64,000 nucleotides of DNA from Verrucomicrobiaceae bacterium. GTDB lineage: Bacteria > Verrucomicrobiota > Verrucomicrobiia > Verrucomicrobiales > Verrucomicrobiaceae. The stretch is taken from positions 1-64,000 of the forward strand of contig CANGYJ010000018.1 of assembly GCA_947458455.1 (NCBI GenBank), in the 5' to 3' direction. This document shows positions 1 to 64,000 of the stretch, piece by piece. The notes below the pieces were generated by a model. It had not been told where the DNA came from, did no database searches, and worked only from the letters and a program-made list of their open reading frames with translations. Each line of letters opens with the position of its first letter. The stretch's first letter is position 1. A program made the translations under genes and the position numbers.

Positions 1-74
1 CTGACTTTCATCCCACCCTGCGCCTCGCGCAGCATGCTCACGATCTTCTCTTCACTGTGTCTGCTCTTTTTCAT
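1..74 (-). CDS. IS3-family transposase OrfA, N-terminal fragment
   Basis: Read on the minus strand from an ATG at 72-74, the translation starts MKKSRHSEEKIVSMLREAQ and runs off the window edge. This is the classic start of the helix-turn-helix OrfA protein of IS3-family elements, which binds the element ends and is fused by frameshifting to the DDE-domain OrfB. A good ribosome binding site (AGGAGA) lies 8-13 bases upstream. Only about 24 residues are visible, so nothing can be said about whether the element is intact. Confidence 0.8.
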   Translation of the reverse strand, partial: MKKSRHSEEKIVSMLREAQGGMKV

Positions 75-145
75 GGTGTTCTGTTCTCCTGGTTTCGGAG
101 CCAGAACTACATTTTACAACCGTCCTACTTTCAGGGAGCAGGCCA
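1..145 (-). mobile_element. End of an IS3-family insertion sequence (partial)
   Basis: The window opens inside the 5' part of an IS3-type orfA read on the minus strand. Beyond its start, positions 122-145 read on the minus strand as a likely terminal inverted repeat beginning TGGCCTGCTCCC, with the TG end typical of IS3 elements. The element boundary is therefore placed near 145. The other end and any target duplication lie outside the window, so the exact boundary is inferred. Confidence 0.6.
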
Positions 146-157
146 GTAGGTTACGGC

Positions 158-577
158 ATGATGGGAGATGAAATCGGCAAACAATGGGCGGAATCTCATT
201 CGTTTAGAGTCACTGCTACAAATCTCGGCTCTACTGTGAGTGTATCAGAGGTCTTGGTCAGCTGCGATGGACACCATAACAGACGAGCATTTTTGTCATC
301 ACACACGCGTTCGGTGCTCCCATGTGCGCTTGAAACACATAAAACGATCGAATTTCAGTACACACTACCACCGGGTAAATTTGTAGAGTTTGTTGATCTA
401 CAGCCGCTACTCCAAGTGAGGACAACTTGCGGAAAAGAATACACACTAGGAGTTGAAGAGTTCAAAGCCATGAGAACCGAAGACGGGCAATTGTGGAGTA
501 ACATTATTATCCATCAGACTCGCGGTGAAATGCTCCGTGAAATCCGAGGTCAACAACCTCAAGATACAAAAAATTGA
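158..577 (+). CDS. Hypothetical protein, probably 5'-truncated by the IS
   Basis: A 139-residue product I do not recognise. It has no signal peptide or membrane segment and contains scattered cysteines. The base composition is visibly AT-richer than the neighbouring genes, which suggests foreign origin. The reading frame stays open upstream of the ATG back through the presumed IS terminal repeat (about 110-157 has no stop). No ribosome binding site precedes the ATG. The simplest reading is that the original gene began further upstream and the IS insertion removed its 5' part. The ATG used here may not be a natural start. Confidence 0.45.
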   Translation: MMGDEIGKQWAESHSFRVTATNLGSTVSVSEVLVSCDGHHNRRAFLSSHTRSVLPCALETHKTIEFQYTLPPGKFVEFVDLQPLLQVRTTCGKEYTLGVEEFKAMRTEDGQLWSNIIIHQTRGEMLREIRGQQPQDTKN

Positions 578-584
578 GCGGTTG

Positions 585-682
585 GAGAAACGACGTCAGT
601 GTGCAACATGGAGAAACGACGTCAGTGGAGAAACGACGTCAGTGTGCAACAAATTGACAGAGAAACGACGTCAGTGTGCAAC
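585..682 (+). repeat. Four-copy direct repeat, 23-bp unit
   Basis: The unit GAGAAACGACGTCAGT followed by GTGCAAC occurs at 585-607, 628-650 and 660-682 (the last begins one base before a perfect match), and a short copy lacking the last 7 bases lies at 611-626. The core GACGTC is palindromic. Spacings are irregular (21-43 bp), so this is not a CRISPR. It sits right after the orphan gene at 158-577. The interval 683-760 holds no recognisable feature. Confidence 0.8.
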
Positions 683-760
683 AAACTGATAGATGTCCCT
701 CCTCAGATGCTGTGGCTGAATCTCTGGCACCTTCAGAGCCAGGCAGACCGCCGAGGCCGT

Positions 761-1030
761 GGCTTCTCCCTTTCCTCTCGGCGACTGGCTCGCTTCGGGC
801 GGCATCCAACCGTCCCGTCCTCCACGCGGCTGAAGCTAGAAACGGGAATGCCAACCACGGAATACACCGAATACACGGATTCATAAGACACCGTCTTTTT
901 ACTGCGCTTTCATCTTTTGGGTGAGGTTGGAAAAACTGAATCCCCCTTCATTTCCGTGGATTCAGAGTATTCCGTGGTTCCTCATTTCTGGTTCTGGATT
1001 TAGGCTGAACGCATCCGTGGGGGCGTCACC
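761..1030. repeat. Dispersed ~275-bp repeat, copy 1
   Basis: This segment recurs at 1779-2057 in the same orientation with only scattered differences. Its core is an inverted repeat: the arm at 855-879 (ccacggaatacaccgaata...) pairs with 953-977 at roughly 22 of 25 positions, around a 73-bp centre. Such hairpin-forming repeats are common in related genomes and often yield spurious small ORFs. The right end (ggggcgtcacc) lies about 10 bp from the 3' end of the PIN toxin gene. Confidence 0.85.
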
Positions 1031-1039
1031 CGCGATGTT

Positions 1040-1480
1040 TCAGACCGGCGGAAAGACGCTGAATCCGAGCAGCGCGGCCGCCTCCCGCATTCGTCGGTCC
1101 GTCGCGACGATTTCAGTCTCGCCAGCCAGTTTGGCGGCTGCCAGATGCAATGCATCATTCGTCCGAATGTAGATCGGCGGGGTGGCGGCCAGACAGCGAT
1201 CCACGACATCGTGGTATTCCTTTCTCACCGATTCATCACTGGCCTGCAGATGGATCAGTCCGGCGTCGATATCCGACTCAAAAGCGGTCTGAACCTTCTG
1301 CGCCTCGCCAGCGGCCAGGAGTCCCTCCGCTTCCTTTCGCCTCACCGTGGCCCAAAACTCCAGCGGAGCGAGGTCTGCGGTCACGCACGTCGAATTCGCC
1401 GCAAGATGGCTGCTGAACTGCGCTGAATTCGGTTCAGGCGTTTAGAGCTTCACCAAACAGCCTGTGTCCCAGTAGCTCAT
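1040..1480 (-). pseudogene. PIN-domain (VapC-like) toxin with in-frame stop
   Basis: PIN ribonuclease of a type II toxin-antitoxin pair. Read from ATG 1480 it begins MSYWDTGCLVKL, which includes the conserved first PIN aspartate, then meets TAA at 1444-1442. The same frame continues without any shift through TPEPNSAQFSS into a full PIN body with the NDALHLAAAKL and ATDRRMREAAALLGF motifs. One Tyr-to-stop change (TAC or TAT to TAA) explains the break. Internal initiation at GTG 1384 would give 114 residues lacking the first catalytic aspartate. The start overlaps the antitoxin stop by one base, so the pair was translationally coupled. A sequencing error cannot be excluded. Confidence 0.8.
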
Positions 1481-1728
1481 CAGTCGCGCTCCGAACGGAT
1501 GTCCTCAAGGATGGCCTCGGTGGAGGTTCCGGCTTTGCCTGTGCCGACGGACTCACGCAAGCTGTCTAGACGTTGCAACCAAGCTTGCCGCTTGATTTCC
1601 GGTGTGGGAGATACAGGCCGTGATTTCACCAGCGCCAAAGCCTCTCGCACCAGACGCTCCAGCCGGGAGGCCGCAGCGCGGTCGATTTGCTGCAAGGTCT
1701 GATCAATTTCGAGGGCTAAAGCACTCAT
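1480..1728 (-). CDS. Antitoxin partner of the PIN toxin
   Basis: An 82-residue acidic and helical protein beginning MSALALEIDQTLQQIDRA and ending EAILEDIRSERD. It has the size and position of an antitoxin immediately upstream of a PIN toxin, and its stop shares one base with the toxin start (TGATG). The frame can be extended upstream to 1917, but that extension is the translated dispersed repeat, so the ATG at 1728 is preferred. The DNA-binding type is not recognisable. Function is inferred from context; the partner toxin is disrupted. Confidence 0.7.
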   Translation of the reverse strand: MSALALEIDQTLQQIDRAAASRLERLVREALALVKSRPVSPTPEIKRQAWLQRLDSLRESVGTGKAGTSTEAILEDIRSERD

Positions 1729-1778
1729 GACCGAATCATAACGCCTCGAGGGCGGTCTGCACCTGCAAATTCCTCGCT

Positions 1779-2057
1779 GGCTTCCCCCTTTCCTCTCGGC
1801 GGCTGGCTCGCTTCGGAAGGCATCCAACCGTCCCGTCCACCACGCGGAGTCCTTCCACGCGGCTGAACCTAGAAACGGGAATGCCAACCACGGAATACAC
1901 CGAATACACGGAATCATAAGACACCGTCTTTTTACTGCACTTTCACCTTTTGGGTGAGGCTGAAAAAACTGAATCCCCCGTCATTTCCGTGTATTCAGAG
2001 TATTCCGTGGTTCCTCATTTCTGGATTTAGGCTGAACGCTTCCGTGGGGGCGTCACC
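1779..2057. repeat. Dispersed ~275-bp repeat, copy 2
   Basis: Direct copy of 761-1030, carrying a short extra segment near 1850 (a partial duplication of the ccacgcgg word). Its inverted-repeat arms are 1888-1912 and 1986-2010, pairing at 23 of 25 positions. The two copies bracket the antitoxin/PIN pair. The right end joins a fragment that looks like the 3' part of another vapC gene. Confidence 0.85.
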
Positions 2058-2136
2058 AGCGTCAATTCGTGCTGGAGCGCGATGGCGTCGATCGGCGTAT
2101 CCTGCGGCCGATCACCTTGCTCTGGCTGCCCGACCA
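2051..2136 (-). pseudogene. Remnant of a VapC-type PIN toxin
   Basis: Read on the minus strand this stretch gives PQDTPIDAIALQHELTLVT, which matches the C-terminal PIN motif of VapC toxins (D-x-x-IAAIALQH-x-LTLVT). Nothing upstream in the frame completes the domain, and downstream the frame passes straight into the dispersed repeat. It reads as a gene remnant cut by the repeat or by recombination through it. Confidence 0.5.
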
Positions 2137-2145
2137 TGCTCACCC

Positions 2146-2436
2146 TCACACCATGAACCAAATGATCGGAAGGATACTCCCCAGCATTCCAATCAACAGC
2201 TGAGTCCGGCATTTGCCGCGATACCTATGAGTTAACCAGCCCCGGTGAAGGGCGGCTGTGACCAATAGCAGAGTGACGGTGATTCCATCGAGAGTGATCA
2301 AAACTGACGCATAGAACAACCCTGCGCCAATCGCCGATTCACGAAGTCGAGAATGATCTTCTTGAAGTTGAATCGCCATCGCCAGCAAGATCGCCAGTAG
2401 AACCGTTAATTGGATGAAAGTGATGGTTTTGGTCAT
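2146..2436 (-). CDS. Small membrane protein, unknown function
   Basis: A 96-residue product with three hydrophobic stretches (about residues 8-22, 40-62 and 80-96), so probably an inner-membrane protein. A purine-rich GAGAAGAGA lies about 5 bases before the ATG at 2436. I recognise no family. It lies in the accessory patch between the vapC remnant and the PIG-L gene, so it could be a small cargo gene. Confidence 0.45.
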   Translation of the reverse strand: MTKTITFIQLTVLLAILLAMAIQLQEDHSRLRESAIGAGLFYASVLITLDGITVTLLLVTAALHRGWLTHRYRGKCRTQLLIGMLGSILPIIWFMV

Positions 2437-2485
2437 TGGCGTCTCTTCTCACCGTCGTTTGAAACCCAACACCTTCGTATCGGCT

Positions 2486-3175
2486 CTACAGCTCCAACGT
2501 CACGCCTGGCTTCACGCTCTTGAGGGCCTCCGCATAGCGCACGCCGCAGGCGAGGCCGCGGTAGCGGGAGAGCACGGTCTTGGTCTCCATCGCGGCATCG
2601 GCCTTGGCGGGATCGTATTTCTCGTTTCGCACGAAGGCCATGAGACGGCCGAGCCAGTCGCGGGCGGAGTCCCACTCATCGCTGACATCCACATAGGTAT
2701 CTGGCTCGAAGCCGAGGGTGTGACCGGGGCCGTTGTCATACCAGAAGACGCGGGAGGGCACGCGGGCCTCTTCCACACCGAGAAGGCGGGCGGGCTGGTG
2801 CAGCGCGGCGTGGCAGATGGCGCTGGCGGCTTCGTGATCGGGATGGCGATCCCGCGGCCAGAGCATGAAGGCGGTGTCCGGCTTCACCTCGGCGACGACT
2901 TCGGCAACGGCGCGTTTGGTCTCCAGCGTGGGCTCAAAGCCCATGCTCTTCCAGTTCAGGAAGCGCATCTCCATGCCGCGCTCGGTCGCCATCTGCTTCG
3001 AAAGCTCCAGCAGCTCCTGCGCACGGCCTTTGACGGGCGGCCAGTTGGTGTAATCGCCGATGAGGCTGAGGATGACGACGCGCTGATGCTTTTTCACCGC
3101 CCGCAGCAGCGTGCCGGGGATGCCGAAAGGGCAGTCGTCATAGTGGGCGCCGATGGCGAGGAGGGTGCGGGTCAT
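2486..3175 (-). CDS. PIG-L family deacetylase
   Basis: A 229-residue LmbE/PIG-L type zinc-dependent N-deacetylase, a family that removes acetyl groups from N-acetylglucosamine conjugates. The N-terminal motif GAHYDDCPFGIPGTL corresponds to the family's AHPDD...G zinc site, and RHPDHEAAS (about residue 110) supplies the second HPDH site. No signal peptide is seen, so it is probably cytoplasmic. The start at 3175 (MTRTLLAIGAHYDD) places the first strand correctly; longer versions would run into the divergent gene. The substrate cannot be told from the sequence. Confidence 0.85.
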   Translation of the reverse strand: MTRTLLAIGAHYDDCPFGIPGTLLRAVKKHQRVVILSLIGDYTNWPPVKGRAQELLELSKQMATERGMEMRFLNWKSMGFEPTLETKRAVAEVVAEVKPDTAFMLWPRDRHPDHEAASAICHAALHQPARLLGVEEARVPSRVFWYDNGPGHTLGFEPDTYVDVSDEWDSARDWLGRLMAFVRNEKYDPAKADAAMETKTVLSRYRGLACGVRYAEALKSVKPGVTLEL

Positions 3176-3224
3176 GCGAAGGAAGACGCTTGTCAGAGGG
3201 CGTCCTTTCTGTCCAAATGGAGGC

Positions 3225-4535
3225 ATGAAAGCTCTGATTGCCCTTCTTGGCCTCTCTAGCCTCATTTTCGCTGAAACCGTCAAAGATCGCGAAGGAGCCG
3301 TCCGTGGTGACAAGGCGACCTTTGAGGCGGATGCCCGCTGGAACTACAACGACGTCGAATCCGGCTTCAAGCTGGCGAAGACGACGAAGAAGCCGCTGCT
3401 CGTCATTTTGCGCTGCGTGCCCTGCCTGTCCTGCGCGGGCATGGATGCGGCGGTGCTTCAGGAAAAGGAACTCGTGCCGCTGCTGGATCAGTTTGTGTGC
3501 GTGCGCATCATCAATGCCAATGCCCTCGACCTCGCCCGCTTCCAGTTTGACTACGATCTCTCCTTCTCGGCGCTCATGTTCAATGGCGATGGTACGGTGT
3601 ACGGTCGCTTCGGCTCCTGGCTGCATCAGAAGGACCCGCTGAACAAAACCACCGCCAGCTTTCGCCAGGCTCTCGAAGCCGCGTTGGCCCTGCATCAAGG
3701 TTATCCGGCGAACAAAGCCACGCTGACGGGCAAGCAAGGCGGCCCGGTGCCTTACCAGACGCCGGTGGAATTCCCCACGCTGGCGGAGAAGTATCAGAGC
3801 AAGCTCGATTGGGACGGGAAGGTCGTCCAAAGCTGTGTGCATTGCCACATGGTGGGCGATGCCTTCCGCGCTCATTACCGCAGCCAGAGCAAGCCGGTGC
3901 CGGTGGAATGGATCTACCCGCAGCCCTCCATCGAGGTGCTCGGCATCACGCTAGCTACCGATGCCGTGGCGAAGGTGCAGGCCGTGGCGGCGGGCACCCC
4001 AGCGGCCAGTGCAGGCTTTCAGCCGGGCGATGAGTTTACCGAGTTCAATGGTCAGCCGCTCATCTCCATCGCCGATGTGAGCTGGGTGCTGCACCGCGCC
4101 CCGGCCAGCGGCACGCTGCTGGCGAAGGTGAAGCGCGGCAGCGAATCGCTCGACCTCCGCCTCGCGCTGCCGCCTGCCTGGCGAAACAAATCGGACATCT
4201 CCAAACGCGTCGGCACCTGGCCGATGCGGGCGATGGCCTTTGGCGGCATGAAGATGGATGATCTCGATGATGCCACACGGGAACAACTCGGCCTCACGAA
4301 GGATCAGATGGCGCTCAAGATCTTCCACGTGGGCCAATACGGTCCCCACGCCGCCGCCAAGAAGGCCGGCTTCCAGAAAGACGACCTCATCCTGGAGATC
4401 GGCGATCTAAACACCCGCATGACCGAAAGCGCCCTCATCGGCCACCTCCTCCTGAGCAATCTCCCCGGTGAAAAAATCCCCAGCGTCATCCTGCGCGGCG
4501 GGGAGCGGCTGAAGCTGGAACTGCCGCAGCAGTAG
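3225..4535 (+). CDS. Secreted thioredoxin-like / CxxCH haem / double-PDZ protein
   Basis: A 436-residue protein with a short signal peptide ending at about residue 16 (LSSLIFAET). A thioredoxin-like domain follows with CVPC and a further cysteine (RCVPCLSCAGMD, about residue 65). Near residue 203 is SCVHCHMVGD, a CxxCH haem c attachment motif. Two PDZ domains fill the rest, about 228-315 (SAGFQPGDEFTEFNGQPL) and 345-436 (KAGFQKDDLILEIGD). This suggests a periplasmic redox or sensor protein that binds partners through PDZ. A ribosome binding site GGAGG lies just before ATG 3225. It diverges from the PIG-L gene across a 49-bp gap that must hold both promoters. Confidence 0.75.
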   Translation: MKALIALLGLSSLIFAETVKDREGAVRGDKATFEADARWNYNDVESGFKLAKTTKKPLLVILRCVPCLSCAGMDAAVLQEKELVPLLDQFVCVRIINANALDLARFQFDYDLSFSALMFNGDGTVYGRFGSWLHQKDPLNKTTASFRQALEAALALHQGYPANKATLTGKQGGPVPYQTPVEFPTLAEKYQSKLDWDGKVVQSCVHCHMVGDAFRAHYRSQSKPVPVEWIYPQPSIEVLGITLATDAVAKVQAVAAGTPAASAGFQPGDEFTEFNGQPLISIADVSWVLHRAPASGTLLAKVKRGSESLDLRLALPPAWRNKSDISKRVGTWPMRAMAFGGMKMDDLDDATREQLGLTKDQMALKIFHVGQYGPHAAAKKAGFQKDDLILEIGDLNTRMTESALIGHLLLSNLPGEKIPSVILRGGERLKLELPQQ

Positions 4536-4605
4536 CAGCTGAGATTCGTAACAAAAAAAGAGGTGCGTTTGGGGTGGTCGGAATGCTAAAAGGGCTCAAT
4601 CGCTC

Positions 4606-7600
4606 ATGAAAATCTTCCTCGACCGGCTTCAAGGCATCGCTCTGGCCTTGCTCGCTCTTTCTCAGCCCTCCATGGCGGCGGAGACCATGACCACGGCGGC
4701 TCCGATCTCTGGGGCGCGGATGGTGCATAATGCGGCGCTGCTGCCGGATGGGCGTGTTTTGGTCGTTGGAGGCAGCACCGTCTTTGATGCCACGCTTGGC
4801 ACGAATCCGAGTTCTGCTGGTCAGGTGGCTTCCGCACAGGTCTTTGATCCGCGTAGTGGTGCTTGGACCACGGTGAGCGCACCTGCCGATGCCCGAAAAC
4901 TGGCAGCCATGGCCGTACTTCCGAATGGGAAGGTATTGCTTGCAGGCGGCATGGTGGCGGATGGGGCTGGCGGAAGCTCGCCTGCGGGAACGGCGGCCAT
5001 TTACGATCCTGTCACCAGTACATGGACGAACTCCGCTGCCTCGATTGCGGGCGGCGGGCAGCATGCGGCCACGATTTTATCGAATGGCAAGCTGCTCCTG
5101 GTGGGCGGTGACAGCTCATCGTGTCGGATCTATGACGCATCAACGAATCTATGGAGTGGCACGGGTTCACTCGACATGCGCAGCGCTCACACGGCGACGT
5201 TGTTGCCTAATGGCAAGGTGCTAGTCGATGGAGGGCAGAACGATTTGCCCGTTTACAACACCTCACTCTATGACCCGACAGCCGGAACATGGACGCTGGT
5301 CGCCTCACCGAATGTGCAGCGCTTCTTTCACAGTGCCACCCTGCTGCCGAACGGGAAGGTGCTGGTCGCTGGAGGGCTGAGTAATTATCCTTCGACTGGA
5401 ATCGTGAGACAAGAAGCGCACCTTTACGATCCGGTGACGAATACCTGGGCGGCGACGGGACCTTTGAATCACCCCCGTTATGGTCACAGCGCCACCTTGC
5501 TGCCGGATGGCAAGGTGGCGGTCATCGGTGGACGCGGCATTCCACGCACACTTAATCAAGTGGAGATTTATGACCCTTCCTCAGGCACTTGGAGTGTGTC
5601 GTCGGCATTGCTTGCCACCCCGCGAAAGTTTCATACGGCCACACTACTGGCGGATGGTCGCGTGGTGATTGTCGGTGGATCAAATCTCGGGAACGCACCA
5701 ATCGCTAGCGTGGAGATTTTCTCCTCCAGCAGCCCAGCGTGGAGTGCCACGGGGAGCATGGGCACGACGCGTGGCTACGCACCGTCGGTCACGCTACCGG
5801 ACGGGAAGATTTTGGTGACAGGAGGCTACAATGGCAGTGAGCTGACCACGGCCGATCTTTACAATCCGGCCACCGGCTCCTGGAGCAGCGCAGGCACGAT
5901 GGTATCCGGTCACACGGAAGGAACGGCCACGCTGCTGCCGAATGGTAGGGTGCTGCTCGCCGGGCATCGCGAGCCGGGTTCAGGGCAAAATTCGGAACTT
6001 TACGACCCGGCTGCTGGTACCTGGACCGCGCTGCCGAACATGCCTTCATCACGCATCCGGCATACCGCCACACTGCTGGTCTCGGGCAAGGTGCTGATCA
6101 CTGGCGGAGGTCTCCCCTCAGGCCTCGCGGCTTCGTTGCTCTTCGATCCGGACACCAACTCATGGAGCACGAGCGGCAGTCTCGCCACGGGCCGTCTCTG
6201 GCATACAGCGACGGCTCTGCCGAACGGCAAAGTCCTCGCCACAGGCGGCACCTCGGATTTCGCGATGGAAAGTTTCGGCTCCTGCGAGCTGTATGATCCC
6301 GCCGCTGGCACCTGGAGCACCGTGAACGCGATGTTGGAGACACGTCAGCGCCATTCCTCCACGCTGCTATCGAATGGGAAGGTGCTGGTCGTGGGTGGCC
6401 TCCACATGGGCGGAGGATTCACGGCCACGCCACGGGCCACTGCCGAGCTGTATGATCCTGCCACTGGCACCTGGAGCAGCACAGGCTCGCTCGCGGCGGC
6501 GCGTTACGATCATCGGGCTGAGCTTCTGCCGGATGGCCGGGTGATCGTGGCGGGAGGCACGGGCACAGGGGCTGCTTTGACGAGTACGGAAATCTACAAC
6601 CCGGCCACTGGCACCTGGAGCAGCGGCCCGGTGCTCTCCACGGGCCGCACAGGAGCATTGCTCACCTTGCTCACGACGGGCAAGGTGCTTATCGCGGGTG
6701 GCACGAGCGGGAATGCTTTCGGCACACCGTATTTAAACACCACCGAGCTCCTCGACCCCGGTCTCGGCTTTGACTCGGCATGGCGTCCACAGGTCACCAC
6801 GGCCTCGATCAATGTGGGGCGTGTGCTTTCGATCTCAGGCACGACTTTGCGAGGCATCTCCGGTGCCTCCGGTGGCGGCACACAGGACTCGGCGGCGGAT
6901 TTTCCGCTCGTGCAGCTCCGCAGTCTGGGCAATTCGCAGGTGATGTGGGCCACACCGGCGAGCTCCAGCGCCACAGGCTTCACTTCGACCGCTTTGGGAG
7001 CTTTTGCGCCCGGGCACTTGCTCATGACCGTTTTCACCAATGGCATCCCGTCCGAGTCGAAAGTGCTCTCCATTCCTCTAAGCCGTGAAATCTCGGTGGA
7101 GCAGCCTGCGGGCACCGACATCGCCGATGGAGGCAGCCAAAGCTTCGGCAGCCTCACGAGTGGCACCAGCGCACCGCTTACCTTTACAATTAATAACACG
7201 GGCGAAGGTGCTTTGAGCCTCACCGGCGTATCCGTGACAGGTGGAAACGCCGCCGATTTCGTCGTCAACAGCACCGGCATGAGCAGCAGTGTAGATGCGG
7301 GTGGCAGCACGACCTTCACGGTGACCTTCACACCCTCCGCTGCGGGTAGTCGCAGCACCACGCTGCAAATCCTCAGCGATGACTACGATGAGGCCTCCTT
7401 TGACATCACGCTCACCGGCACCGGTGTGAATGCCGTGCCGACGATCAGCGACATCGCGGACCAGACCGTCAATGAGGATGGAAACACGGGAGCACTTGCC
7501 TTCACCATCGGCGACTTCGAAACGACCGCCGCCTCCCTCACCGTCACCCGCAGTTCCAGCAACACGACGCTCGTGCCGACGGCCAACATCGTCCTCGGTG

Positions 7601-10311
7601 GCAGCGGCGCGAGTCGCACGGTCACGGTCACTCCGGCGGCCAATCAGAGCGGCTCCGCCACCATCACCGTGACCGTGAGTGACGGCACCGCGACCGCGAG
7701 CGACACCTTCAACCTCACGGTGAATGCCGTGAATGACGCGCCCACGCTCAACAGCATCACCAATCCCGCTGCCATTTCCGAGGACAGCGGGCAGCAAAGC
7801 GTGAGTCTCAGCGGCATCGCCGCCGGTGGGGGCGAAAGCCAGACGCTGACCATTACCGCTACCTCGGACAACACCGCCCTCATCCCGACACCAAGCGTCA
7901 CCTACACCAGTCCAAACGCGACCGGCAGCGTGCTCTACACGCCCGTCGCGAACCTGAGTGGAACCGCCATGATCACTGTCATCGTCAATGACGGCCAGGC
8001 GGCCAACAACACCTTCAGCCGCACTTTCATCGTCACCGTCAATGCCGTGAACGACGCGCCAACCTTGGACGCCATCACCAATCCGGCGGCCATCAATGAG
8101 GATGCCGGGCTGCAAACGATCAATCTCACCGGCATCAGCGCAGGATCTCTGGAGAGTCAGACGCTCCTCGTCACAGCCACCTCCAGCAACACCGCTTTGA
8201 TTTCACATCCCACGGTCAGCTACACGAGTCCGAATACCACCGGCTCTCTCAGCTACACACCCGTGGCGAATGCCAACGGCACCGCGACCATCACCGTCAC
8301 GGTCAATGATCAGCAGGCGTCCAATAATACCTTCAGCCGCACCTTTTCTGTGACGGTGAACGCGGTGAATGATGCACCAACAATCAGTGACATCGCCAAC
8401 CGGAGTGCGAACGAGGATGTGTCCACGGGGGCCATCTCCTTCACTGTGGGAGACATCGACACGGCCTCTACCTCACTCACCGTCGCGGGCGGTTCCATTG
8501 ACACGACACTCGTGCCGAATGGAAACATCACCTTCGCCGGCAGTGGTACCAGCCGGTCGGTCACGGTCACCCCTGCCTCAAATCAAAGTGGCACAACGAC
8601 AATCACTGTGACGGTCAGCGATGGTGAATTCTCGGCGAGCGATACATTCACGCTCACCGTCAACCCCATCAACGACGCCCCCACGTTCGATGCCATCTCC
8701 AATCCAGCAGGCATCAATGAGGACGCCGGACTGCAAACCATCAACCTCAGTGGCGTCGGCGCCGGCCCGCTGGAGTCGCAGACGCTTCTCGTCACGGCCA
8801 CCTCAAGCAACACGGCGTTGATCCCTCATCCCGCAGTCAGTTACACCAGCCCAAACAGCAGCGGTTCCTTGAGCTACACGCCCGTGGCGAACGCCAATGG
8901 CAGCGCCACGATCACCGTCACCGCGAACGATCAGCAGGCCTCGAACAATACCTTCAGCCGAACGTTCACCGTGACCGTGAACGCGGTCAATGATGCGCCG
9001 ACCATCGGTGACATCGCCAATCAAACGGTGAACGAGGATACCTCGACCGGAGCGCTGGCCTTCACCATTGGAGATCTGGAGACGGCATCCACATCGCTCA
9101 CCGCCAGTGCCAGTTCCAACAACACGACGCTAGTGCCGAATGGAAATATCGCCTTCGGCGGAAGCGGCAGCAGCCGCACCGTCACCGTGACTCCGGCGGC
9201 AAATCAAAGCGGCAGCGCCACCATCACCGTCACCGTCAGTGATGGTTTGCTGACGACCAGTGACAGCTTTTTGCTCACGGTGAAGAGCATCAACGATGTC
9301 CCGACCATCAGCAGCATCGCCAACCAGGCCATCACCTACAACACGCTCTCCAACACGCTCGACTTTACCGTGGAAGATATCGAGACGGCGGCCGCCTCGC
9401 TGACGGTCACCGGCTCCTCCTCAAATCAGGTGCTGCTGCCGAACGCCAGCATCTTCCTCAGCGGCAGCGGCGCGAACCGAGGCGTCACGCTTGTGCCTTC
9501 CTTCAATCAAACCGGCGTTGCCACCGTCACCCTGCAGGTCAGCGATAGCACCGCCAACGCGACAACGAGCTTCACGCTCACGGTGAACGCCCCGGAGATC
9601 GTCGTGGAGCAGCCTTTTACCTCAGGTATCGCCGATGGAGGCACACGAGGCTTTGGCAATGTGGCTGTCAGCAGCACCAGCAGCCTCGTTTTCTACATCC
9701 GCAACACGAACGCGGCCACGCTGACCGGCCTCACGATCACGAAGGACGGCACGGATGCCTCGCAGTTCATGATCACCGCCTCGCCCGTTTCGCCCGTGAC
9801 AGGACCAGGCGGCAACACCGCCTTCACCGTGCAGTTTGCGCCGACTTCCGCCGGTGCGAAGACCTGCGCCCTCCACATCGCCAACAACGACCCGGATGAA
9901 CATCCCTTCGACATCACGCTCACCGGCAACGGCACCGTGCCTCAAACCAACTGGCGTCAGACCTACTTTGGCAGCACCAGCAACAGTGGCAACGCCGCCG
10001 ACCTCGCCGATCTCGACGGGGACGGCATCCCGAACATCCTCGAATACGCCTTTGGCCTGCACCCGGGTCAAAACAGCGCCGGGCAGATGCCGCAGCCGCT
10101 ACGCAGCGGCGGTGATCTCGTCTATACCTTCACCGAGCCAGCCGGAGTGACCGGCATCACCTACAGCGCGGAGTGGAGCCAGACGCTGCAGACGGGCAGT
10201 TGGACGAGTGCGGGTATCACGCACACGAACTCTAATGGCCAGCACACCTTCGCCCTGCCTGTCGGTGCCGAGCCTGGAGCCTTCATTCGACTGCGAATCA
10301 CGACGCCGTGA
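4606..10311 (+). CDS. Giant secreted kelch / cadherin-like repeat protein
   Basis: A 1901-residue protein with an N-terminal signal peptide (cleavage near SMAAET). Residues ~30-735 hold about 14 kelch motifs of the form LLPNGKVLVVGG, probably two beta-propellers of the galactose-oxidase type. Residues ~740-825 resemble the E-set domain that follows such propellers. A choice-of-anchor-D (ASPM/SPD-2/Hydin-like) domain at ~828-940 is followed by seven ~100-residue cadherin-like modules starting NDAPT (~943-1662), a second anchor-D domain (~1664-1780), and a C-terminal tail with LADLDGDGIPNILEYAFGL. No copper-radical catalytic residues are evident, so a structural, adhesive or glycan-binding surface role is likelier than oxidase activity. 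The 3' end overlaps the convergent SIS gene by 14 bp. Confidence 0.85.
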   Translation: MKIFLDRLQGIALALLALSQPSMAAETMTTAAPISGARMVHNAALLPDGRVLVVGGSTVFDATLGTNPSSAGQVASAQVFDPRSGAWTTVSAPADARKLAAMAVLPNGKVLLAGGMVADGAGGSSPAGTAAIYDPVTSTWTNSAASIAGGGQHAATILSNGKLLLVGGDSSSCRIYDASTNLWSGTGSLDMRSAHTATLLPNGKVLVDGGQNDLPVYNTSLYDPTAGTWTLVASPNVQRFFHSATLLPNGKVLVAGGLSNYPSTGIVRQEAHLYDPVTNTWAATGPLNHPRYGHSATLLPDGKVAVIGGRGIPRTLNQVEIYDPSSGTWSVSSALLATPRKFHTATLLADGRVVIVGGSNLGNAPIASVEIFSSSSPAWSATGSMGTTRGYAPSVTLPDGKILVTGGYNGSELTTADLYNPATGSWSSAGTMVSGHTEGTATLLPNGRVLLAGHREPGSGQNSELYDPAAGTWTALPNMPSSRIRHTATLLVSGKVLITGGGLPSGLAASLLFDPDTNSWSTSGSLATGRLWHTATALPNGKVLATGGTSDFAMESFGSCELYDPAAGTWSTVNAMLETRQRHSSTLLSNGKVLVVGGLHMGGGFTATPRATAELYDPATGTWSSTGSLAAARYDHRAELLPDGRVIVAGGTGTGAALTSTEIYNPATGTWSSGPVLSTGRTGALLTLLTTGKVLIAGGTSGNAFGTPYLNTTELLDPGLGFDSAWRPQVTTASINVGRVLSISGTTLRGISGASGGGTQDSAADFPLVQLRSLGNSQVMWATPASSSATGFTSTALGAFAPGHLLMTVFTNGIPSESKVLSIPLSREISVEQPAGTDIADGGSQSFGSLTSGTSAPLTFTINNTGEGALSLTGVSVTGGNAADFVVNSTGMSSSVDAGGSTTFTVTFTPSAAGSRSTTLQILSDDYDEASFDITLTGTGVNAVPTISDIADQTVNEDGNTGALAFTIGDFETTAASLTVTRSSSNTTLVPTANIVLGGSGASRTVTVTPAANQSGSATITVTVSDGTATASDTFNLTVNAVNDAPTLNSITNPAAISEDSGQQSVSLSGIAAGGGESQTLTITATSDNTALIPTPSVTYTSPNATGSVLYTPVANLSGTAMITVIVNDGQAANNTFSRTFIVTVNAVNDAPTLDAITNPAAINEDAGLQTINLTGISAGSLESQTLLVTATSSNTALISHPTVSYTSPNTTGSLSYTPVANANGTATITVTVNDQQASNNTFSRTFSVTVNAVNDAPTISDIANRSANEDVSTGAISFTVGDIDTASTSLTVAGGSIDTTLVPNGNITFAGSGTSRSVTVTPASNQSGTTTITVTVSDGEFSASDTFTLTVNPINDAPTFDAISNPAGINEDAGLQTINLSGVGAGPLESQTLLVTATSSNTALIPHPAVSYTSPNSSGSLSYTPVANANGSATITVTANDQQASNNTFSRTFTVTVNAVNDAPTIGDIANQTVNEDTSTGALAFTIGDLETASTSLTASASSNNTTLVPNGNIAFGGSGSSRTVTVTPAANQSGSATITVTVSDGLLTTSDSFLLTVKSINDVPTISSIANQAITYNTLSNTLDFTVEDIETAAASLTVTGSSSNQVLLPNASIFLSGSGANRGVTLVPSFNQTGVATVTLQVSDSTANATTSFTLTVNAPEIVVEQPFTSGIADGGTRGFGNVAVSSTSSLVFYIRNTNAATLTGLTITKDGTDASQFMITASPVSPVTGPGGNTAFTVQFAPTSAGAKTCALHIANNDPDEHPFDITLTGNGTVPQTNWRQTYFGSTSNSGNAADLADLDGDGIPNILEYAFGLHPGQNSAGQMPQPLRSGGDLVYTFTEPAGVTGITYSAEWSQTLQTGSWTSAGITHTNSNGQHTFALPVGAEPGAFIRLRITTP
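7431..9590 (+). repeat. Seven in-frame tandem modules in the giant gene
   Basis: Modules of about 305-320 bp start near 7431, 7732, 8049, 8367, 8671, 8989 and 9293. The 8049 and 8671 modules are close copies of one subtype (…NEDAGLQTIN…SLSYTPVANANG), while 7431, 8367 and 8989 form the alternate subtype (…TSTGALAFTIGD…NQSG). The alternation suggests duplication of a two-module unit. Confidence 0.85.
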
Positions 10312-11836
10312 TGTCTTCGCGAAGAAGACGGTTCAGCGTCTTGAGCACGATAGGCTCGCCGATTTGCATGACCTCGCGTTCGGCGAAGAGGGCCTGGATG
10401 GTGGTGTCGTAGGGCGGGAGGATGCCGCTGCGTTTTTCGGCGAGGAGGCGGACATACCGGGCGGCGCGGTCGATGAGCTTGTTGTTGCTCGGTTTGACGT
10501 AGGTCATGAGGTTGTCGAGGTAGCGGCCCATGCGGCCCATGACGAGGGTGGAGTGGATGTTGATCCACATCTTGAGCATCAAATGCGTGTGAAAGAGCGG
10601 CGCGCCGAGGGTTTCGATGTGGTGATGGTCGCTGAGATGCCATTCGATGCGGCCGGCACCTCCACGGAGGGTGAAGACGGGCTGCTCGATACCTCCGAGA
10701 CGACGCTGACGAATGGCGGCGACGTTTTGGGACATGTCGTAGCAGCGAAGCACATTGGCTCCGGCGAGGTGGCGGACCTCCGACCATTCAAGGGTGCGGG
10801 GTTCGCGGCCCAGAAGGCGCTGCCAGGCGGTGAGAGCATCGGGTGCGTCAGGGAGATAAAAATGGCACCAGGAGAGCGGCGCGTGAGGATCGTCCTGCTT
10901 TTCAAAGGCGGCGAGGCTGAAGGTGGGCGCTCGCTCGGTGGTATCGGTGACGACGGTGATGCCGAAGGGGCCGCCATCATACATGAGATGGCCGTTTTGA
11001 GAGTAGAGCGCGGATTCGCGTTCGATGAAGGGAGCCAGGAACTGGCCGTCGTGGGCTTCAACGAGCTTCTGGAGGTTTTTGACCTCGTCGAAGGCTTGCG
11101 CGGGATTTTGAGCGTGGAGCAAGGCGAAACCAATGGCGGCCTCCAGCACGGTGCTGGACTGCATGCGGGTGCTGCCGCTGATGGCCATGGGGCCGACGGC
11201 GAGGTTCAGCTTTTTGATGCGCGGATTTTCAAGGACGCGGCGGGAACGCTCGGCGGCGCGGCAGAGCACGTCATCGGGATTGCAGTAGAGAAACCAGGGT
11301 GGCGTGCTGGAAAGCTCGGTGGCGCGTTCGGTGGCTCCGATGACCCACGGCGTCTCGCCGCCTTCGGTGGGGCTGATGAGGAGATCGCCGTCTTCAAAGC
11401 CGAGCTCTTCAAGCTGGCGGGCACCATACTCGGGATGATCCTCGAAGGTCTCGATGGCTTTGATGAGGGCGAGATCGCCACCGGCCATGAAGGCGCGGAC
11501 GCTGTCCTCACGCGGCCAGGGGAGCACGCCTTGCCGGCAGAAGATTTCGAGGCTGAGCGAGAGCCTGCCGGTGGCACCGCAGCCGCAGAGATAGACGCGT
11601 TTGCCCGCGGCAAAGGTATCGCGAATGGCGGTGGCGAGAGCGGTGAGGCCTTCGCGGGCGTTTTCGAATCGTTTTAATGCCAGCACATCGACTTCACGCA
11701 TGAGGCGAAGCGCCTCGGGGAGGTTTTCGTGGGCGAGGCGGGAGAGATCCGTCGTCAGCGAGTGCGGCATTTCAGTTTCGAGGCTGCCGAGTTGGAAATC
11801 GGCGGCGATGCGGAGGAAGTCGTCAGCGGCGCTCAT
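10298..11836 (-). CDS. SIS-domain sugar-phosphate protein, MurQ/GCKR-like
   Basis: A 512-residue protein of the N-acetylmuramic acid-6-phosphate etherase / glucokinase-regulator group. The N-terminal SIS lobe has CGCGATGRLSLSLEIF (about residues 85-100), FMAGGDLALIKAIETFEDHP and the strongly diagnostic GPMAISGSTRMQSST. The C-terminal segment LKMWINIHSTLVMGRMGRYL...NNKLIDRAAR matches the usual end of MurQ. It is much longer than MurQ (~300), with an extra central lobe, an organisation more like GCKR. Conversion of MurNAc-6-P to GlcNAc-6-P is possible, but a regulatory or sugar-binding role is equally so. An alternative start at 11896 would overlap the upstream ligase gene by 16 bp. Confidence 0.7.
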   Translation of the reverse strand: MSAADDFLRIAADFQLGSLETEMPHSLTTDLSRLAHENLPEALRLMREVDVLALKRFENAREGLTALATAIRDTFAAGKRVYLCGCGATGRLSLSLEIFCRQGVLPWPREDSVRAFMAGGDLALIKAIETFEDHPEYGARQLEELGFEDGDLLISPTEGGETPWVIGATERATELSSTPPWFLYCNPDDVLCRAAERSRRVLENPRIKKLNLAVGPMAISGSTRMQSSTVLEAAIGFALLHAQNPAQAFDEVKNLQKLVEAHDGQFLAPFIERESALYSQNGHLMYDGGPFGITVVTDTTERAPTFSLAAFEKQDDPHAPLSWCHFYLPDAPDALTAWQRLLGREPRTLEWSEVRHLAGANVLRCYDMSQNVAAIRQRRLGGIEQPVFTLRGGAGRIEWHLSDHHHIETLGAPLFHTHLMLKMWINIHSTLVMGRMGRYLDNLMTYVKPSNNKLIDRAARYVRLLAEKRSGILPPYDTTIQALFAEREVMQIGEPIVLKTLNRLLREDITAS

Positions 11837-11880
11837 GATGGTGGATTCGACAGACGTGCGCCTGCTGCGTTCGGGAGGAT

Positions 11881-13158
11881 TCAGAGCACTTTCCATCGCT
11901 TGGCTTTGAACTCATGGCGCGGGAGCGAATGGGACTCGACGAGGCGGACGGGGATGCGGAGGCTGAAGGTATCGCGCAGGCGGGCTTCGAGTTTTTTGAG
12001 AAGGGATTTGGCGATGTTTTCGTCGGTCTCGATGAGCAGCTCGATCTCATCCATGTCGTCGATCTTCTTTTGCTCGACGAGGTATTCGACGATCTCGGGA
12101 AACTCACGCACGACGGCGTCGATGGCACTGGGGTAGATGTTCACGCCGCGGAGCACGACCATATCGTCGATGCGGCTGAGGATGCCGCCTTCCAGCGTGA
12201 GGCGGCCGCGGTGGAGCTTCTTTTTGACGTAATCGCCGGTGCGGTAGCGCAGCAGCGGGCAGACGGTGCGGTCGAGCGTGGTGAGGACGAGCTCGCCATG
12301 CTGGCCGTCCTCGACTTCGAGGCCCGTGACGGGATCGACGACCTCGGCGAAGTAAGCGTCCTCGATGACGATGAGGTGAAGCGGTAGCTCGGGCGATTCA
12401 AAGGTGACGGGGCCGACCTCGGTCATGCCGTGGTGATCGAAGACCTGGGCATCCCAGAGCGTTTCGAGTCGCTTGCGCATCGCGGGCACACTGCCGCCGC
12501 TTTCACCGGCGACGATGAGTTTTTGAATGCGCAGGCTCATGCGTTCGACGCCGGAGCTTTCGCCGATCAGTTCGCCGAGGCGCAGGGCATAGGTGGGTGT
12601 GCAGCAGAGCACGGTGGCCCCATAGCGGGCCATCATTTCGAGCCGTGCCTGGCTGGAGAGTCCACCGGCGGGAAGGACCATGTAGTCCTTGGAAGCAGCC
12701 TCAAAGGCGGTCCAGAAGCCGAGGAAGGGGCCAAAGGAGAAGGCGAAGCAGATGCGGTCACGGCCTTTGACGAGGCCAGCCCCTTCGAAAACCTTGCGCC
12801 AGCAGACGAGCATGGCTTCCCAACTCTCCGGGGTATCGATCCAGGCCATCGGCTTGCCGGTGGAGGTGCCGCTGGTCTGGCAAAAGCGGGTGTACTGCGT
12901 GATGGCGCGGGTCAAATTCGTGCCAAAGGGCGGATTCGCATCCCGATCCGCCTGGATCTCAGCCTTGGTGGTGAAGGGCACCAGCTTGGCGAAGTCTTCG
13001 AGGCGGTTCATGCCGCTGACGCGGACGCCGGTTTCACGGAAGCGTTTGCCGTAGAAGGTATCCAGCGTGCTGAGATTGAGGACGATGGATCGGAGCTTGC
13101 GCCACTGGTTGGAGCGCAAGCGCACCCGGTCTATCAGCGGCGCGTGGTGGTCAGACAC
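11881..13158 (-). CDS. Phenylacetate-CoA ligase-like AMP-forming enzyme
   Basis: A protein of about 425 residues in the PaaK-type adenylate-forming family, which activates an aryl or acyl acid as its adenylate and then its CoA thioester. The nucleotide-binding loop is TSGTSTGKPMAW; further signatures are DHHGMTEVGP (the T-E acid site), RYRTGDYV and the C-terminal subdomain start RGVNIYPSAIDAVVREFP. The frame extends upstream to 13290, but that part includes repeat-like non-coding sequence; GTG 13158 gives a normal N-terminus. It lies directly upstream of the SIS gene on the same strand, so the two are probably co-transcribed. The substrate is unknown. Confidence 0.8.
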   Translation of the reverse strand: MSDHHAPLIDRVRLRSNQWRKLRSIVLNLSTLDTFYGKRFRETGVRVSGMNRLEDFAKLVPFTTKAEIQADRDANPPFGTNLTRAITQYTRFCQTSGTSTGKPMAWIDTPESWEAMLVCWRKVFEGAGLVKGRDRICFAFSFGPFLGFWTAFEAASKDYMVLPAGGLSSQARLEMMARYGATVLCCTPTYALRLGELIGESSGVERMSLRIQKLIVAGESGGSVPAMRKRLETLWDAQVFDHHGMTEVGPVTFESPELPLHLIVIEDAYFAEVVDPVTGLEVEDGQHGELVLTTLDRTVCPLLRYRTGDYVKKKLHRGRLTLEGGILSRIDDMVVLRGVNIYPSAIDAVVREFPEIVEYLVEQKKIDDMDEIELLIETDENIAKSLLKKLEARLRDTFSLRIPVRLVESHSLPRHEFKAKRWKVL

Positions 13159-13296
13159 GGGTGGATGAGTGGCGAGGGCGGAGGAAGGGGCAAGGAGGGA
13201 ATGACGAAGGAATGAATTCCGAATGACGAAGCCCGGAGAAGCGTGGGGGGAGAGATTGGGGCTTTTCAAAAGGAAGGATTCCCTCATCATCCGCGG

Positions 13297-14262
13297 ATGG
13301 ACGAGATTGATCTCTCAGCACACCCGAATGATGGCTATTTTAAAGCCGTGTTTTCCGATCCGAAGCACGCGGCGATGTTTTTCCAATCCCACCTGCCCGC
13401 AGAGATCGTGGCGCGGGCGGATTGGTCCACGCTGGCGCTGCTGCCGGGGTCGTTTGTGAAGCAAAGCCTCCAGCAGGCGCACTCGGACCTGCTTTTCACG
13501 GTGCGGATCGCCGGGCGGGAGACGCTGCTCTACCTGCTCTTCGAGCACCAGACGACGGTGGACCCGCTGATGCCGCTACGGGTGCTGGCCTATGTGCTGG
13601 AGATCGTGCAGACGCATCAAAAGCAGCACGGGCTGCCGCTGCCGCCGGTGCTGCCCTTTGTGCTGCACCAGGGGCCGGAGCGGTGGACGGTCTCGACGCA
13701 GTTCGCGGACCTTTTTGAACTGCCAGAGGAGCTGGCTGGGACCTTGCTGCCGTATCTGCCGAAGTTTCAGCATGCTTTACTGGACCTCACGCAGGCCGAT
13801 CCGGCTCAAGAGGAGACGCACGACGAGCTGCGGCTGGTGATGCAGCTTATGAAGCTGGCACGCACGAAGGATCTGGCGGCCTTTCTGGAGTGGTTTGGCA
13901 GCGAGGCAAAAAGGCGTGGCTGGCAGGTGGAGCAAAGCCTCATCCTGCTGAGCTACACCTATGTACTCCATGCGGATGCCACGATTGACGAAGCACAGAT
14001 CGCCCGTAGTCTTGAACACACTCAACAACACAAGGAACCCATCATGTCACTCGCCCAAAGACTCATCGCCAGAGGCCGTCAGGAAGGCCGCCAGGAAGGT
14101 CAGCAGAAGGGCATCGTGATCGGCCAGATTCAGCTAATGGAGAAGTTTCTGAATAAGGAACCCAGCAGCAAAGAAGCGTTGGAGTTGTTGAGCCTAGCGG
14201 AGCTGGAGGCTCGTTTCGCGGAGCTGGAGGCGGAGTATGCCGCCCGGTTCAAAGGACGCTGA
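13297..14262 (+). CDS. Rpn/PD-(D/E)XK family nuclease (transposase_31-like)
   Basis: A 321-residue protein of the Rpn recombination-promoting nuclease / putative transposase family. The N-terminal half carries NDGYFKAVFSDPKHAAMFF, SDLLFTVRIAGRE and LLYLLFEHQTTVDP, which form the restriction-like fold with the D...E-x-Q-type active site. The C-terminus has the typical charged tail RGRQEGRQEGQQKG and then a short coiled coil. Members cut DNA and some act in phage defence or horizontal transfer. It is a single gene with no visible partner, and its 5' flank (13160-13296) contains dispersed repeat words (gaatgacgaa). Confidence 0.85.
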   Translation: MDEIDLSAHPNDGYFKAVFSDPKHAAMFFQSHLPAEIVARADWSTLALLPGSFVKQSLQQAHSDLLFTVRIAGRETLLYLLFEHQTTVDPLMPLRVLAYVLEIVQTHQKQHGLPLPPVLPFVLHQGPERWTVSTQFADLFELPEELAGTLLPYLPKFQHALLDLTQADPAQEETHDELRLVMQLMKLARTKDLAAFLEWFGSEAKRRGWQVEQSLILLSYTYVLHADATIDEAQIARSLEHTQQHKEPIMSLAQRLIARGRQEGRQEGQQKGIVIGQIQLMEKFLNKEPSSKEALELLSLAELEARFAELEAEYAARFKGR

Positions 14263-14277
14263 AGGTTAATGCCTGGC

Positions 14278-14760
14278 TCAGCGGCTCAAATCTTCCTGCT
14301 TGAGCACTTTGAAACCGGCTTTGGCGAGGACGCTGGAGGCAAAATCAGGCGAATCGAGATGAAGCACGAGGACGGGATTCTGGCCGGGGCGAATAAGCAG
14401 TGGGTAGCTGAAGGAGATATTGATCTCGGCACCGAGCAGGGCGGAAAGGGCCTGCGGGAGGGAGGTCTCGGTCTCTTTGAGTTCGATGACGGTGACGGGC
14501 AGAATCGTGTGCGGGATGCCGCGTTCGATGAAGACCATCTGCGCATCATCCGGGGCACTGAGGATGAGGCGCACGATGGCGAGCTCGGTACTGTCCTGAA
14601 GCGAAAGACCGAGCACGGCGATGTGGTTGTCACCCAGGAGCTTCACGAGGGACATGAGGGCACCGACGCGGTTTTGCAGGAAGACGGTGAGCTGGCGCAC
14701 GGGCGACCCCTCGGCGGTATCCGGGGCGGCGCTGGACTTGGGCTGGGCGGTGGGTGTCAT
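14278..14760 (-). CDS. ACT-domain protein
   Basis: A 160-residue protein with two ACT-like beta-alpha-beta repeats: VRQLTVFLQNRVGALMSLVKLL at residues ~22-95 and SYPLLIRPGQNPVLVLHLDSPD at ~105-160. ACT domains bind amino acids and regulate metabolic enzymes. No catalytic domain is attached, so this resembles stand-alone sensors related to the acetolactate synthase small subunit. The preceding ~20 residues are low complexity (PTAQPKSSAAPDTAEG). An alternative TTG start at 14784 has a better AAGGA site. It is followed upstream by an inverted repeat and then the 14893-15318 gene. Confidence 0.7.
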   Translation of the reverse strand: MTPTAQPKSSAAPDTAEGSPVRQLTVFLQNRVGALMSLVKLLGDNHIAVLGLSLQDSTELAIVRLILSAPDDAQMVFIERGIPHTILPVTVIELKETETSLPQALSALLGAEINISFSYPLLIRPGQNPVLVLHLDSPDFASSVLAKAGFKVLKQEDLSR

Positions 14761-14781
14761 GACGGAGGCTTGTTTCTTCAA

Positions 14782-14879
14782 CAATCAAAAATCCTTGTTC
14801 TTCAATCGTCAATCCAAGCGCCATCGGACGCGGTGAGAGCCTGCGGATTGAGGATGGAAGAACATTCGATTGTTGATTG
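14782..14879. repeat. Imperfect inverted repeat, ~34-bp arms
   Basis: The arm 14782-14815 (caatcaaaaatccttgttct...) pairs imperfectly with 14845-14879 (ggattgaggatggaagaaca...) around a 29-bp loop. It fills the gap between the ACT gene and the next upstream minus-strand gene. It is likely a dispersed hairpin repeat; it could also affect the ACT gene's transcript leader. Confidence 0.6.
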
Positions 14880-14892
14880 TTGAAGTGCTTCG

Positions 14893-15318
14893 CTAGCCCG
14901 CAGGTCCCGTGGCTCCGCGAGAGCCATCGAACTGCGTGACGCGCAGCGGGATGGTGGCGATGGTTTTGCCCCGGTGATCGATGAACCAGCGGTAGAGGCC
15001 CTGACGCTCGAATTTCACGCGTTGGAGCGTGAAGACGATATTGCGCGAGACGAAGGGGATGAATGTGGAATTGAAAGCCACATCAACCTGGGCAGGCATC
15101 GGCGGCATGCAATCGGCCCCGGTGGGATCGACGCAGCGAACGGTGAACTCATGCTTCCCGGCATCCTCCGGTTGAAACACGAGGCGCACGGCGATGCTGC
15201 ACTGTGGATGCACCACAGGAAAGGAGGAGGCGCAGAGGGTATCGAAGCAGCCAAGGACGCAGAGCTTTCCCTGGTAGTCAGAGGCGAAATCGGAGACGGT
15301 GGCGGACTGGAGAGTCAT
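14893..15318 (-). CDS. Conserved hypothetical protein (DUF6941-like)
   Basis: A 141-residue product predicted to be mostly beta strand, with segments such as YQGKLCVLGCFDTLCASSFP and HPQCSIAVRLVFQPEDAGKHEF. It has no signal peptide and several cysteines. It resembles a small family of bacterial unknowns (DUF6941, from memory). It lies 30 bp downstream of PBP2 on the same strand, so it is probably in that transcript, though no functional link is established. Confidence 0.65.
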   Translation of the reverse strand: MTLQSATVSDFASDYQGKLCVLGCFDTLCASSFPVVHPQCSIAVRLVFQPEDAGKHEFTVRCVDPTGADCMPPMPAQVDVAFNSTFIPFVSRNIVFTLQRVKFERQGLYRWFIDHRGKTIATIPLRVTQFDGSRGATGPAG

Positions 15319-15348
15319 CGGGATGGGGTTCAGTGCCGCAAAGGCAAA

Positions 15349-17400
15349 TCAATCGCGGCCAAAAAGTTTACGGAAGAAGCCGCCGATGCCTTTTTTCGGC
15401 GGCTCAGCAGGGCGGACCTCCTGCTGCACGCGGGGACGGCGCTCTTCTTCGACGGGCTTGCCTTCAGGAATGTCCTCCTCGTCCTCGGGACCGATTGGAG
15501 AGTTCTTGGGCACGTTTTGCATGGCGAGGAGCATCGGGTCATCCTTCGGCGTTTTCTCGAAGATCTTGGTGAAGACCTCACTCACGATGGGAGCGGCTTT
15601 GCGGCCACCGCTGACGTCTTCGCCGGGACGGCCCTCATACACGACGGCAAAGCTGAACATCGGTTTCTGTGCTGGAAGGAAACCAGCAAACCACGCGAGA
15701 TTCTGATCCTTGGCGATCCTCCACTGAGCCGTGCCGGTTTTGCCAGCGATCTGAGCATGCTTGATGTCCGCCGCGTGGCCGGTACCACCATCGCCAGAGA
15801 CGACGGCCACCATGCCCTTCACGATGGCATCGCGATGGAGAGGATTGAGGTTGATGGTTTTGCGGGGTTTTGGCTCGTAGGCCATGACGAGGTTGTCCTG
15901 ATAGTCCTGGACCTGTTTCACGAGGCGGGCCTGGGGAAGGTAGGTGCCATTGGCGATGCCTGCCATGGACTGGGCCACCTGCAAAGGCGTGGCGAGCACC
16001 ATGCCCTGGCCGATGGAAATGTTCGCGAGGTCGCCCGACATGATTTTCGTGCCGCGACGCTGAATCATGATGCTATTCGTGGGCAGGAAACCTTCTCCCT
16101 CGATGAGCGGGATGCCGGTGCGCTCCCCAAAACCCAGGCGGGAGCACATGCCGGTGACGGAATCCGCACCCGCCTCAATCGAGGCGGCATAGAACCAAGT
16201 ATTGCAGGAGTATTTGAGGGCGTTGACGACGTTGATGGAGCCGAAATCGTTCTTCGACCAGTTATGGAAGACGCGATTGCCGATCTCCATGGCGGGCGGG
16301 CAGGCGAAGTAGGTTTTGGCGTCCACTTTGCCACTGTCGAGAATGCCGAGAGCCGTGGCAGCTTTGAAGGTGGAAGCGGGCGGATACTCACCACGGAAGG
16401 CGCGGGCGATGAGCGGGAGCTTCGGATCTTTGAGCAGGGCCTCATACTTCGGCCCGGTGATGCCGGGGATGAACATGTTGAGATCGAAAAACGGATAGGA
16501 GGCCATCGCGAGGATGTCACCGGTCTGGATGTCCATGATGACCATCGCGCCGCCATTGCGAGCGTGCTCCTGCAGCGCCTGCTCAGCAAACATCTGGAAG
16601 CTGGAATCAATCGAGAGCACCACATTGCGCCCTGGAACGGGGTAACGGCGCACGTCCTCAGCCAAGCGCTTGCCATCAGGAGCGAAGAGCACGTTCACGA
16701 TGCCGGGCTGGCCTTTTAAATCGCTATCAAAGGCTTTTTCGATGTCGGCACGGCCTTCCATTTCCTCAAAGATCTGATCGCCATCCACGATGGGGCCGAG
16801 AGGCAGTGGGCGGCTTTTCCCCGTGTAGCCGATGAGGTGGGAGGCCCGCTCGTTCTGCGGATAGTGCCGCATGTAGGAGCCCTGGAGCACGAGATTCGCG
16901 CCGAGGATGGGTTCCAGCTTCTTTTCCATGGAGGCGGTGATCTCCTCGTTGATGCCATCGGTGGAGGAAAAGACCATCGGCAGCCAACGGCGGTTTTTGT
17001 AATGCGCCAGGATACGATCATCAGGCACGGTCCAGGCCTTGCCGAGAGCCTGATTGGCCACACCAATGGTCTGCTTCGCGAAGGCGAGGATCTTTTCATC
17101 CGATGCGCCATCCATGAAAGGCATCACGAGAGCCAGGTAATTCACCACGCGGTTCTGCGCGTAAGGGACGCCGTTGCGGTCCACGATCTGACCACGAGGT
17201 GCGGGCACCTGGAGAGTGAGCGAGCGGGCTTCACGCTGCGTCTTCCACGAGGCGTCGAGATCGGTGGGCGGCGCGGGCTTGACGAGGGCATTCGGATTTG
17301 TGTCCTCGACTGGCTGCGCCTTCGGCACCTCCTGGGCCACGGCAGGCAGGCCAAAGGCACCCGCGAGGCAGAGCGGGATCAAAAAGCGGCGAAAAGTCAT
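15349..17400 (-). CDS. Penicillin-binding protein 2-type transpeptidase
   Basis: A class B PBP of about 683 residues that crosslinks peptidoglycan during elongation. A signal-type N-terminus (FRRFLIPLCLAGAFGLPAVAQ) precedes a dimerisation domain starting near RGQIVDRNGVPYAQNRVVNY. The transpeptidase domain has the active-site serine motif ASTFK (about residue 340), SCN (about 400) and KTGTAQW (about 555). The C-terminus is a basic tail ending KKGIGGFFRKLFGRD. Starts at 17409 and 17412 are also possible. The usual rod-shape partners mreBCD and rodA are not adjacent. Confidence 0.9.
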   Translation of the reverse strand: MTFRRFLIPLCLAGAFGLPAVAQEVPKAQPVEDTNPNALVKPAPPTDLDASWKTQREARSLTLQVPAPRGQIVDRNGVPYAQNRVVNYLALVMPFMDGASDEKILAFAKQTIGVANQALGKAWTVPDDRILAHYKNRRWLPMVFSSTDGINEEITASMEKKLEPILGANLVLQGSYMRHYPQNERASHLIGYTGKSRPLPLGPIVDGDQIFEEMEGRADIEKAFDSDLKGQPGIVNVLFAPDGKRLAEDVRRYPVPGRNVVLSIDSSFQMFAEQALQEHARNGGAMVIMDIQTGDILAMASYPFFDLNMFIPGITGPKYEALLKDPKLPLIARAFRGEYPPASTFKAATALGILDSGKVDAKTYFACPPAMEIGNRVFHNWSKNDFGSINVVNALKYSCNTWFYAASIEAGADSVTGMCSRLGFGERTGIPLIEGEGFLPTNSIMIQRRGTKIMSGDLANISIGQGMVLATPLQVAQSMAGIANGTYLPQARLVKQVQDYQDNLVMAYEPKPRKTINLNPLHRDAIVKGMVAVVSGDGGTGHAADIKHAQIAGKTGTAQWRIAKDQNLAWFAGFLPAQKPMFSFAVVYEGRPGEDVSGGRKAAPIVSEVFTKIFEKTPKDDPMLLAMQNVPKNSPIGPEDEEDIPEGKPVEEERRPRVQQEVRPAEPPKKGIGGFFRKLFGRD

Positions 17401-17611
17401 GGCGTGCATCATGGAGGAAAAACCATCGCCGTGCCAGCCTCAGCCAGTCCCAGCGATTCCTTCTCAATCATGCGACCGGGCGGCTTACGCGTCAAGAAAG
17501 GCTTCGGTGAGCGGGTGAGCGGGTGAGAGGGAAAATTCCATTGCGCAAACGAGGCCGCTTTGCTGGAATCACCTGCTTTTTCCAGCACCAACCTTTTCTC
17601 CCGATTCACAC

Positions 17612-19141
17612 ATGAGCTCCTCCACCTCCGGCAAAGCCGATATGAAACTCTTTTGGGCCTGTTTCATCGCCCTCGTCGCCACCTCCTTCATCTTCGGCGT
17701 CCGGGCGAACACCATCGGCGAGCTCCAGGACAGTTTTAACCTCTCCGAACAGCAGAAAGGGAACATCAACGGCGCAGGCATGTGGCCCTTCGCCATCTCG
17801 ATCATCTTCTTCAGCCTTGTGATCGATTACATCGGCTACAAAACCGTCGCCTGCTTTGCCATCGCCTGCCATTCGATCTCCCTGGTGCTCACCCTGCGAG
17901 CCAGCGGCTATCAGGATTTCTACTGGAGCACGCTGCTGGTCGCCGTGGCGAATGGCACCGTGGAATCCTTCATCAACCCCGTCGTGGCGACGGTCTTTAG
18001 CAAAGAAAAATCGAAATGGCTGAACATCCTCCACGCCGGCTGGCCGGCCGGTCTGGCGCTCGGTGCCCTCTTCTGCGGTCTGCTGCCGGATACCAAGCTC
18101 TTCTTCGGAGCCGTGTGGCAATTCCGCTTCGCGCTTTGCTTCATCCCGGTAATCGTCTATGCGCTGCTCATCCTGCCGCGTGCTTTCCCCGTGAATGAGC
18201 GAGTGGCCTCCGGCGTGAGCTACCGCGACATGCTGCGGGAGGTCGGCGGCGTAGGCTTCTTCATCATGGGCACGCTGTCCTATTTTGCTCTGGTACAGAT
18301 GATGGGCAAAGAGGCTTCCCTGAGCACCTCGCTCATCGTGGGTGCTGTCATCGGCATCGGTGCGGGCCTTTACACCGGCTCGCTGGGCAACTGGCTCTTC
18401 CTCGTCGTCCTCATCACCATCGGACCACTTGCCACCACGGAGCTCGGCACGGATGGCTGGATGCCCGAACTGCTCAAGCTGAGCGGCCCCAAGGACCTGC
18501 CCGCCTTTGCCACCTGGATCTTCGTCTATGTCTCCGTCATCATGACCGTGCTGCGCTTCTTTGCCGGTCCCATCGTGCATCGTTTCTCGCCCATCGGGCT
18601 GCTCGTCATCAGCGCCGTCATCGCCATCATCGGCCTCATGCTCCTTTCCAATGCCACCGGCTGGACGATCCTCGCCGCCGCCTCGGTTTACGCCCTCGGC
18701 AAGACCTTCCTGTGGTCCACCACGCTTGGTCTCACCTCCGAGCAGTTCCCCAAAGGCGGTGCCCTCACCCTCAATGGCGTCTCCGCCGTCGGCGTGCTCT
18801 TCCTCGGCGTGCTCGGCAGCCCCTACATCGGCTTCAAGCAGGATGGCGACCTCGAAAAACGCCTCAACAACCCCGAGCATGCCGCCCTTTATGCCACTGT
18901 GAAAGGCGAGCCAAAGCCCAGCCTCTTCGGTGCCAGCCCCACGCTCGATCAGGCCAAGATCAAAGCCCTGCCGGAAGCGCAGGCCAAGGAACTCGAAGAG
19001 GTGCAAGCCGCCAGCAAGCGCAGCGTCTTCACCACCATCGCCATTTTGCCCACCTTCATGCTCATCTGCTACCTCGGCCTCTTCTTCTACTTCCGCAGCC
19101 AAGGCGGCTACAAGCCCGTGGACCTCGCCGCAGGCCATTGA
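17612..19141 (+). CDS. MFS transporter
   Basis: A 509-residue major facilitator protein with about 12 hydrophobic helices. The loop between helices 2 and 3 carries the family motif region (SLVIDYIGYKTVACF). A long hydrophilic insert at ~415-470, between the last two helices, is unusual (PEHAALYATVKGEPKPSLFGASPTLDQ...). The cargo cannot be assigned. It is transcribed divergently from PBP2 across ~210 bp containing a short tandem word (gagcgggt, near 17510-17526). Confidence 0.8.
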   Translation: MSSSTSGKADMKLFWACFIALVATSFIFGVRANTIGELQDSFNLSEQQKGNINGAGMWPFAISIIFFSLVIDYIGYKTVACFAIACHSISLVLTLRASGYQDFYWSTLLVAVANGTVESFINPVVATVFSKEKSKWLNILHAGWPAGLALGALFCGLLPDTKLFFGAVWQFRFALCFIPVIVYALLILPRAFPVNERVASGVSYRDMLREVGGVGFFIMGTLSYFALVQMMGKEASLSTSLIVGAVIGIGAGLYTGSLGNWLFLVVLITIGPLATTELGTDGWMPELLKLSGPKDLPAFATWIFVYVSVIMTVLRFFAGPIVHRFSPIGLLVISAVIAIIGLMLLSNATGWTILAAASVYALGKTFLWSTTLGLTSEQFPKGGALTLNGVSAVGVLFLGVLGSPYIGFKQDGDLEKRLNNPEHAALYATVKGEPKPSLFGASPTLDQAKIKALPEAQAKELEEVQAASKRSVFTTIAILPTFMLICYLGLFFYFRSQGGYKPVDLAAGH

Positions 19142-19152
19142 TGCGCTTGTCG

Positions 19153-19203
19153 TTCGGCCTTCAGGCCGTGTTTGGACGCTCCCGGAACGGGCTGAAGCCC
19201 GAA
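19153..19203. terminator. Inverted repeat between convergent genes
   Basis: The arm 19153-19169 (ttcggccttcaggccgt) pairs with 19187-19203 (acgggctgaagcccgaa) at 15 of 17 positions around a 17-bp loop. It sits between the convergent MFS and gcvP genes and could end transcription from both sides. No T-run follows, so it may instead be a dispersed repeat of the TTCGGGCTTCAGCCCG type. Confidence 0.5.
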
Positions 19204-19229
19204 CTACGAACAGCTTTCCGAAGAGCGGG

Positions 19230-22052
19230 CTACGCGGCAGCTTCCTCGACGCTGATGCAGGAGCAGATGAGGTGGCGGTCGCCGTGGACGTTATCGATGC
19301 GGGACACCGGGGGCCAGTACTTGGAGTCTTTGACCCAGGCGAGCGGGAAGGCGGCGTGCTCACGGGTGTAGGCGTGGGTCCAATCGCTGGTCACGACGAC
19401 CTCGGCAGTGTGCGGAGCGTGCTTCAAAGCATTGTCAGCGGCATCAAGACGTCCGTCCTCGATGGCGGCGATCTCGGCGTAGATGGATTCGAGAGCTTCG
19501 CAGAAGCGGTCGATCTCGGCTTTGCTTTCGCTCTCGGTGGGCTCGATCATGAGCGTGCCACCAACAGGCCAGCTCATGGTGGGAGCGTGATAGCCGAAGT
19601 CCATCAAACGCTTCGCCACATCCTCGACGGTGACTTTTTTGAAGTGACGGAGGTTGATGATGCATTCGTGAGCGACGAAGCCTTCACGGCCTTTGTAGAG
19701 CGTGGGGAAGCTCGACTGGAGTTTTTTGGCGATGTAGTTCGCATTGAGGATGGCGAGCTTGGTGGCATCGAGGACACGCGGGCCCATCATCGCGAGGTAC
19801 ATCCAGGAGATGGTGCAGATGCTGGCACTGCCCCACGGTGCGGAGCAGACGGTTCCCTTCCTGAGATCCGTCCAAGTGTGGTGGCCGGGCAAATGCGGGC
19901 GCAGATGCGCACCGACGCCGATGGGGCCGACTCCAGGGCCGCCACCGCCATGCGGGATGCAGAAGGTCTTGTGCAAATTGAGGTGGCAGACATCGGCACC
20001 GATAAGTCCCGGTGAGGTGAGGCCCACCTGGGCATTCATGTTCGCCCCATCCATGTACACCTGACCGCCAGCGTCATGCGTAAGGCGACAGATTTCGATG
20101 ATGGACTCCTCAAAAACACCGTGCGTGGAAGGATAGGTGACCATCAAAGCGGCCACTTTGCCTTCATTCGCGGCGATTTTGGCCTTCAGGTCTTCGACGG
20201 AGATATTTCCCTGATCATCGCAGGTGACGGCGACGACTTTGAAGCCGCACATGACGGCGCTGGCGGGATTCGTGCCATGCGCGGAGGTGGGGATGAGGCA
20301 GACATCGCGGTGATGGTCGCCATGCGCTTCGTGGAAGCGCTTGATGGCGAGGAGTCCAGCGTACTCGCCCTGCGAGCCAGCATTGGGCTGGAGCGAGACG
20401 GCGTCGAAGCCCGTGCATTCAGCCAGCCATGCCTCGAGCTCGGCAAACATGCTGCGGTAACCTTCGCTCTGATCGGCGGGGGCATAAGGATGAAGATTGC
20501 CCACCTCTGGCCAGCTCAGCGGCATCATTTCAGCGGCCGCGTTGAGCTTCATCGTGCAGGAGCCGAGCGGGATCATGCTGCGATTGAGAGCCACGTCCTT
20601 GGCTTCGAGACGATGCAGATAGCGCATCATCTCGGTCTCGGAGTGGTACGAATTGAAAACGGGATGCGTGAGGATGGCTCCGCTGCGGTGGTGCAAAGCA
20701 GAGCAGTTCAGCGCATGGTCGTCATCGAGCACCGGGGCCTGTTTCGGCTTTGAAATGCCAAACGCGGTGAGGAGTTGGAGTAGCTCCTCCTCACGGACAC
20801 GTTCATCGAGGGCCACGCTAACGGTGCGGGCGTCGATTTTGCGGAGGTTGATGCCGAACAGCAGGGCGCTCTTCAACACATCATCGGCGCTGCGCACGCG
20901 GACGGTGATCGTATCGAAGAAATCATCACTCATGACATCGCAGCCGCCTTGCATGAGTTCGCCAGCGAGCCACACAGCAGCCCCGTGGACAAGCTGGGCG
21001 ATCTTTTTGAGCCCCTCGGGACCGTGGTAAACGGCATACATCGAGGCCATGACGGCCAGGAGCACCTGCGCGGTGCAGATGTTGCTCGTGGCTTTTTCGC
21101 GGCGGATGTGCTGCTCACGGGTTTGAAGACTCAAACGATAGGCTGGACGGCCTGAGGCATCTTTGGAAACACCAACGAGCCTGCCGGGCATTTTGCGCTT
21201 CAACGCGTCTTTCACTGCCATGAAGGCCGCGTGAGGTCCGCCAAAGCCGAGCGGCACGCCGAAGCGCTGGCTATTGCCCACGCAGATATCGACGCCGAAC
21301 TCGCCCGGCGGCCGCAGCACGGTAAGAGCGAGTAAATCAGCGCTGACGACGAACAACGCGCCTGCCTCATGCGTCTCGCGAGCGAGATCCGCGTAGTCGT
21401 GGAGCACGCCCGTGGTATCTGGATACTGCGCGAGGACGGCAGCGAGGCCTTTCGCTCCATCGTGTTTCCACGCGAGCACATCGGCGACCTCGACACGGAT
21501 GCCGAGCGCCTCCATGCGAGTCTTCACGACTTCGATGGCATGGGGGTGACATTTGTCCGAAACGATCACCCGCGAAGCAGCCGCCACATGCGCCACAGCC
21601 AAACCAAGCGCCTCAGCACAAGCGGTGCCTTCATCAAGCAGCGAGGCATTCGAGACATCGAGGCCGGTGAGATCGCAGATCATCGTCTGGAAGTTCAGCA
21701 GGGCTTCGAGACGGCCCTGGGCGATCTCCGCCTGATACGGCGTGTAGGCGGTGTACCAGCCGGGGTTCTCGAAGATGTTCCGCTGAATGACTGGCGGCGT
21801 GAAGGTGTCGTGAAAGCCGAGACCAATGAAGCTGCGCACGACTTTGTTGCGGCCCATGACCTGCTTGAGCCGGCGCAGTGCCTGCTCCTCGCTGAGCGGC
21901 GCAGGCAAATTCAGCGTCTCGCGGCTTCGAATGCGCTCCGGGACCACTTTCCCAACCAGTTCATCGAGCGATGCGCATCCGAGCGATTGCAGCATCGCCT
22001 GCGTTTCCGCAGGCGAGGGACCGATGTGGCGGCGGGAGAAGTTTGCGGGCAT
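19230..22052 (-). CDS. gcvP: Glycine dehydrogenase (decarboxylating), P-protein
   Basis: A 940-residue single-chain P-protein of the glycine cleavage system, the PLP enzyme that decarboxylates glycine and passes aminomethyl to the H-protein lipoyl arm. The N-terminal half begins FSRRHIGPS and includes [19 protein letters not shown]; the C-terminal half carries the PLP-lysine motif [18 protein letters not shown] (about residue 695). Length is normal for the fused form. The start lies only 8 bp after lpxD, so the two are co-transcribed. The genes for the T and H proteins are not nearby, and no glycine riboswitch is seen immediately upstream. Confidence 0.97.
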
Positions 22053-22060
22053 TTTTAGGG

Positions 22061-23116
22061 TTATGAATTCGTTTTTTCTTCGAGGGCGGCGAGCTTACGT
22101 TCGAGTTCGCGGACGCGTTCGATGATGTCGGGAATCTTGGCGGGCAGAGCGAGCATGCGGCGACCTTCGATGAGTGGCTTGGCAGGAAAGCCGGTGTAGG
22201 CTCCCGGCTCCGTGAGGCTTTTGGTGACGCCGGATTTGGCAAAGAGCATGACCTGGCTGGCGATTTCGAGATGCCCCGCCACGCCGACCTGGCCACCCAT
22301 GGTGACATAATCTCCGAGACGCGTGCTGCCGGAGATACCGGTCTGCGAGACGATGATGCAATGTTTGCCGATGATGCAGTTGTGGCCAATTTGGACGAGG
22401 TTGTCGATCTTGGTGCCTTCACCGATCCAAGTGCGGCCAAAGCGGGCACGGTCGATGGTGGTGCATGCGCCGATTTCCACATCGTCATCGAGCTGCACGA
22501 TGCCCACCTGATCGATTTTCAGGTGGCGGTCTTTGACGAGCTCATAGCCAAATCCATCCGCACCGATCACGCAGCCGCTGTGAACCATCACACGGTTACC
22601 GAGCAGGCAACGCTCATGGATGGTGACGTTCGGATGCAGCACGCAGTCCTCACCGATCCGCGTCCCATGCCCCACAAAAGCCCCGGCATGGATGACGGTA
22701 CCATCACCGATGCGGACATCGTCCTCGATGACCGCGCAAGGACCGATGCAGACCTTCTGTGCATCGAAAACCGCTTTGGAAGAGACCGAGGCAGATGCAT
22801 CGACACCTCGCATGCCTTCTCGAAGCGGTGGCCCGAAGTGCCTGATCACACTGGAAAAAGCCAGCGTGGGATTTTCCACGCGGATGAGAGCCAGCGTCTC
22901 TGGAATCTCCGTCAAAACACTCGAATCGAGCGCGATGAGGGCCGCCGAGGCTTGAGTCGTCTTCAAAGAAGGCAAGTAGCGAGGGTTCCCCAAAAAGGTA
23001 ATCTCGCCTTGCTGGGCCTGATTGATCGAGTTGAGGCCTGTGATAGCCAACGAAGGCTCACCATGCACGATCTGCCCGCCGACGAGGTCGCTGAGGTGCT
23101 GGAGGGTGGTGCTCAT
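22061..23116 (-). CDS. lpxD: UDP-3-O-acylglucosamine N-acyltransferase
   Basis: A 351-residue LpxD, the third step of lipid A synthesis: it transfers a 3-hydroxyacyl chain from ACP to the 2-amino group of UDP-3-O-acyl-GlcN. The N-terminal uridine-binding domain ([18 protein letters not shown]) is followed by a left-handed beta helix of hexapeptide repeats from ~100 to 315 ([19 protein letters not shown]) and a C-terminal helix [15 protein letters not shown]. The catalytic His region is [14 protein letters not shown]. Its presence shows that the organism makes LPS. Confidence 0.96.
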
Positions 23117-23145
23117 GGAGATGATTGAATGACGGCAACAGGTTC

Positions 23146-23186
23146 AAAAAGAGCGAGGCACGCCGCAGGGGATGCAGGCGTGCCTC
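23146..23186 (-). terminator. Rho-independent terminator after skp
   Basis: On the minus strand a perfect 10-bp stem (GAGGCACGCC, 23177-23186 with 23155-23164) and a 12-base loop are followed by GCTCTTTTT (T-run at 23150-23146). It lies between skp and lpxD, so transcription through the envelope cluster is probably attenuated here and lpxD-gcvP may have its own promoter. Confidence 0.75.
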
Positions 23187-23217
23187 GGAAAACGACGCCC
23201 GCAGGACGGGCTGGAGA

Positions 23218-23829
23218 TTATTTTTTCGTATCGCTGGCGGCAGGAGCAGCTCCAGCAGCGGGAGCGTTCTTGTTTAGCTCGACGACCACCTGGCTGGTGA
23301 TGTCGGTGGCGGCCGTTTCCTTGACGAAGATGAGGATCGGCACGGTGGAGAGAGAGACGCCGGTCTTGTCGAAGACCATGTCGTAACCGTTTTTCAGAGC
23401 GTGGTCACGAACGACGGTGGAGATTTCTTCATAGAGCGTCTGACGGATTTTCATGTCCTCCTGCTTGAGCTGGCCAATGCGGCGTTCAGCGAACTCCTGC
23501 ATCTCGGCTTCGAGAGCACGGGCCTCTTTCATCTTCTCATTGAGCTCGGCCACAGCCTTTTGGCGTTGGTCGGGCGTGAGGATGGTGTCACGCGCCTTTT
23601 TATCGAGCTGCTGCATGTCGCTGGTGAGCTTCTTGTAGGCATCCTGGCGCTCGCGCATTTCACCGGCGGCTTTGTTGTAGTTTCCCTTGTAGGTCTCAGC
23701 GGCCTCTTGGGTCTTGTGGAAGTCCTCAAAGGCCTTCTTCATATCAATGACGGCCATTTTGAGATCAGCGGCAGAAGAAAGGGCCGTGGAGAGGACGAGG
23801 GCGAGAGCAACTAGCGTGCGACGGTTCAT
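23218..23829 (-). CDS. OmpH/Skp-family periplasmic chaperone
   Basis: A 203-residue protein with a signal peptide (MNRRTLVALALVLSTALSSA) and the OmpH signature start LKMAVIDMKKAFEDF. The middle is a long charged helical region (~50-140), as in the tentacles of Skp. The C-terminal strand region is YDMVFDKTGVSLSTVPILIFV, and the tail is Ala/Pro-rich. Skp holds unfolded outer-membrane proteins for the BAM complex. It lies directly downstream of bamA in the same orientation, the usual arrangement. Confidence 0.9.
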   Translation of the reverse strand: MNRRTLVALALVLSTALSSAADLKMAVIDMKKAFEDFHKTQEAAETYKGNYNKAAGEMRERQDAYKKLTSDMQQLDKKARDTILTPDQRQKAVAELNEKMKEARALEAEMQEFAERRIGQLKQEDMKIRQTLYEEISTVVRDHALKNGYDMVFDKTGVSLSTVPILIFVKETAATDITSQVVVELNKNAPAAGAAPAASDTKK

Positions 23830-23910
23830 GAGGTGGGGAATGGAGGCGGCGAAGTGAGGGAAAGGGGCCTTGAAGGCAAGTAAAACGTTCGTGACAACCC
23901 GATGGCAGGT

Positions 23911-26241
23911 TTAGAACTTGTAACCCATGTTGAACTGGAAGCGGCCAGAGTCGCCGGTGAAATTATCACCCTGCTGCGGGATGGCGTAGTCGATACGGAT
24001 CGGTCCCATCGGCAGAAAGAGGCGGACGCCGATACCATAGTCCGAGTAGATGTCCCCGCCCACATCGAAAGAGCTGGCGCTCACCGAACCCACATCATAG
24101 AAGGCGGCGATACGGAATTTCTCGATCACTGGGAAGCTGACCTCCGCGGAACCGAAGATGGAGGTCTTGCCACCGAGAGGTTCGCCGATGGCATCTTTCG
24201 GACCAGCTTGGCGGAAATTGAAGCCACGCAGGTTGTTCGCACCACCGAGGAAGAGACGTTCATAGATCGGCACATTGTTGCCGCCCCAATTTTCCACCGT
24301 TGAAAAGGCACCTTCAAAGGAAAGGATCGTATCACCGGGCAAGTTGAAATACTGCTGACCAGCCGCATTGATGCCGTAGATTTGAGCATCACCGCCGAGA
24401 CCGGATATCAGACCGCCCAGTTCGACCTTGTGGCCGCCACGCGTGATGTAGATGCTATCACGGGTGTCATGCACCCAGCGTCCGTCGATCTTACTTTGAA
24501 TAAAGGAACCTTCTTCAGCACGAATTTGGGCCGAGGCTAGGGAATCAAGATTATCGATGGAGACCTGCTGCAAGGTGTACGTGCCTTCCCAGTAGGCGTG
24601 CTCGCCCATGCGCTTACGCAGACCGACGGAAGCGCCAACGTTAGTCTGGTCAAAGCGATCGGAGATAAAGAACATGTTCCGGTAGAAGATATCCACGGTG
24701 AGAGCCAGCGGCTGGTCACGGAACCATGGCTCGGTCCAAGTGAGACTAAAGTCACGACGAAGGAGACCCACGCGAGCGTTGGCATTGAAGCGCTGACCGG
24801 CTCCGCGGAAGTCACTCCAGTCACGAATATCGAAGTTCGTCTGCGTGACGCCCACAAAGGCGGAGAGACTGTCGATGGAACTGAAACCCGCACCGAAATT
24901 CACCGTGCCGGTGGACTGTTCGGTCACGTTGATGTCGATGTCTTTACGGTCTGGCATCGAAGTGGGGTTCGTGCGAACGTCCACGGAGCTAAAGTAGTTA
25001 AGCTGCTCCAGGCGGGTTCGGCTGGTGTTGAGCTTCACAGTGTTGAGTTCCTCACCAGGAGCCACGATGATTTCACGACGAATCACTTTGTCCTCGGTGG
25101 CATTGTTACCGGCGATATTGATGCGGTTGACGAAGAACTTCGTGCCTTCGGTAACTCCATAAACGACCTTCACGCGGCCTGCTCCAGCATTGAGGATGGT
25201 GGTATCTACCCGGGCATCGGCATAGCCACGGGAACCGTAATACTCCTGAATCATCTTTTCATCGGCACGCACATCGCTGCCAGAATAAGTGAAGTTTGGC
25301 TCAACGCTGATGCCGGGGATGAGTTCCTCAGTGGTGAAGACGGTGTTCCCCTGCACCTGGACGGAATCCACATCGTATTTTTCGCCTTCTACGCAGACGA
25401 AGATGATATCCACCGACTTGCTGCCTACCGGCTCGCGGCGCACTTCGACAACCTTGGCATACACATGGCCGTGGTCCTGCATGGCCTGCTCTACGGTGCG
25501 CACATCTTCCTGAAGCTCCTGATTGTTAAGCTTGCCAGCCTTGCCCCAGATGCGCCAGAAGGTCTTCTCCTTCGATTTCAGCTTCGCTTTGACGGTGCGG
25601 CCCTTCACACAGGTGAGGCCTTCAAAACGGATGTCGTGGATCAGGCCACGAGCACCTTCATCGATCTTGAAAACCACGGCCGTGAAGCCCTCACGGCTCG
25701 ATGGGGTGCTCTCGTAGCTCACGGCCACGTCGGCATAGCCCTTCTTCTCATACATTTCGCGAATATCCGTTTGAGCTGAGGCCAGCTTGATCTCGTCCAC
25801 GGGATCCCCCACCTTCACCTTGATCTCACGGCGGAGCTTATCGGCATCAAAGACGGTGTTTCCCATGAAATGGATGTCGCCGATGGCACCGCGACCCGTG
25901 ATGGCTACCACGACGCGGACGCCGCCGGCTACGTTTTGGGCTTGGATATCGAGGTTCTCGACGGCTCCTGTGGCATAAAGGGTACGGATGTCACGTTCCA
26001 CCGTTTCATCGAGAAAGGGCTGGCCTACGCGGGTAGCCATCTGGCTCTTCACGCGAGCCTCATCCATCGTCGCAGCACCTTTGAAGACCACCTGCACGTC
26101 ACGCACGATTGGGGCGTTTGTCGGGTTTTGACGGATGCCCAGATCCTGAGCGGCCACTGGAGTGATGGAGACGGTAGAAAGACCGGCCACAAGCAAACAC
26201 CCGATGGTAAGACGAGGAAGACAGAAGAGCGAATGAAGCAT
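23911..26241 (-). CDS. bamA: Outer membrane protein assembly factor BamA
   Basis: An Omp85-family insertase of about 776 residues that folds and inserts beta-barrel proteins. After the signal peptide (LTIGCLLVAGLSTVSITPVAAQ) come five POTRA-like repeats to about residue 415 (for example IREMYEKKGYADVAVSYES and MIQEYYGSRGYADARVDTT), then a 16-strand surface-antigen barrel ending in the canonical aromatic C-terminus FQFNMGYKF. The barrel contains the conserved LRGFNFRQAGP (the [LV]RGF loop). The frame is open further upstream to 26373, but the start at 26241 gives a proper signal peptide. Confidence 0.95.
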   Translation of the reverse strand: MLHSLFCLPRLTIGCLLVAGLSTVSITPVAAQDLGIRQNPTNAPIVRDVQVVFKGAATMDEARVKSQMATRVGQPFLDETVERDIRTLYATGAVENLDIQAQNVAGGVRVVVAITGRGAIGDIHFMGNTVFDADKLRREIKVKVGDPVDEIKLASAQTDIREMYEKKGYADVAVSYESTPSSREGFTAVVFKIDEGARGLIHDIRFEGLTCVKGRTVKAKLKSKEKTFWRIWGKAGKLNNQELQEDVRTVEQAMQDHGHVYAKVVEVRREPVGSKSVDIIFVCVEGEKYDVDSVQVQGNTVFTTEELIPGISVEPNFTYSGSDVRADEKMIQEYYGSRGYADARVDTTILNAGAGRVKVVYGVTEGTKFFVNRINIAGNNATEDKVIRREIIVAPGEELNTVKLNTSRTRLEQLNYFSSVDVRTNPTSMPDRKDIDINVTEQSTGTVNFGAGFSSIDSLSAFVGVTQTNFDIRDWSDFRGAGQRFNANARVGLLRRDFSLTWTEPWFRDQPLALTVDIFYRNMFFISDRFDQTNVGASVGLRKRMGEHAYWEGTYTLQQVSIDNLDSLASAQIRAEEGSFIQSKIDGRWVHDTRDSIYITRGGHKVELGGLISGLGGDAQIYGINAAGQQYFNLPGDTILSFEGAFSTVENWGGNNVPIYERLFLGGANNLRGFNFRQAGPKDAIGEPLGGKTSIFGSAEVSFPVIEKFRIAAFYDVGSVSASSFDVGGDIYSDYGIGVRLFLPMGPIRIDYAIPQQGDNFTGDSGRFQFNMGYKF

Positions 26242-26422
26242 GACGAAGGACAAAAAGTTCGGGAGAAGAAAAAACGGGAGAACCAACCCAACAATTGAAA
26301 AGTAAGGCAGCCAGTAATGCTTTCCCGCCCCCTTCGCGTCAAGATGTAAGTTCATCGTGAGGACGAACCGCAAGAGATGGTGGCAGCCCCATTACGGAAG
26401 CATGCCAATCCATCCACCTCAA

Positions 26423-27721
26423 TCAGCTCACCAAATGCACCTGCGGGAAGGGCACCACGAACTGCCCTCCACGAGCGAGGAACTCTTTTTCCCGCGTCTT
26501 GAACTCTGGCATGAAATGCCAGGGCAAAACAAGGTAGTAGTCCGGCTTCGCAGCACGAGATTCGTCTTCGGAGATGATCTTCACTCGGCTGCCGATGGTG
26601 AAGCTGCCCCACTTGCGCGGGTTACGGTCGGCGATGGCTGGGAGGATGTCGCCATTGATGCCACAGTATTGGAGGGTGGTATTCCCCTTCGTAGAGGCAC
26701 CGTAGCCGTGAACGAGCTTGCCCTCTGCCTTGGCCTTTTTCAGGAAGGCCTGGAGCTCGTTTTTGATGCGGCGAATATTGGCGCGGAACTCCGCGTAGGG
26801 CGTGTCGGTATCGAGAGCGAGTTCGAACTCGCTCACGCGCAGCTCCTGCACGCGAATGGCGGCCTCGCGGGAGGGTTTGACACGGCCCTGATGAGCCACG
26901 CACAGGCGGAAGCTGCCGCCATTCACGTCGTTGAGATGCACATCGACGACTTCCAAGCCGCATTCGCCAAACAAACGCTCCAAAACGGCCAGCGAGTAGT
27001 ATTCAAGATGCTCGTGGCAGATGGTGTCAAAGCTGTTCACGGCCAGCATGGAGGGCAGATAGCTCTGCTCGAGGATCCAGATGCCGTCGTCCGCGAGCAC
27101 ACTGGCGATGTCCTCCACGAAGGCGCGGGGGCTTTCGAGGTCATAAAACATCGAGATACTCGTCACGACACGTGCTTTTTCCTGCGGATGCACGCGGCGG
27201 AAGGCATCGGCGGAGTAGAAATCGTTCACGACCTCGAAACCACGCTCACGGGCCTTGAGGGCCACGTCAGATGGGTCGATGCCGATGTGACGGAGGCCTT
27301 GCGTTTGGTAGCTGGCGAGCAGCGTCCCGTCGTTGCAGCCGATGTCGAGCACGATGTCCCCTGGGTTGAGCTTCACCGTCTCCTCGGCGAGGGCGGAGAT
27401 GCCAGCGAGGTTGTCCCGCATGGATTGGTTGATGCCGGACTCGTAGTAGTAGCGGTGATACAAGACTTTCGGCGGCACGCTGTGGCGCATCTGCACGAGG
27501 CCACAGGCGTTTTCATCAAGAGCGGGGTCGCAGCGGACGAGGTCGAGCGGGATCTGGCGCTTGATGGTGCCACTGCCGTCTTCACTGACGATGAGGCCGC
27601 CGATGTATTGATCCCCGAGGGCGATCACATCGGTGAAACTGCGGCAGCCACAGATGCGGCAGGTGGTACGGGTGGTCAGGAGCGGTCGGTAAGCAGGCGA
27701 GGCCATCCTTTGAAATGGCAT
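26423..27721 (-). CDS. SAM-dependent C-methyltransferase (three-domain type)
   Basis: A 432-residue protein in the style of deoxysugar C-methyltransferases (TylC3/NovU-like). A zinc-binding N-terminal domain (CRICGCRSF at the start, with later Cys/His ligands) precedes a Rossmann methyltransferase domain with VLDIGCNDGTLLASY (about residue 135) and a C-terminal domain with VHGYGASTKGNTTLQYCGI. SAM binding is clear; the substrate is probably a nucleotide sugar, judged from family. Starts at 27721 and 27706 are both possible. Its place between acpS and bamA suggests co-transcription with the envelope cluster. Confidence 0.85.
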   Translation of the reverse strand: MPFQRMASPAYRPLLTTRTTCRICGCRSFTDVIALGDQYIGGLIVSEDGSGTIKRQIPLDLVRCDPALDENACGLVQMRHSVPPKVLYHRYYYESGINQSMRDNLAGISALAEETVKLNPGDIVLDIGCNDGTLLASYQTQGLRHIGIDPSDVALKARERGFEVVNDFYSADAFRRVHPQEKARVVTSISMFYDLESPRAFVEDIASVLADDGIWILEQSYLPSMLAVNSFDTICHEHLEYYSLAVLERLFGECGLEVVDVHLNDVNGGSFRLCVAHQGRVKPSREAAIRVQELRVSEFELALDTDTPYAEFRANIRRIKNELQAFLKKAKAEGKLVHGYGASTKGNTTLQYCGINGDILPAIADRNPRKWGSFTIGSRVKIISEDESRAAKPDYYLVLPWHFMPEFKTREKEFLARGGQFVVPFPQVHLVS

Positions 27722-27754
27722 CCCGTGCCTACCTTGTCCAGCCAGAAGGCAGGA

Positions 27755-28132
27755 TTAACTTCCCTCCAGGATCACTTGGGCCATCGCATGCTCCTTGATG
27801 TGCGAGAGCGAGAGATGCGCCCGGAGGCCCGAGGTGAGCTTGGCGGCATTTTGATGGAAAAGAAGGCCGGGGCGGCCGGATTCGGCACGAGTGACCTCGA
27901 TGTCCGTCCAGTTCACCCCGGCCTCGGACCACAAACCAGTGCCGAGAGCCTTCGCAGCGGCTTCTTTGGCGGCAAAACGAGCGGCGTAATGCATCGCCGG
28001 ATCGGCGCAGGCATCGCAGTAGGCGATCTCGCCTGCGGTGAAGGTGCGCTGCTTGAAGCGCTCGGCATGCCGCTCCAGCAGCTCACGGATGCGAGCCACC
28101 TCGACGAGGTCGATGCCAGTGCCGGTGATCAT
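27755..28132 (-). CDS. acpS: Holo-[acyl-carrier-protein] synthase
   Basis: A 125-residue AcpS that moves 4'-phosphopantetheine from CoA to apo-ACP. Diagnostic motifs are MITGTGIDLVEVARIRELL with the metal Asp, and ARFAAKEAAAKALGTG with the catalytic Glu/Lys. Its ATG overlaps the pdxJ stop by 4 bases (ATGA), indicating translational coupling, a common gene pair in bacteria. Confidence 0.95.
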   Translation of the reverse strand: MITGTGIDLVEVARIRELLERHAERFKQRTFTAGEIAYCDACADPAMHYAARFAAKEAAAKALGTGLWSEAGVNWTDIEVTRAESGRPGLLFHQNAAKLTSGLRAHLSLSHIKEHAMAQVILEGS

Positions 28133-28884
28133 TTCGCAGGATAGGTAGCCATGACGGCGAGCATTTCCTTCACCGCCGCTTCGAGACCGATGAAAATAGC
28201 TCGCGAGACGATGTGGTGACCAATATTCAACTCCACCAGGTGCGGCACGGGCCACAGGTCCGGCAGATTCGAGGTGGTCAAACCGTGACCGGCATTGATT
28301 TGAAGGCCTAGGGACTTTCCGAGCGCTGCGGCAGCCTGGAGACGCGCCACCTCCGAGGCACGCTCGACCCCGACGTGGTTCGCGAAGGTGCCCGTGTGCA
28401 GCTCAATCATACTGGCACCGATCTCCGCACTTGCCAGCACCTGAGCCGGATCTGGGTCGATGAACATGCTGACGCGGGTTCCATTGGCTTCGAGAGCGCG
28501 TACCGTGGTCTTGAGGGCTTCTCGCTGCCCTGCCACATCCAGCCCGCCTTCGGTGGTGACCTCTTCGCGGTTCTCCGGCACCATGCAGACGAAGTCAGGC
28601 TTTGCTTTCAAGGCGATCTCGAGAATCTCGGCAGTATTGCCCATCTCGAGGTTCATCTTCGTTTGGATCTCCTGACGCAGTAAAAACACATCCGCGTCCT
28701 GGATGTGACGGCGATCCGCCCGCAGGTGGATGGTGATCGAATGCGCCCCGGCCTGCTCGGCGAGCAAGGCGGCGGCAAGCACGGAGGGCTCCGCGTTCGG
28801 CGATTCGAGCATCTGCCGGTAACGGGCCTGACGCAGGGTGACGACGTGATCAACATTCACGCCCAGAAGGAGGTTGGATGGCAT
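28129..28884 (-). CDS. pdxJ: Pyridoxine 5'-phosphate synthase
   Basis: A 251-residue PdxJ that condenses 1-deoxyxylulose-5-phosphate with 3-amino-1-hydroxyacetone phosphate to make pyridoxine 5'-phosphate. A TIM barrel with LLLGVNVDHVVTLRQARY at the N-terminus, AGAHSITIHLRADRRHIQDAD, MVPENREEVTTEGGLD and INAGHGLTTSNL. It is the first gene of the minus-strand cluster; a 140-bp divergent spacer to the next plus-strand gene should hold its promoter. Confidence 0.96.
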   Translation of the reverse strand: MPSNLLLGVNVDHVVTLRQARYRQMLESPNAEPSVLAAALLAEQAGAHSITIHLRADRRHIQDADVFLLRQEIQTKMNLEMGNTAEILEIALKAKPDFVCMVPENREEVTTEGGLDVAGQREALKTTVRALEANGTRVSMFIDPDPAQVLASAEIGASMIELHTGTFANHVGVERASEVARLQAAAALGKSLGLQINAGHGLTTSNLPDLWPVPHLVELNIGHHIVSRAIFIGLEAAVKEMLAVMATYPAK

Positions 28885-29027
28885 GGGAGCCGCTCATTTA
28901 GCGCATCGCGCCGAACTTGACGGAAAATTTTCAGGCAAAATGTAACGTTCGCCCCAAGAATCCGAATGCACTAAACGTCCTCGCGTCACAGCGTGCTCTC
29001 GATCCCCACCTCAGAAACCTCCCGATC

Positions 29028-29936
29028 ATGAAATCCCTCTTCATCACCCTCCTTGTCCTCGGCGGAGCCTTTGCAGCCTACGATTATTTCCTCGCTCCCC
29101 CCGGCTCAAAGATCATCTTCACGGAGCTAAATCCGCCACCTAAACCCACAACCATCGTCGAGGCTGCGCCTGAAACCGAAAAGCCAGCTGAGGCCCCGCC
29201 ACCCGCCCCCGAACCGGAGACCCCGAAGCCCGTCGAAGCCCCCAAAATGGTCGAAACCGCTCCCGCTGCCCCTGCGGCCCCAAAAGCCGGCTCCATTGAG
29301 GCTTTGACGAATAACTGGGCGAACATCCCGCCCACCGCCTTCCCCCGCGAAGTCACTCTTTTGAAGGATGCCGAGTTCAAAATGGCCGTCGGCGGCTCCA
29401 AAGTCACCGCCGGGCGCAAAGTCCAGGCCATCGCCTTCAAGCAAGGTATGCTCGCCCTGATCCCCTCAGCAGGTTCCCCAGCCAAAGCCATCGTCTCCAT
29501 CGACGATACCGATCTCAAGCAAGTGCTCACCGGCATCTACGAGAAGTGGAAAGTGGCCCGCGCCGAATATCTCAGCAAAAACGCCGCGCAGCGACAGGAG
29601 GTAGCCTCCGCCGTACGTGCCGAAAGCAGCACCGCGAACAACAACCGCGCCGAGGCAGACGAGACAGGCAAACCCATCCGCAGTGATGACCGCAGCTACC
29701 CGCTGCTGCTTTCCAGCATCCGCCGCGGCCAGGTGACGGACATCAAACCGGATAAGATCATCTCCTGGGGCGAGCCAAATCCCACCAAGGTCCAGGGCAA
29801 GGACGGCTGGGCCATCAAGGTCGAGTATCAGGCCGAAACCATCTTCGGCCTCCAAGCCGTGGAAGTTCAGGCCCTCGTCGTCAACGGCCGTGTACAGGGC
29901 TGGTTTTATACCGGCAGCGGCGAAGAAGTGCCGTAA
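29028..29936 (+). CDS. Membrane-anchored hypothetical protein with Pro/Ala/Glu linker
   Basis: A 302-residue product with one N-terminal transmembrane or signal segment (SLFITLLVLGGAFAAYDYFLA), then a linker of ~50 residues dominated by proline, alanine and glutamate, then a soluble domain from ~95 with alternating strands (ANIPPTAFPREVTLLKDAEF, DGWAIKVEYQAETIFGLQAV). The linker probably spans the periplasm. The family is not recognised. It faces a convergent FHA-cyclase gene with an 8-bp gap. Confidence 0.7.
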   Translation: MKSLFITLLVLGGAFAAYDYFLAPPGSKIIFTELNPPPKPTTIVEAAPETEKPAEAPPPAPEPETPKPVEAPKMVETAPAAPAAPKAGSIEALTNNWANIPPTAFPREVTLLKDAEFKMAVGGSKVTAGRKVQAIAFKQGMLALIPSAGSPAKAIVSIDDTDLKQVLTGIYEKWKVARAEYLSKNAAQRQEVASAVRAESSTANNNRAEADETGKPIRSDDRSYPLLLSSIRRGQVTDIKPDKIISWGEPNPTKVQGKDGWAIKVEYQAETIFGLQAVEVQALVVNGRVQGWFYTGSGEEVP

Positions 29937-29944
29937 CAAGCCGC

Positions 29945-30868
29945 TCAGAGCGAGAGCGTCGGCGCATCAATCAGGGAATAAACCTCGACGGGATCCGGCT
30001 GACCTTTGACGGGGTGGATACCGGCGTTTTGAAAGAGGCTGAGGCCCTCCGCCCAGCCTTCGAGGAAGGGGGCACCTGCGAGCACGGGGACCTGGAGCTT
30101 CCGGGTGAGGCTCTCGATACGGAAGGTGACATTCACCGCCTCGCCGACGGCGGTGGTCATGCCACGGCCCATGGCTCCGAGAGCCACATCACCAATGTGC
30201 AGGCCGATGTGGCAAAAGACTTCGAGATTCATGTTTTCCTTGAGCCACTTGCGCTTCGGCGAGTTGGCGGCCTCGGCAGCACTCAGGATTTTGGCGGCCT
30301 CGGTGGCCTTTGCCCGAATGTCCGGCGCATCGCCATGCCAGTAGGCAAAGACGCCATCGCCGATGAATTTGTCGATCACGGCCCCACGGCTTTTCAGCAC
30401 CAGCTCGCACTGCGCATACCATTCACGCAGCATGGCGGCCACTTCCTCGGCACTGAGCTGGGCGGAGATGGCCGTGAAATTTCTCAAATCACCCACGAGC
30501 AGTGTGGCCTTCACCGTCTTCACCGGAAGGGCGATCGTGTGCAGCGCCTGAGTGGAGGAGGCTACCGTGAAGCCGCTGCCGCCTTCCTCGTCGTTGTCGA
30601 AAACAAAACTGCTCGTGCCGAATTGCACGCGGTCACCATGACGCAGGGCTCGGGCGGTGCTCACCGCCACGTCGTTCACAAAGCTGCCATTGGCACTGCC
30701 TAGATCGGAAATCCAGAACAGCGAGCCATCCCGGCGGATGGTGGCGTGCTGGCGTGACACACCGCCGTCCAGCAGCCGGATGGTCGAATCCGGGCTGCGT
30801 CCGATCATGTTGTAGTCCTCGAGAGCGATCTCGAGTTCCTTCTCCAGTGAAGTTAGTTTAGCAGGCAT
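29945..30868 (-). CDS. FHA-domain class III adenylate/guanylate cyclase
   Basis: A 307-residue protein with an FHA domain (residues ~15-90; IGRSPDSTIRLLDGGVSRQHA) that binds phosphothreonine peptides, joined to a class III nucleotidyl cyclase domain (~118-290). The cyclase shows VGDLRNFTAIS with the first metal Asp, KFIGDGVFAYW with the second, and AVGEAVNVTFRIE with the transition-state Asn/Arg. No membrane segment is seen. It likely makes cAMP or cGMP under control of a Ser/Thr kinase. The MscS gene of this window carries a cyclic-nucleotide domain that could respond to such a signal (inference only). Confidence 0.88.
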   Translation of the reverse strand: MPAKLTSLEKELEIALEDYNMIGRSPDSTIRLLDGGVSRQHATIRRDGSLFWISDLGSANGSFVNDVAVSTARALRHGDRVQFGTSSFVFDNDEEGGSGFTVASSTQALHTIALPVKTVKATLLVGDLRNFTAISAQLSAEEVAAMLREWYAQCELVLKSRGAVIDKFIGDGVFAYWHGDAPDIRAKATEAAKILSAAEAANSPKRKWLKENMNLEVFCHIGLHIGDVALGAMGRGMTTAVGEAVNVTFRIESLTRKLQVPVLAGAPFLEGWAEGLSLFQNAGIHPVKGQPDPVEVYSLIDAPTLSL

Positions 30869-31003
30869 GGGCGGGGTGAATTACGCGGTATCCTTCAAGC
30901 AACTCGCACGCCGGAAGTCAAGCCCCCTCCCATTCATTTTGGAGAGCAGCCTCGAAACAAAGCTCAAATTGCACCCTCGCATCTCCCACGGCAGGATCTG
31001 CCA

Positions 31004-31708
31004 ATGCCTTTGCGCCTCTTTTTCGCCTTGATCGCCCTTTCCGGCCTGCTGCGCGCCCACAACGTGCCCAGCATGACCATCGAAACGCGTTTCAAACAGA
31101 ACGGAAACTTCGATCTCACGATCAATTTCGATCCCCGCACCTTTCTGGCCGCTGATCCACGCACGCTCCCGCCCGTGGCCGGCTCCTGGTTTTCTGATCA
31201 ATCCCCCGAGCAAGCCGCCGCCACCCTCGAAAAAGCCCGCGATTACCTCCGCCAATCCGTGGGCTTCATTTTCAATGGTCGTCCCATCCCGCTGCCCGAA
31301 CTCACCCTCCAGCCCATCGACGGCGCGGACAACACCCCGCTCAAGCCGGATACGCAGGAACTTCACCTGCTCGCTAAATGCGCCGCTCCCGTGCCGGATG
31401 GAGCCACCGAGTTCCAAATCGCCTTCGCCAAAGCCGCCGCCATCGACCTCATCCTACTCAACGCCCTCGCAAGTGCCGCCGAGCGTCGCCCCCAGGTACT
31501 CTTCCCCGGCGAAACGAGCCGCCCCTTCGTCTTCCGCCCCGCCCCGCCACCTCCGCCCGTAGCCGCCGCCGCTCCCGAACGCTCCACGACCTCCATCATC
31601 CTCTTCTTCATCACCGCCACCGCCGTCTTCATCGGCTGGCGATTGCTCAGTAAATACCGCCACTTTCACCGAGGCCATAAAAAGCCGAGGAATCGAAAAC
31701 CTGAGTAA
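31004..31708 (+). CDS. Secreted hypothetical protein with C-terminal membrane anchor
   Basis: A 234-residue product with a signal peptide (PLRLFFALIALSGLLRAHNVP), a soluble region of ~150 residues likely rich in beta strands (MTIETRFKQNGNFDLTINFDP), a proline-rich spacer near 185 and a C-terminal transmembrane helix (SIILFFITATAVFIGW) followed by a basic tail. The layout suggests a periplasmic domain held in the inner membrane. I do not recognise the family. Confidence 0.65.
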   Translation: MPLRLFFALIALSGLLRAHNVPSMTIETRFKQNGNFDLTINFDPRTFLAADPRTLPPVAGSWFSDQSPEQAAATLEKARDYLRQSVGFIFNGRPIPLPELTLQPIDGADNTPLKPDTQELHLLAKCAAPVPDGATEFQIAFAKAAAIDLILLNALASAAERRPQVLFPGETSRPFVFRPAPPPPPVAAAAPERSTTSIILFFITATAVFIGWRLLSKYRHFHRGHKKPRNRKPE

Positions 31709-31754
31709 AGATGCCGGTTTGACACCTCGTCACCCGGAAGGCATCGTGGGCGGC

Positions 31755-32473
31755 ATGCCCCCTACCAAGACCACCTCCACGCCGCCCTCGAGTGGCTCCG
31801 GCGAATGGACGCCGGAGCGGGTGGAACGCATGCGCAGGCAGGATCAGGCGAGTTCGCGAATCCGTCGTCAATTCGGCCAGATCGTGACGGGGCCAGATCA
31901 CTGGAGGCGTTCGCTCGCCAATGTGGCTGCATCCTCGGCTACGGTTGGCTGATCTCGCTTGATCAGCGAGATGGTGGCCAGCAACACGAGACTTATGTCG
32001 ATCTGAATGCCCCTTCGTGGCGCATCAAGATCACCGGCCCCAATTTAGTTCTCATCAGTGGACGGCGGCGCATCCCAGAGATCACCGCGCTCGAATACCT
32101 TCAAAGCTGCCACCTCGCGAACCTCGTCTTTGGCGATCACATCGAGTTCCTTGGCGTCATTCCCACCGAGGAAGGTCCGCGCCTCGTCATCCGCCAGCCG
32201 GAAGTCGAGGCCGCCGATGTCGAAAATCCACATCCGATGAAGCCCGCCATCAATCGCTGGCTCCGCAGCGTCGGCTTTGAATACGACGAAGGTGCCTGAA
32301 CACGCGAAAGCGATCTCGTGGTCGTCTCCGATGAGCATGAGGGCAATTTCATCCTCGCAGAGGAAGGCATCCGCCCCATCGACCTCCATCTCAGCCGCCT
32401 CGCCTGGGCCAGCGGCGAAGTCATTCCATGGGAGCAAAATCCAGCCAATCCGCACCGGGCTTCCGCCTTGTGA
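31755..32473 (+). pseudogene. Broken polyvalent-protein-kinase-like gene
   Basis: Three pieces of one gene are visible. The N-terminal part is in one frame from ATG 31755 (EWTPERVERMRRQDQASSRI). From about 31890 the frame changes to one that reads LEAFARQCGCILGYGWLISL, then a kinase-like fold (VFGDHIEFLGVIPTEEGPRLVIRQP). At 32297-32299 TGA interrupts this frame, yet it continues with SDLVVVSDEHEGNFILAEEG and IRPIDLHLSRL, which is the usual catalytic-loop and metal Asp region of these proteins, to a stop at 32473. So there is one frameshift and one nonsense change (probably Trp to stop). The intact family is found on mobile elements. Confidence 0.65.
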
Positions 32474-32567
32474 AAAACTCCTGCTATCCCTCCCCGCCGT
32501 ACTCGCTAAAACTGGCAGACCCGCCCGAAAATTCGTCCTTCGGATTTCGTCATTCGTCTTTCCCCTC
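32474..32567. repeat. Short dispersed-repeat words before dnaE
   Basis: The 94-bp gap before dnaE contains gaaaattcgtccttcggatttcgtcattcg-type words; on the opposite strand these read gaatgacgaa, the same word that recurs at 13200-13245 before the Rpn gene. No clear promoter motif or ribosome binding site is seen next to the dnaE ATG. Confidence 0.4.
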
Positions 32568-35500
32568 ATGTCTTCCTCCTTCGTTCATCTCCATCTGCAC
32601 TCCGAATACTCGCTGCTCGACGGCGCGGTGCGGATCGAGCAGCTGATGAAGCAGGCGCAGAAGTTCGGCATGCCGGCCGTGGGCCTCACCGATCACGGGA
32701 ACCTCTTTGGAGCCATCGACTTTTACATGGCGGCGGCCAAAACGAAGCCCAAGCTCAAAAAGGGCGAAGAAGCCACGCCGGAGCAGCTCGCCAAAATCGT
32801 GAAGCCCATCCTCGGCTGCGAGATCTACCTCGCGCCAGGCTCCATGCACGAGAAGCAAGAGGTGCCAGGCCGCAAACGAGCTTCCCACCTCACCCTGCTG
32901 GCCGCCACGAACGAGGGCTTCGACAATCTGAGCAAACTCGTCACCAAAGGCCACCTCGACGGCCAATGGTACAAGCCCCGCGTCGATAAAGACGTGCTCC
33001 GCGAGCATTCAAAGGGCATCATCTGCCTCAGCGGCTGCATCAATGGCGAAATCAATGAGTTCCTGCTCTCCGACCGCAAGGACGAGGCGGAAAGGAGCCT
33101 CCAGGACTTCCGCGACATCTACGGACCGGAGAATTTTTTCCTCGAAATCCAGGATCACAACACCGAGGCGCAGCGCAAAAGCGCCCGTCAGATGATCGAA
33201 TGGGGCAAGCAATATGGCCTGCGCACCGTCGCCACCAATGACGTGCACTTTTTGAACCGCGAGGACCATGAGTCGCACGACATCATGATCTGCATCGGCA
33301 CCGGAGCCAGCATCTACGACCAGAGTCGCATGACCTACTCTCCGGAGGTCTATTTCAAAAGTGCGGAAGAGATGCGTGCCCTCTTCGCCGAGGTGCCGGA
33401 TGCCTGCGATGCCACGCTCGATATCGCCGAGCGCTGCGAGGTGAAAATCCATCTCGATTCCACCTCCATCGACCGCTATCCGCAGTATCCCATGCCCGAT
33501 GGTGGCGACCGCGCCGAATACCTGCGCCGCCTCACCCTGGAAGGCCTGGAGCGCCGCTACGGCCGCGACCGCGCATTGAATGACGAGGCGCTGCATCAGC
33601 GCATGGAGGTGGAGCTGGCCTTGCTCAATGAAAAGAACTTCACCAGCTACTTCCTCATCGTCTGGGACTTCATCAACTGGGCACGCGAGCACGACATCCC
33701 CGTCGGCCCCGGTCGTGGTTCCGCTGCTGGATCACTCGTCGCCTTCTGCCTCGGCATCACGGACATCGATCCGCTGCGCTTTGAGCTCGTGTTCGAGCGA
33801 TTCCTCAATCCTGAGCGTGTGTCGCCTCCCGATATCGACATCGACTTCTGCCAGACACGCCGCCCGGAGGTCATCCAATACGTCCGCGAAAAATACGGCG
33901 ACCTCAGCGTCTGCCACATCATCACCTTTGGCACCATGGGCGCCAAATCCGTCATCCGCGATGTCGGCCGCGTGCTCGGCTGGAGCTATGGCGATAGCGA
34001 TGCGCTATCGAAGATGATCCCGAACGAGCTCAACATCGACCTCGAAGAGTCGGTGAAGAAAAACCCCGAGCTCGCCGCGAAACTCGAAGCCGATGGCAAT
34101 GCGCAGGAGCTTTGGCGTCACGCCACCTTCCTCGAAGGCCTTACACGCGGCACCGGCGTCCACGCCGCTGGCGTCGTCATCGGAGATCGCAGGCTCGACA
34201 ACTTCATCGCCCTCACGCGAGACAAGGAAGAAGCCATCCTCTCGCAATACGCGATGAAGCCGCTCACCGAGCTGGGCATGCTCAAGATGGACTTCCTCGG
34301 CCTCAAAACGCTGACGGTCATCCACGAGGCCGAGTACTGGATCAGCAAACGCATCTATGGGTTCAAAGTGTCCGAAGCGCCGCTCGACGACCTCAAGACC
34401 TTCGAAATCATCAAGCGTGGCGAAACCGTCGCCGTCTTCCAGATGGAATCTGGCGGCATGGTGAATACCTGCAAACAGCTCGGGCCGGACACCATCGAGG
34501 AAATCATCGCTATTCTCGCCCTGTATCGTCCGGGGCCGATGCAGTTCATTCCCGACTACATCAAACGCAAAAAGGGCGAAGAGAAGGTCGAATACCCACA
34601 TCCGCTGCTCGAAAAGATCGCCAAGGAGACCTACGGCATCTTGGTTTATCAGGAGCAGGTCATGCAGGCCGCGAACGTGCTCGCGGGCTTCTCCCTCGGC
34701 GGCGCTGACATGCTGCGCCGCGCCATGGGTAAGAAGGACGCCGCCGAAATGGCCCGCCAGCGACTCATCTTCGTCGAAGGCTGCCTCAAAACGAACGGCA
34801 TCGCCGAAAAGCAGGCCAACGCCGTCTTCGACTTGCTCGAAAAATTCGCCCAATACGGCTTCAACAAGTCGCACTCCGCCGCTTACGGGATCGTCACCTA
34901 CCGCACGGCGTATTTGAAGGCCAATTTCCCCGTCGAATTCATGGCGGGCGTGCTCAGCTACGAAATCAGCAATCCCGACAAGATCGCCAATTTCGTCAGC
35001 GAGTGCTTCGAAATGGGCATCAAGGTGCTGCCGCCGGACATCAACAAGTCTGCACTGAAGTTCGCCCCCGAACGTTTCGAAACCGATGGCATCCATCCCA
35101 ACGCCATTCGTTACGGCCTCAGCGCCGTCAAAAACGTCGGCGAAGGGGCGATGGAAGCCGCGATCGCCGAACGGGAGAAAAACGGCCCCTTCACCAGCCT
35201 CGAAGATTTCGCCGCCCGGCTCGACAACCGCGCCGTGAACAAAAAGCTCATGGAAGCGCTGGTGAAAGCGGGAGCCTTCGACTTCACCGGCGAGCTTCGC
35301 GCCGTCATGTTTGCCAAACTGGAGCAGGTCCTCGCTTCGGCGGCCTCCATGCAAAAAGACAAAAAGGCAGGCCAGGGTGGCCTCTTTGACGATTTCGACC
35401 TCGGGAAACCCAAAGCGAAGAAAAACGAGGCTTCGGTTCCCTCACTCGTCTGGACCACCGATGAAGTCCTCGCTTTTGAAAAGGAGCTTTTGGGCTTCTA

Positions 35501-36137
35501 CGTCAGCGGTCACCCGCTCGACAGCTACCGCGGCCATTTCGACAGCGTCAAGCTCACCAAGATCGCCGCCATCGAGGAGATCGATACGAAGGAAAAAGCC
35601 TCCACGATCACCATCGCCGGCATTTTGAGCCAGCTCGAGGTGCGCTACTCCAAAAAAGACAATCGCCCCTTCGCTACCTTCAAGGTGGAAGACTTCACCG
35701 GCGTGCAGGAAATGATGTGCTGGAGCGACGACTACGAAAAGCTCAAGGAAGTGCTCGCCAACGGTGCAGTCATGGCTTTTCGCGTCCGCGTCAGCAAGGA
35801 TCAAAAGACCGATGGCAACCGCGTCACCTGCAACAACGCCTCCATCCTCAAACCCAAAGCCGCCAAACCCCGCCACGCTGGCGATCCTGATCCTTCTCTA
35901 CCGCCTCCACCCAAGCCCCCTGCCCCGCCCAAACCCATCGTGTTGAAGCTCAACACCCGCCAGCACGATGAAACCGACCTCGAACGCATCCAGGAAGTTC
36001 TCGCCCAGTTTCCCGGCACGCTGCCCGTCTTCCTCGAAATCTCCCAAAACGGCCACAAAGCCCGCCTCGAACTCGATCCATCTTTCCACGTCACCCCAGG
36101 CCCCGATTTGCGCCGTGCGCTGACTGTTTGGACGTGA
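32568..36137 (+). CDS. dnaE: DNA polymerase III alpha subunit
   Basis: A 1189-residue DnaE1-type replicative polymerase. The N-terminal PHP domain starts [17 protein letters not shown]. The palm holds the catalytic aspartates in [18 protein letters not shown] (about residue 425) and the third in [13 protein letters not shown] (about 575). Fingers, a helix-hairpin-helix region, and an OB fold ([22 protein letters not shown], about 1015) follow. The length is close to the 1160 residues of E. coli. The ATG at 32568 puts the PHP motif at the usual position; the frame is open upstream through the pseudogene but is not coding there. Confidence 0.97.
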
Positions 36138-36148
36138 CCCTTCTTCTC

Positions 36149-37198
36149 ATGAAAATCATCTTCGCCACCCTGCTTGCCTTCACGCTTGTTGCTTCCGCTC
36201 GTGACAAGACGCTCGACATTTACTGGATCGATTCCGAAGGCGGTGGCTCGACGCTGATGGTCACGCCAGCGGGTGAATCGGTGCTCGTGGATACGGGCAA
36301 TCCAGGCGGGCGTGATCCACAGCGCATTCATCGCGTGGCTACAGAGATGGCAGGCCTGAAAAGCATCGACCACGTCGTCATCACGCACTTTCATGGCGAC
36401 CACTTCGGCGGCCTGGCGGAACTCGCCGCGCTGCTGCCCATCGGAGCGATCTATGACAAAGGCGTTCCGGAAGGCAGTCCCGATGGCAAGCCGCAGGATG
36501 CCCGATGGGCTTTGATGAAGCGTCCCTATCTCGATGCCAAGGCAGGCCGCCGCGTGACGCTGGCCGCAGGCGATGAAGTGCCGCTCAAGCAAGCTGAAGG
36601 CAGCCCGAAGATCGTTTTGCGCTGCCTCGGAGCGAATCAGACATTCATCTCGCCACCCGCTGGCGCTCCCGCGAACCCATTGAACGGCTCCGTGCCGCCC
36701 AAAGCACCTGATCCTACCGACAACGCCAACAGCGTCGTGCTGCTGCTGGAGTTCGGCGGCTTCCGTTTCTTCGATGGCGGCGATCTGAGCTGGAATGTGG
36801 AGGAGAAGGTCGTCTCGCCGGTCAATCTCGTCGGCAGTGTAGACCTTTATCAGGTGAACCACCATGGCCTCGACGTGAGCAACAACCCCATCCTCATCCG
36901 CAGCCTCGAACCCACCGTCTCCGTGATGAACAACGGACCCAAAAAGGGCACCAGCAAGTCCGCCATGGACGCCTTGAAATCGACCCCGACGGTTCAGGCG
37001 ATGTATCAGGTGCATGAAAACATCCGCGAGGATGCCGAGAACACCGCCGACAAGACCATGATCGCCAACCACGGCGACCTCGGCGAGGGCTGTGCGGCCC
37101 ATCCGGTGCATTGCATCGTCGCCGCCGATGCCAAGAGCTACACCCTCGAAGTGCCGTCACAGAAGCATTCGCGCACGTTTCAGACGCGGGTGAGATAG
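36149..37198 (+). CDS. Secreted metallo-beta-lactamase-fold hydrolase
   Basis: A 349-residue protein with a signal peptide ([19 protein letters not shown]) and the MBL zinc motif [10 protein letters not shown] (about residue 90), followed by [16 protein letters not shown] near residue 235. The organisation ([32 protein letters not shown]) is like ComEC/Rec2-related secreted MBL proteins. The substrate is unknown. It begins 11 bp after dnaE and runs into the ceramidase-like gene 30 bp later, so these may share a transcript. Confidence 0.85.
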
Positions 37199-37228
37199 TC
37201 GGCGGCATGCGGGCGTTATTTGCGCCGC

Positions 37229-38638
37229 ATGAAACGACTTCTTCTCAGCCTGCTCCTCACCACCTCCGCTTGGTCACAAAATGCCGCTTTGAAGGCCGGA
37301 GCGGCCGCAGTGGACATCACGCCTCAAGTTTTCCCGCTCAACATGCCCGGCGGCTTCAGCGCCAACCTGGCGGAGAAAGCCCACGATCCACTCCACTCGC
37401 GGGCGCTGGTGCTTTCGGACGGTCAGACGACCCTCGCCATGGTCGTCGTGGATAATCTCGGAGCAGGGCCTGATGTGCTCGATGAGGTCAAAAGCCTCGC
37501 CGCAGGCAAAACAGGCATTCCGACCGAAAAGATGCTCATTTGCTCCACGCACACGCACAGCGGCTCCAGCCTCAACACCCGCACGGAGGCCGCCGCGGCC
37601 TACCGAAAGCTCTTTGTCGAAGGCGTGGCGGATTCCATCGTGCAGGCCCATGCCGCGTTGAAGCCCGCCAGCATTGGCGCGGCCGCCCATCCGCTGCCGG
37701 ACGAGGTTTTCAACCGCCGCTGGCACCTGAAGCCGGGCCAGATGCCGCTGAATCCGTTTGGAAAGCTCGACGCCGTCAAAATGAACCCTGGCACCAGTCC
37801 CGACGTGCTCGACCATCCCGCAGGCCCCACCGATCCAGACATCACGGTAATCTCCGTGCAGGATACAAAGCGCATGCAGATGGCCATCTTCGCGAATTAC
37901 TCCCTGCACTACGTCGGCGGAGCACCCGCAGGCGAAATTTCAGCGGATTACTACGGCGAGTATGCCCGGCTGATGCCCTCGCGCTTGCGAAGCAATAGCA
38001 AGGTGGTCGCCATGATGTCGAATGGCACCTCGGGTGACATCAACAACATCCCCTTCACCGTCACCCGCCCTCCACGCGAGCCCTTTGAGCAGATCCGCAT
38101 CGTGGCGCAAAAGGCCGCCGACGCGACGTGGTTCGCCATGAAGAAGATCGGCAAGCATCGCGCCGATGCACCGCTCGGCATGCTGCAGCGGGAGGTGACC
38201 TTGAAGTATCGCCGCCCTTCCGACGAGGAGGTGCAGGCCGCGAAGACGGTGCGTGCGTTGAAGGACAAGGCGGAGATCGAGAAGCTGCCACGTCTGGCAC
38301 AAAACTACGCTGGTAGCGTCATCAGCGCCGCCGAGCGGCCGGAGGAAAGCATCACCGTGAAGATTCAGGCCATCCGCATCGGTGACATCGCCGTGTGCGC
38401 CATCCCTTTCGAGACCTTTGTCGAGATCGGCCTCGATCTCAAAAAGCGCAGTCCCCTGCCGCAGACCATGGTCATCGGCCTCGCCAATGGCCGCCACGGC
38501 TACCTCCCTACCCCCGAGCAACACCGCCTCGGCGGCTACGAAACCTGGATCGGCACCAACGTGGTGCAGGAAGACGCCAGCGTCATCCTCACCACGCAAC
38601 TCCTTGAGATGCTGGCGGAGTTGAAGAAGGCCCCGTGA
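37229..38638 (+). CDS. Neutral/alkaline ceramidase-like hydrolase
   Basis: A 469-residue secreted protein (signal MKRLLLSLLLTTSAWSQ) matching the N-terminal domain of neutral ceramidases, zinc amidases. Signatures are KAGAAAVDITP, MPGGF near residue 40, the zinc/active-site segment ICSTHTHSGSSLNTR (about 110) and NGTSGDINN (about 275). It lacks the C-terminal beta domain of eukaryotic ceramidases. Many environmental relatives have unknown substrates, so ceramide hydrolysis is only a possibility. Confidence 0.8.
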   Translation: MKRLLLSLLLTTSAWSQNAALKAGAAAVDITPQVFPLNMPGGFSANLAEKAHDPLHSRALVLSDGQTTLAMVVVDNLGAGPDVLDEVKSLAAGKTGIPTEKMLICSTHTHSGSSLNTRTEAAAAYRKLFVEGVADSIVQAHAALKPASIGAAAHPLPDEVFNRRWHLKPGQMPLNPFGKLDAVKMNPGTSPDVLDHPAGPTDPDITVISVQDTKRMQMAIFANYSLHYVGGAPAGEISADYYGEYARLMPSRLRSNSKVVAMMSNGTSGDINNIPFTVTRPPREPFEQIRIVAQKAADATWFAMKKIGKHRADAPLGMLQREVTLKYRRPSDEEVQAAKTVRALKDKAEIEKLPRLAQNYAGSVISAAERPEESITVKIQAIRIGDIAVCAIPFETFVEIGLDLKKRSPLPQTMVIGLANGRHGYLPTPEQHRLGGYETWIGTNVVQEDASVILTTQLLEMLAELKKAP

Positions 38639-38675
38639 GGCTTGACGGGCTGCTTTCCTGCCCGTAACCAGCGCC

Positions 38676-39944
38676 ATGACCGACGCTGAAATCCAGTCTG
38701 CCATTCTCGATATGGGCCGCCGCGCCCGCGCTGCCTCGCGGGCGCTTGTGAACCTCACGAGCGACCAGAAAAACGCCATCCTGCATGCGATGGCGGATGA
38801 GATCATGACACGGCAGGACGCCATCCTCGCGGCGAATTCGCTCGATTTGGGCCGGGCGGAACAAAACGGCCTCTCGAAGGCCATGATTGATCGCCTCACG
38901 CTCGATCCGAAGCGCCTCAAAGCCGTCGCCGATGCCGTTCGCGAAGTCGCGACGCTGCCAGATCCCGTCGGTGAGCTTTTGACCGAGTGGACGCGTCCGA
39001 ACGGCCTGCACATCCGAAAGCTGCGCGTGCCCATTGGCGTGATCGGCATCATCTTCGAGTCGCGGCCGAATGTGACCACGGATGCGGCCTCGCTGTGCTT
39101 CAAGACGAGCAATGCCACCATCCTCCGCGGCGGCTCGGAAGCCATCGACAGCAATCGCGCCCTCGCTGCCGCCCTCCAGGCCGGAGGTGAGCGTGCCGGA
39201 CTGCCTGCCGATAGTATCCAGCTCATCCCGTTCACGGATCGCAGTAGCGTGGAGCACATGGCACGAATGGATCAATTCATCGACCTCATCATTCCTCGCG
39301 GAGGCAAAGGCCTCATCGAGAAGGTCGTGTCCACCGCCCGCATGCCGGTGATCAAGCACTACGACGGCGTCTGCCACGTCTATGTGCATGCCGATGCCGA
39401 TTTCGACATGGCGGCGAACATCATCGTGAACTCGAAGTGCCAGAAGCCCGGCGTGTGCAACGCTCTGGAGACCATCCTCGTGCACCGCGATGCCGCAGCA
39501 GCCTTTTATCCCCTCGTCGGCAAACGTCTCGCCGAAGCCAAGGTGGAGGTGCGTGGGGATGAGGAGGCCCTCGCGCATCTCGGCGTGCCTGCCCAAGCGG
39601 CCACGGAGGAGGATTGGAGCACCGAGTATCTCGACCTCATCCTCTCCGCGAAGACCGTTTCCGGTCTCGACGAGGCCATCGCGCACATCAATCACTACGG
39701 CAGCCATCACACGGACAGCATCATCACCCGCGATGCCAATGCCGCCGCCCGCTTCCAACATGAGGTGGACAGTGCCGTGGTGCTCCACAACGCCAGCACC
39801 CGTTTCAATGATGGCGGCGAGTTCGGCTTCGGCGCCGAGATCGGCATTTCCACCGATAAACTCCACGCCCGCGGCCCCATGGGCCTCGCGGAGCTTTGCA
39901 GCTACAAATATCTCATCGCTGGAGACGGGCAGTTGAGAGGCTGA
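38676..39944 (+). CDS. proA: Glutamate-5-semialdehyde dehydrogenase
   Basis: A 422-residue gamma-glutamyl phosphate reductase, the second step of proline synthesis. It has the aldehyde-dehydrogenase-type fold with PIGVIGIIFESRPNVTTDAA, LIIPRGGKGLIEKV, and the catalytic cysteine in NSKCQKPGVCNALETIL (about residue 256). Length is normal. proB is not next to it. The 3' end overlaps the convergent VapC gene by 32 bp. Confidence 0.97.
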   Translation: MTDAEIQSAILDMGRRARAASRALVNLTSDQKNAILHAMADEIMTRQDAILAANSLDLGRAEQNGLSKAMIDRLTLDPKRLKAVADAVREVATLPDPVGELLTEWTRPNGLHIRKLRVPIGVIGIIFESRPNVTTDAASLCFKTSNATILRGGSEAIDSNRALAAALQAGGERAGLPADSIQLIPFTDRSSVEHMARMDQFIDLIIPRGGKGLIEKVVSTARMPVIKHYDGVCHVYVHADADFDMAANIIVNSKCQKPGVCNALETILVHRDAAAAFYPLVGKRLAEAKVEVRGDEEALAHLGVPAQAATEEDWSTEYLDLILSAKTVSGLDEAIAHINHYGSHHTDSIITRDANAAARFQHEVDSAVVLHNASTRFNDGGEFGFGAEIGISTDKLHARGPMGLAELCSYKYLIAGDGQLRG

Positions 39945-40350
39945 ATGATGCTAGGAGAGCGGTGAATCCTGCCTGCTCGAAGTGATGATCGCCAGTCAGC
40001 GCCTCAATCAGGCCCTCATCAGCCATCACAAGGAAGGAAATGCAATCGGTGAGGGACCAGCCCTTATCGGGTCTTTCTACGTAAAGGGTGAGTCCGCGTT
40101 GAAACAGCGTTTCCGAAGCCGGAACGACGCTGGTTTCCGCCGCCGCATCGAGATCTCGCATGAAGTCGGCACATCGCGTGCGTGCTTTGGAGGTGGAAAG
40201 CATGTTCGCCACTTCCATGAGCACCCAGCGGGTGGTAATGATACCGATGATGCTCTCGTCCGTGCATACCTCCAGCGCCTTTTGATGACCTGCGTCGTTC
40301 GGATCGAGCAGGGCGATGTAAAACCAAGCATCGGCAAACACGCGGCGCAT
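39913..40350 (-). CDS. PIN-domain toxin (VapC-like)
   Basis: A 145-residue PIN ribonuclease. The first acidic residue is in VFADAWFYIALLDPND, then WVLMEVANML with the conserved Glu, and the third cluster SLTDCISFLVMADEGLIEALTGDHHF. All the expected PIN acidic positions are present, so unlike the pair at 1040 this toxin looks intact. It lies 6 bp after its antitoxin. Toxins of this type cut specific RNAs when freed from the antitoxin. Confidence 0.88.
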   Translation of the reverse strand: MRRVFADAWFYIALLDPNDAGHQKALEVCTDESIIGIITTRWVLMEVANMLSTSKARTRCADFMRDLDAAAETSVVPASETLFQRGLTLYVERPDKGWSLTDCISFLVMADEGLIEALTGDHHFEQAGFTALLASFSLSTARLQR

Positions 40351-40356
40351 CACGGT

Positions 40357-40575
40357 TTAGCGTTTGGGAGTTCCGTAAAGGTAGTGGTCGTGCTGGGCGG
40401 AGGCGTCCGCAGGCAGATCGTCCGCGATGCCGGCATATTTCAGCATCCAGGATGTGCCGGTTCTCTTTGGGGCGGCTTCATCCATGATGTGGACCGTCAC
40501 CATCGTGCCGTCCGCGATGGGTGCATCGGCGGGAAGAGTGATGGTGCGGTTTTGCACTCGTGCGGTGATCGTCAT
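40357..40575 (-). CDS. Antitoxin of the VapC-like toxin
   Basis: A 72-residue protein starting MTITARVQNRTITLPADAPIADG, a short beta-rich N-terminus typical of AbrB/SpoVT-like or DUF104-type antitoxins, followed by a tail rich in acidic and aromatic residues. It lies immediately upstream of the toxin. The start at ATG 40575 was chosen because upstream residues are unlike the family. Antitoxin role is inferred from position and size. Confidence 0.75.
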   Translation of the reverse strand: MTITARVQNRTITLPADAPIADGTMVTVHIMDEAAPKRTGTSWMLKYAGIADDLPADASAQHDHYLYGTPKR

Positions 40576-40625
40576 GGCCGAATTATGCCCGGACTCTGAC
40601 AAAGTCACAAGATCAATGATTTACC

Positions 40626-41075
40626 TCAAGCCGCCGGGAGTAACCTCGCCGCGATGCCACGGGCGGTTTCGGTGAGGCGGTTTTTCTCCTCAGCGCTAAA
40701 CTCGTAGGGCGTGAGCTTGCCGATGCCGAGCGTGCCACAGAGGCGGGCACCTTCATCAAGGACGGGCACGGCGAGCGAACCCTGCACCTGCGTCTGCTTG
40801 GCACCGGGCTTGGCCACGCCGGAGGTATCGGTTTGCAGATTGCACAGTTCGACGGGCTCTTTGCGCTGGGCGGCCGCCCCGGCGATGCCCTTACCCACAG
40901 GGATGCTCTGAATCACCGGCATGAGTGCCTCGGGAATGCCGCGATGGGCGACGAGCTTCAGATGGCCGTCTGCAGGATCCAGCCGGTGCAGGGTGCCGGT
41001 GGTGCAGCCGAAGGACGAGATCGTTTGATCGAGAAAATCGCTCCACGAAAATGGAGAGGCTTGGTTAATGGGCAT
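40626..41075 (-). CDS. GAF-domain protein
   Basis: A 149-residue stand-alone GAF domain (SFGCTTGTLHRLDPADGHLKLV; IPVGKGIAGAAAQRKEPVELCN; GSLAVPVLDEGARLCGTLGIGK). GAF domains bind small molecules such as cyclic nucleotides or act in redox sensing. No output domain is attached, so a partner protein is needed. It has no signal peptide and is cytoplasmic. Confidence 0.85.
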   Translation of the reverse strand: MPINQASPFSWSDFLDQTISSFGCTTGTLHRLDPADGHLKLVAHRGIPEALMPVIQSIPVGKGIAGAAAQRKEPVELCNLQTDTSGVAKPGAKQTQVQGSLAVPVLDEGARLCGTLGIGKLTPYEFSAEEKNRLTETARGIAARLLPAA

Positions 41076-41106
41076 GGCGCGCGTTATTTGAAGGTAGGAA
41101 TTTTCG

Positions 41107-41135
41107 TTGAGGCAGGAATACGAGACCTGTATTCT
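41107..41135 (+). promoter_or_regulatory. Possible sigma-70 promoter before the 41151 gene
   Basis: TTGAGG (41107-41112) and TATTCT (41130-41135) are separated by 17 bp. The ATG at 41151 would then have a leader of only about 9 bases and no ribosome binding site, implying nearly leaderless translation. This is a pattern match only. Confidence 0.3.
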
Positions 41136-41150
41136 AGCCTATACTGCCTC

Positions 41151-41786
41151 ATGAAAACAAATTCCTGCTCCGCCATTTTTGCGGTTCTCTTGCTTGCTGC
41201 TGCCTCCGCCAGCGCCGCCAATCCACCCAAGGCACGGCCCGGCATCATCGCAAAGTCCCACTACCACGATGACAAGTCCCACACCGAGAGCGTGCATGAC
41301 ATGAACGTCCGCGAGCTGGAAGAGAAGACTTTCGATGCGAACGGCGTGCTCACCATGCGCAAGCACTACCTAGTGAATGAAATGGGCCAGCCCACGCAGG
41401 GCAATCTCTACGATGGCAAGAACAACCTCGTGGCCCGCTCCATGGTGATCTTTGATGCCTACAACCGGGTCAAGGAGATGCGCACCGCCAATCTCCAGGG
41501 AGAAGTCTTCCAGCAGGTGCTTTACGAGTATGACGCTGCCGGCAAGCAATTGAAGCCCAAGGTGATCAACTTCGAAACCAAGGCTCCCACCTTCAAAGCG
41601 GCCACGATTGATTTCACCAAGACCATGCCTGCCCCCGATCAGCCGCAGGCCGTGCCACAGGGTGGTGCGGTGCAGCAGGGCGCTCCGATCTATGCCCCCG
41701 GTGCTGCTCCCCAGGGGACTCCTGAGGAACCCAAGAAAAAATCCTTCTGGAAGCGTCTCTTCGGCGGCAAGGACAAGCAGGAGTAA
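41151..41786 (+). CDS. Secreted hypothetical protein with YD/YwqK-like repeats
   Basis: A 211-residue product with a signal peptide (SAIFAVLLLAAASASAANPP). The middle has repeated aromatic-rich short units (KHYLVNEMGQPTQGNLYDGKN, VIFDAYNRVKEMRTANLQGE, VLYEYDAAGKQLKPKV) that look like YD/RHS- or YwqK-type repeats. A proline/glycine/glutamine-rich linker leads to a basic tail ending KKKSFWKRLFGGKDKQE. That tail resembles the end of PBP2 in this window. Function unknown. Confidence 0.65.
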   Translation: MKTNSCSAIFAVLLLAAASASAANPPKARPGIIAKSHYHDDKSHTESVHDMNVRELEEKTFDANGVLTMRKHYLVNEMGQPTQGNLYDGKNNLVARSMVIFDAYNRVKEMRTANLQGEVFQQVLYEYDAAGKQLKPKVINFETKAPTFKAATIDFTKTMPAPDQPQAVPQGGAVQQGAPIYAPGAAPQGTPEEPKKKSFWKRLFGGKDKQE

Positions 41787-41792
41787 CACCGC

Positions 41793-42728
41793 TCACTCCA
41801 TCCAGAGCACATTCAGCTTGAGCCTTGCGGCCACGGCGCGGCCTTTTTCAGGCCCAAGCACGAGCAAGGCGGTGGCATAACCATCCGCGAGAGCGGCGGA
41901 GGCATGCTTCACACTCACGGAGCGCAGCGCATGGGCCACAGGTCTACCGGTGCGTGGATCGAGCACATGAGGATAGCTTTTCCCTTCATGCTCAAAGTGC
42001 TGCCGATAGGTGCCACTGGTGGCGAGGCAGGCGTTTTCGAGCCTCAAGGCTTGCATCGGCTCATGCGTAGAAGCCTCCGGCATTTGCACACCGACGAGCC
42101 ATGGCAGGCCATCGGGACCGCGACCACGGGCGACCACCTCGCCGCCGAGTTCGAGGAGGTATTCATGGGCTCCACGGGCTTCGAAACGCTTCGCGAGCCG
42201 GTCGAGCGCCCAGCCTTCGGCGATGGCCGAGAGGTTCAGCTGCAGCAGTGGATGCTTTTTGCGCAAAGCAGGAGGTTCATCGCGGATTTCGAGCAAAGGC
42301 CAGCCACAGTGCTGGCGGGCGTTTTCGATCTCCGCATCGCTAGGAGGCACTTGGCGTAATCCTTTTGGCCCAAAGCCCCAGAGGTTGATCAGGGGGGCGA
42401 GAGTGATATCGAGAGCGCCCTCGGAATCATCGGCGATGCGTTTGGCGAGCCAGACGAGCTCGATGATCTCCACCGGCATGCTTTGCCATTCAGTGCTGGT
42501 GGATTCGTTAAAGCGTGAAAGGGCGGAATCAGCCCGCCAGTGCGAGATGATAGCCTCCCAGCGGTCAAGATCGGTTTGCAGCAGCGTTTGAACCTGATCT
42601 GCCGAGGAGGCTTTTAAAGTCCAGGAGGTGCCAAAAGCCTTCCCAGAGGTTTCCCGCGATTCTTCGCAGCTCGCGAGCAGCAGCGTCCCGCACAAAAAAA
42701 GGGCGTGGATCGCTGAGGGTGGCTGCAT
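41793..42728 (-). CDS. apbE: ApbE-family FAD:protein FMN transferase lipoprotein
   Basis: A lipoprotein of about 311 residues that attaches FMN to Thr or Ser of flavoproteins using FAD and Mg2+. It has a lipobox LLLASC (Cys about 20), the ApbE signatures FGTSWTLKAS, GALDITLAPLINLWGFG, LNLSAIAEGWALDRLAK, YLLELGGEVVARG and the C-terminal SYPHVLDPRTGRPV. Starts upstream to 42848 would place the lipobox far from the N-terminus, so 42728 is preferred. It is divergent from the phosphatase gene with only a 34-bp gap. No Na+-NQR or Rnf target lies nearby. Confidence 0.88.
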   Translation of the reverse strand: MQPPSAIHALFLCGTLLLASCEESRETSGKAFGTSWTLKASSADQVQTLLQTDLDRWEAIISHWRADSALSRFNESTSTEWQSMPVEIIELVWLAKRIADDSEGALDITLAPLINLWGFGPKGLRQVPPSDAEIENARQHCGWPLLEIRDEPPALRKKHPLLQLNLSAIAEGWALDRLAKRFEARGAHEYLLELGGEVVARGRGPDGLPWLVGVQMPEASTHEPMQALRLENACLATSGTYRQHFEHEGKSYPHVLDPRTGRPVAHALRSVSVKHASAALADGYATALLVLGPEKGRAVAARLKLNVLWME

Positions 42729-42762
42729 GAAGGCGAGTCTAGGCCACGTTCCAGCCGCCTCC

Positions 42763-43761
42763 ATGAAAAACTCCGCATCGCTCACCCGTCGTCGTGCATT
42801 GAAGACGCTGTTTTGCTCCAGCGCCGCCCTCGCTCTGAATGTGCGCACTCAGGCCACCGCCGCTCCGGCGGCTGGAGAGCTGAATTTCCTCTGCATCGGC
42901 GATTTCGGCACCGGCGGAGCCGATCAGAAGAAGGTTTCCGCCGCGATGCAGGGCTTCGTTTCCAAGGCTGGCATCAAGCCCGATGCGATCTGGATGCTGG
43001 GTGATAACTTTTACAGCAAAGACAAGTCGCCCGAGGGCTTCACCACGAACTCACCACGTTGGAAAAACGAGATCGAGGACATGTATCCCGCCGCTGTCTT
43101 CCCCGGCCCGATGCATGCCGTGCTCGGCAACCACGACTACCATGACAACGCAGGCGGGCAGGATGTGCAGCTCACCTATGCGAAAAAGCCCGGCGTGCGC
43201 TGGCACCTGCCGGCGAAGTGGTATCGCCTTGACGCCGGTCCGGTCACCTTCCTCTGCCTCGATAGCAATCTGCCCGCTGTGAGCGGATCGAAGGACAAAA
43301 AGAGCGGCAAACCTCGCGCCTCACTCAGTTCGGCGGAGAAGGCGGAGCAGCTCGCGTGGTTCAAAGCAGAGCTCGCCAAACCTCGTGGCACCTTCACCAT
43401 CGTCGCCGCGCATCATCCGGTCTATTCCAATGGCGATCACGGCGATACCAAAGCCATCATCGAGCAATGGGACGGCCTGCTTCAGGAGCACAAGGTCCAC
43501 GCCTACATCTGCGGCCACGATCACGATCTCCAGCATCTGGAGTTTGAAGGCCGCTTCACCTCCCACATCCTCTCCGGCGGCGGCGGTGCCAAGACCCGCC
43601 CTCCGAAAACCGACCGCAAGACGCCCTTCTTCAAGCAAACCTACGGCTTCACCCACCTCGCCGTCTCCGCTGGTGAGTTGCGCTTCACCCACTACGATGC
43701 CGAGGGTGCTCAACTCCACAGCTTCACGAAGAAGCCGGATGGCAGCGTGAAGATTGGATAA
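42763..43761 (+). CDS. Tat-exported purple-acid-phosphatase-like metallophosphoesterase
   Basis: A 332-residue calcineurin-type phosphoesterase. The N-terminus SLTRRRALKTLFCSSAALAL has the twin-arginine motif, so the folded protein is exported by Tat. Metal-site motifs appear in order: GDFGTGG (about 47), MLGDNFY (83), LGNHDYHDN (125), AAHHPVYSNGDHGD (about 218) and YICGHDHDLQHLE (about 250). This matches the tartrate-resistant acid phosphatase (type 5) group. An upstream start at 42727 would be too long for the Tat signal. Confidence 0.88.
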   Translation: MKNSASLTRRRALKTLFCSSAALALNVRTQATAAPAAGELNFLCIGDFGTGGADQKKVSAAMQGFVSKAGIKPDAIWMLGDNFYSKDKSPEGFTTNSPRWKNEIEDMYPAAVFPGPMHAVLGNHDYHDNAGGQDVQLTYAKKPGVRWHLPAKWYRLDAGPVTFLCLDSNLPAVSGSKDKKSGKPRASLSSAEKAEQLAWFKAELAKPRGTFTIVAAHHPVYSNGDHGDTKAIIEQWDGLLQEHKVHAYICGHDHDLQHLEFEGRFTSHILSGGGGAKTRPPKTDRKTPFFKQTYGFTHLAVSAGELRFTHYDAEGAQLHSFTKKPDGSVKIG

Positions 43762-43767
43762 GCAAGC

Positions 43768-44331
43768 TCACCGCTTCCTCAGCAGCACGATCCGCGTCGA
43801 ACCATACGAACGGTCCGTGAGCAGTTCCCAGATCGTCGCGTCGAAAACGGGCGGTTTGGGTGTGGCGAGAGATTCGAGCAAAAGATGGCCGCCGGAGGGA
43901 AGAAGATGCGGAAGGGCTTCGACAGCCATGAGCGAGGCGATGAGGTCTTTATCTCCGGGATGATGCGCATAGGGCGGATCGGCAAAGATGAGGTCAAAAG
44001 CAGGTTCAGGAGCTTGGAGCGTCTCGACGGTGCGAAACACATCCCCCACACGCACGGTGGCCCCTTCGAGGCGAGTCTTGGCGATGTTTCGACGAATCAC
44101 ATCACAGGCCCGGCGATCCTGATCGACGAGCATCACGGAGGCCGCACCACGGCTGAGGCATTCGAGACCGAAGGCTCCAGAGCCAGCGAAGAGATCGAGC
44201 ACCTTCGCCTCTGGCACCACCTCGCCGAGCATGGAGAAAATGGCCTGCCTCACGCGGTCCTGCGTGGGGCGGGTGACGGTTTTGGGGACTTCGAGCGGGA
44301 TGCCGCCTGCGGTGCCGGAGATCAGACGCAT
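43768..44331 (-). CDS. rsmD: 16S rRNA (guanine(966)-N(2))-methyltransferase
   Basis: A 187-residue RsmD-type methyltransferase acting on 16S rRNA. It starts MRLISGTAGGIPLEVPK and TRPTQDRVRQAIFSML, has the SAM motif VLDLFAGSGAFGLECLSRGA and the catalytic FADPPYAHH (DPPY class). Length is typical. The 3' end is 6 bp from the convergent phosphatase gene. Confidence 0.94.
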   Translation of the reverse strand: MRLISGTAGGIPLEVPKTVTRPTQDRVRQAIFSMLGEVVPEAKVLDLFAGSGAFGLECLSRGAASVMLVDQDRRACDVIRRNIAKTRLEGATVRVGDVFRTVETLQAPEPAFDLIFADPPYAHHPGDKDLIASLMAVEALPHLLPSGGHLLLESLATPKPPVFDATIWELLTDRSYGSTRIVLLRKR

Positions 44332-44368
44332 GGTGATGAGAGTGAAATAGAACTCAGAGCATGCCGGG

Positions 44369-46735
44369 TCAATCGCGGGCCTTCAGCACGGCGATCATAT
44401 CGAGCTTCCGCAGCATGCGGCTCACGACGATGAAGGAGGCGGTGGCGGCGGCGAGCACGACGAGGACGGCCTGCGAGTAGGTGAAGAGGCTGATTTTGAG
44501 CGGCAGGCGCACTGTTTCCGTTCGGAGCTGTGTGATGATGAAGGTGGCGAGACCTCGGCCAAAGAGCAGCCCCACCGGCAGCGCCGATAGCACCAAGAGC
44601 GTGAGCTCCCCGAGCAGGACACCCGCCACCTCACGCTGGGTGAAGCCGACCACTCGCAGCGTGGCGAGGTCACGACCTCGCTCACTGAGAGCGATGCGGG
44701 CACTGTTATACACCACGCCAAAGGCCACGATGATGGCGAGGGTGAGATAAAGCTTTCGAATGATGCCAATGCTCTGCCCGGTGGTGCTGCGGAAGGCTTC
44801 GAGCTGGTCATCCTTCACCAGCGTGATGGCGATACGCGGGGTGTCCTTCACCTCCCGCATGAATTCGCTCCAGTATCGCATATCCACCGCCAGGTAGGCG
44901 CCGCTTACGGTCTCGCCTTCCCGCATGAGGCGACGCAGCGCGTGGATGTCCATGTAGGCCGCCACGCCGGCGAAATCTTCGAGAAAGCCGCGCACTGGCA
45001 CCTCGCGGGTAGCCCGCTGACCTTCGAGCACCTGCACCTGGATCACCTCGCCAATGCGCACGCCGAGGATCTCACCGAGTTGTTTGGACATCACGATGCC
45101 TTCCTCCGGCATGACGATGCGGCGCCCCTGATCATCGAGCATGCGATTGAGTTCCGCATCACGCGGCATGCCGGTGATGGCGAGTTTTCGCGAGTGATGG
45201 CCGTGCCTCAAGCGGGCTTGCACGGCGCGGATCGGCTCCGCCCGCTGCACGCCGGGCAGATGCTCAAGGTCGTGAAGGGCGCTCCCGCTGCCTGGCTCCG
45301 CCAGAAACACCACCGCATCCTGCCGCTGCACATCATTCCATTGATAAGTCAGTAAATAATCAATGCTATCCGCCATCGAACCGGGTAGCACCATCAGCCC
45401 CGTGGCTAGGGAAAGCCCTACCACCGTAAAAACGGCCTGCAGCGGCCTTCGCTCAATGTTTCTCAACGCCATGCGCAGCCCCACGCCGAAGCATTTCGTC
45501 AATCCAATGCGTTCCAGCAGCGAGGGCTTGAAATCCGCCGGAGGCTCAGGTCGCATCGCCTCCGCAGGCGGCAGCTTCACCGCGATCCACACCACGCTGA
45601 GCACGCCCACCACACTCGCCGCCGCGCTGATCACCAGCGCCATGCCCCAGGCGCTGTAATCCATGATGAAATCCAGCGCCGGGAAGCGAAAGAACAGATC
45701 GTAAATGCCTAGCAGCTTCCCGCCGAACCACCGGCCCACCAGCCCGCCCGTCACCGTGCCGATCACCACGATCACCAAGGCGTAGCTAAGGTAATGACGC
45801 CCCACCTGCCACGATGAATAGCCTAGCGCCTTGAGCTGCGCGATCTGCTCTCGTTGCAGCCGCACCAGCCGGGCGAGCACCGCATTCACCATGAAGGCCG
45901 CCACGCTCAGGAACACGACCGGATACGCATACGAAAGCGCCCGCACCACCTTCAGCTCATCATCGAGCCGCTTCGCACTCGCATGATCGGCCCGCGTGTA
46001 AGCTCCTTGAGCGCCGTAATCTGCCAGCAGGCGATCCAACTCCGCCATCACCGGCCCGGCGATCACGCCCGGAGCGAGGTCGATGCAGAAGTCGTTGAAG
46101 GCCCCATCCATATTGTAAGGCACGGCGATGGACCGCTCATTCATCCAGAAGACGCCGTAGCGTTTGTTGTCCGGCAAGGTTTCACCGGGTCTCGCCTCGA
46201 AAACGAACTCCGGGGACAAACCAATCCCGCAGACGCTGATCTCATCGCGTCGTCCATTGATGATCGCCACCAGTCGATCGCCGAGGCGGAGCTTGTTTGC
46301 CACCGCGAAGGATTCACTCACCACGGCTTCATTGCGAGCATCGGATCTCGGCATGCTGCCAGAGCGCAAAAAGACCTCGTTCAGTATCTGCGGCCGGTCC
46401 TCCGGCAGGGACACCAGATGAGCCGTGGCAGGTTCGTCGATGCCTTCCAGATCCAGCGTGGCATTCACCACCACTCGCGTCTCCACCGCGGCCACGCCGG
46501 GCAGAGCCGCCATCCGGCCTGCGAGGGATTTCGGTGCCCGCTTCAGGCCACCAAACACATCCGCCAACCTTTGACGCTGATAATAGGCATCCCGGGTGCT
46601 TTCCAGCGTGAGGATGATGCTGCGCGTCATGATCATCATCGCCAGTCCGCAGGCCATCACGAGACTCACCGCCACGATCTGCCCCTTCATGCGACCGAGA
46701 TCGCGGAAGAGCTTCAAATCGAGCGGCGTAAGCAT
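44369..46735 (-). CDS. ABC transporter permease with two FtsX domains
   Basis: A 788-residue permease of the MacB/LolC-type superfamily: an N-terminal helix (IVAVSLVMACGLAMMIMTRS), a long periplasmic domain, then FtsX helices near 270-390 (VVFLSVAAFMVNAVLARLVRL), a second helix-periplasm region (LATGLMVLPGSM) and a final FtsX set ending LVVLAAATASFIVVSRML. These permeases move lipids, lipoproteins or drugs, or act mechanically, using an ATPase. No adjacent ATP-binding gene or membrane-fusion gene is visible; the closest upstream gene is divergent. Unless the ATPase lies elsewhere, function is unclear. Confidence 0.82.
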   Translation of the reverse strand: MLTPLDLKLFRDLGRMKGQIVAVSLVMACGLAMMIMTRSIILTLESTRDAYYQRQRLADVFGGLKRAPKSLAGRMAALPGVAAVETRVVVNATLDLEGIDEPATAHLVSLPEDRPQILNEVFLRSGSMPRSDARNEAVVSESFAVANKLRLGDRLVAIINGRRDEISVCGIGLSPEFVFEARPGETLPDNKRYGVFWMNERSIAVPYNMDGAFNDFCIDLAPGVIAGPVMAELDRLLADYGAQGAYTRADHASAKRLDDELKVVRALSYAYPVVFLSVAAFMVNAVLARLVRLQREQIAQLKALGYSSWQVGRHYLSYALVIVVIGTVTGGLVGRWFGGKLLGIYDLFFRFPALDFIMDYSAWGMALVISAAASVVGVLSVVWIAVKLPPAEAMRPEPPADFKPSLLERIGLTKCFGVGLRMALRNIERRPLQAVFTVVGLSLATGLMVLPGSMADSIDYLLTYQWNDVQRQDAVVFLAEPGSGSALHDLEHLPGVQRAEPIRAVQARLRHGHHSRKLAITGMPRDAELNRMLDDQGRRIVMPEEGIVMSKQLGEILGVRIGEVIQVQVLEGQRATREVPVRGFLEDFAGVAAYMDIHALRRLMREGETVSGAYLAVDMRYWSEFMREVKDTPRIAITLVKDDQLEAFRSTTGQSIGIIRKLYLTLAIIVAFGVVYNSARIALSERGRDLATLRVVGFTQREVAGVLLGELTLLVLSALPVGLLFGRGLATFIITQLRTETVRLPLKISLFTYSQAVLVVLAAATASFIVVSRMLRKLDMIAVLKARD

Positions 46736-46846
46736 GGCGGAGAGGGCGTCTTTACATCACACGGATGCGGCAGAAGTCATCCCATCTTTCCAGTTCCCAA
46801 AGCAGCCCCGCCTGCTAGTTTTCGAATCTGTTCCAACTCCCGAGAA

Positions 46847-48115
46847 ATGAAAAACTTACCCACCGCCTTTCAGCGCAATGCGCTCTGGACTGCGATCACT
46901 GCGCTCTCGCTCACGGTGATCGGGGCGCTCGCCGTGGGACTCGTTTATCTGGCCACGAGCGTGCTGGCCTTTCTCCAGCCCATTCTGGTGCCCTTTGCCG
47001 TCGCGGGCGTGCTGGCCTACCTTTTGGAGCCAGGCGTGAAGTGGCTCGAAAAACGCGGCCTGAACCGCTCGCGGTCCGTTTTGCTCGTCTTCGCCCTTTT
47101 CAGCCTATCCTTGGGCGGACTCGTCTGGTGGGTCACGCCAAAACTCTGGTCACAGACCTCCCATGTCACCGATAAAGTGCCCGCCTATACCAAGAAGGCC
47201 CTCGATGCCGCCGTGCGCTTCTCCGCGCATGTGGAAAAAGAATACGGCTTCACCGTGATTCCTCATGAGGAGCTGAAAAAGACCGTCGAAAGCCCCACCG
47301 AGGCTCCTGCGAGCGCCGCCGCCGAGACTAACTTTGATCTGAAAGGTTTCCTCACTGGCAATTGGGTGCGCACCACGCTGCCCACGGTGGTGAAGAACGC
47401 TTGGAACTTCATCAAAGCCGGCTTTGGCGGCTTCCTGGGCGTGTTTGGCTTCATGCTCTCGCTCATGATCGTGCCGCTGTACCTTTACTACTTCCTCATC
47501 GAGAGTGCGAAGATCAAAGAGGCGTGGTCAGACTACCTGCCGCTGCGTGCCTCCTCCTTCAAAGACGAGGTCGTGAGCTGCCTCAACGAGATCAACGGCT
47601 ACCTCATCGCCTTCTTCCGCGGCCAGTTGTTCGTCAGCGTGCTCAATGGTATCGCCACCGGCATCGGCCTCATGATTGTGGGCCTCGATTTCGGCCTCCT
47701 CATCGGCCTGGCTCTCTGCGTGCTCGGCATCATCCCCTATCTCGGCATTGCCATCTGCTGGCTGCCAGCCGTCGTGATCGCGGCGGTGCAGGGCGGCAGT
47801 GCCCTGATCCCAGGCGATCCCTGGTGGGCCATGCCGCTCGCCGTGACGGCGGTGTTTGTCATTGTGCAACAAATCGACGGCTTCTTCATCACCCCACGCA
47901 TCGTGGGTGAAGCCGTGGGCCTGCATCCGATGACGGTGATCGCCTCCGTACTCGTGTGGGCGCTGCTGCTCGGCGGCCTGCTCGGTGCCATTCTCGCCGT
48001 GCCGATGACCGCGAGCGTGAAGGTTTTGTTTCAACGCTACATTTGGCGTGCCCGCATCGCCCCGCGCACAGTGGGCGGTGCCCGAGAACATCCCACGGAG
48101 GCCGCACCATGCTGA
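46847..48115 (+). CDS. AI-2E family transporter
   Basis: A 422-residue membrane protein of the AI-2E (PF01594, UPF0118) family. Helices lie at about 15-70 and 83-105, followed by a soluble region with a charged segment (~115-175), then the conserved helix bundle (GGFLGVFGFMLSLMIVPLYLYY, LIGLALCVLGIIPYLGI, and IDGFFITPRIVGEAVGLHPM, the signature near the end). The start at 46847 has GAG spaced 3 bases upstream. Its 3' end overlaps the next gene by 7 bases, so they are translationally coupled. Substrates differ among members (autoinducer export or Na+/H+ exchange). Confidence 0.85.
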   Translation: MKNLPTAFQRNALWTAITALSLTVIGALAVGLVYLATSVLAFLQPILVPFAVAGVLAYLLEPGVKWLEKRGLNRSRSVLLVFALFSLSLGGLVWWVTPKLWSQTSHVTDKVPAYTKKALDAAVRFSAHVEKEYGFTVIPHEELKKTVESPTEAPASAAAETNFDLKGFLTGNWVRTTLPTVVKNAWNFIKAGFGGFLGVFGFMLSLMIVPLYLYYFLIESAKIKEAWSDYLPLRASSFKDEVVSCLNEINGYLIAFFRGQLFVSVLNGIATGIGLMIVGLDFGLLIGLALCVLGIIPYLGIAICWLPAVVIAAVQGGSALIPGDPWWAMPLAVTAVFVIVQQIDGFFITPRIVGEAVGLHPMTVIASVLVWALLLGGLLGAILAVPMTASVKVLFQRYIWRARIAPRTVGGAREHPTEAAPC

Positions 48116-48690
48116 TAAACCAACACGAATCCCGCACGCCCGGTGTGATCTTCACCGGCATGTGGCGCTATAAATCCTCCCACGGCGCTGCGGGTGCGCT
48201 GCTCTGCGCGGGCGGCTGCATCTTGATCTCTCGTGTGCTGCTGTTCTTCTTTCAGGTGCAGGAACTCTCGCCCGATAGCATCCGCCATGCCGCTGGGCTC
48301 TTCCTGGTCGGTGGCCTGCTTTTTTACATCGGCACCACGCTGTTCTTCTCCCTCGTCACCGGCTATGCCAAGCGACTGGTCATCTCTGAGGAGAGCGTGC
48401 GCTACGCGAATACCTATTTCCACTGGCGGCACATTCTGTGGATCGATGCACGGCTCAAAGGCGGCACCTACCAGGTCTTCATCCGCCGCTCACGCGGCCT
48501 TTTCCGCCAGCGCTGGCTGAAAATCGACGACGGCCTCTCCGAGGAGCAGCGTGAGAAGCTGCTCAAGCAGCTCACCGAACGCGTGAAGCCCCGCTTTGAC
48601 CATCTGCGCATCGGCGATGCACCCCATTCGGTGATGGAAAACCTCGAAAGACCCTCCGCTCCCGCACCGGGCACGATTCGCACGCCTTGA
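48109..48690 (+). CDS. PH-domain-like membrane protein
   Basis: A 193-residue product with two hydrophobic helices (about 28-50, AGALLCAGGCILISRVLLFFF, and 62-83) and a downstream PH-like beta region (RLVISEESVRYANTYFHWRHI; GGTYQVFIRRSRG) as in bacterial PH (YdbS-type) proteins. The C-terminus is charged. It overlaps the AI-2E gene by 7 bp and is followed by crcB after 13 bp, suggesting one transcript. Function unknown. Confidence 0.65.
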   Translation: MLINQHESRTPGVIFTGMWRYKSSHGAAGALLCAGGCILISRVLLFFFQVQELSPDSIRHAAGLFLVGGLLFYIGTTLFFSLVTGYAKRLVISEESVRYANTYFHWRHILWIDARLKGGTYQVFIRRSRGLFRQRWLKIDDGLSEEQREKLLKQLTERVKPRFDHLRIGDAPHSVMENLERPSAPAPGTIRTP

Positions 48691-48703
48691 ACCTCCTGCT
48701 CGC

Positions 48704-49084
48704 ATGCGAAACGTCCTCCTCGTCTTCCTCGGCGGTGGTCTCGGCTCCGTCGCCCGCTACCTCACTCTTCTTGGCGTGAACCGCTGGCTGCCGCAGAGCC
48801 AGTTTCCGTGGGGTGTTTTTACGGCAAATGTGCTCGGAAGTTTCGTCCTCGGCTTCCTCTGCGTGTGGCCGATGATGCGAATGCAAAACACGGCGGTGTG
48901 GTTGCTGCTCGCCACCGGCTTCCTCGGCGGCTTCACCACCTTTTCCACGCTCACCGCGAACACCTGGGAGCTCTTTGAGGGTGGCCACGTCACCGCCGCC
49001 CTGCTCAATGCCCTCGGCAGTCTCGCCATCGGTATCGCTGCCACCGCGCTCGGCTTTGCTTGCGGACGCTGGTGGCCTGCGTGA
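48704..49084 (+). CDS. crcB: Fluoride ion channel CrcB/Fluc
   Basis: A 126-residue four-helix Fluc protein that exports fluoride as a dimer. Diagnostic segments are GGGLGSVARYLT, FPWGVFTANVLGSFVLGFL with the conserved asparagine, and TGFLGGFTTFSTLTANTWEL with the Phe-box phenylalanines and the central Na+ site threonine/glycine. Only one copy is present here, so a homodimer is expected. No fluoride riboswitch can be seen; the gene sits inside a tight plus-strand run. Confidence 0.93.
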   Translation: MRNVLLVFLGGGLGSVARYLTLLGVNRWLPQSQFPWGVFTANVLGSFVLGFLCVWPMMRMQNTAVWLLLATGFLGGFTTFSTLTANTWELFEGGHVTAALLNALGSLAIGIAATALGFACGRWWPA

Positions 49085-49097
49085 AAGCCGCCCCCGC

Positions 49098-49838
49098 ATG
49101 CCACCACCTCCCGTTACCCGCACCGGCCTCGCCCGCGCCTTATCCAAGCTCGGCTTCTGCTCCCGCAGCCGCGCCTCGGAACTCATCCGCATGGGCAAAG
49201 TCAGCGTGAACCGCATCGTACGGAAGAATCCCGAATTCCCCGTCATTCTCGGCAAGGACATCCTCGTGATGGACGACGAGAGCATCAATGCGGCGAAGCA
49301 GGTCTATCTCATGCTCAACAAACCGCGTGGCCTCATCACCACGGCCTCCGATGAGCAGGGACGCGATACCGTTTTCACCTGCTTTGAGCACGCCAAGCTC
49401 CCGCACCTCTCCCCCGTGGGCCGACTCGACAAAGCCAGCGAGGGACTGCTCTTCTTCACCAACGACAACGTGTGGGCGGATATCGTTACCCATCCAGATA
49501 CCCATCTCGACAAGACCTACCACGTCCAGATCGAAGGCCCCATGGATGAAACCCAGCTCACCCGCCTCCGCCGCGGCATCGAGGACGACGGCGAACGGCT
49601 CGCTGCCAAAGCCGTGAAAGTGCTGCGCACCGGCGAAAAGAACACCTGGCTCGAATTCATCCTCGACGAAGGCCGCAACCGCCACATCCGCCGCCTCCTC
49701 GAAGCCCTCGAAATCGAAGTCCTCCGCCTCATCCGCGTGAAAATCGGCCCGCTGGAGCTTGGCAGCCTCCCCAAAGGCAAATGGCGTGAACTATCAAAAA
49801 ACGAAGTGGCAAGGCTACGAGGCCTGAAAGAGCAATAA
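49098..49838 (+). CDS. RluB/RsuA-family rRNA pseudouridine synthase
   Basis: A 246-residue protein with an N-terminal S4 RNA-binding domain (LARALSKLGFCSRSRASELIRMGKVSVN) and an RsuA/RluB/E/F catalytic domain with YLMLNKPRGLITTASDEQGRDTV and the catalytic Asp in VGRLDKASEGLLFFTND, plus EGRNRHIRRLLEALE near the end. Such enzymes modify uridines in 16S or 23S rRNA; the site cannot be told. The start at 49098 lies 13 bp after crcB. Confidence 0.9.
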   Translation: MPPPPVTRTGLARALSKLGFCSRSRASELIRMGKVSVNRIVRKNPEFPVILGKDILVMDDESINAAKQVYLMLNKPRGLITTASDEQGRDTVFTCFEHAKLPHLSPVGRLDKASEGLLFFTNDNVWADIVTHPDTHLDKTYHVQIEGPMDETQLTRLRRGIEDDGERLAAKAVKVLRTGEKNTWLEFILDEGRNRHIRRLLEALEIEVLRLIRVKIGPLELGSLPKGKWRELSKNEVARLRGLKEQ

Positions 49839-49841
49839 AAC

Positions 49842-51056
49842 TCACCGCACCTTCACCGCCGTCATTTTCTCCGAATCACGGGCATACAAAACTCCATCCG
49901 CATAAGCAGCATGGCTACGATGACGCAGGCCGAGGATCTGCGTGGTGCTGAAGAGATCAAATTTCTCCGAGCTGGCCTTCGCGATCCATAGCTCGCCACG
50001 CTCGGTGACGATGAGGAGCCGGTCCTGCACACGGATGAGCGTGCCGCCGGGCACGGTATCGGGCGCTTCCCATTTCACGCCGCCATCGGTGGAGGAGATG
50101 CAGCGGAGCTTGGAGCCGCTCTCCTGCCTGCCGTGGAACCCGTAGAGATGGTCAGCATGCCAAACGGGTGTCGAATAATGGCAGTCGAGAGCTTCGGTTC
50201 TGTTCCAGACGTTCGTGAAGCGCTTTTCAGCCGCTTTCCATTCCCACACACCGCCACCGACATCATAACTGGCGGAGAAAAACAGCCTCCCTGGACCACA
50301 AGCAAGCGGTGTGGCCGCATTCACACTGGCATCCATCTCGGCGCGAAAAGGCTCATCAGCCAACACCTCGCCACTGGCGATGGTGACGAGTGAAAGGCCA
50401 TTTCGCGTGAAGAAGGCCGCCACACTGGCATCTCCGGGAACGAGCACACCCGCCGCGTAGCCTGCTTCATGCTTCGTGGCCTTCCACACGAGCTTTCCGG
50501 TCTTCGCATCGAGGGCGATGATGCCCGCGCCATCACGCCCGCCGACATTGAGCAGCACTTTGCCATCCGCCACGAGCGGTGAGCAGGCTCGACCAAAGAA
50601 ACCCTGCGGTGATCCGACCTCCGTCACGGTATCAAAACTCCACACGAGCTTCCCATCGGCGGCATCAAGCGCCTCCACACGGCCTTCGGGACCATGCGTG
50701 AAGACTTTTCCATCCACCACGGCCGGGACAGCACGCGGGCCATTGTCGAAGCCAAAGGTATCGCGGTAATCGGTGGTGTAGGCGTGACGCCAAATCGTCT
50801 CGCCACTGGATGGAGCAAGAGCTTCGGTGATGATCTCATCGCCAAGGCGGTGGCAGATGAAAACCTTGCCATCCGCCACGACGGGACCGGCGAAACCGCT
50901 GCCGAGGTCCTTTTTCCAAACTCGCTCGGCTTCTTGAGTGCCGACGATGGCTTTCTCGGATTCAGCGGCGGAGCCATCGCGATTCGGGCCGAGGAATTGC
51001 GGCCAGTCCGAGGCAAAAAGCGAGGTGCTGAGCAGGAGTGGAAGAAGTTTTTTCAT
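49842..51056 (-). CDS. Secreted PQQ-like beta-propeller protein
   Basis: A 404-residue protein with a signal peptide (KKLLPLLLSTSLFAS) followed by the W-P-Q-F-x-G-P-N-R-D-G start common to PQQ-like repeat proteins of this phylum and planctomycetes. About seven blades with DGKVF / ALDAADGKLVWSF units follow. No PQQ-dehydrogenase catalytic motif is present, so a binding or scaffold role is likely. Its ATG overlaps the stop of the FHA coiled-coil gene by 4 bases (ATGA), so the two are translationally coupled. Confidence 0.83.
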   Translation of the reverse strand: MKKLLPLLLSTSLFASDWPQFLGPNRDGSAAESEKAIVGTQEAERVWKKDLGSGFAGPVVADGKVFICHRLGDEIITEALAPSSGETIWRHAYTTDYRDTFGFDNGPRAVPAVVDGKVFTHGPEGRVEALDAADGKLVWSFDTVTEVGSPQGFFGRACSPLVADGKVLLNVGGRDGAGIIALDAKTGKLVWKATKHEAGYAAGVLVPGDASVAAFFTRNGLSLVTIASGEVLADEPFRAEMDASVNAATPLACGPGRLFFSASYDVGGGVWEWKAAEKRFTNVWNRTEALDCHYSTPVWHADHLYGFHGRQESGSKLRCISSTDGGVKWEAPDTVPGGTLIRVQDRLLIVTERGELWIAKASSEKFDLFSTTQILGLRHRSHAAYADGVLYARDSEKMTAVKVR

Positions 51057-52780
51057 GCGGTAGCGGGAGACACGCGGGTGTGCTCGGACTTCATCGCCAC
51101 GCCGGTGAAGTAGGGAGCCTCGACCTGCACGATGCGCGGGGTGCGGCTGGGGGGAATGTTCACAATGTGCAGAAGGTCCGCCGCCTCGCTATCGATCTCG
51201 CGAAGCACTTCCTTGGCCTCCGGCGAACCGGGCGGCAGCATGGAAAGCTGCGCCAATCGGCGCTCCTGCGCTTCCTTCCAATCCCGCAGCGGCCGCAACC
51301 TCGCCTCGATGACACCGAGATCGTGCCGTGCCCGCTCCAGGCGTCGATGCAGCTCTTCCATCGGTGCCGCATTGGCCGCCTGAAGCTCCTCAAGCCGCGC
51401 ACGCACCTCCGCGAGCCGCCGCGCCTCGGTGGTGAGTTCATCCTTGGTGGACGCGAGCGACGCCTGAGCCTCGGAAAGGCGTGTCTCGACCGCCGTGAGT
51501 TCCTGTTCTTGAAAATGCCGCTCCTGCTGCAATCCGGCGATGGCGGCGCGGTGCTTCGTTTGCTGCTTTTCGGCTTCCACGAGTGCTTCGCGAAGGGTAG
51601 CGAGCATTTCCTCCGCCTGCGCAAAACCTGCGATTTGCGCTTTCAAAGCCGCGAGCTGCGTCACCGCAGCCTCGACCTCACTGCGATGCTTGGTTTCGAG
51701 TTCCGCAGCCTCACGGACCTGCCGACGCAGCTCGGCGAGACGCTGAGTTTGCTCCTGCTCCTGAGCATTCGATGCCGCAAGACGGCTTTGCACACTGGCG
51801 AGGGATTCCAGCAGCGGCGCGATGGCCGCGGCTTCACGAGCGCGCGCCTCTCCCTCGCTGATCTGGCGGCGCATCTCGGTGAGACGTGCTTCTTCGCTGC
51901 TGAGCGTCTGCCGGAGCTGCTCTAGACGTTGCGTTTCCTCACGCTCGCGAGCGCTGACGGCATCGAGCCGACTCTGAACGCTGGCGACGGATTCTTGAAG
52001 CAACTGCGCAGCGGCGGCCTCACGTGCTTGAGCCTCCACATCCTGTGTGAGGCGTTTCAGCTCAGCGAGCTTTGCCTCAGCCTCACGCTGGCTTTCTTGA
52101 AGTTGGCGATGCTTGGTTTCGGAGTCGCGCTCGCAAGCGATGGTACTTTCGAGCGAAGCCTGCGCCGTGGTGATGGAGGTCTGAAGCTGCAGCAGCGTGG
52201 CGGATTGGCTTTCCAGATCCCGCCCGAGCTGCGTCATGGTGGCCGCCTTCTCCGCGTGCTCCGTTTTCAGTCGCTCGACCGCCGCCATCCAATCCCGCTG
52301 ACTGGCCTCCGCCTGCTTCGCAGCGGCTTCGAGGAGGGCGAGGCGATTTTCCGCCGCGTGAAGGTCCGCCGAGGGAATGGCCTGTGGCTCCGGCGCGGGT
52401 GTGGCAGGCGGCAGAGGAATGCGCCGCGTGCCTGCGGAGGTCTTCGTCTTGGACACGGGCACCGGCAGCGGCACCGCTGTGGCCTGCGCACCTATTTCGA
52501 GGTCCAGAACAGCCTGCAACGGCCCAAAGGCGAGCTTGTCGCCCTCAGCCAGCGTTTGCTTGGTGACCCGCTGACCGTTCACGAAGGTGCCGGTGGCGGA
52601 GCCGAGGTCATAGACCTTCACCGAGCCATCGGAACGAAGAAGGATCTCCGCATGATGCGCCGAGAGCCGGGCGTCATCGACGACCACATCGTTATCCTCG
52701 GCACTGCCGACCGTGAGCTGCTCAGCAAGCGGGACGAAGATTTCCTGAGCGTCATCGAAGACAATGGTGAGTTTCGGCAT
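51053..52780 (-). CDS. FHA-domain protein with a long coiled coil
   Basis: A 575-residue protein with an FHA domain (residues ~20-85; VGSAEDNDVVVDDARLSAHHAEI and SATGTFVNGQRVT) that reads phosphothreonine, a proline-rich linker (~110-140, with PLPVPVSKTKTSAGTRRIPL) and ~370 residues of coiled coil (~145-520) rich in Glu, Ala, Gln and Arg. A short C-terminus holds a proline/arginine motif (IPPSRTPRIVQVEAPYF). It has no membrane segment and is probably a filament-like scaffold. It is co-transcribed with the propeller gene downstream. Confidence 0.8.
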   Translation of the reverse strand: MPKLTIVFDDAQEIFVPLAEQLTVGSAEDNDVVVDDARLSAHHAEILLRSDGSVKVYDLGSATGTFVNGQRVTKQTLAEGDKLAFGPLQAVLDLEIGAQATAVPLPVPVSKTKTSAGTRRIPLPPATPAPEPQAIPSADLHAAENRLALLEAAAKQAEASQRDWMAAVERLKTEHAEKAATMTQLGRDLESQSATLLQLQTSITTAQASLESTIACERDSETKHRQLQESQREAEAKLAELKRLTQDVEAQAREAAAAQLLQESVASVQSRLDAVSAREREETQRLEQLRQTLSSEEARLTEMRRQISEGEARAREAAAIAPLLESLASVQSRLAASNAQEQEQTQRLAELRRQVREAAELETKHRSEVEAAVTQLAALKAQIAGFAQAEEMLATLREALVEAEKQQTKHRAAIAGLQQERHFQEQELTAVETRLSEAQASLASTKDELTTEARRLAEVRARLEELQAANAAPMEELHRRLERARHDLGVIEARLRPLRDWKEAQERRLAQLSMLPPGSPEAKEVLREIDSEAADLLHIVNIPPSRTPRIVQVEAPYFTGVAMKSEHTRVSPATA

Positions 52781-52816
52781 GGGGGCAGATAGAGAACGGG
52801 AGGCCAGACGGCCTGC

Positions 52817-53074
52817 CTATTTGTAATGCAGGCGGCAGGAGACAATCTCGACACGTTCGGCGACAACTCGATAGAGAATGCGGTGCTCCGAATCAATGCG
52901 GCGAGACCAAAGCCCCGCGTAATGATGCTTCAGCGGCTCTGGCTTTCCGATGCCTACAAAGGGGCTGCGCTGGATGTCTTTAATCAATTCATTGATCCGA
53001 CGAAGCGTACGCCGGTCCATGCCCTGCCAGTGAAGGTAGTCATTCCAGGCTTCATCAGAGAAGAGAACGTTCAT
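52817..53074 (-). CDS. yoeB: Toxin YoeB (RelE superfamily)
   Basis: An 85-residue YoeB/Txe mRNA interferase that cuts mRNA in the ribosomal A site. The family start MNVLFSDEAWNDYLHWQ, the core PEPLKHHYAGLWSRRIDSEHR and the catalytic His-Tyr end SCRLHYK are all there, so it looks active. Its ATG overlaps the antitoxin stop by 4 bases. Confidence 0.93.
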   Translation of the reverse strand: MNVLFSDEAWNDYLHWQGMDRRTLRRINELIKDIQRSPFVGIGKPEPLKHHYAGLWSRRIDSEHRILYRVVAERVEIVSCRLHYK

Positions 53075-53325
53075 GCTTCCCAGTTGATCGGACGTTCCTT
53101 GCCTTGGCCGGCATCAAGCTGCGCCAAGGACTTCTCCAGATGCCTCACATTGGCCGGATACCGCATTTGAAGCTCCGTCTCATTCATCGACTCATATTCC
53201 TCCAGTGGCATCATGACGACACTGCCGAGCCCATGCTCAATAATGACCGCCTCACGGTCCTCACGGACTCGCGTGATGGTCTGAATGATGTTTTTGCGAA
53301 ATTTGGCGCTGGTCATCGCGGTCAT
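53071..53325 (-). CDS. yefM: Antitoxin YefM (Phd/YefM family)
   Basis: An 84-residue Phd/YefM antitoxin: DNA-binding N-terminus MTAMTSAKFRKNIIQTITRV and REAVIIEHGLGSVVMMPLEEYESM, then a C-terminal toxin-binding helix NETELQMRYPANVRHLEKSLA. Such proteins repress their own operon. A start at 53316 (MTSAKF) is also possible; upstream residues are not family-like. Confidence 0.9.
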   Translation of the reverse strand: MTAMTSAKFRKNIIQTITRVREDREAVIIEHGLGSVVMMPLEEYESMNETELQMRYPANVRHLEKSLAQLDAGQGKERPINWEA

Positions 53326-53473
53326 GGCGAGACTGGAGCACAGGTTCAAAACCTCGGCAACTGCCTCTCTCCCCTCCAGTGGCTGCTACCTCCGTCCTTT
53401 GGAGGTGATTTGAGCGAATCAAACCTTCCCCCTGCCCTAACTCCGGGCGGACGTTCGTTGAAGCCATTCCCTT

Positions 53474-53990
53474 TTACTTCGCCTCCGCCGCGCTTCGCAG
53501 CAGTTCCTTCAGCAGTAGGTCGTCGGAGTTCGGATAGCGGATGTCGTCGATTTTCCACTGCTTGTTCTTCAACTGCTGGAAGCGGAACGAGATCATCTGG
53601 TCCTCACCCGCGTTTTTGAAGGTCACTTGCACCACGGCCTTGTCGTCCTCGCCGAACTTGGAATCGCCACCCCAACCCTTGTCCATGATTGGAAAGTCTA
53701 TGATTTGCGGATCCTGCGAACCGTAGAGCGGATCGAAATCAATCGTGCCCAACTCGCCATCCGCCTTCACCGCGTCGTTCCAGATCAGGTTCGCGAACTC
53801 ATTCGTAAAATAGCTGTCCACCACCGCCCGGTTCTTCGTCTGGAAAAACGGTCCCTTGCCCGCCTTCTGCGCCGCATAGAGTTTTTTTGACGATCACATT
53901 CGGATCCAGAACCTTGGCCGGAAACTGCGCAAACACGGACGATGCCATGGACAAAATCATGGCGAGAAACCGAAGAGAGATTCTTTTCAT
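53474..53990 (-). pseudogene. DUF3828-like secreted protein with frameshift in a run of seven A
   Basis: From ATG 53990 the protein begins with a signal peptide (MKRISLRFLAMILSMASSVFA) and continues QFPAKVLDPNVIVKK; then a run of seven A on the coding strand (53888-53882) shifts the frame. Removing one A restores LYAAQKAGKGPFFQTKNRA joined to VVDSYFTNEFANLIW, the DUF3828 body, ending LLLKELLRSAAEAK at 53474. The two halves are otherwise undamaged, so the break is recent, a sequencing error, or a slippage site. Without slippage the product is a short truncated peptide. Function unknown. Confidence 0.75.
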
Positions 53991-54085
53991 AAAGCGTCTG
54001 CTGTCTAACAAACCGTCGAAGCGCTGCCAGACGAATAATCCGTTGCCTGACTCCAAGGCCCAAGCTGGAGAGCGGGGAGTCCTTT

Positions 54086-55525
54086 TCAGAACTTCGGAAA
54101 CTTCATGCCCGGAGGCAGTTTGGGCATTTTGCCACCGCCGCCCATGCCGCCCATGCCGCCGAGAAGGCCACCGAGGCCGCCCATGCCGCCACCAGCGCCG
54201 CCGCCCATCATGGCATTGGCCATCTGCATCATGGCACCTTGGTTCTTCATCATCTTTTTCATCATCTCGAACTGCTTCAAGAGCTGGTTCATCTCCATAA
54301 CGGGACGTCCGGCACCGTTGCAGATGCGCTTGCGACGCTGGCCGTTGATGATTTCGGGGCGCTGGCGCTCCTTCGGCGTCATGGAAAGGATGAGAGCCTC
54401 GGTGTGCTTCATTTTGCGCTCGGCGTCGTCGTTGCTGACCATGTCCTTCATCTTGCTCATGCCGGGGAGCATGCCGAGGAGGCCGCCGATGCCACCACCG
54501 GAGGTGAGCTTCTTCATCATGCGCATCTGGGAGAGCATGTCGTTGAAGTCGAATTTGTTGCTCTGCATGCGCTCGGCCATTTTCATGGCCTCCTTCTCAT
54601 CGATCTCCTCGGCGGCTTTTTCGACGAGGCTGACCACGTCACCCATGTCGAGGATACGCTGCGCCATGCGGTCCGGGTGGAAGACTTCGAGCTGCTCGAT
54701 CTTCTCACCGACACCGAGGAACTTCACCGGGCGCCCGGTGACCTGACGCATCGACAGCAAAGCACCGCCGCGAGCATCGCCATCGAGCTTCGTCATGATG
54801 AGGCCGGTGATGCCGACGGCGTCATTGAACTTCTGCGCGACGCTGACGGCCTGCTGACCGGTAGCGGCATCGGCGACGAGCAGCGTCTCGCTCGGCTGCA
54901 CGATCTCGCGAACCTTTTTGAGCTCGGCGAGGAGATCCTCATCGAGATCCTGACGACCAGCGGTGTCAAAGATGGCGACGCCGGTGCCTTGAGCCTTGAG
55001 CCATTCCAGCGCGGCCCTGGCGGCCTTCACGGGATCGGTTTCACCGGCGGCAGGCGCAAAGACGGGCACACCGATTTGTTGGCCGAGCACCTGGAGCTGC
55101 TGAATGGCGGCAGGGCGATACAAATCGAGGGCGAGGAGCAGTGGGCGTTTGCCTTGTTTTTTGAGCCAGCTGGCGAGCTTGGCGGAGGTGGTGGTCTTGC
55201 CGGCTCCATTGAGACCGGTCATGAGAATGCGCTGCGGCGGATCGAGGCTAAGCGGCGCGGCCTGGCCGAGGATCTTGACGAGTTCATCGTGGAAGATTTT
55301 CACGATCTGCTGGCCGGGCGAGACGGTGCGCAGCACCTCAGAACCGATGGCCTGCGCCTTCACGGTGGTGACCAGGTCTTTGGCGACCTTGAAATCGACA
55401 TCGGCCTCCAGCAGCGCCATGCGGATGTCCTCCATGGCATCGGTGACGTTGGATTCGCTGATCTTGGCCTGGCCGCGGAGCTTCTTGAAGGCGAGTTCGA
55501 GTTTTTCGGTAAGGGAGGAAAACAT
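54086..55525 (-). CDS. ffh: Signal recognition particle protein Ffh
   Basis: A 479-residue SRP54/Ffh GTPase that delivers nascent membrane proteins to FtsY. The N-domain begins FSSLTEKLELAFKKLRGQAK, the G-domain has GLNGAGKTTTSAKLA (P-loop), DTAGRQDLDE and TKLDGDARGG, and the M domain is methionine-rich. The C-terminus carries an unusual stretch of Gly/Met repeats (GGAGGGMGGLGGLLGGMGG) before KMPKLPPGMKFPKF. The ATG at 55525 was chosen from the family N-terminus, with AGGAGG-like AAGGGAGGAA on the complementary strand, so no normal ribosome site is visible. Confidence 0.96.
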   Translation of the reverse strand: MFSSLTEKLELAFKKLRGQAKISESNVTDAMEDIRMALLEADVDFKVAKDLVTTVKAQAIGSEVLRTVSPGQQIVKIFHDELVKILGQAAPLSLDPPQRILMTGLNGAGKTTTSAKLASWLKKQGKRPLLLALDLYRPAAIQQLQVLGQQIGVPVFAPAAGETDPVKAARAALEWLKAQGTGVAIFDTAGRQDLDEDLLAELKKVREIVQPSETLLVADAATGQQAVSVAQKFNDAVGITGLIMTKLDGDARGGALLSMRQVTGRPVKFLGVGEKIEQLEVFHPDRMAQRILDMGDVVSLVEKAAEEIDEKEAMKMAERMQSNKFDFNDMLSQMRMMKKLTSGGGIGGLLGMLPGMSKMKDMVSNDDAERKMKHTEALILSMTPKERQRPEIINGQRRKRICNGAGRPVMEMNQLLKQFEMMKKMMKNQGAMMQMANAMMGGGAGGGMGGLGGLLGGMGGMGGGGKMPKLPPGMKFPKF

Positions 55526-55605
55526 GGGCGGCGGATCGTGAGCAGATTGGGACGCGGGGCAAGGTGAATGACGCTGGCAGCTTGTCTCGCCCCGCAAAGA
55601 CCACT

Positions 55606-56481
55606 ATGAAGCGCGGCATGAAAAACCTCTTCCGACTCCTCACCGGGCAAACGACCGTACTCGGCTATTCGAGAGGCCGCTCCGGCGGCATGGGCTGCAA
55701 TCCGCGCATCGCGATGGGCCTGCTGTTCATCGTCGGCACACTGCTTTATCACTGGCTGGGCACGACGGAGTATCAGAACGACTTTACCGGTCGCGTGCAA
55801 AAGCTGGCCCTGGCCACGCCGCAGGAAGAAGTGGCGCTGGGGCTGCAATCCGCGCCGCAGATGATCCGTGAGATGGGTGGCACCTCGTCCGATGCGCAGG
55901 CGGTGGCGAAGGTGAAGGCCGTGGGCCAGCGCCTGCTGACCTCCACGGCGGCTCGGCAGACCTCGTATCGCTTTGATTTTCATCTGCTGGCGGATCGCGT
56001 GACGATCAATGCCTTCGCCTTGCCGGGCGGGCAGATTTTCATCACGGAGGCGCTGTTTCGCCGATTGAAAAACGAGGACCAACTCGCCGGTGTCCTCGGC
56101 CATGAGATGGGCCATGTGGTGGGCCGTCACTCGAACGAGCAGATGGCGAATTCACGCCTGTGGAGCGGCCTGGCCCAAGGCGTGGGCATCCTGGTGAGCG
56201 ACGGTCACCACAACACGGGCGCTCATCTTGCCCAGATGGTGGCACAGTGGAAGGTGATGAAATTCAGCCGCGATGACGAGCTGGAATCCGATGCTCTCGG
56301 CGTGCGCTTCATGCTCCAGGCGGGCTACCGGCCTGAGGAACTCATCGGCGTGATGCAAATCCTCGCCGAGGCTTCCGGCGGCCGAGGTGGCAGTGATTTC
56401 TTCAGCACCCATCCAGCGCCGGAGAACCGCATGGAGAAGATCAAGGAGGTCATCGCCCGCGAAAAGGCCGCCGTGCGCTGA
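55606..56481 (+). CDS. M48-family membrane metalloprotease
   Basis: A 291-residue zinc protease of the M48 (BepA/HtpX-like) group. The N-terminus has one transmembrane helix (IAMGLLFIVGTLLYHWLG, ~37-54); the catalytic motif is GHEMGHVVGRHS (about residue 162-173) and the third zinc ligand lies in ELESDALGVRFM. The periplasmic domain ends STHPAPENRMEKIKEVI, the usual end of the family. It likely degrades or assists misfolded outer-membrane proteins. Starts at 55606 and 55618 are both possible. Confidence 0.9.
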   Translation: MKRGMKNLFRLLTGQTTVLGYSRGRSGGMGCNPRIAMGLLFIVGTLLYHWLGTTEYQNDFTGRVQKLALATPQEEVALGLQSAPQMIREMGGTSSDAQAVAKVKAVGQRLLTSTAARQTSYRFDFHLLADRVTINAFALPGGQIFITEALFRRLKNEDQLAGVLGHEMGHVVGRHSNEQMANSRLWSGLAQGVGILVSDGHHNTGAHLAQMVAQWKVMKFSRDDELESDALGVRFMLQAGYRPEELIGVMQILAEASGGRGGSDFFSTHPAPENRMEKIKEVIAREKAAVR

Positions 56482-56489
56482 ACGAGGGC

Positions 56490-56521
56490 AAAAAGAAGGC
56501 TCCGCGAGATGCGGAGCCTTC
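56490..56521 (-). terminator. Rho-independent terminator of the cytochrome gene
   Basis: An 11-bp stem (GAAGGCTCCGC at 56495-56505 with 56511-56521) and a 5-base loop. On the minus strand it is followed by TTTTT (56494-56490), so it ends the cytochrome gene transcript. On the plus strand it lies 14 bp after the M48 stop and could act weakly there too. Confidence 0.82.
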
Positions 56522-56546
56522 TGTCATCAAATGCTGCTGAGGCAGA

Positions 56547-56894
56547 TTATTTGCCTTTGAAGGTGTCGTGGCAGGCCTTGCAATTCACAGCCTTCTTGAA
56601 GTCGCCGGAGTCGTCCTTGTTGGCCTGCACCTTCTTAATGCCGGCGATGAGGGCCTGGCATTTTTCCACCCAGACGGCCTTCGGGCCTTTGGCTGGCGTG
56701 TCGGCGCACATGTCCTGGTAGGCCTTGAGAAGCGTAGCGAGATCGGCGGCGGTGGCCTCTCCTCTGCCGACCTTCTTGCAGATGGCGTCTTCGGGCTTGT
56801 GAAGATCCTTCATGATTTTTTTCGTGGCATCGCCAGCGCAGGCTGTGGCGAGGCTGGCGGCAATGGCGAGAAGGGTGAGAGCTGTTTTCTTCAT
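56547..56894 (-). CDS. Secreted c-type cytochrome (class II-like)
   Basis: A 115-residue protein with a signal peptide (KKTALTLLAIAASLATACAGD). It is mostly helical and has a single haem motif CKACH five residues from the end (VNCKACHDTFKGK), the arrangement of cytochrome c' / c-556 four-helix proteins. A conserved-looking Met/Lys region lies near the N-terminus (KKIMKDLHKPEDAICKK). Likely a periplasmic electron carrier or gas-binding protein. Confidence 0.82.
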   Translation of the reverse strand: MKKTALTLLAIAASLATACAGDATKKIMKDLHKPEDAICKKVGRGEATAADLATLLKAYQDMCADTPAKGPKAVWVEKCQALIAGIKKVQANKDDSGDFKKAVNCKACHDTFKGK

Positions 56895-56976
56895 GAGTGA
56901 TGCTGAGGGTATGATGGATGACGTGAGTTTTTGCGCGTCGGCGCGGATTTCAGCGCATCACGACGGATTTGTTAAG

Positions 56977-57013
56977 AAAAAAAACGCCTGATCGGGCAAG
57001 ATCAGGCGCTTTT
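56977..57013 (-). terminator. Rho-independent terminator of efp (bidirectional)
   Basis: A perfect 9-bp stem (CGCCTGATC at 56985-56993 with 57000-57008) with a 6-base loop is followed by eight T on the minus strand (56984-56977) and five T on the plus strand. It lies 30 bp after the efp stop. Confidence 0.87.
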
Positions 57014-57038
57014 TCGATGGAGAATCGGGTGAAGGAGA

Positions 57039-57605
57039 TCAGTTCACGCGGCCGAGGTAAGTACCGTCTTCGGTCTTCACGCTGATCCTGTCGCCAGGGC
57101 CGATGAAGAGAGGGACCTGCACGCGGAGGCCGGTTTCCATGATGGCTTCCTTGTAAACATTGTTGGCGGAATCGCCCTTCACGCCTTCGGGAGACTCAGC
57201 GACAGCCATCGCGACGGAGGCGGGGAGTTCGATCCCGGCGACGACATCGTCGGCGAGGAGGATCATGTACTTCTGGCCCTCGATGAGGTAGTCTTTTTCC
57301 TTTTTCACCATGTCCGAGCCGAGGAGTACGTCCTCAAAGGTATCCGGGTGCATGAAGTGGTAGCCATCGCCATCCTTGTAGCTGAACTCATGCTGATCGC
57401 GGGAGAGGTTCACGGAGTCGAGGGACTCGTTGGAGGTCATGCGGAGGTTATACACCTTGCCGATGGTGATGCTGCGGATGGACATCTGAACGAAAGAGGC
57501 CATACGCGGGGGCGTCTTGAGCTCGAAATCGGACACGACACAGACGTCGTTGTTATAACGGACGGCATGTCCTTTGCGAAGGTTGATGACAGGTGTGGAG
57601 GCCAT
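57039..57605 (-). CDS. efp: Elongation factor P
   Basis: A 188-residue EF-P that rescues ribosomes stalled at polyproline. Domain I is VINLRKGHAVRYNNDVCVV; the tip loop reads LKTPPRMASFVQ, with arginine where E. coli EF-P has its modified lysine 34. Domains II and III are normal (YHFMHPDTFEDVLL; VYKEAIMETGLRVQVPLFI; GDRISVKTEDGTYLGRVN). It ends at a strong terminator. Upstream lies a distinctly AT-rich stretch (57712-57765) that probably holds its promoter. Confidence 0.93.
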   Translation of the reverse strand: MASTPVINLRKGHAVRYNNDVCVVSDFELKTPPRMASFVQMSIRSITIGKVYNLRMTSNESLDSVNLSRDQHEFSYKDGDGYHFMHPDTFEDVLLGSDMVKKEKDYLIEGQKYMILLADDVVAGIELPASVAMAVAESPEGVKGDSANNVYKEAIMETGLRVQVPLFIGPGDRISVKTEDGTYLGRVN

Positions 57606-57802
57606 AGGGGCGGGTCATTTGTCGAGATATGCCTGGAATGCAAGCTCGGAGAACTGGGCTGTAAACTGGCCCGGACAGTCGGCGGAATGTTCCCCCATCC
57701 TAGGCAGAGGAGGCTAAAACAGTTCTTTAATATGTTTTTTATTGTTAATTCTTTAAATTCAGATGCTCACTTCCCCCTCCCAATCTTCAACCTCGGCCCT
57801 CG
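57606..57802 (-). promoter_or_regulatory. Upstream region of efp with an AT-rich island
   Basis: The 197-bp gap between the GYF gene stop and efp contains no ORF. Positions 57714-57765 are strongly AT-rich (ttctttaatatgttttttattgttaattc), standing out from the ~60% GC around it; such islands often precede strong promoters. No convincing -35/-10 pair could be fixed. Confidence 0.35.
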
Positions 57803-58432
57803 CTACTTTGTGCGGTTCCCTCCTGCTGGTAGCTGGGATCGCTCGTGGCGATCTTGTGACGGAGTGGAATAGCGAGGCGCTTTGCGCCATGCGCACCAGC
57901 GCGGCGGCCATGGCCACAGCGCCCACCAGAGGATGCCATTGAGCACGATCATGAGTGTCACCGTTACCTCGGGCCAGCGGGGCCACACACGCAGGTAGCC
58001 ATGGCCATCTGCCTTCGGGCTGAAAATGGGATGCGAGTAGATCGAAACCGCCCCACGCCAGAGCAGTGGCGGGAAGATCAAAAAACCGAGGATGATCCAG
58101 CCGAGCATCACGCTTCCACGCTGATCCTTGGGCACACGTTCATAGTCCCGATAGCGCACCGTGCGGCGGCGTGGCGGGAAAGAAAGACCGCCTTTTTCTA
58201 GGGAAGCCGCGTTCTCATCCGCCACTGCGATTTCCATCAGTGAGGCCACCGGCCGCCATTGCTGCTCACCATCGCGCATCACCAGATCACCCTGGGCGAT
58301 GGAGCCATAGGCCAGGAAGTTCCGCAGATCGTCCAGGGTGCATGGACCCAGCGTCTTCTGGCCTTTGGCGATGTAATATGCTTGCGACACGGTTCGAGAG
58401 GGAGCGTAAGGCCTGAGAATAATCGCCGTCAT
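57803..58432 (-). CDS. GYF_2-domain membrane protein
   Basis: A 209-residue protein whose N-terminus has a GYF_2-type domain (AYYIAKGQKTLGPCTLDDLR and GDLVMRDGEQQWRPVASL, about residues 18-65), a module that often precedes membrane segments. Two hydrophobic helices follow (GSVMLGWIILGFLIFPPLLW, ~112-131; EVTVTLMIVLNGILWWALWP, ~158-177). The C-terminus is basic. Role unknown. Starts at 58528 or a GTG nearer the domain are possible. Confidence 0.72.
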   Translation of the reverse strand: MTAIILRPYAPSRTVSQAYYIAKGQKTLGPCTLDDLRNFLAYGSIAQGDLVMRDGEQQWRPVASLMEIAVADENAASLEKGGLSFPPRRRTVRYRDYERVPKDQRGSVMLGWIILGFLIFPPLLWRGAVSIYSHPIFSPKADGHGYLRVWPRWPEVTVTLMIVLNGILWWALWPWPPRWCAWRKAPRYSTPSQDRHERSQLPAGGNRTK

Positions 58433-58531
58433 GTGTCTCGTGCAGTAGAAGTCATTTTCGGATGATCGGACCTTCGTCAGGTCTTCATCATCAAGGAAAT
58501 CCAAGCACAAAGCATGCCCACCGAACACACT

Positions 58532-59167
58532 TCACGGCACGATTTCCACTGGCGTGCCCACACGCACCTCGTGGAAGAATTTCTCCGCCATGTGGCCGGG
58601 CATGCGGATGCAGCCATGAGAGGCGGGGTAGCCGGGCAGGTAGCCCTGGTGCATGCCCACGCCGCTGTAGATGCGCATGAAATAGTACATCTTGGCTCCA
58701 TCGAATTTCCCGCCCGGCGGGCGAGGGTCTTTGCGGTTGTCGATGTTCGTGGCGAGGATGTTCCCCCAGTCGTCGATGTAGTCGCCGTAGATCGAGGAAA
58801 GGTGATCGATGTCCTTCTCCATGATGCGATAGCGGCCGGGGCGTGTGTCGTAGCCTTCAGAGCCGGATGAGATCGGCGAGCCGCCAGCGAGCTGGCCGCC
58901 TTTGAAAAGGTACACCATCTGCTCACTGAGCGAGATCATGATGGAGGGCTTCCCACGGAGCTCATCCGCATGCCAGAAGAATCCGTCGTGATCGAGGCGC
59001 AGCAGGCGTTTCACCTTGCCCGTCACGAAGCGCGTGGCCTGCGGAATATCCCCCGTCACCACACGGCGGGCAAAACGGAAGCTGCTGGAGCCCGCCGTCT
59101 GCATCGCGGTGCATTGGGTGAGCAAAAAGGACAGGCAGAGCAGGCTAAGGGCGCGTCGAAGAAGCAT
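58532..59167 (-). CDS. L,D-transpeptidase (YkuD) lipoprotein
   Basis: A 211-residue YkuD-domain enzyme that forms 3-3 peptidoglycan crosslinks or anchors proteins to the wall. The N-terminus (LLRRALSLLCLSFLLTQC) has a lipobox with Cys about 20. The YkuD domain starts PSIMISLSEQMVYLFKGGQL and ends with the catalytic motif HQGYLPGYPASHGCIRM, complete with His, Ser-His-Gly-Cys and Arg. The start at 59167 puts the lipobox at the N-terminus. Confidence 0.9.
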   Translation of the reverse strand: MLLRRALSLLCLSFLLTQCTAMQTAGSSSFRFARRVVTGDIPQATRFVTGKVKRLLRLDHDGFFWHADELRGKPSIMISLSEQMVYLFKGGQLAGGSPISSGSEGYDTRPGRYRIMEKDIDHLSSIYGDYIDDWGNILATNIDNRKDPRPPGGKFDGAKMYYFMRIYSGVGMHQGYLPGYPASHGCIRMPGHMAEKFFHEVRVGTPVEIVP

Positions 59168-59323
59168 GCGGCCATGTTCTTGCCCTCCGACACGCCCCCG
59201 CGCAAGGCGCAAAACACCCGCCAGCACACCGCTGGCGCAGGTTATGGTTGCAAACCTGCCCCATGCGGAAAGAAGGATGCCCTCCCACCGCTCTTTCCTT
59301 CCCGCTTTCCCGCCCCGCCTTTG

Positions 59324-61132
59324 ATGCCGCTACGGTTCACACTCCTTTTCCTCATCCTCCTGCTCAACGCAGGGACCGCTCTGCCAGTGGCAGCAGCGGG
59401 TGAGGAGGTGCGGCGCATCATCTGGCAGCCCGTGCAGCGGTATTTCATCCGCCGCCAGGGCAGCGAGCAGCCGCCCCAGGGCAAACGCCGCCTGAACTCC
59501 TTCAATGCCTACACCCATCTCGGCACCGATTTCGGCTTCCATGGCCCTGCCGAGCACGAGATCGAATGGGTCACCGACGAGGTCAAAGTACACCTCGGCC
59601 AGCAGCCGGATACCTGGGCGGGCATGTGGCACAGCCTCGCCGGCCAGGCCCACCACACCGATCAGGTGCTCGATTTTGCCCGCCCCTTCCCCGCCGCCAT
59701 CGCGGACCTCTGCCAGCCCCGGATCAGCCAGATCATGCTGGAGGCGGGTGGCCATGGCAGCATCAAAATGGAGATCAAAAATGCCACGGGAGCCATTCTT
59801 TGGGAGCGCCTCACGCCGCTGACAGGTGATAAGATGGTGATGAGCGCCTACCCGCTGCCCGTCGAGCAGCTCCACGCCGCCAAGGTCCTCGTCTGGACCG
59901 CCGAACCCGGCAGCGAGGTCACCGTGCGCGGCATCCACCTCGGCATCGAGGTTCGAGACATGCCGCGTGATCTTTACTGCTTCTCCGCGTCCTACGCGAA
60001 GCTGCTCCGCTGTCACAATTTGAGCAGCGGCTTCACCCGAGATCGTGCGCACCTCGATGAGGGAGCCTTTGAAAGCCTCGCCGCCACCGGCCTCATGCTG
60101 CTCGCCACCGCCGCTGCGGCCGATCCCGAGCTCGCCGTCGTCACCCCGCAGTTCGCCCGCGATGTGGTCGGCAGCACGCACGAGGCCGTGCAGAGGCTCA
60201 AAAAGGCCCGTGGCCTACTGCCGCACTTCGTTTGGAAACTCGGCAGCGAATACCTCATCCACCCCAACACCGAATACAGCACGGTGGACACCGCCATCTA
60301 CACCCAGTGCGCCCTGCTCGCCCAGCGCATGCTCGGCATGAAAAAACAAGCCGCCGAGACCCTCGCCCTCATCCGAGGCATCGAGATCGAATCCCTCCGC
60401 CTACCATCCGGCCACCTCTCCCATGGGCTGGATCACGACGGCACCCGCCTTCTCCCCCATGGCTGGCGGGACTGGGGTGGTGAGGCCGCCCTCGTCCAGA
60501 TCATGCAGCGCCTGGCACACCCCGGCTGCCCCGTCTCCCCTTCCGACCGCCCCGGCCGCGCCTGGCAGGGCACCGGCTTCATCCCGGAGATCCAAAGCCT
60601 CCTCCACCCTGATTTTGACCGCGATCAGGCCGATGCCCTCGACGGCGTGCATTGGAAACCCGTGCGCCATCTCATGCTCGGTGCCCAGCAGGCCTATTTC
60701 CCCAAAGCCATGCCCAGCAGCCCCGCCGCCCGCCTCGGCATCCACGGCCTCTCTGCGGGTGAAAATCAACATGGCAATGCCTACCACGTCAGCGGCGTCG
60801 ATCTCACCGGGCAGACGCTCATCCATCCGCACTACATCCTCATGAGCGCCACGCTCGATCCCGATCCAGCCCGCGTCCTCGGCCTTCTCGAACGTCTCGA
60901 AAAAGCCGGCTACTTCCCACCCTGGGGCCTCGTGGAAAACCTCACCGCCGATGGCAGCAGCTACCTCCCCATGAACGGCGCCTTAAACGCCGGTTTCGAG
61001 GCGCTCGGAGCCTATCACCTCCTCGCCAAAAACCGCCGCATCGCGGATACCATCCACGAAGCCAGCCGCCAGTGCCCCGAAATCCGCCAAGCCATGCATC
61101 TCTATTACCCGGATGTCGGCCCAGCCCAGTGA
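59324..61132 (+). CDS. Large secreted protein, glycoamylase/toroid-like
   Basis: A 602-residue product with a signal peptide (FTLLFLILLLNAGTALPVAAAG). Residues ~60-210 look beta-rich, like a carbohydrate-binding sandwich (DQVLDFARPFP; SIKMEIKNATGAILWERL). The rest is helical with repeated alanine-rich helices and conserved Trp/Gly/Tyr patches such as GTGFIPEIQSLLHPDFD and YFPPWGLVENLTADGSSYLP, reminiscent of an alpha/alpha-toroid of glycoamylase or DUF3131 type. A role in polysaccharide breakdown is a guess; I cannot confirm the catalytic acids. It diverges from the L,D-transpeptidase gene. Confidence 0.62.
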   Translation: MPLRFTLLFLILLLNAGTALPVAAAGEEVRRIIWQPVQRYFIRRQGSEQPPQGKRRLNSFNAYTHLGTDFGFHGPAEHEIEWVTDEVKVHLGQQPDTWAGMWHSLAGQAHHTDQVLDFARPFPAAIADLCQPRISQIMLEAGGHGSIKMEIKNATGAILWERLTPLTGDKMVMSAYPLPVEQLHAAKVLVWTAEPGSEVTVRGIHLGIEVRDMPRDLYCFSASYAKLLRCHNLSSGFTRDRAHLDEGAFESLAATGLMLLATAAAADPELAVVTPQFARDVVGSTHEAVQRLKKARGLLPHFVWKLGSEYLIHPNTEYSTVDTAIYTQCALLAQRMLGMKKQAAETLALIRGIEIESLRLPSGHLSHGLDHDGTRLLPHGWRDWGGEAALVQIMQRLAHPGCPVSPSDRPGRAWQGTGFIPEIQSLLHPDFDRDQADALDGVHWKPVRHLMLGAQQAYFPKAMPSSPAARLGIHGLSAGENQHGNAYHVSGVDLTGQTLIHPHYILMSATLDPDPARVLGLLERLEKAGYFPPWGLVENLTADGSSYLPMNGALNAGFEALGAYHLLAKNRRIADTIHEASRQCPEIRQAMHLYYPDVGPAQ

Positions 61133-61226
61133 CGACCGTGTAAAAACTGTTAATTGGTTACTTTTTCGTCACATTCGCCATTTCCCTTGCTACCCCAGCC
61201 TCAGCGTGGTGAGCATCCGCCCCACC

Positions 61227-61607
61227 ATGACCACCCTGCTCCCCTTTCTCGCCGCTCTTTCCGATGCCAGTCGTCTGCGCCTTCTTTTCCTCGTGCAGGA
61301 GCATAAAATCACCGTCGCCGAGCTTCGTCCCATCCTCGGCCTGGGTGATGGCGATCTCGCCGCGCATGTGAAACAACTCGTCGAGATCGGCCTCATCAAA
61401 GCAGGCAAAGGCGGCACCCATCTCAAGCTCAAGCACAAGCACGCCGCCCTCCTCGGCAAGCTCTTCACCCACTTCAAAGTCGGCACCAAAAAAGACACCC
61501 AGTCCCAGAGCGACGCCAAAAAGCTCCACGACCTCCGCCACAAGAAACCCGCCAAGTCTGCCAAGCCCACCCAAAAAGCCGCCACCAAGAAAAAGGCCGC
61601 CAAGTGA
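61227..61607 (+). CDS. ArsR-like winged-helix protein with a histone-like Lys/Ala tail
   Basis: A 126-residue protein. Residues 1-75 are an ArsR-type winged helix (LAALSDASRLRLLFLVQEHKI; LRPILGLGDGDLAAHVKQLVEIGLIKAGKGG) with no visible metal-binding cysteines. Residues ~85-126 are a basic tail rich in lysine and alanine with KKPAK and PTQKAATKKKAAK units, like H1-type or Hc1-type tails. The fusion suggests a DNA-coating or dual-role regulator. The start at 61227 is set by the HTH. A short 94-bp leader follows the upstream gene. Confidence 0.75.
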   Translation: MTTLLPFLAALSDASRLRLLFLVQEHKITVAELRPILGLGDGDLAAHVKQLVEIGLIKAGKGGTHLKLKHKHAALLGKLFTHFKVGTKKDTQSQSDAKKLHDLRHKKPAKSAKPTQKAATKKKAAK

Positions 61608-62153
61608 TCCCTTCCGGTTCAACCGTGAAGATGGCATGCATCCGCTGACGAGCCTGAACAGCTCCATGGACTCCCGGAAACCATGACACTCCGAGGCTTC
61701 CCGGTGCATACGGATCTGCCAACGACCAAGTGAAGACAAAATCATGTCGGGCAAAATCATCGGAATGGCTTGATGCCCCATGATTTTATCTTTTCCTTAC
61801 CCGTGAGAACGAGGAAGCGGACAAGCTGGAGATAAAATCGGCAGCCAATCCGAACCAGTAACTAAGGCGTCTTGACGAGAATTCTGTGCTCAAGAAGGTG
61901 CCTGTAGATCTAAAACACTTTCTGGAGGAAGCCGATGCCACGAACTCATGCATGCGAACCTTTTGTCAGCTAGTTGCCTGACCCGGATGGCACTGAATTA
62001 AGCACATTTTAGGATGCGTTCGCGAGGTTGTCTTCAAGGCTGTAGAGGTGCCGCGTTTTGGTCGTGAAAGTGTATTTGTTCTGCCGGTCTTTGCACACAA
62101 TCGGCTCATTGCGTCCAGGACGTGGCGGCACCTCGCCCAGCCAGCCACCCGCC
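61608..62153. other. 546-bp intergenic region, no gene recognised
   Basis: Apart from the hairpin at 61738-61787, I see no coding frame of convincing composition. A minus-strand stretch at about 62010-62100 reads CKDRQNKYTFTTKTRHLYSL, which could be a decayed remnant of a mobile-element protein, but I cannot place it in a family. The whole is visibly lower in GC than its neighbours. Confidence 0.5.
61738..61787 (+). terminator. Long hairpin downstream of the ArsR-like gene
   Basis: AAAATCATG (61738-61746) pairs with CATGATTTT (61779-61787); inside this, GGGCA (61749-61753) pairs with TGCCC (61774-61778) with a two-base bulge and a 20-base loop. A T-rich stretch (atcttttcctt) follows on the plus strand. 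It could be a terminator or a small structured RNA. The left arm also partly repeats (AAAATCATCGG) inside the loop. Confidence 0.45.
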
Positions 62154-63704
62154 TCACTCCACCTCGCTGCTTTTAAACAAGCTTTTCATTTTGCCCATCA
62201 GCTGCCGGGCGATACTCTGCACTTTCGCTGCCGCATCGGTGTCCGCCATGCGGGCGCGGGCCTGCTCCATGTTCATTTGGCGCTGCGCTACGGCACGGGA
62301 CATGCACTCGGAGATCTCAGGTCGTTTGTTGATCAGCTGGACGATGGTCGGACGGTTGATCTCGTACACCACCGCGTTGGTCAGGGCCACGACGGTCGCG
62401 GAGCGCGGCTCGCCAGTCAGCAGAGACATTTCGCCAAAGAACTCGCCTGGGGACAACTGGCCCACTATTTCATCCGTCCCATTACCATGAAGGTCCACCT
62501 TCACATTGAGCAGCCCCTCGATGAGAATGAAGAGCGAGCTGCCCTCATCATTGCGGCGGAAAAAAGTTTCACCCGCGCTCAGTTGCAGGCGCTCCATTTC
62601 CGCCGCCATGTGGTTCAGTTCCTCTTCCGCCAGCCGCTCAAACAGAGTGATGCGGGAAAGCAGTGCCACCTTGTCCGTGACGCTGTGGCCTTGGAAGTGC
62701 TTGGCGGGCAGTTTGTCATAATAAACCTCCTCCTTGGTGTAGGCAGGTGTGATGCCCGCCGTCTGCAGATGCTGCAGTGCCGCAGTCAGCACCAGGTCAC
62801 GGCTCGTGCTCGGCGAAAGTGGCTGCCAGGGATGAATCCAGTAGCGCAGGAGGTACTCCACCCCGCGTTTGCCCGTTTTGCCCACCAGCACCTTGGGCTC
62901 CTTGTCTTTGGAAAATCCCTCCTTCTGGCTCACCGCCTGCAAAGCGGAAAGCAGGATGTGGCGCACACGTTCCACCGGCACTGAGTAATCAATGGTGATC
63001 TCCGCCTGGTAGCGCGTCCATGCCGAAGGGCGGGAGATGTTGATCACTTTTTCCTCACCCAGGATCGAATTCGGCACCACCACGGTTGTGCCATCCTCGC
63101 AATTCAGCCGCGTGCAGCGCCAGCTGATCTCATCCACCCTGCCCACCGTGCCGCCCTCACCCGTGCTGGAGGGCACGATCAGCCAGTCACCAATGGCAAA
63201 GTTGTTGTCAAAGTTCACCGCCACTCCGGTGAAAACGTCAGACAGCAGGCTTCTCAGTGCCAGGCCCAGCACCACACTCCCAGCCCCCAGCGTGGCCAGA
63301 AACCCGGTGATGGGTTGATGAAAAATCACCGCCGCAATGCACAAACTGGCAAGCATGTACACAAACAGCGTGCCGAGATCCTTCAGTATACTCGGCACCG
63401 GGCGGCCCAGCACCCGTACCAGCAGGCCACCCCAGAAGAACCGGCCCAAAATGCGGTTGACCAGCGAAGTCCCCACCAACCAGATCAGTGTTTGCGCTCC
63501 CAAATGCAGATGCTCGGCGTTTCGCGCACAGGCGCGCACAAGCACATGCAGATATGGCGGATAGTCTGCCGCCGCATGCTTGTCCAGATACTGGACGATC
63601 ATCGGCCACTTATCGATCCCCTCAAACAGCACCAGAAACAGCGCCAGCCTGACGATGAAAGAATGGGCGCGCATGGGTTTGTTTCGACTTTTGGTGGCTG
63701 ACAT
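62154..63704 (-). CDS. MscS-family channel with cyclic-nucleotide-binding domain
   Basis: A 516-residue mechanosensitive-channel relative. About four hydrophobic helices lie at ~15-35, 65-90, 105-130 and 132-155; the pore helix is PITGFLATLGAGSVVLGLAL, followed by the MscS beta domain (FDNNFAIGDWLIVPSSTGEGGTV; DGTTVVVPNSILGEEKVIN). A C-terminal cNMP-binding domain (~370-480) has GEFFGEMSLLTGEPRSATVVAL, the phosphate-binding cassette with Glu and Arg. Opening is probably gated or tuned by cAMP or cGMP. The FHA-cyclase in this window is a candidate source of the ligand. Confidence 0.9.
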   Translation of the reverse strand: MSATKSRNKPMRAHSFIVRLALFLVLFEGIDKWPMIVQYLDKHAAADYPPYLHVLVRACARNAEHLHLGAQTLIWLVGTSLVNRILGRFFWGGLLVRVLGRPVPSILKDLGTLFVYMLASLCIAAVIFHQPITGFLATLGAGSVVLGLALRSLLSDVFTGVAVNFDNNFAIGDWLIVPSSTGEGGTVGRVDEISWRCTRLNCEDGTTVVVPNSILGEEKVINISRPSAWTRYQAEITIDYSVPVERVRHILLSALQAVSQKEGFSKDKEPKVLVGKTGKRGVEYLLRYWIHPWQPLSPSTSRDLVLTAALQHLQTAGITPAYTKEEVYYDKLPAKHFQGHSVTDKVALLSRITLFERLAEEELNHMAAEMERLQLSAGETFFRRNDEGSSLFILIEGLLNVKVDLHGNGTDEIVGQLSPGEFFGEMSLLTGEPRSATVVALTNAVVYEINRPTIVQLINKRPEISECMSRAVAQRQMNMEQARARMADTDAAAKVQSIARQLMGKMKSLFKSSEVE

Positions 63705-63932
63705 TCGAGGGATTAAATTTAAAAACTATTGGGTTTAATCAGAACTGCTTAAACGACCACTGGGATAAGATGCCCATCTTTCAAGCAGGGACCCGCAATG
63801 TTGCTTAACTGTCACATTGGGCCTTCATCATGAATGAGTTCTGCTGATCAATAGGTTGCATTGGGTCATCCATCGGCGCTCGGCCAGCAGGCACCATTCT
63901 CCCGCAACCTCCCGGCGGTAGTTCCCATCGCC
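63705..63932. other. Intergenic region upstream of the MscS gene
   Basis: No gene is seen in these 228 bp. The first ~100 bp (63705-63810) are AT-richer and probably include the MscS gene promoter on the minus strand. No specific element could be fixed. Confidence 0.4.
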
Positions 63933-64000
63933 TCAACCCTTCCTCCCCGTCTTCATCTGATACAAGAAGCGCCTCAATTTCGTCACCTCCTCCTCGCTCA
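63933..64000 (-). CDS. C-terminal end of a gene entering from the right
   Basis: On the minus strand, from the window edge, the frame reads SEEEVTKLRRFLYQMKTGRKG and stops at 63935-63933. The charged helical composition looks coding. Only about 22 residues are in view, so no function can be assigned. Confidence 0.45.
   Translation of the reverse strand, partial: SEEEVTKLRRFLYQMKTGRKG

Follow-up and report, generated by a model that had tools for sequence, protein, structure and literature searches.

An arginine-tipped, diproline-containing loop in elongation factor P of Verrucomicrobiales and its possible function without modification

Described EF-P tip loops and the form found here

Elongation factor P (EF-P) is commonly held to require a modified residue at its tip. 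The EpmA-type protein of Escherichia coli carries Lys34 in the loop KPGKGQA and is accompanied by epmA, whereas EarP-type proteins carry an arginine in an SGR motif without proline at position −2 and are accompanied by earP. The 5-aminopentanol type of Bacillus subtilis also needs a lysine acceptor. The protein examined here has Arg34 in the seven-residue loop TPPRMAS and agrees with each of these types only in part. It shares Pro32, loop length and overall fold with the EpmA type but lacks both the lysine and an epmA match over the cut-off, and it shares loop length and the tip arginine with the EarP type but has PPR in place of SGR, with no earP found. Arg34 likewise sets it apart from the B. 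subtilis type.

Three further systems are associated with the absence of a modification. The EF-P of Thermus thermophilus has a similar fold and also an arginine tip (Arg32 replacing Lys34), in a loop that to our knowledge has no diproline. Loop stiffness instead of modification is the actinobacterial case, in which the unmodified protein (PGKGP) keeps a lysine at the tip of a palindromic loop; the TPPRMAS protein may resemble it in this stiffness. The section of PMC2821294 cited here places the T. thermophilus arginine near C75 of the P-site tRNA and proposes that it is an adaptation to a missing modification. In the part of PMC11611912 on which we draw, loop stiffening and loop lengthening are the two routes to modification-free function, the tip arginine of E. 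coli EfpL (YeiP) is unmodified by mass spectrometry, and EfpL is stated to occur in the PVC group. EfpL resembles our protein in having an arginine tip with an upstream proline, but its loop is extended (SPTARGAAT) and it is mostly found alongside another EF-P of the lysine type, whereas the present protein is the sole copy found. We rejected an assignment to EfpL on the basis of the seven-residue loop and of low scores against both EfpL models (TIGR02178, 120.5 against 264.05; NF003392, 127.4 against 216).

Experiments with E. coli EF-P, as given in the available portion of PMC6544042, found about 20% activity for unmodified K34R, less when EarP was present, and none for K34N, so an unmodified arginine or asparagine tip is not automatically functional. 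The same portion reports that Pro32 blocks activation through rhamnosyl-arginine, that proline at −2 occurs in just 2.33% of arginine-tipped EF-Ps, and that glycine at position 33, which is a proline in the protein described here, is crucial for modification efficiency. In the open-access literature we found no description of the PPRMAS loop type, nor, in titles and abstract openings, any treatment of EF-P from Verrucomicrobiota or Akkermansia.

The efp locus and its loop

The window (the whole 64,000-nucleotide stretch of DNA analysed) contains a complete efp open reading frame of 188 aa at positions 57039–57605, starting with ATG. The preliminary description gave these coordinates correctly, and our ORF analysis adds that the gene lies on the minus strand. 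All three EF-P domains score over their cut-offs (PF08207, 39.1 bits; PF01132, 52.5; PF09285, 75.5). The protein also passes the NCBIfam model NF001810 (180.1 bits, cut-off 161) and falls marginally under the equivalog TIGR00038 (179.3 against 185.8). A profile search of the source genome (5.35 Mb in 28 contigs, approximately 96% complete) returned one match for the EFP_N (KOW) domain and one for the OB domain, and thus a single EF-P. The closest named relatives, 97 to 91% identical, are on contigs titled Verrucomicrobiaceae or Prosthecobacter and point to a source in the Verrucomicrobiales.

The loop comprises residues 31–37 and is encoded on the minus strand at 57515 to 57495 by ACG CCC CCG CGT ATG GCC TCT, with the Pro32-Pro33 codons at 57507–57512 and the CGT codon of Arg34 at 57504–57506. 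It aligns without gaps to the KPGKG loops of the Staphylococcus aureus, Clostridium thermocellum and E. coli proteins. In the one-to-one comparison with E. coli KPGKGQA, Pro32 is kept, Gly33 is replaced by proline, Lys34 by arginine and Gly35 by methionine, such that Pro32 is the proline of lysine-type loops and Pro33 stands where glycine is usual. An AlphaFold model (pLDDT 87.5, pTM 0.67), for which 24 sequences from the window and the loci served as input, predicts the EF-P fold, with a TM score of 0.88 by query length against ribosome-bound EF-P (6enj_w), and places TPPRMAS as the entire β3-Ω-β4 tip loop between the strands at 20–30 and 38–45. Translation and alignment thus bear out the earlier observation of an arginine-tipped loop that is neither of the E. 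coli (PGK) nor of the EarP (SGR) type.

Downstream of efp, a hairpin at 56977–57008 on the minus strand, with a nine-pair stem followed by eight T, is likely the intrinsic terminator of the gene. This candidate lies 30 bases past the stop codon and its T run was read directly on the minus strand; its stem (56985–57008) comes from a hairpin scan that assigns it to the plus strand and whose total number of sites is not above that in shuffled sequence. A promoter scan gave no candidate. Elsewhere in the window, a minus-strand ORF at 54086–55597 resembles ffh (SRP54) by eye and is a putative homolog with a Met- and Gly-rich end containing LPPG.

Distribution and history of the loop

For the order, we read the loop in 93 genomes, a subset of those with an EF-P match in two genome searches whose outcome is independent of the loop sequence. 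PPRMAS was present in 58 of them. The remainder carried TPGKGNA (28), both TPGKGNA and TPPNNRA (2), TPGNLNG (2), TPGKGAG (2) or TPPNNRA (1). EF-P in Verrucomicrobiales is therefore not uniform, and a separate lysine-tipped lineage exists alongside the arginine-tipped one. The two genomes with a pair of EF-Ps (L266/L267 in G475 and L268/L269 in G486) are possibly relics of a two-copy stage, reached by duplication or transfer, from which lysine-only and arginine-only species later emerged. Each PPRMAS genome scanned gave one EF-P match.

Every genome-search match that is at least 62% identical to P0002 and whose loop was read carries PPRMAS. Among 111 tblastn rows (80 loci from a search of named contigs, 29 first genome matches and the source genome, counted twice), 110 carry PPRMAS with T, C or K just before it, and the single exception is a TPGNLRA protein of 47% identity. 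The named-contig search used RMASFVQM as one of its six seeds, which biases that set toward the motif; the genome searches are free of this bias. Contigs named Akkermansia (including Akkermansia muciniphila) and Prosthecobacter are among those with the loop. PPRMAS is thus a real, clade-wide loop beyond chance. At E 0.001, 12 of 387 genomes in the first search and 4 of 112 in the order search had no EF-P match.

Loops read elsewhere in the class were TPGNLRA (one TPGNLRG), TQGRQAG, TPGRRMA, TPPNLTS, TPPNNAS and two TPGKGQP. The TQGRQAG proteins (L122, L118, L127 and relatives) form a second arginine-tipped clade, with glutamine at −2, within a phylum sample that lacks any EarP match. The TPPNNAS and TPPNLTS proteins (L142, L152, L153, L156, L162 and L165) represent an independent gain of a diproline with an asparagine tip. 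Outside the class, the 14 genomes read had one EF-P each, with KPGKG loops in 13 and TPGKGQA in one.

We built trees with the loop columns excluded, using a quick method without bootstraps, and 31 forks were poorly supported, leaving the deep branching order unsure. In the first tree, 30 PPRMAS proteins formed one clade (SH-aLRT 100) beside or nested among asparagine-tipped EF-Ps. In the second, three TPPNNRA proteins were the nearest outgroup, with support of 100 for the joint clade and 98 for the PPRMAS clade. Nine columns differ in a fixed manner between the arginine clade and TPGNLR proteins (conserved in at least 93% of 30 and at least 85% of 31 rows, respectively, an extra N-terminal Met column being excluded), and six of these fall within residues 30–37. 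These rows were picked by motif, so the invariance of the loop rests on the genome matches. Since the nearest relatives have asparagine tips, TPPNNRA and then TPGNLRA, the simplest history is probably TPGNLRA → TPPNNRA → TPPRMAS, in which Gly33 changed to proline first and Asn34 later changed to arginine together with changes at positions 35–37. The second tree requires at least seven changes at the tip and two at position 33. The tip is therefore labile, and an arginine-specific enzyme is unnecessary to explain the arginine.

The diproline had also been noted to resemble a hard-to-translate motif within EF-P itself. Such a motif might act as an autoregulatory stall that couples EF-P synthesis to EF-P activity, and PPR does occupy residues 32–34 in all 110 PPRMAS rows. 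Nevertheless, in 117 loci (some from near-identical genomes) the loop diproline is encoded by 15 different pairs of proline codons, indicating that the amino acids are conserved rather than a nucleotide signal. The diproline is also located precisely within the functional loop and its change was accompanied by changes elsewhere in that loop, E. coli EF-P itself has a TPPN at another site, and TPPP, a comparison for TPPR but not identical to it, is termed a weak reporter in the portion of PMC8129111 cited here. We therefore consider a self-stall very improbable, and this part of the earlier interpretation is not supported, whereas its reading of the loop type is.

Modifying enzymes and the state of Arg34

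EarP (PF10093), whose presence, together with a rhamnose mass shift on the arginine, would have made this an ordinary EarP-type protein according to the preliminary description, was found neither in the source genome nor in any of 374 genomes of the phylum or 112 of the order. The built-in control genomes gave no EarP match, and for that reason we added two earP-bearing records, Shewanella baltica and Ilyobacter polytropus, in which the model scored 501 and 331 bits and earP adjoins efp. The tip arginine speaks for a rhamnosylated EF-P, but Pro32 is present and Gly33 absent, unlike in SGR loops, and EarP-type proteins are distant in the trees. We rejected the EarP-type identity on these grounds (no earP found, wrong loop, distant tree position) and give it practically no credence. 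As judged from the loop and the trees, the arginine tip is not derived from the rhamnosylated type.

EpmA (TIGR00462) was likewise not found over its cut-off in 150 genomes of the class or 112 of the order, the source genome included. In a set of 16 chosen genomes, six had EpmA over the cut-off, all of them among the seven from outside the class, and the match lay within approximately 100 bases of efp in five of the six (G211 being outside the comparison). The seventh, G004, has a lysine tip (TPGKGQA) and no EpmA over the cut-off. The same combination occurs in the lysine-tipped genomes of the order and class that were tested, for example in G237, G240, G354 and G378 (TPGKGNA), and at the TPGKGQP loci L166 and L167 (G289 and G339). 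Loss of EpmA alone, therefore, does not predict an arginine tip. Sub-cut-off EpmA matches occur in nearly all class and order genomes, and the best of them usually lie in frames roughly 500 aa long that would be lysyl-tRNA synthetases.

For EpmB, none of the 150 class genomes scored over the cut-off, although 135 had a match at E 0.001. Most of these matches score 230–270 bits and read as KamA-type lysine aminomutases. The source genome, which lacks EpmA over the cut-off, has one such lysine aminomutase-like match (G000:C17:60687–61637; 257.6 bits against a cut-off of 369.3). In genus group g5, probably Akkermansia, 13 of 18 genomes have no full-length match to the model. The suggestion that this EF-P has a different modification or none is consistent with these searches, in which neither EarP nor EpmA was found.

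We also examined the flanks of efp for a linked modification gene. In 79 loci, many with short flanks, clustering of ORFs of at least 100 aa recovered efp, together with its antisense shadow, at every locus and an efp-overlapping frame at 22, and other groups had at most 15 members. The window's cytochrome-c-like neighbor was found at 3 of 109 loci and its M48 neighbor at 2 of 109, in a search in which 29 loci had just 1.5 kb of flank and query 58970 contains a stop; three other loci had L,D-transpeptidase matches at 37–38%. We rejected a linked modification gene, there being no conserved neighbor in the 79 loci.

These results bear on the possibility that Arg34 carries a not-yet-known modification, for example another sugar, a hydroxyl or a methyl group, added by a non-EarP enzyme that is not encoded beside efp. 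The best-studied EF-Ps are activated by modification (as stated in the cited parts of PMC11611912 and PMC6544042), and PPRMAS is retained while whole-protein identity drops to about 63%, as an enzyme recognition site might be. Against this stands the lack of a conserved efp neighbor, whereas earP and epmA adjoin efp in controls, and the asparagine of the nearest outgroup, given which any arginine-specific enzyme would need to have been recruited anew. We regard such a modification as possible but improbable, and the more specific version, in which a clade-specific enzyme makes a modification new to EF-P and PPRMAS is its recognition site, as doubtful.

Alternatively, the tip might be weakly active and proline stalls might mostly be cleared by Uup/YfmR-like ATPases of the ABCF group or by further factors. 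The source genome has three ABC_tran_Xtn matches over the cut-off, and the part of PMC11381351 used here ties both EF-P and the ABCF proteins YfmR and YkpA/YbiT to stall resolution. Their presence says little, however, because the ABCF linker model also matches 8 of 14 control genomes. The loop, moreover, is conserved, and ORFs of the window contain runs such as APPPPPV. We consider this explanation unlikely.

The explanation that we favor, with a probability of roughly 0.6, is that this EF-P works with an unmodified Arg34 on a proline-stiffened loop. As expected of its family, it would serve as a housekeeping EF-P that binds next to the P-site tRNA on ribosomes stalled at proline, where it aids Pro-Pro bond formation as other EF-Ps do. 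Its tip arginine would remain unmodified, and the diproline would stiffen the loop in place of a modification, a route that TPPRMAS fits. The protein would then be fully active, and because K34N is inactive and Gly33 matters in E. coli EF-P, compensation would be needed in this clade, perhaps in the remaining loop or in the ribosome.

Labelling arginine-tipped EF-Ps as EarP-type would be an error for the PPRMAS clade, and its asparagine-tipped relatives show the likely order of the evolutionary steps. The clade offers a direct test of modification-free EF-P function, or would reveal a new modifying enzyme.
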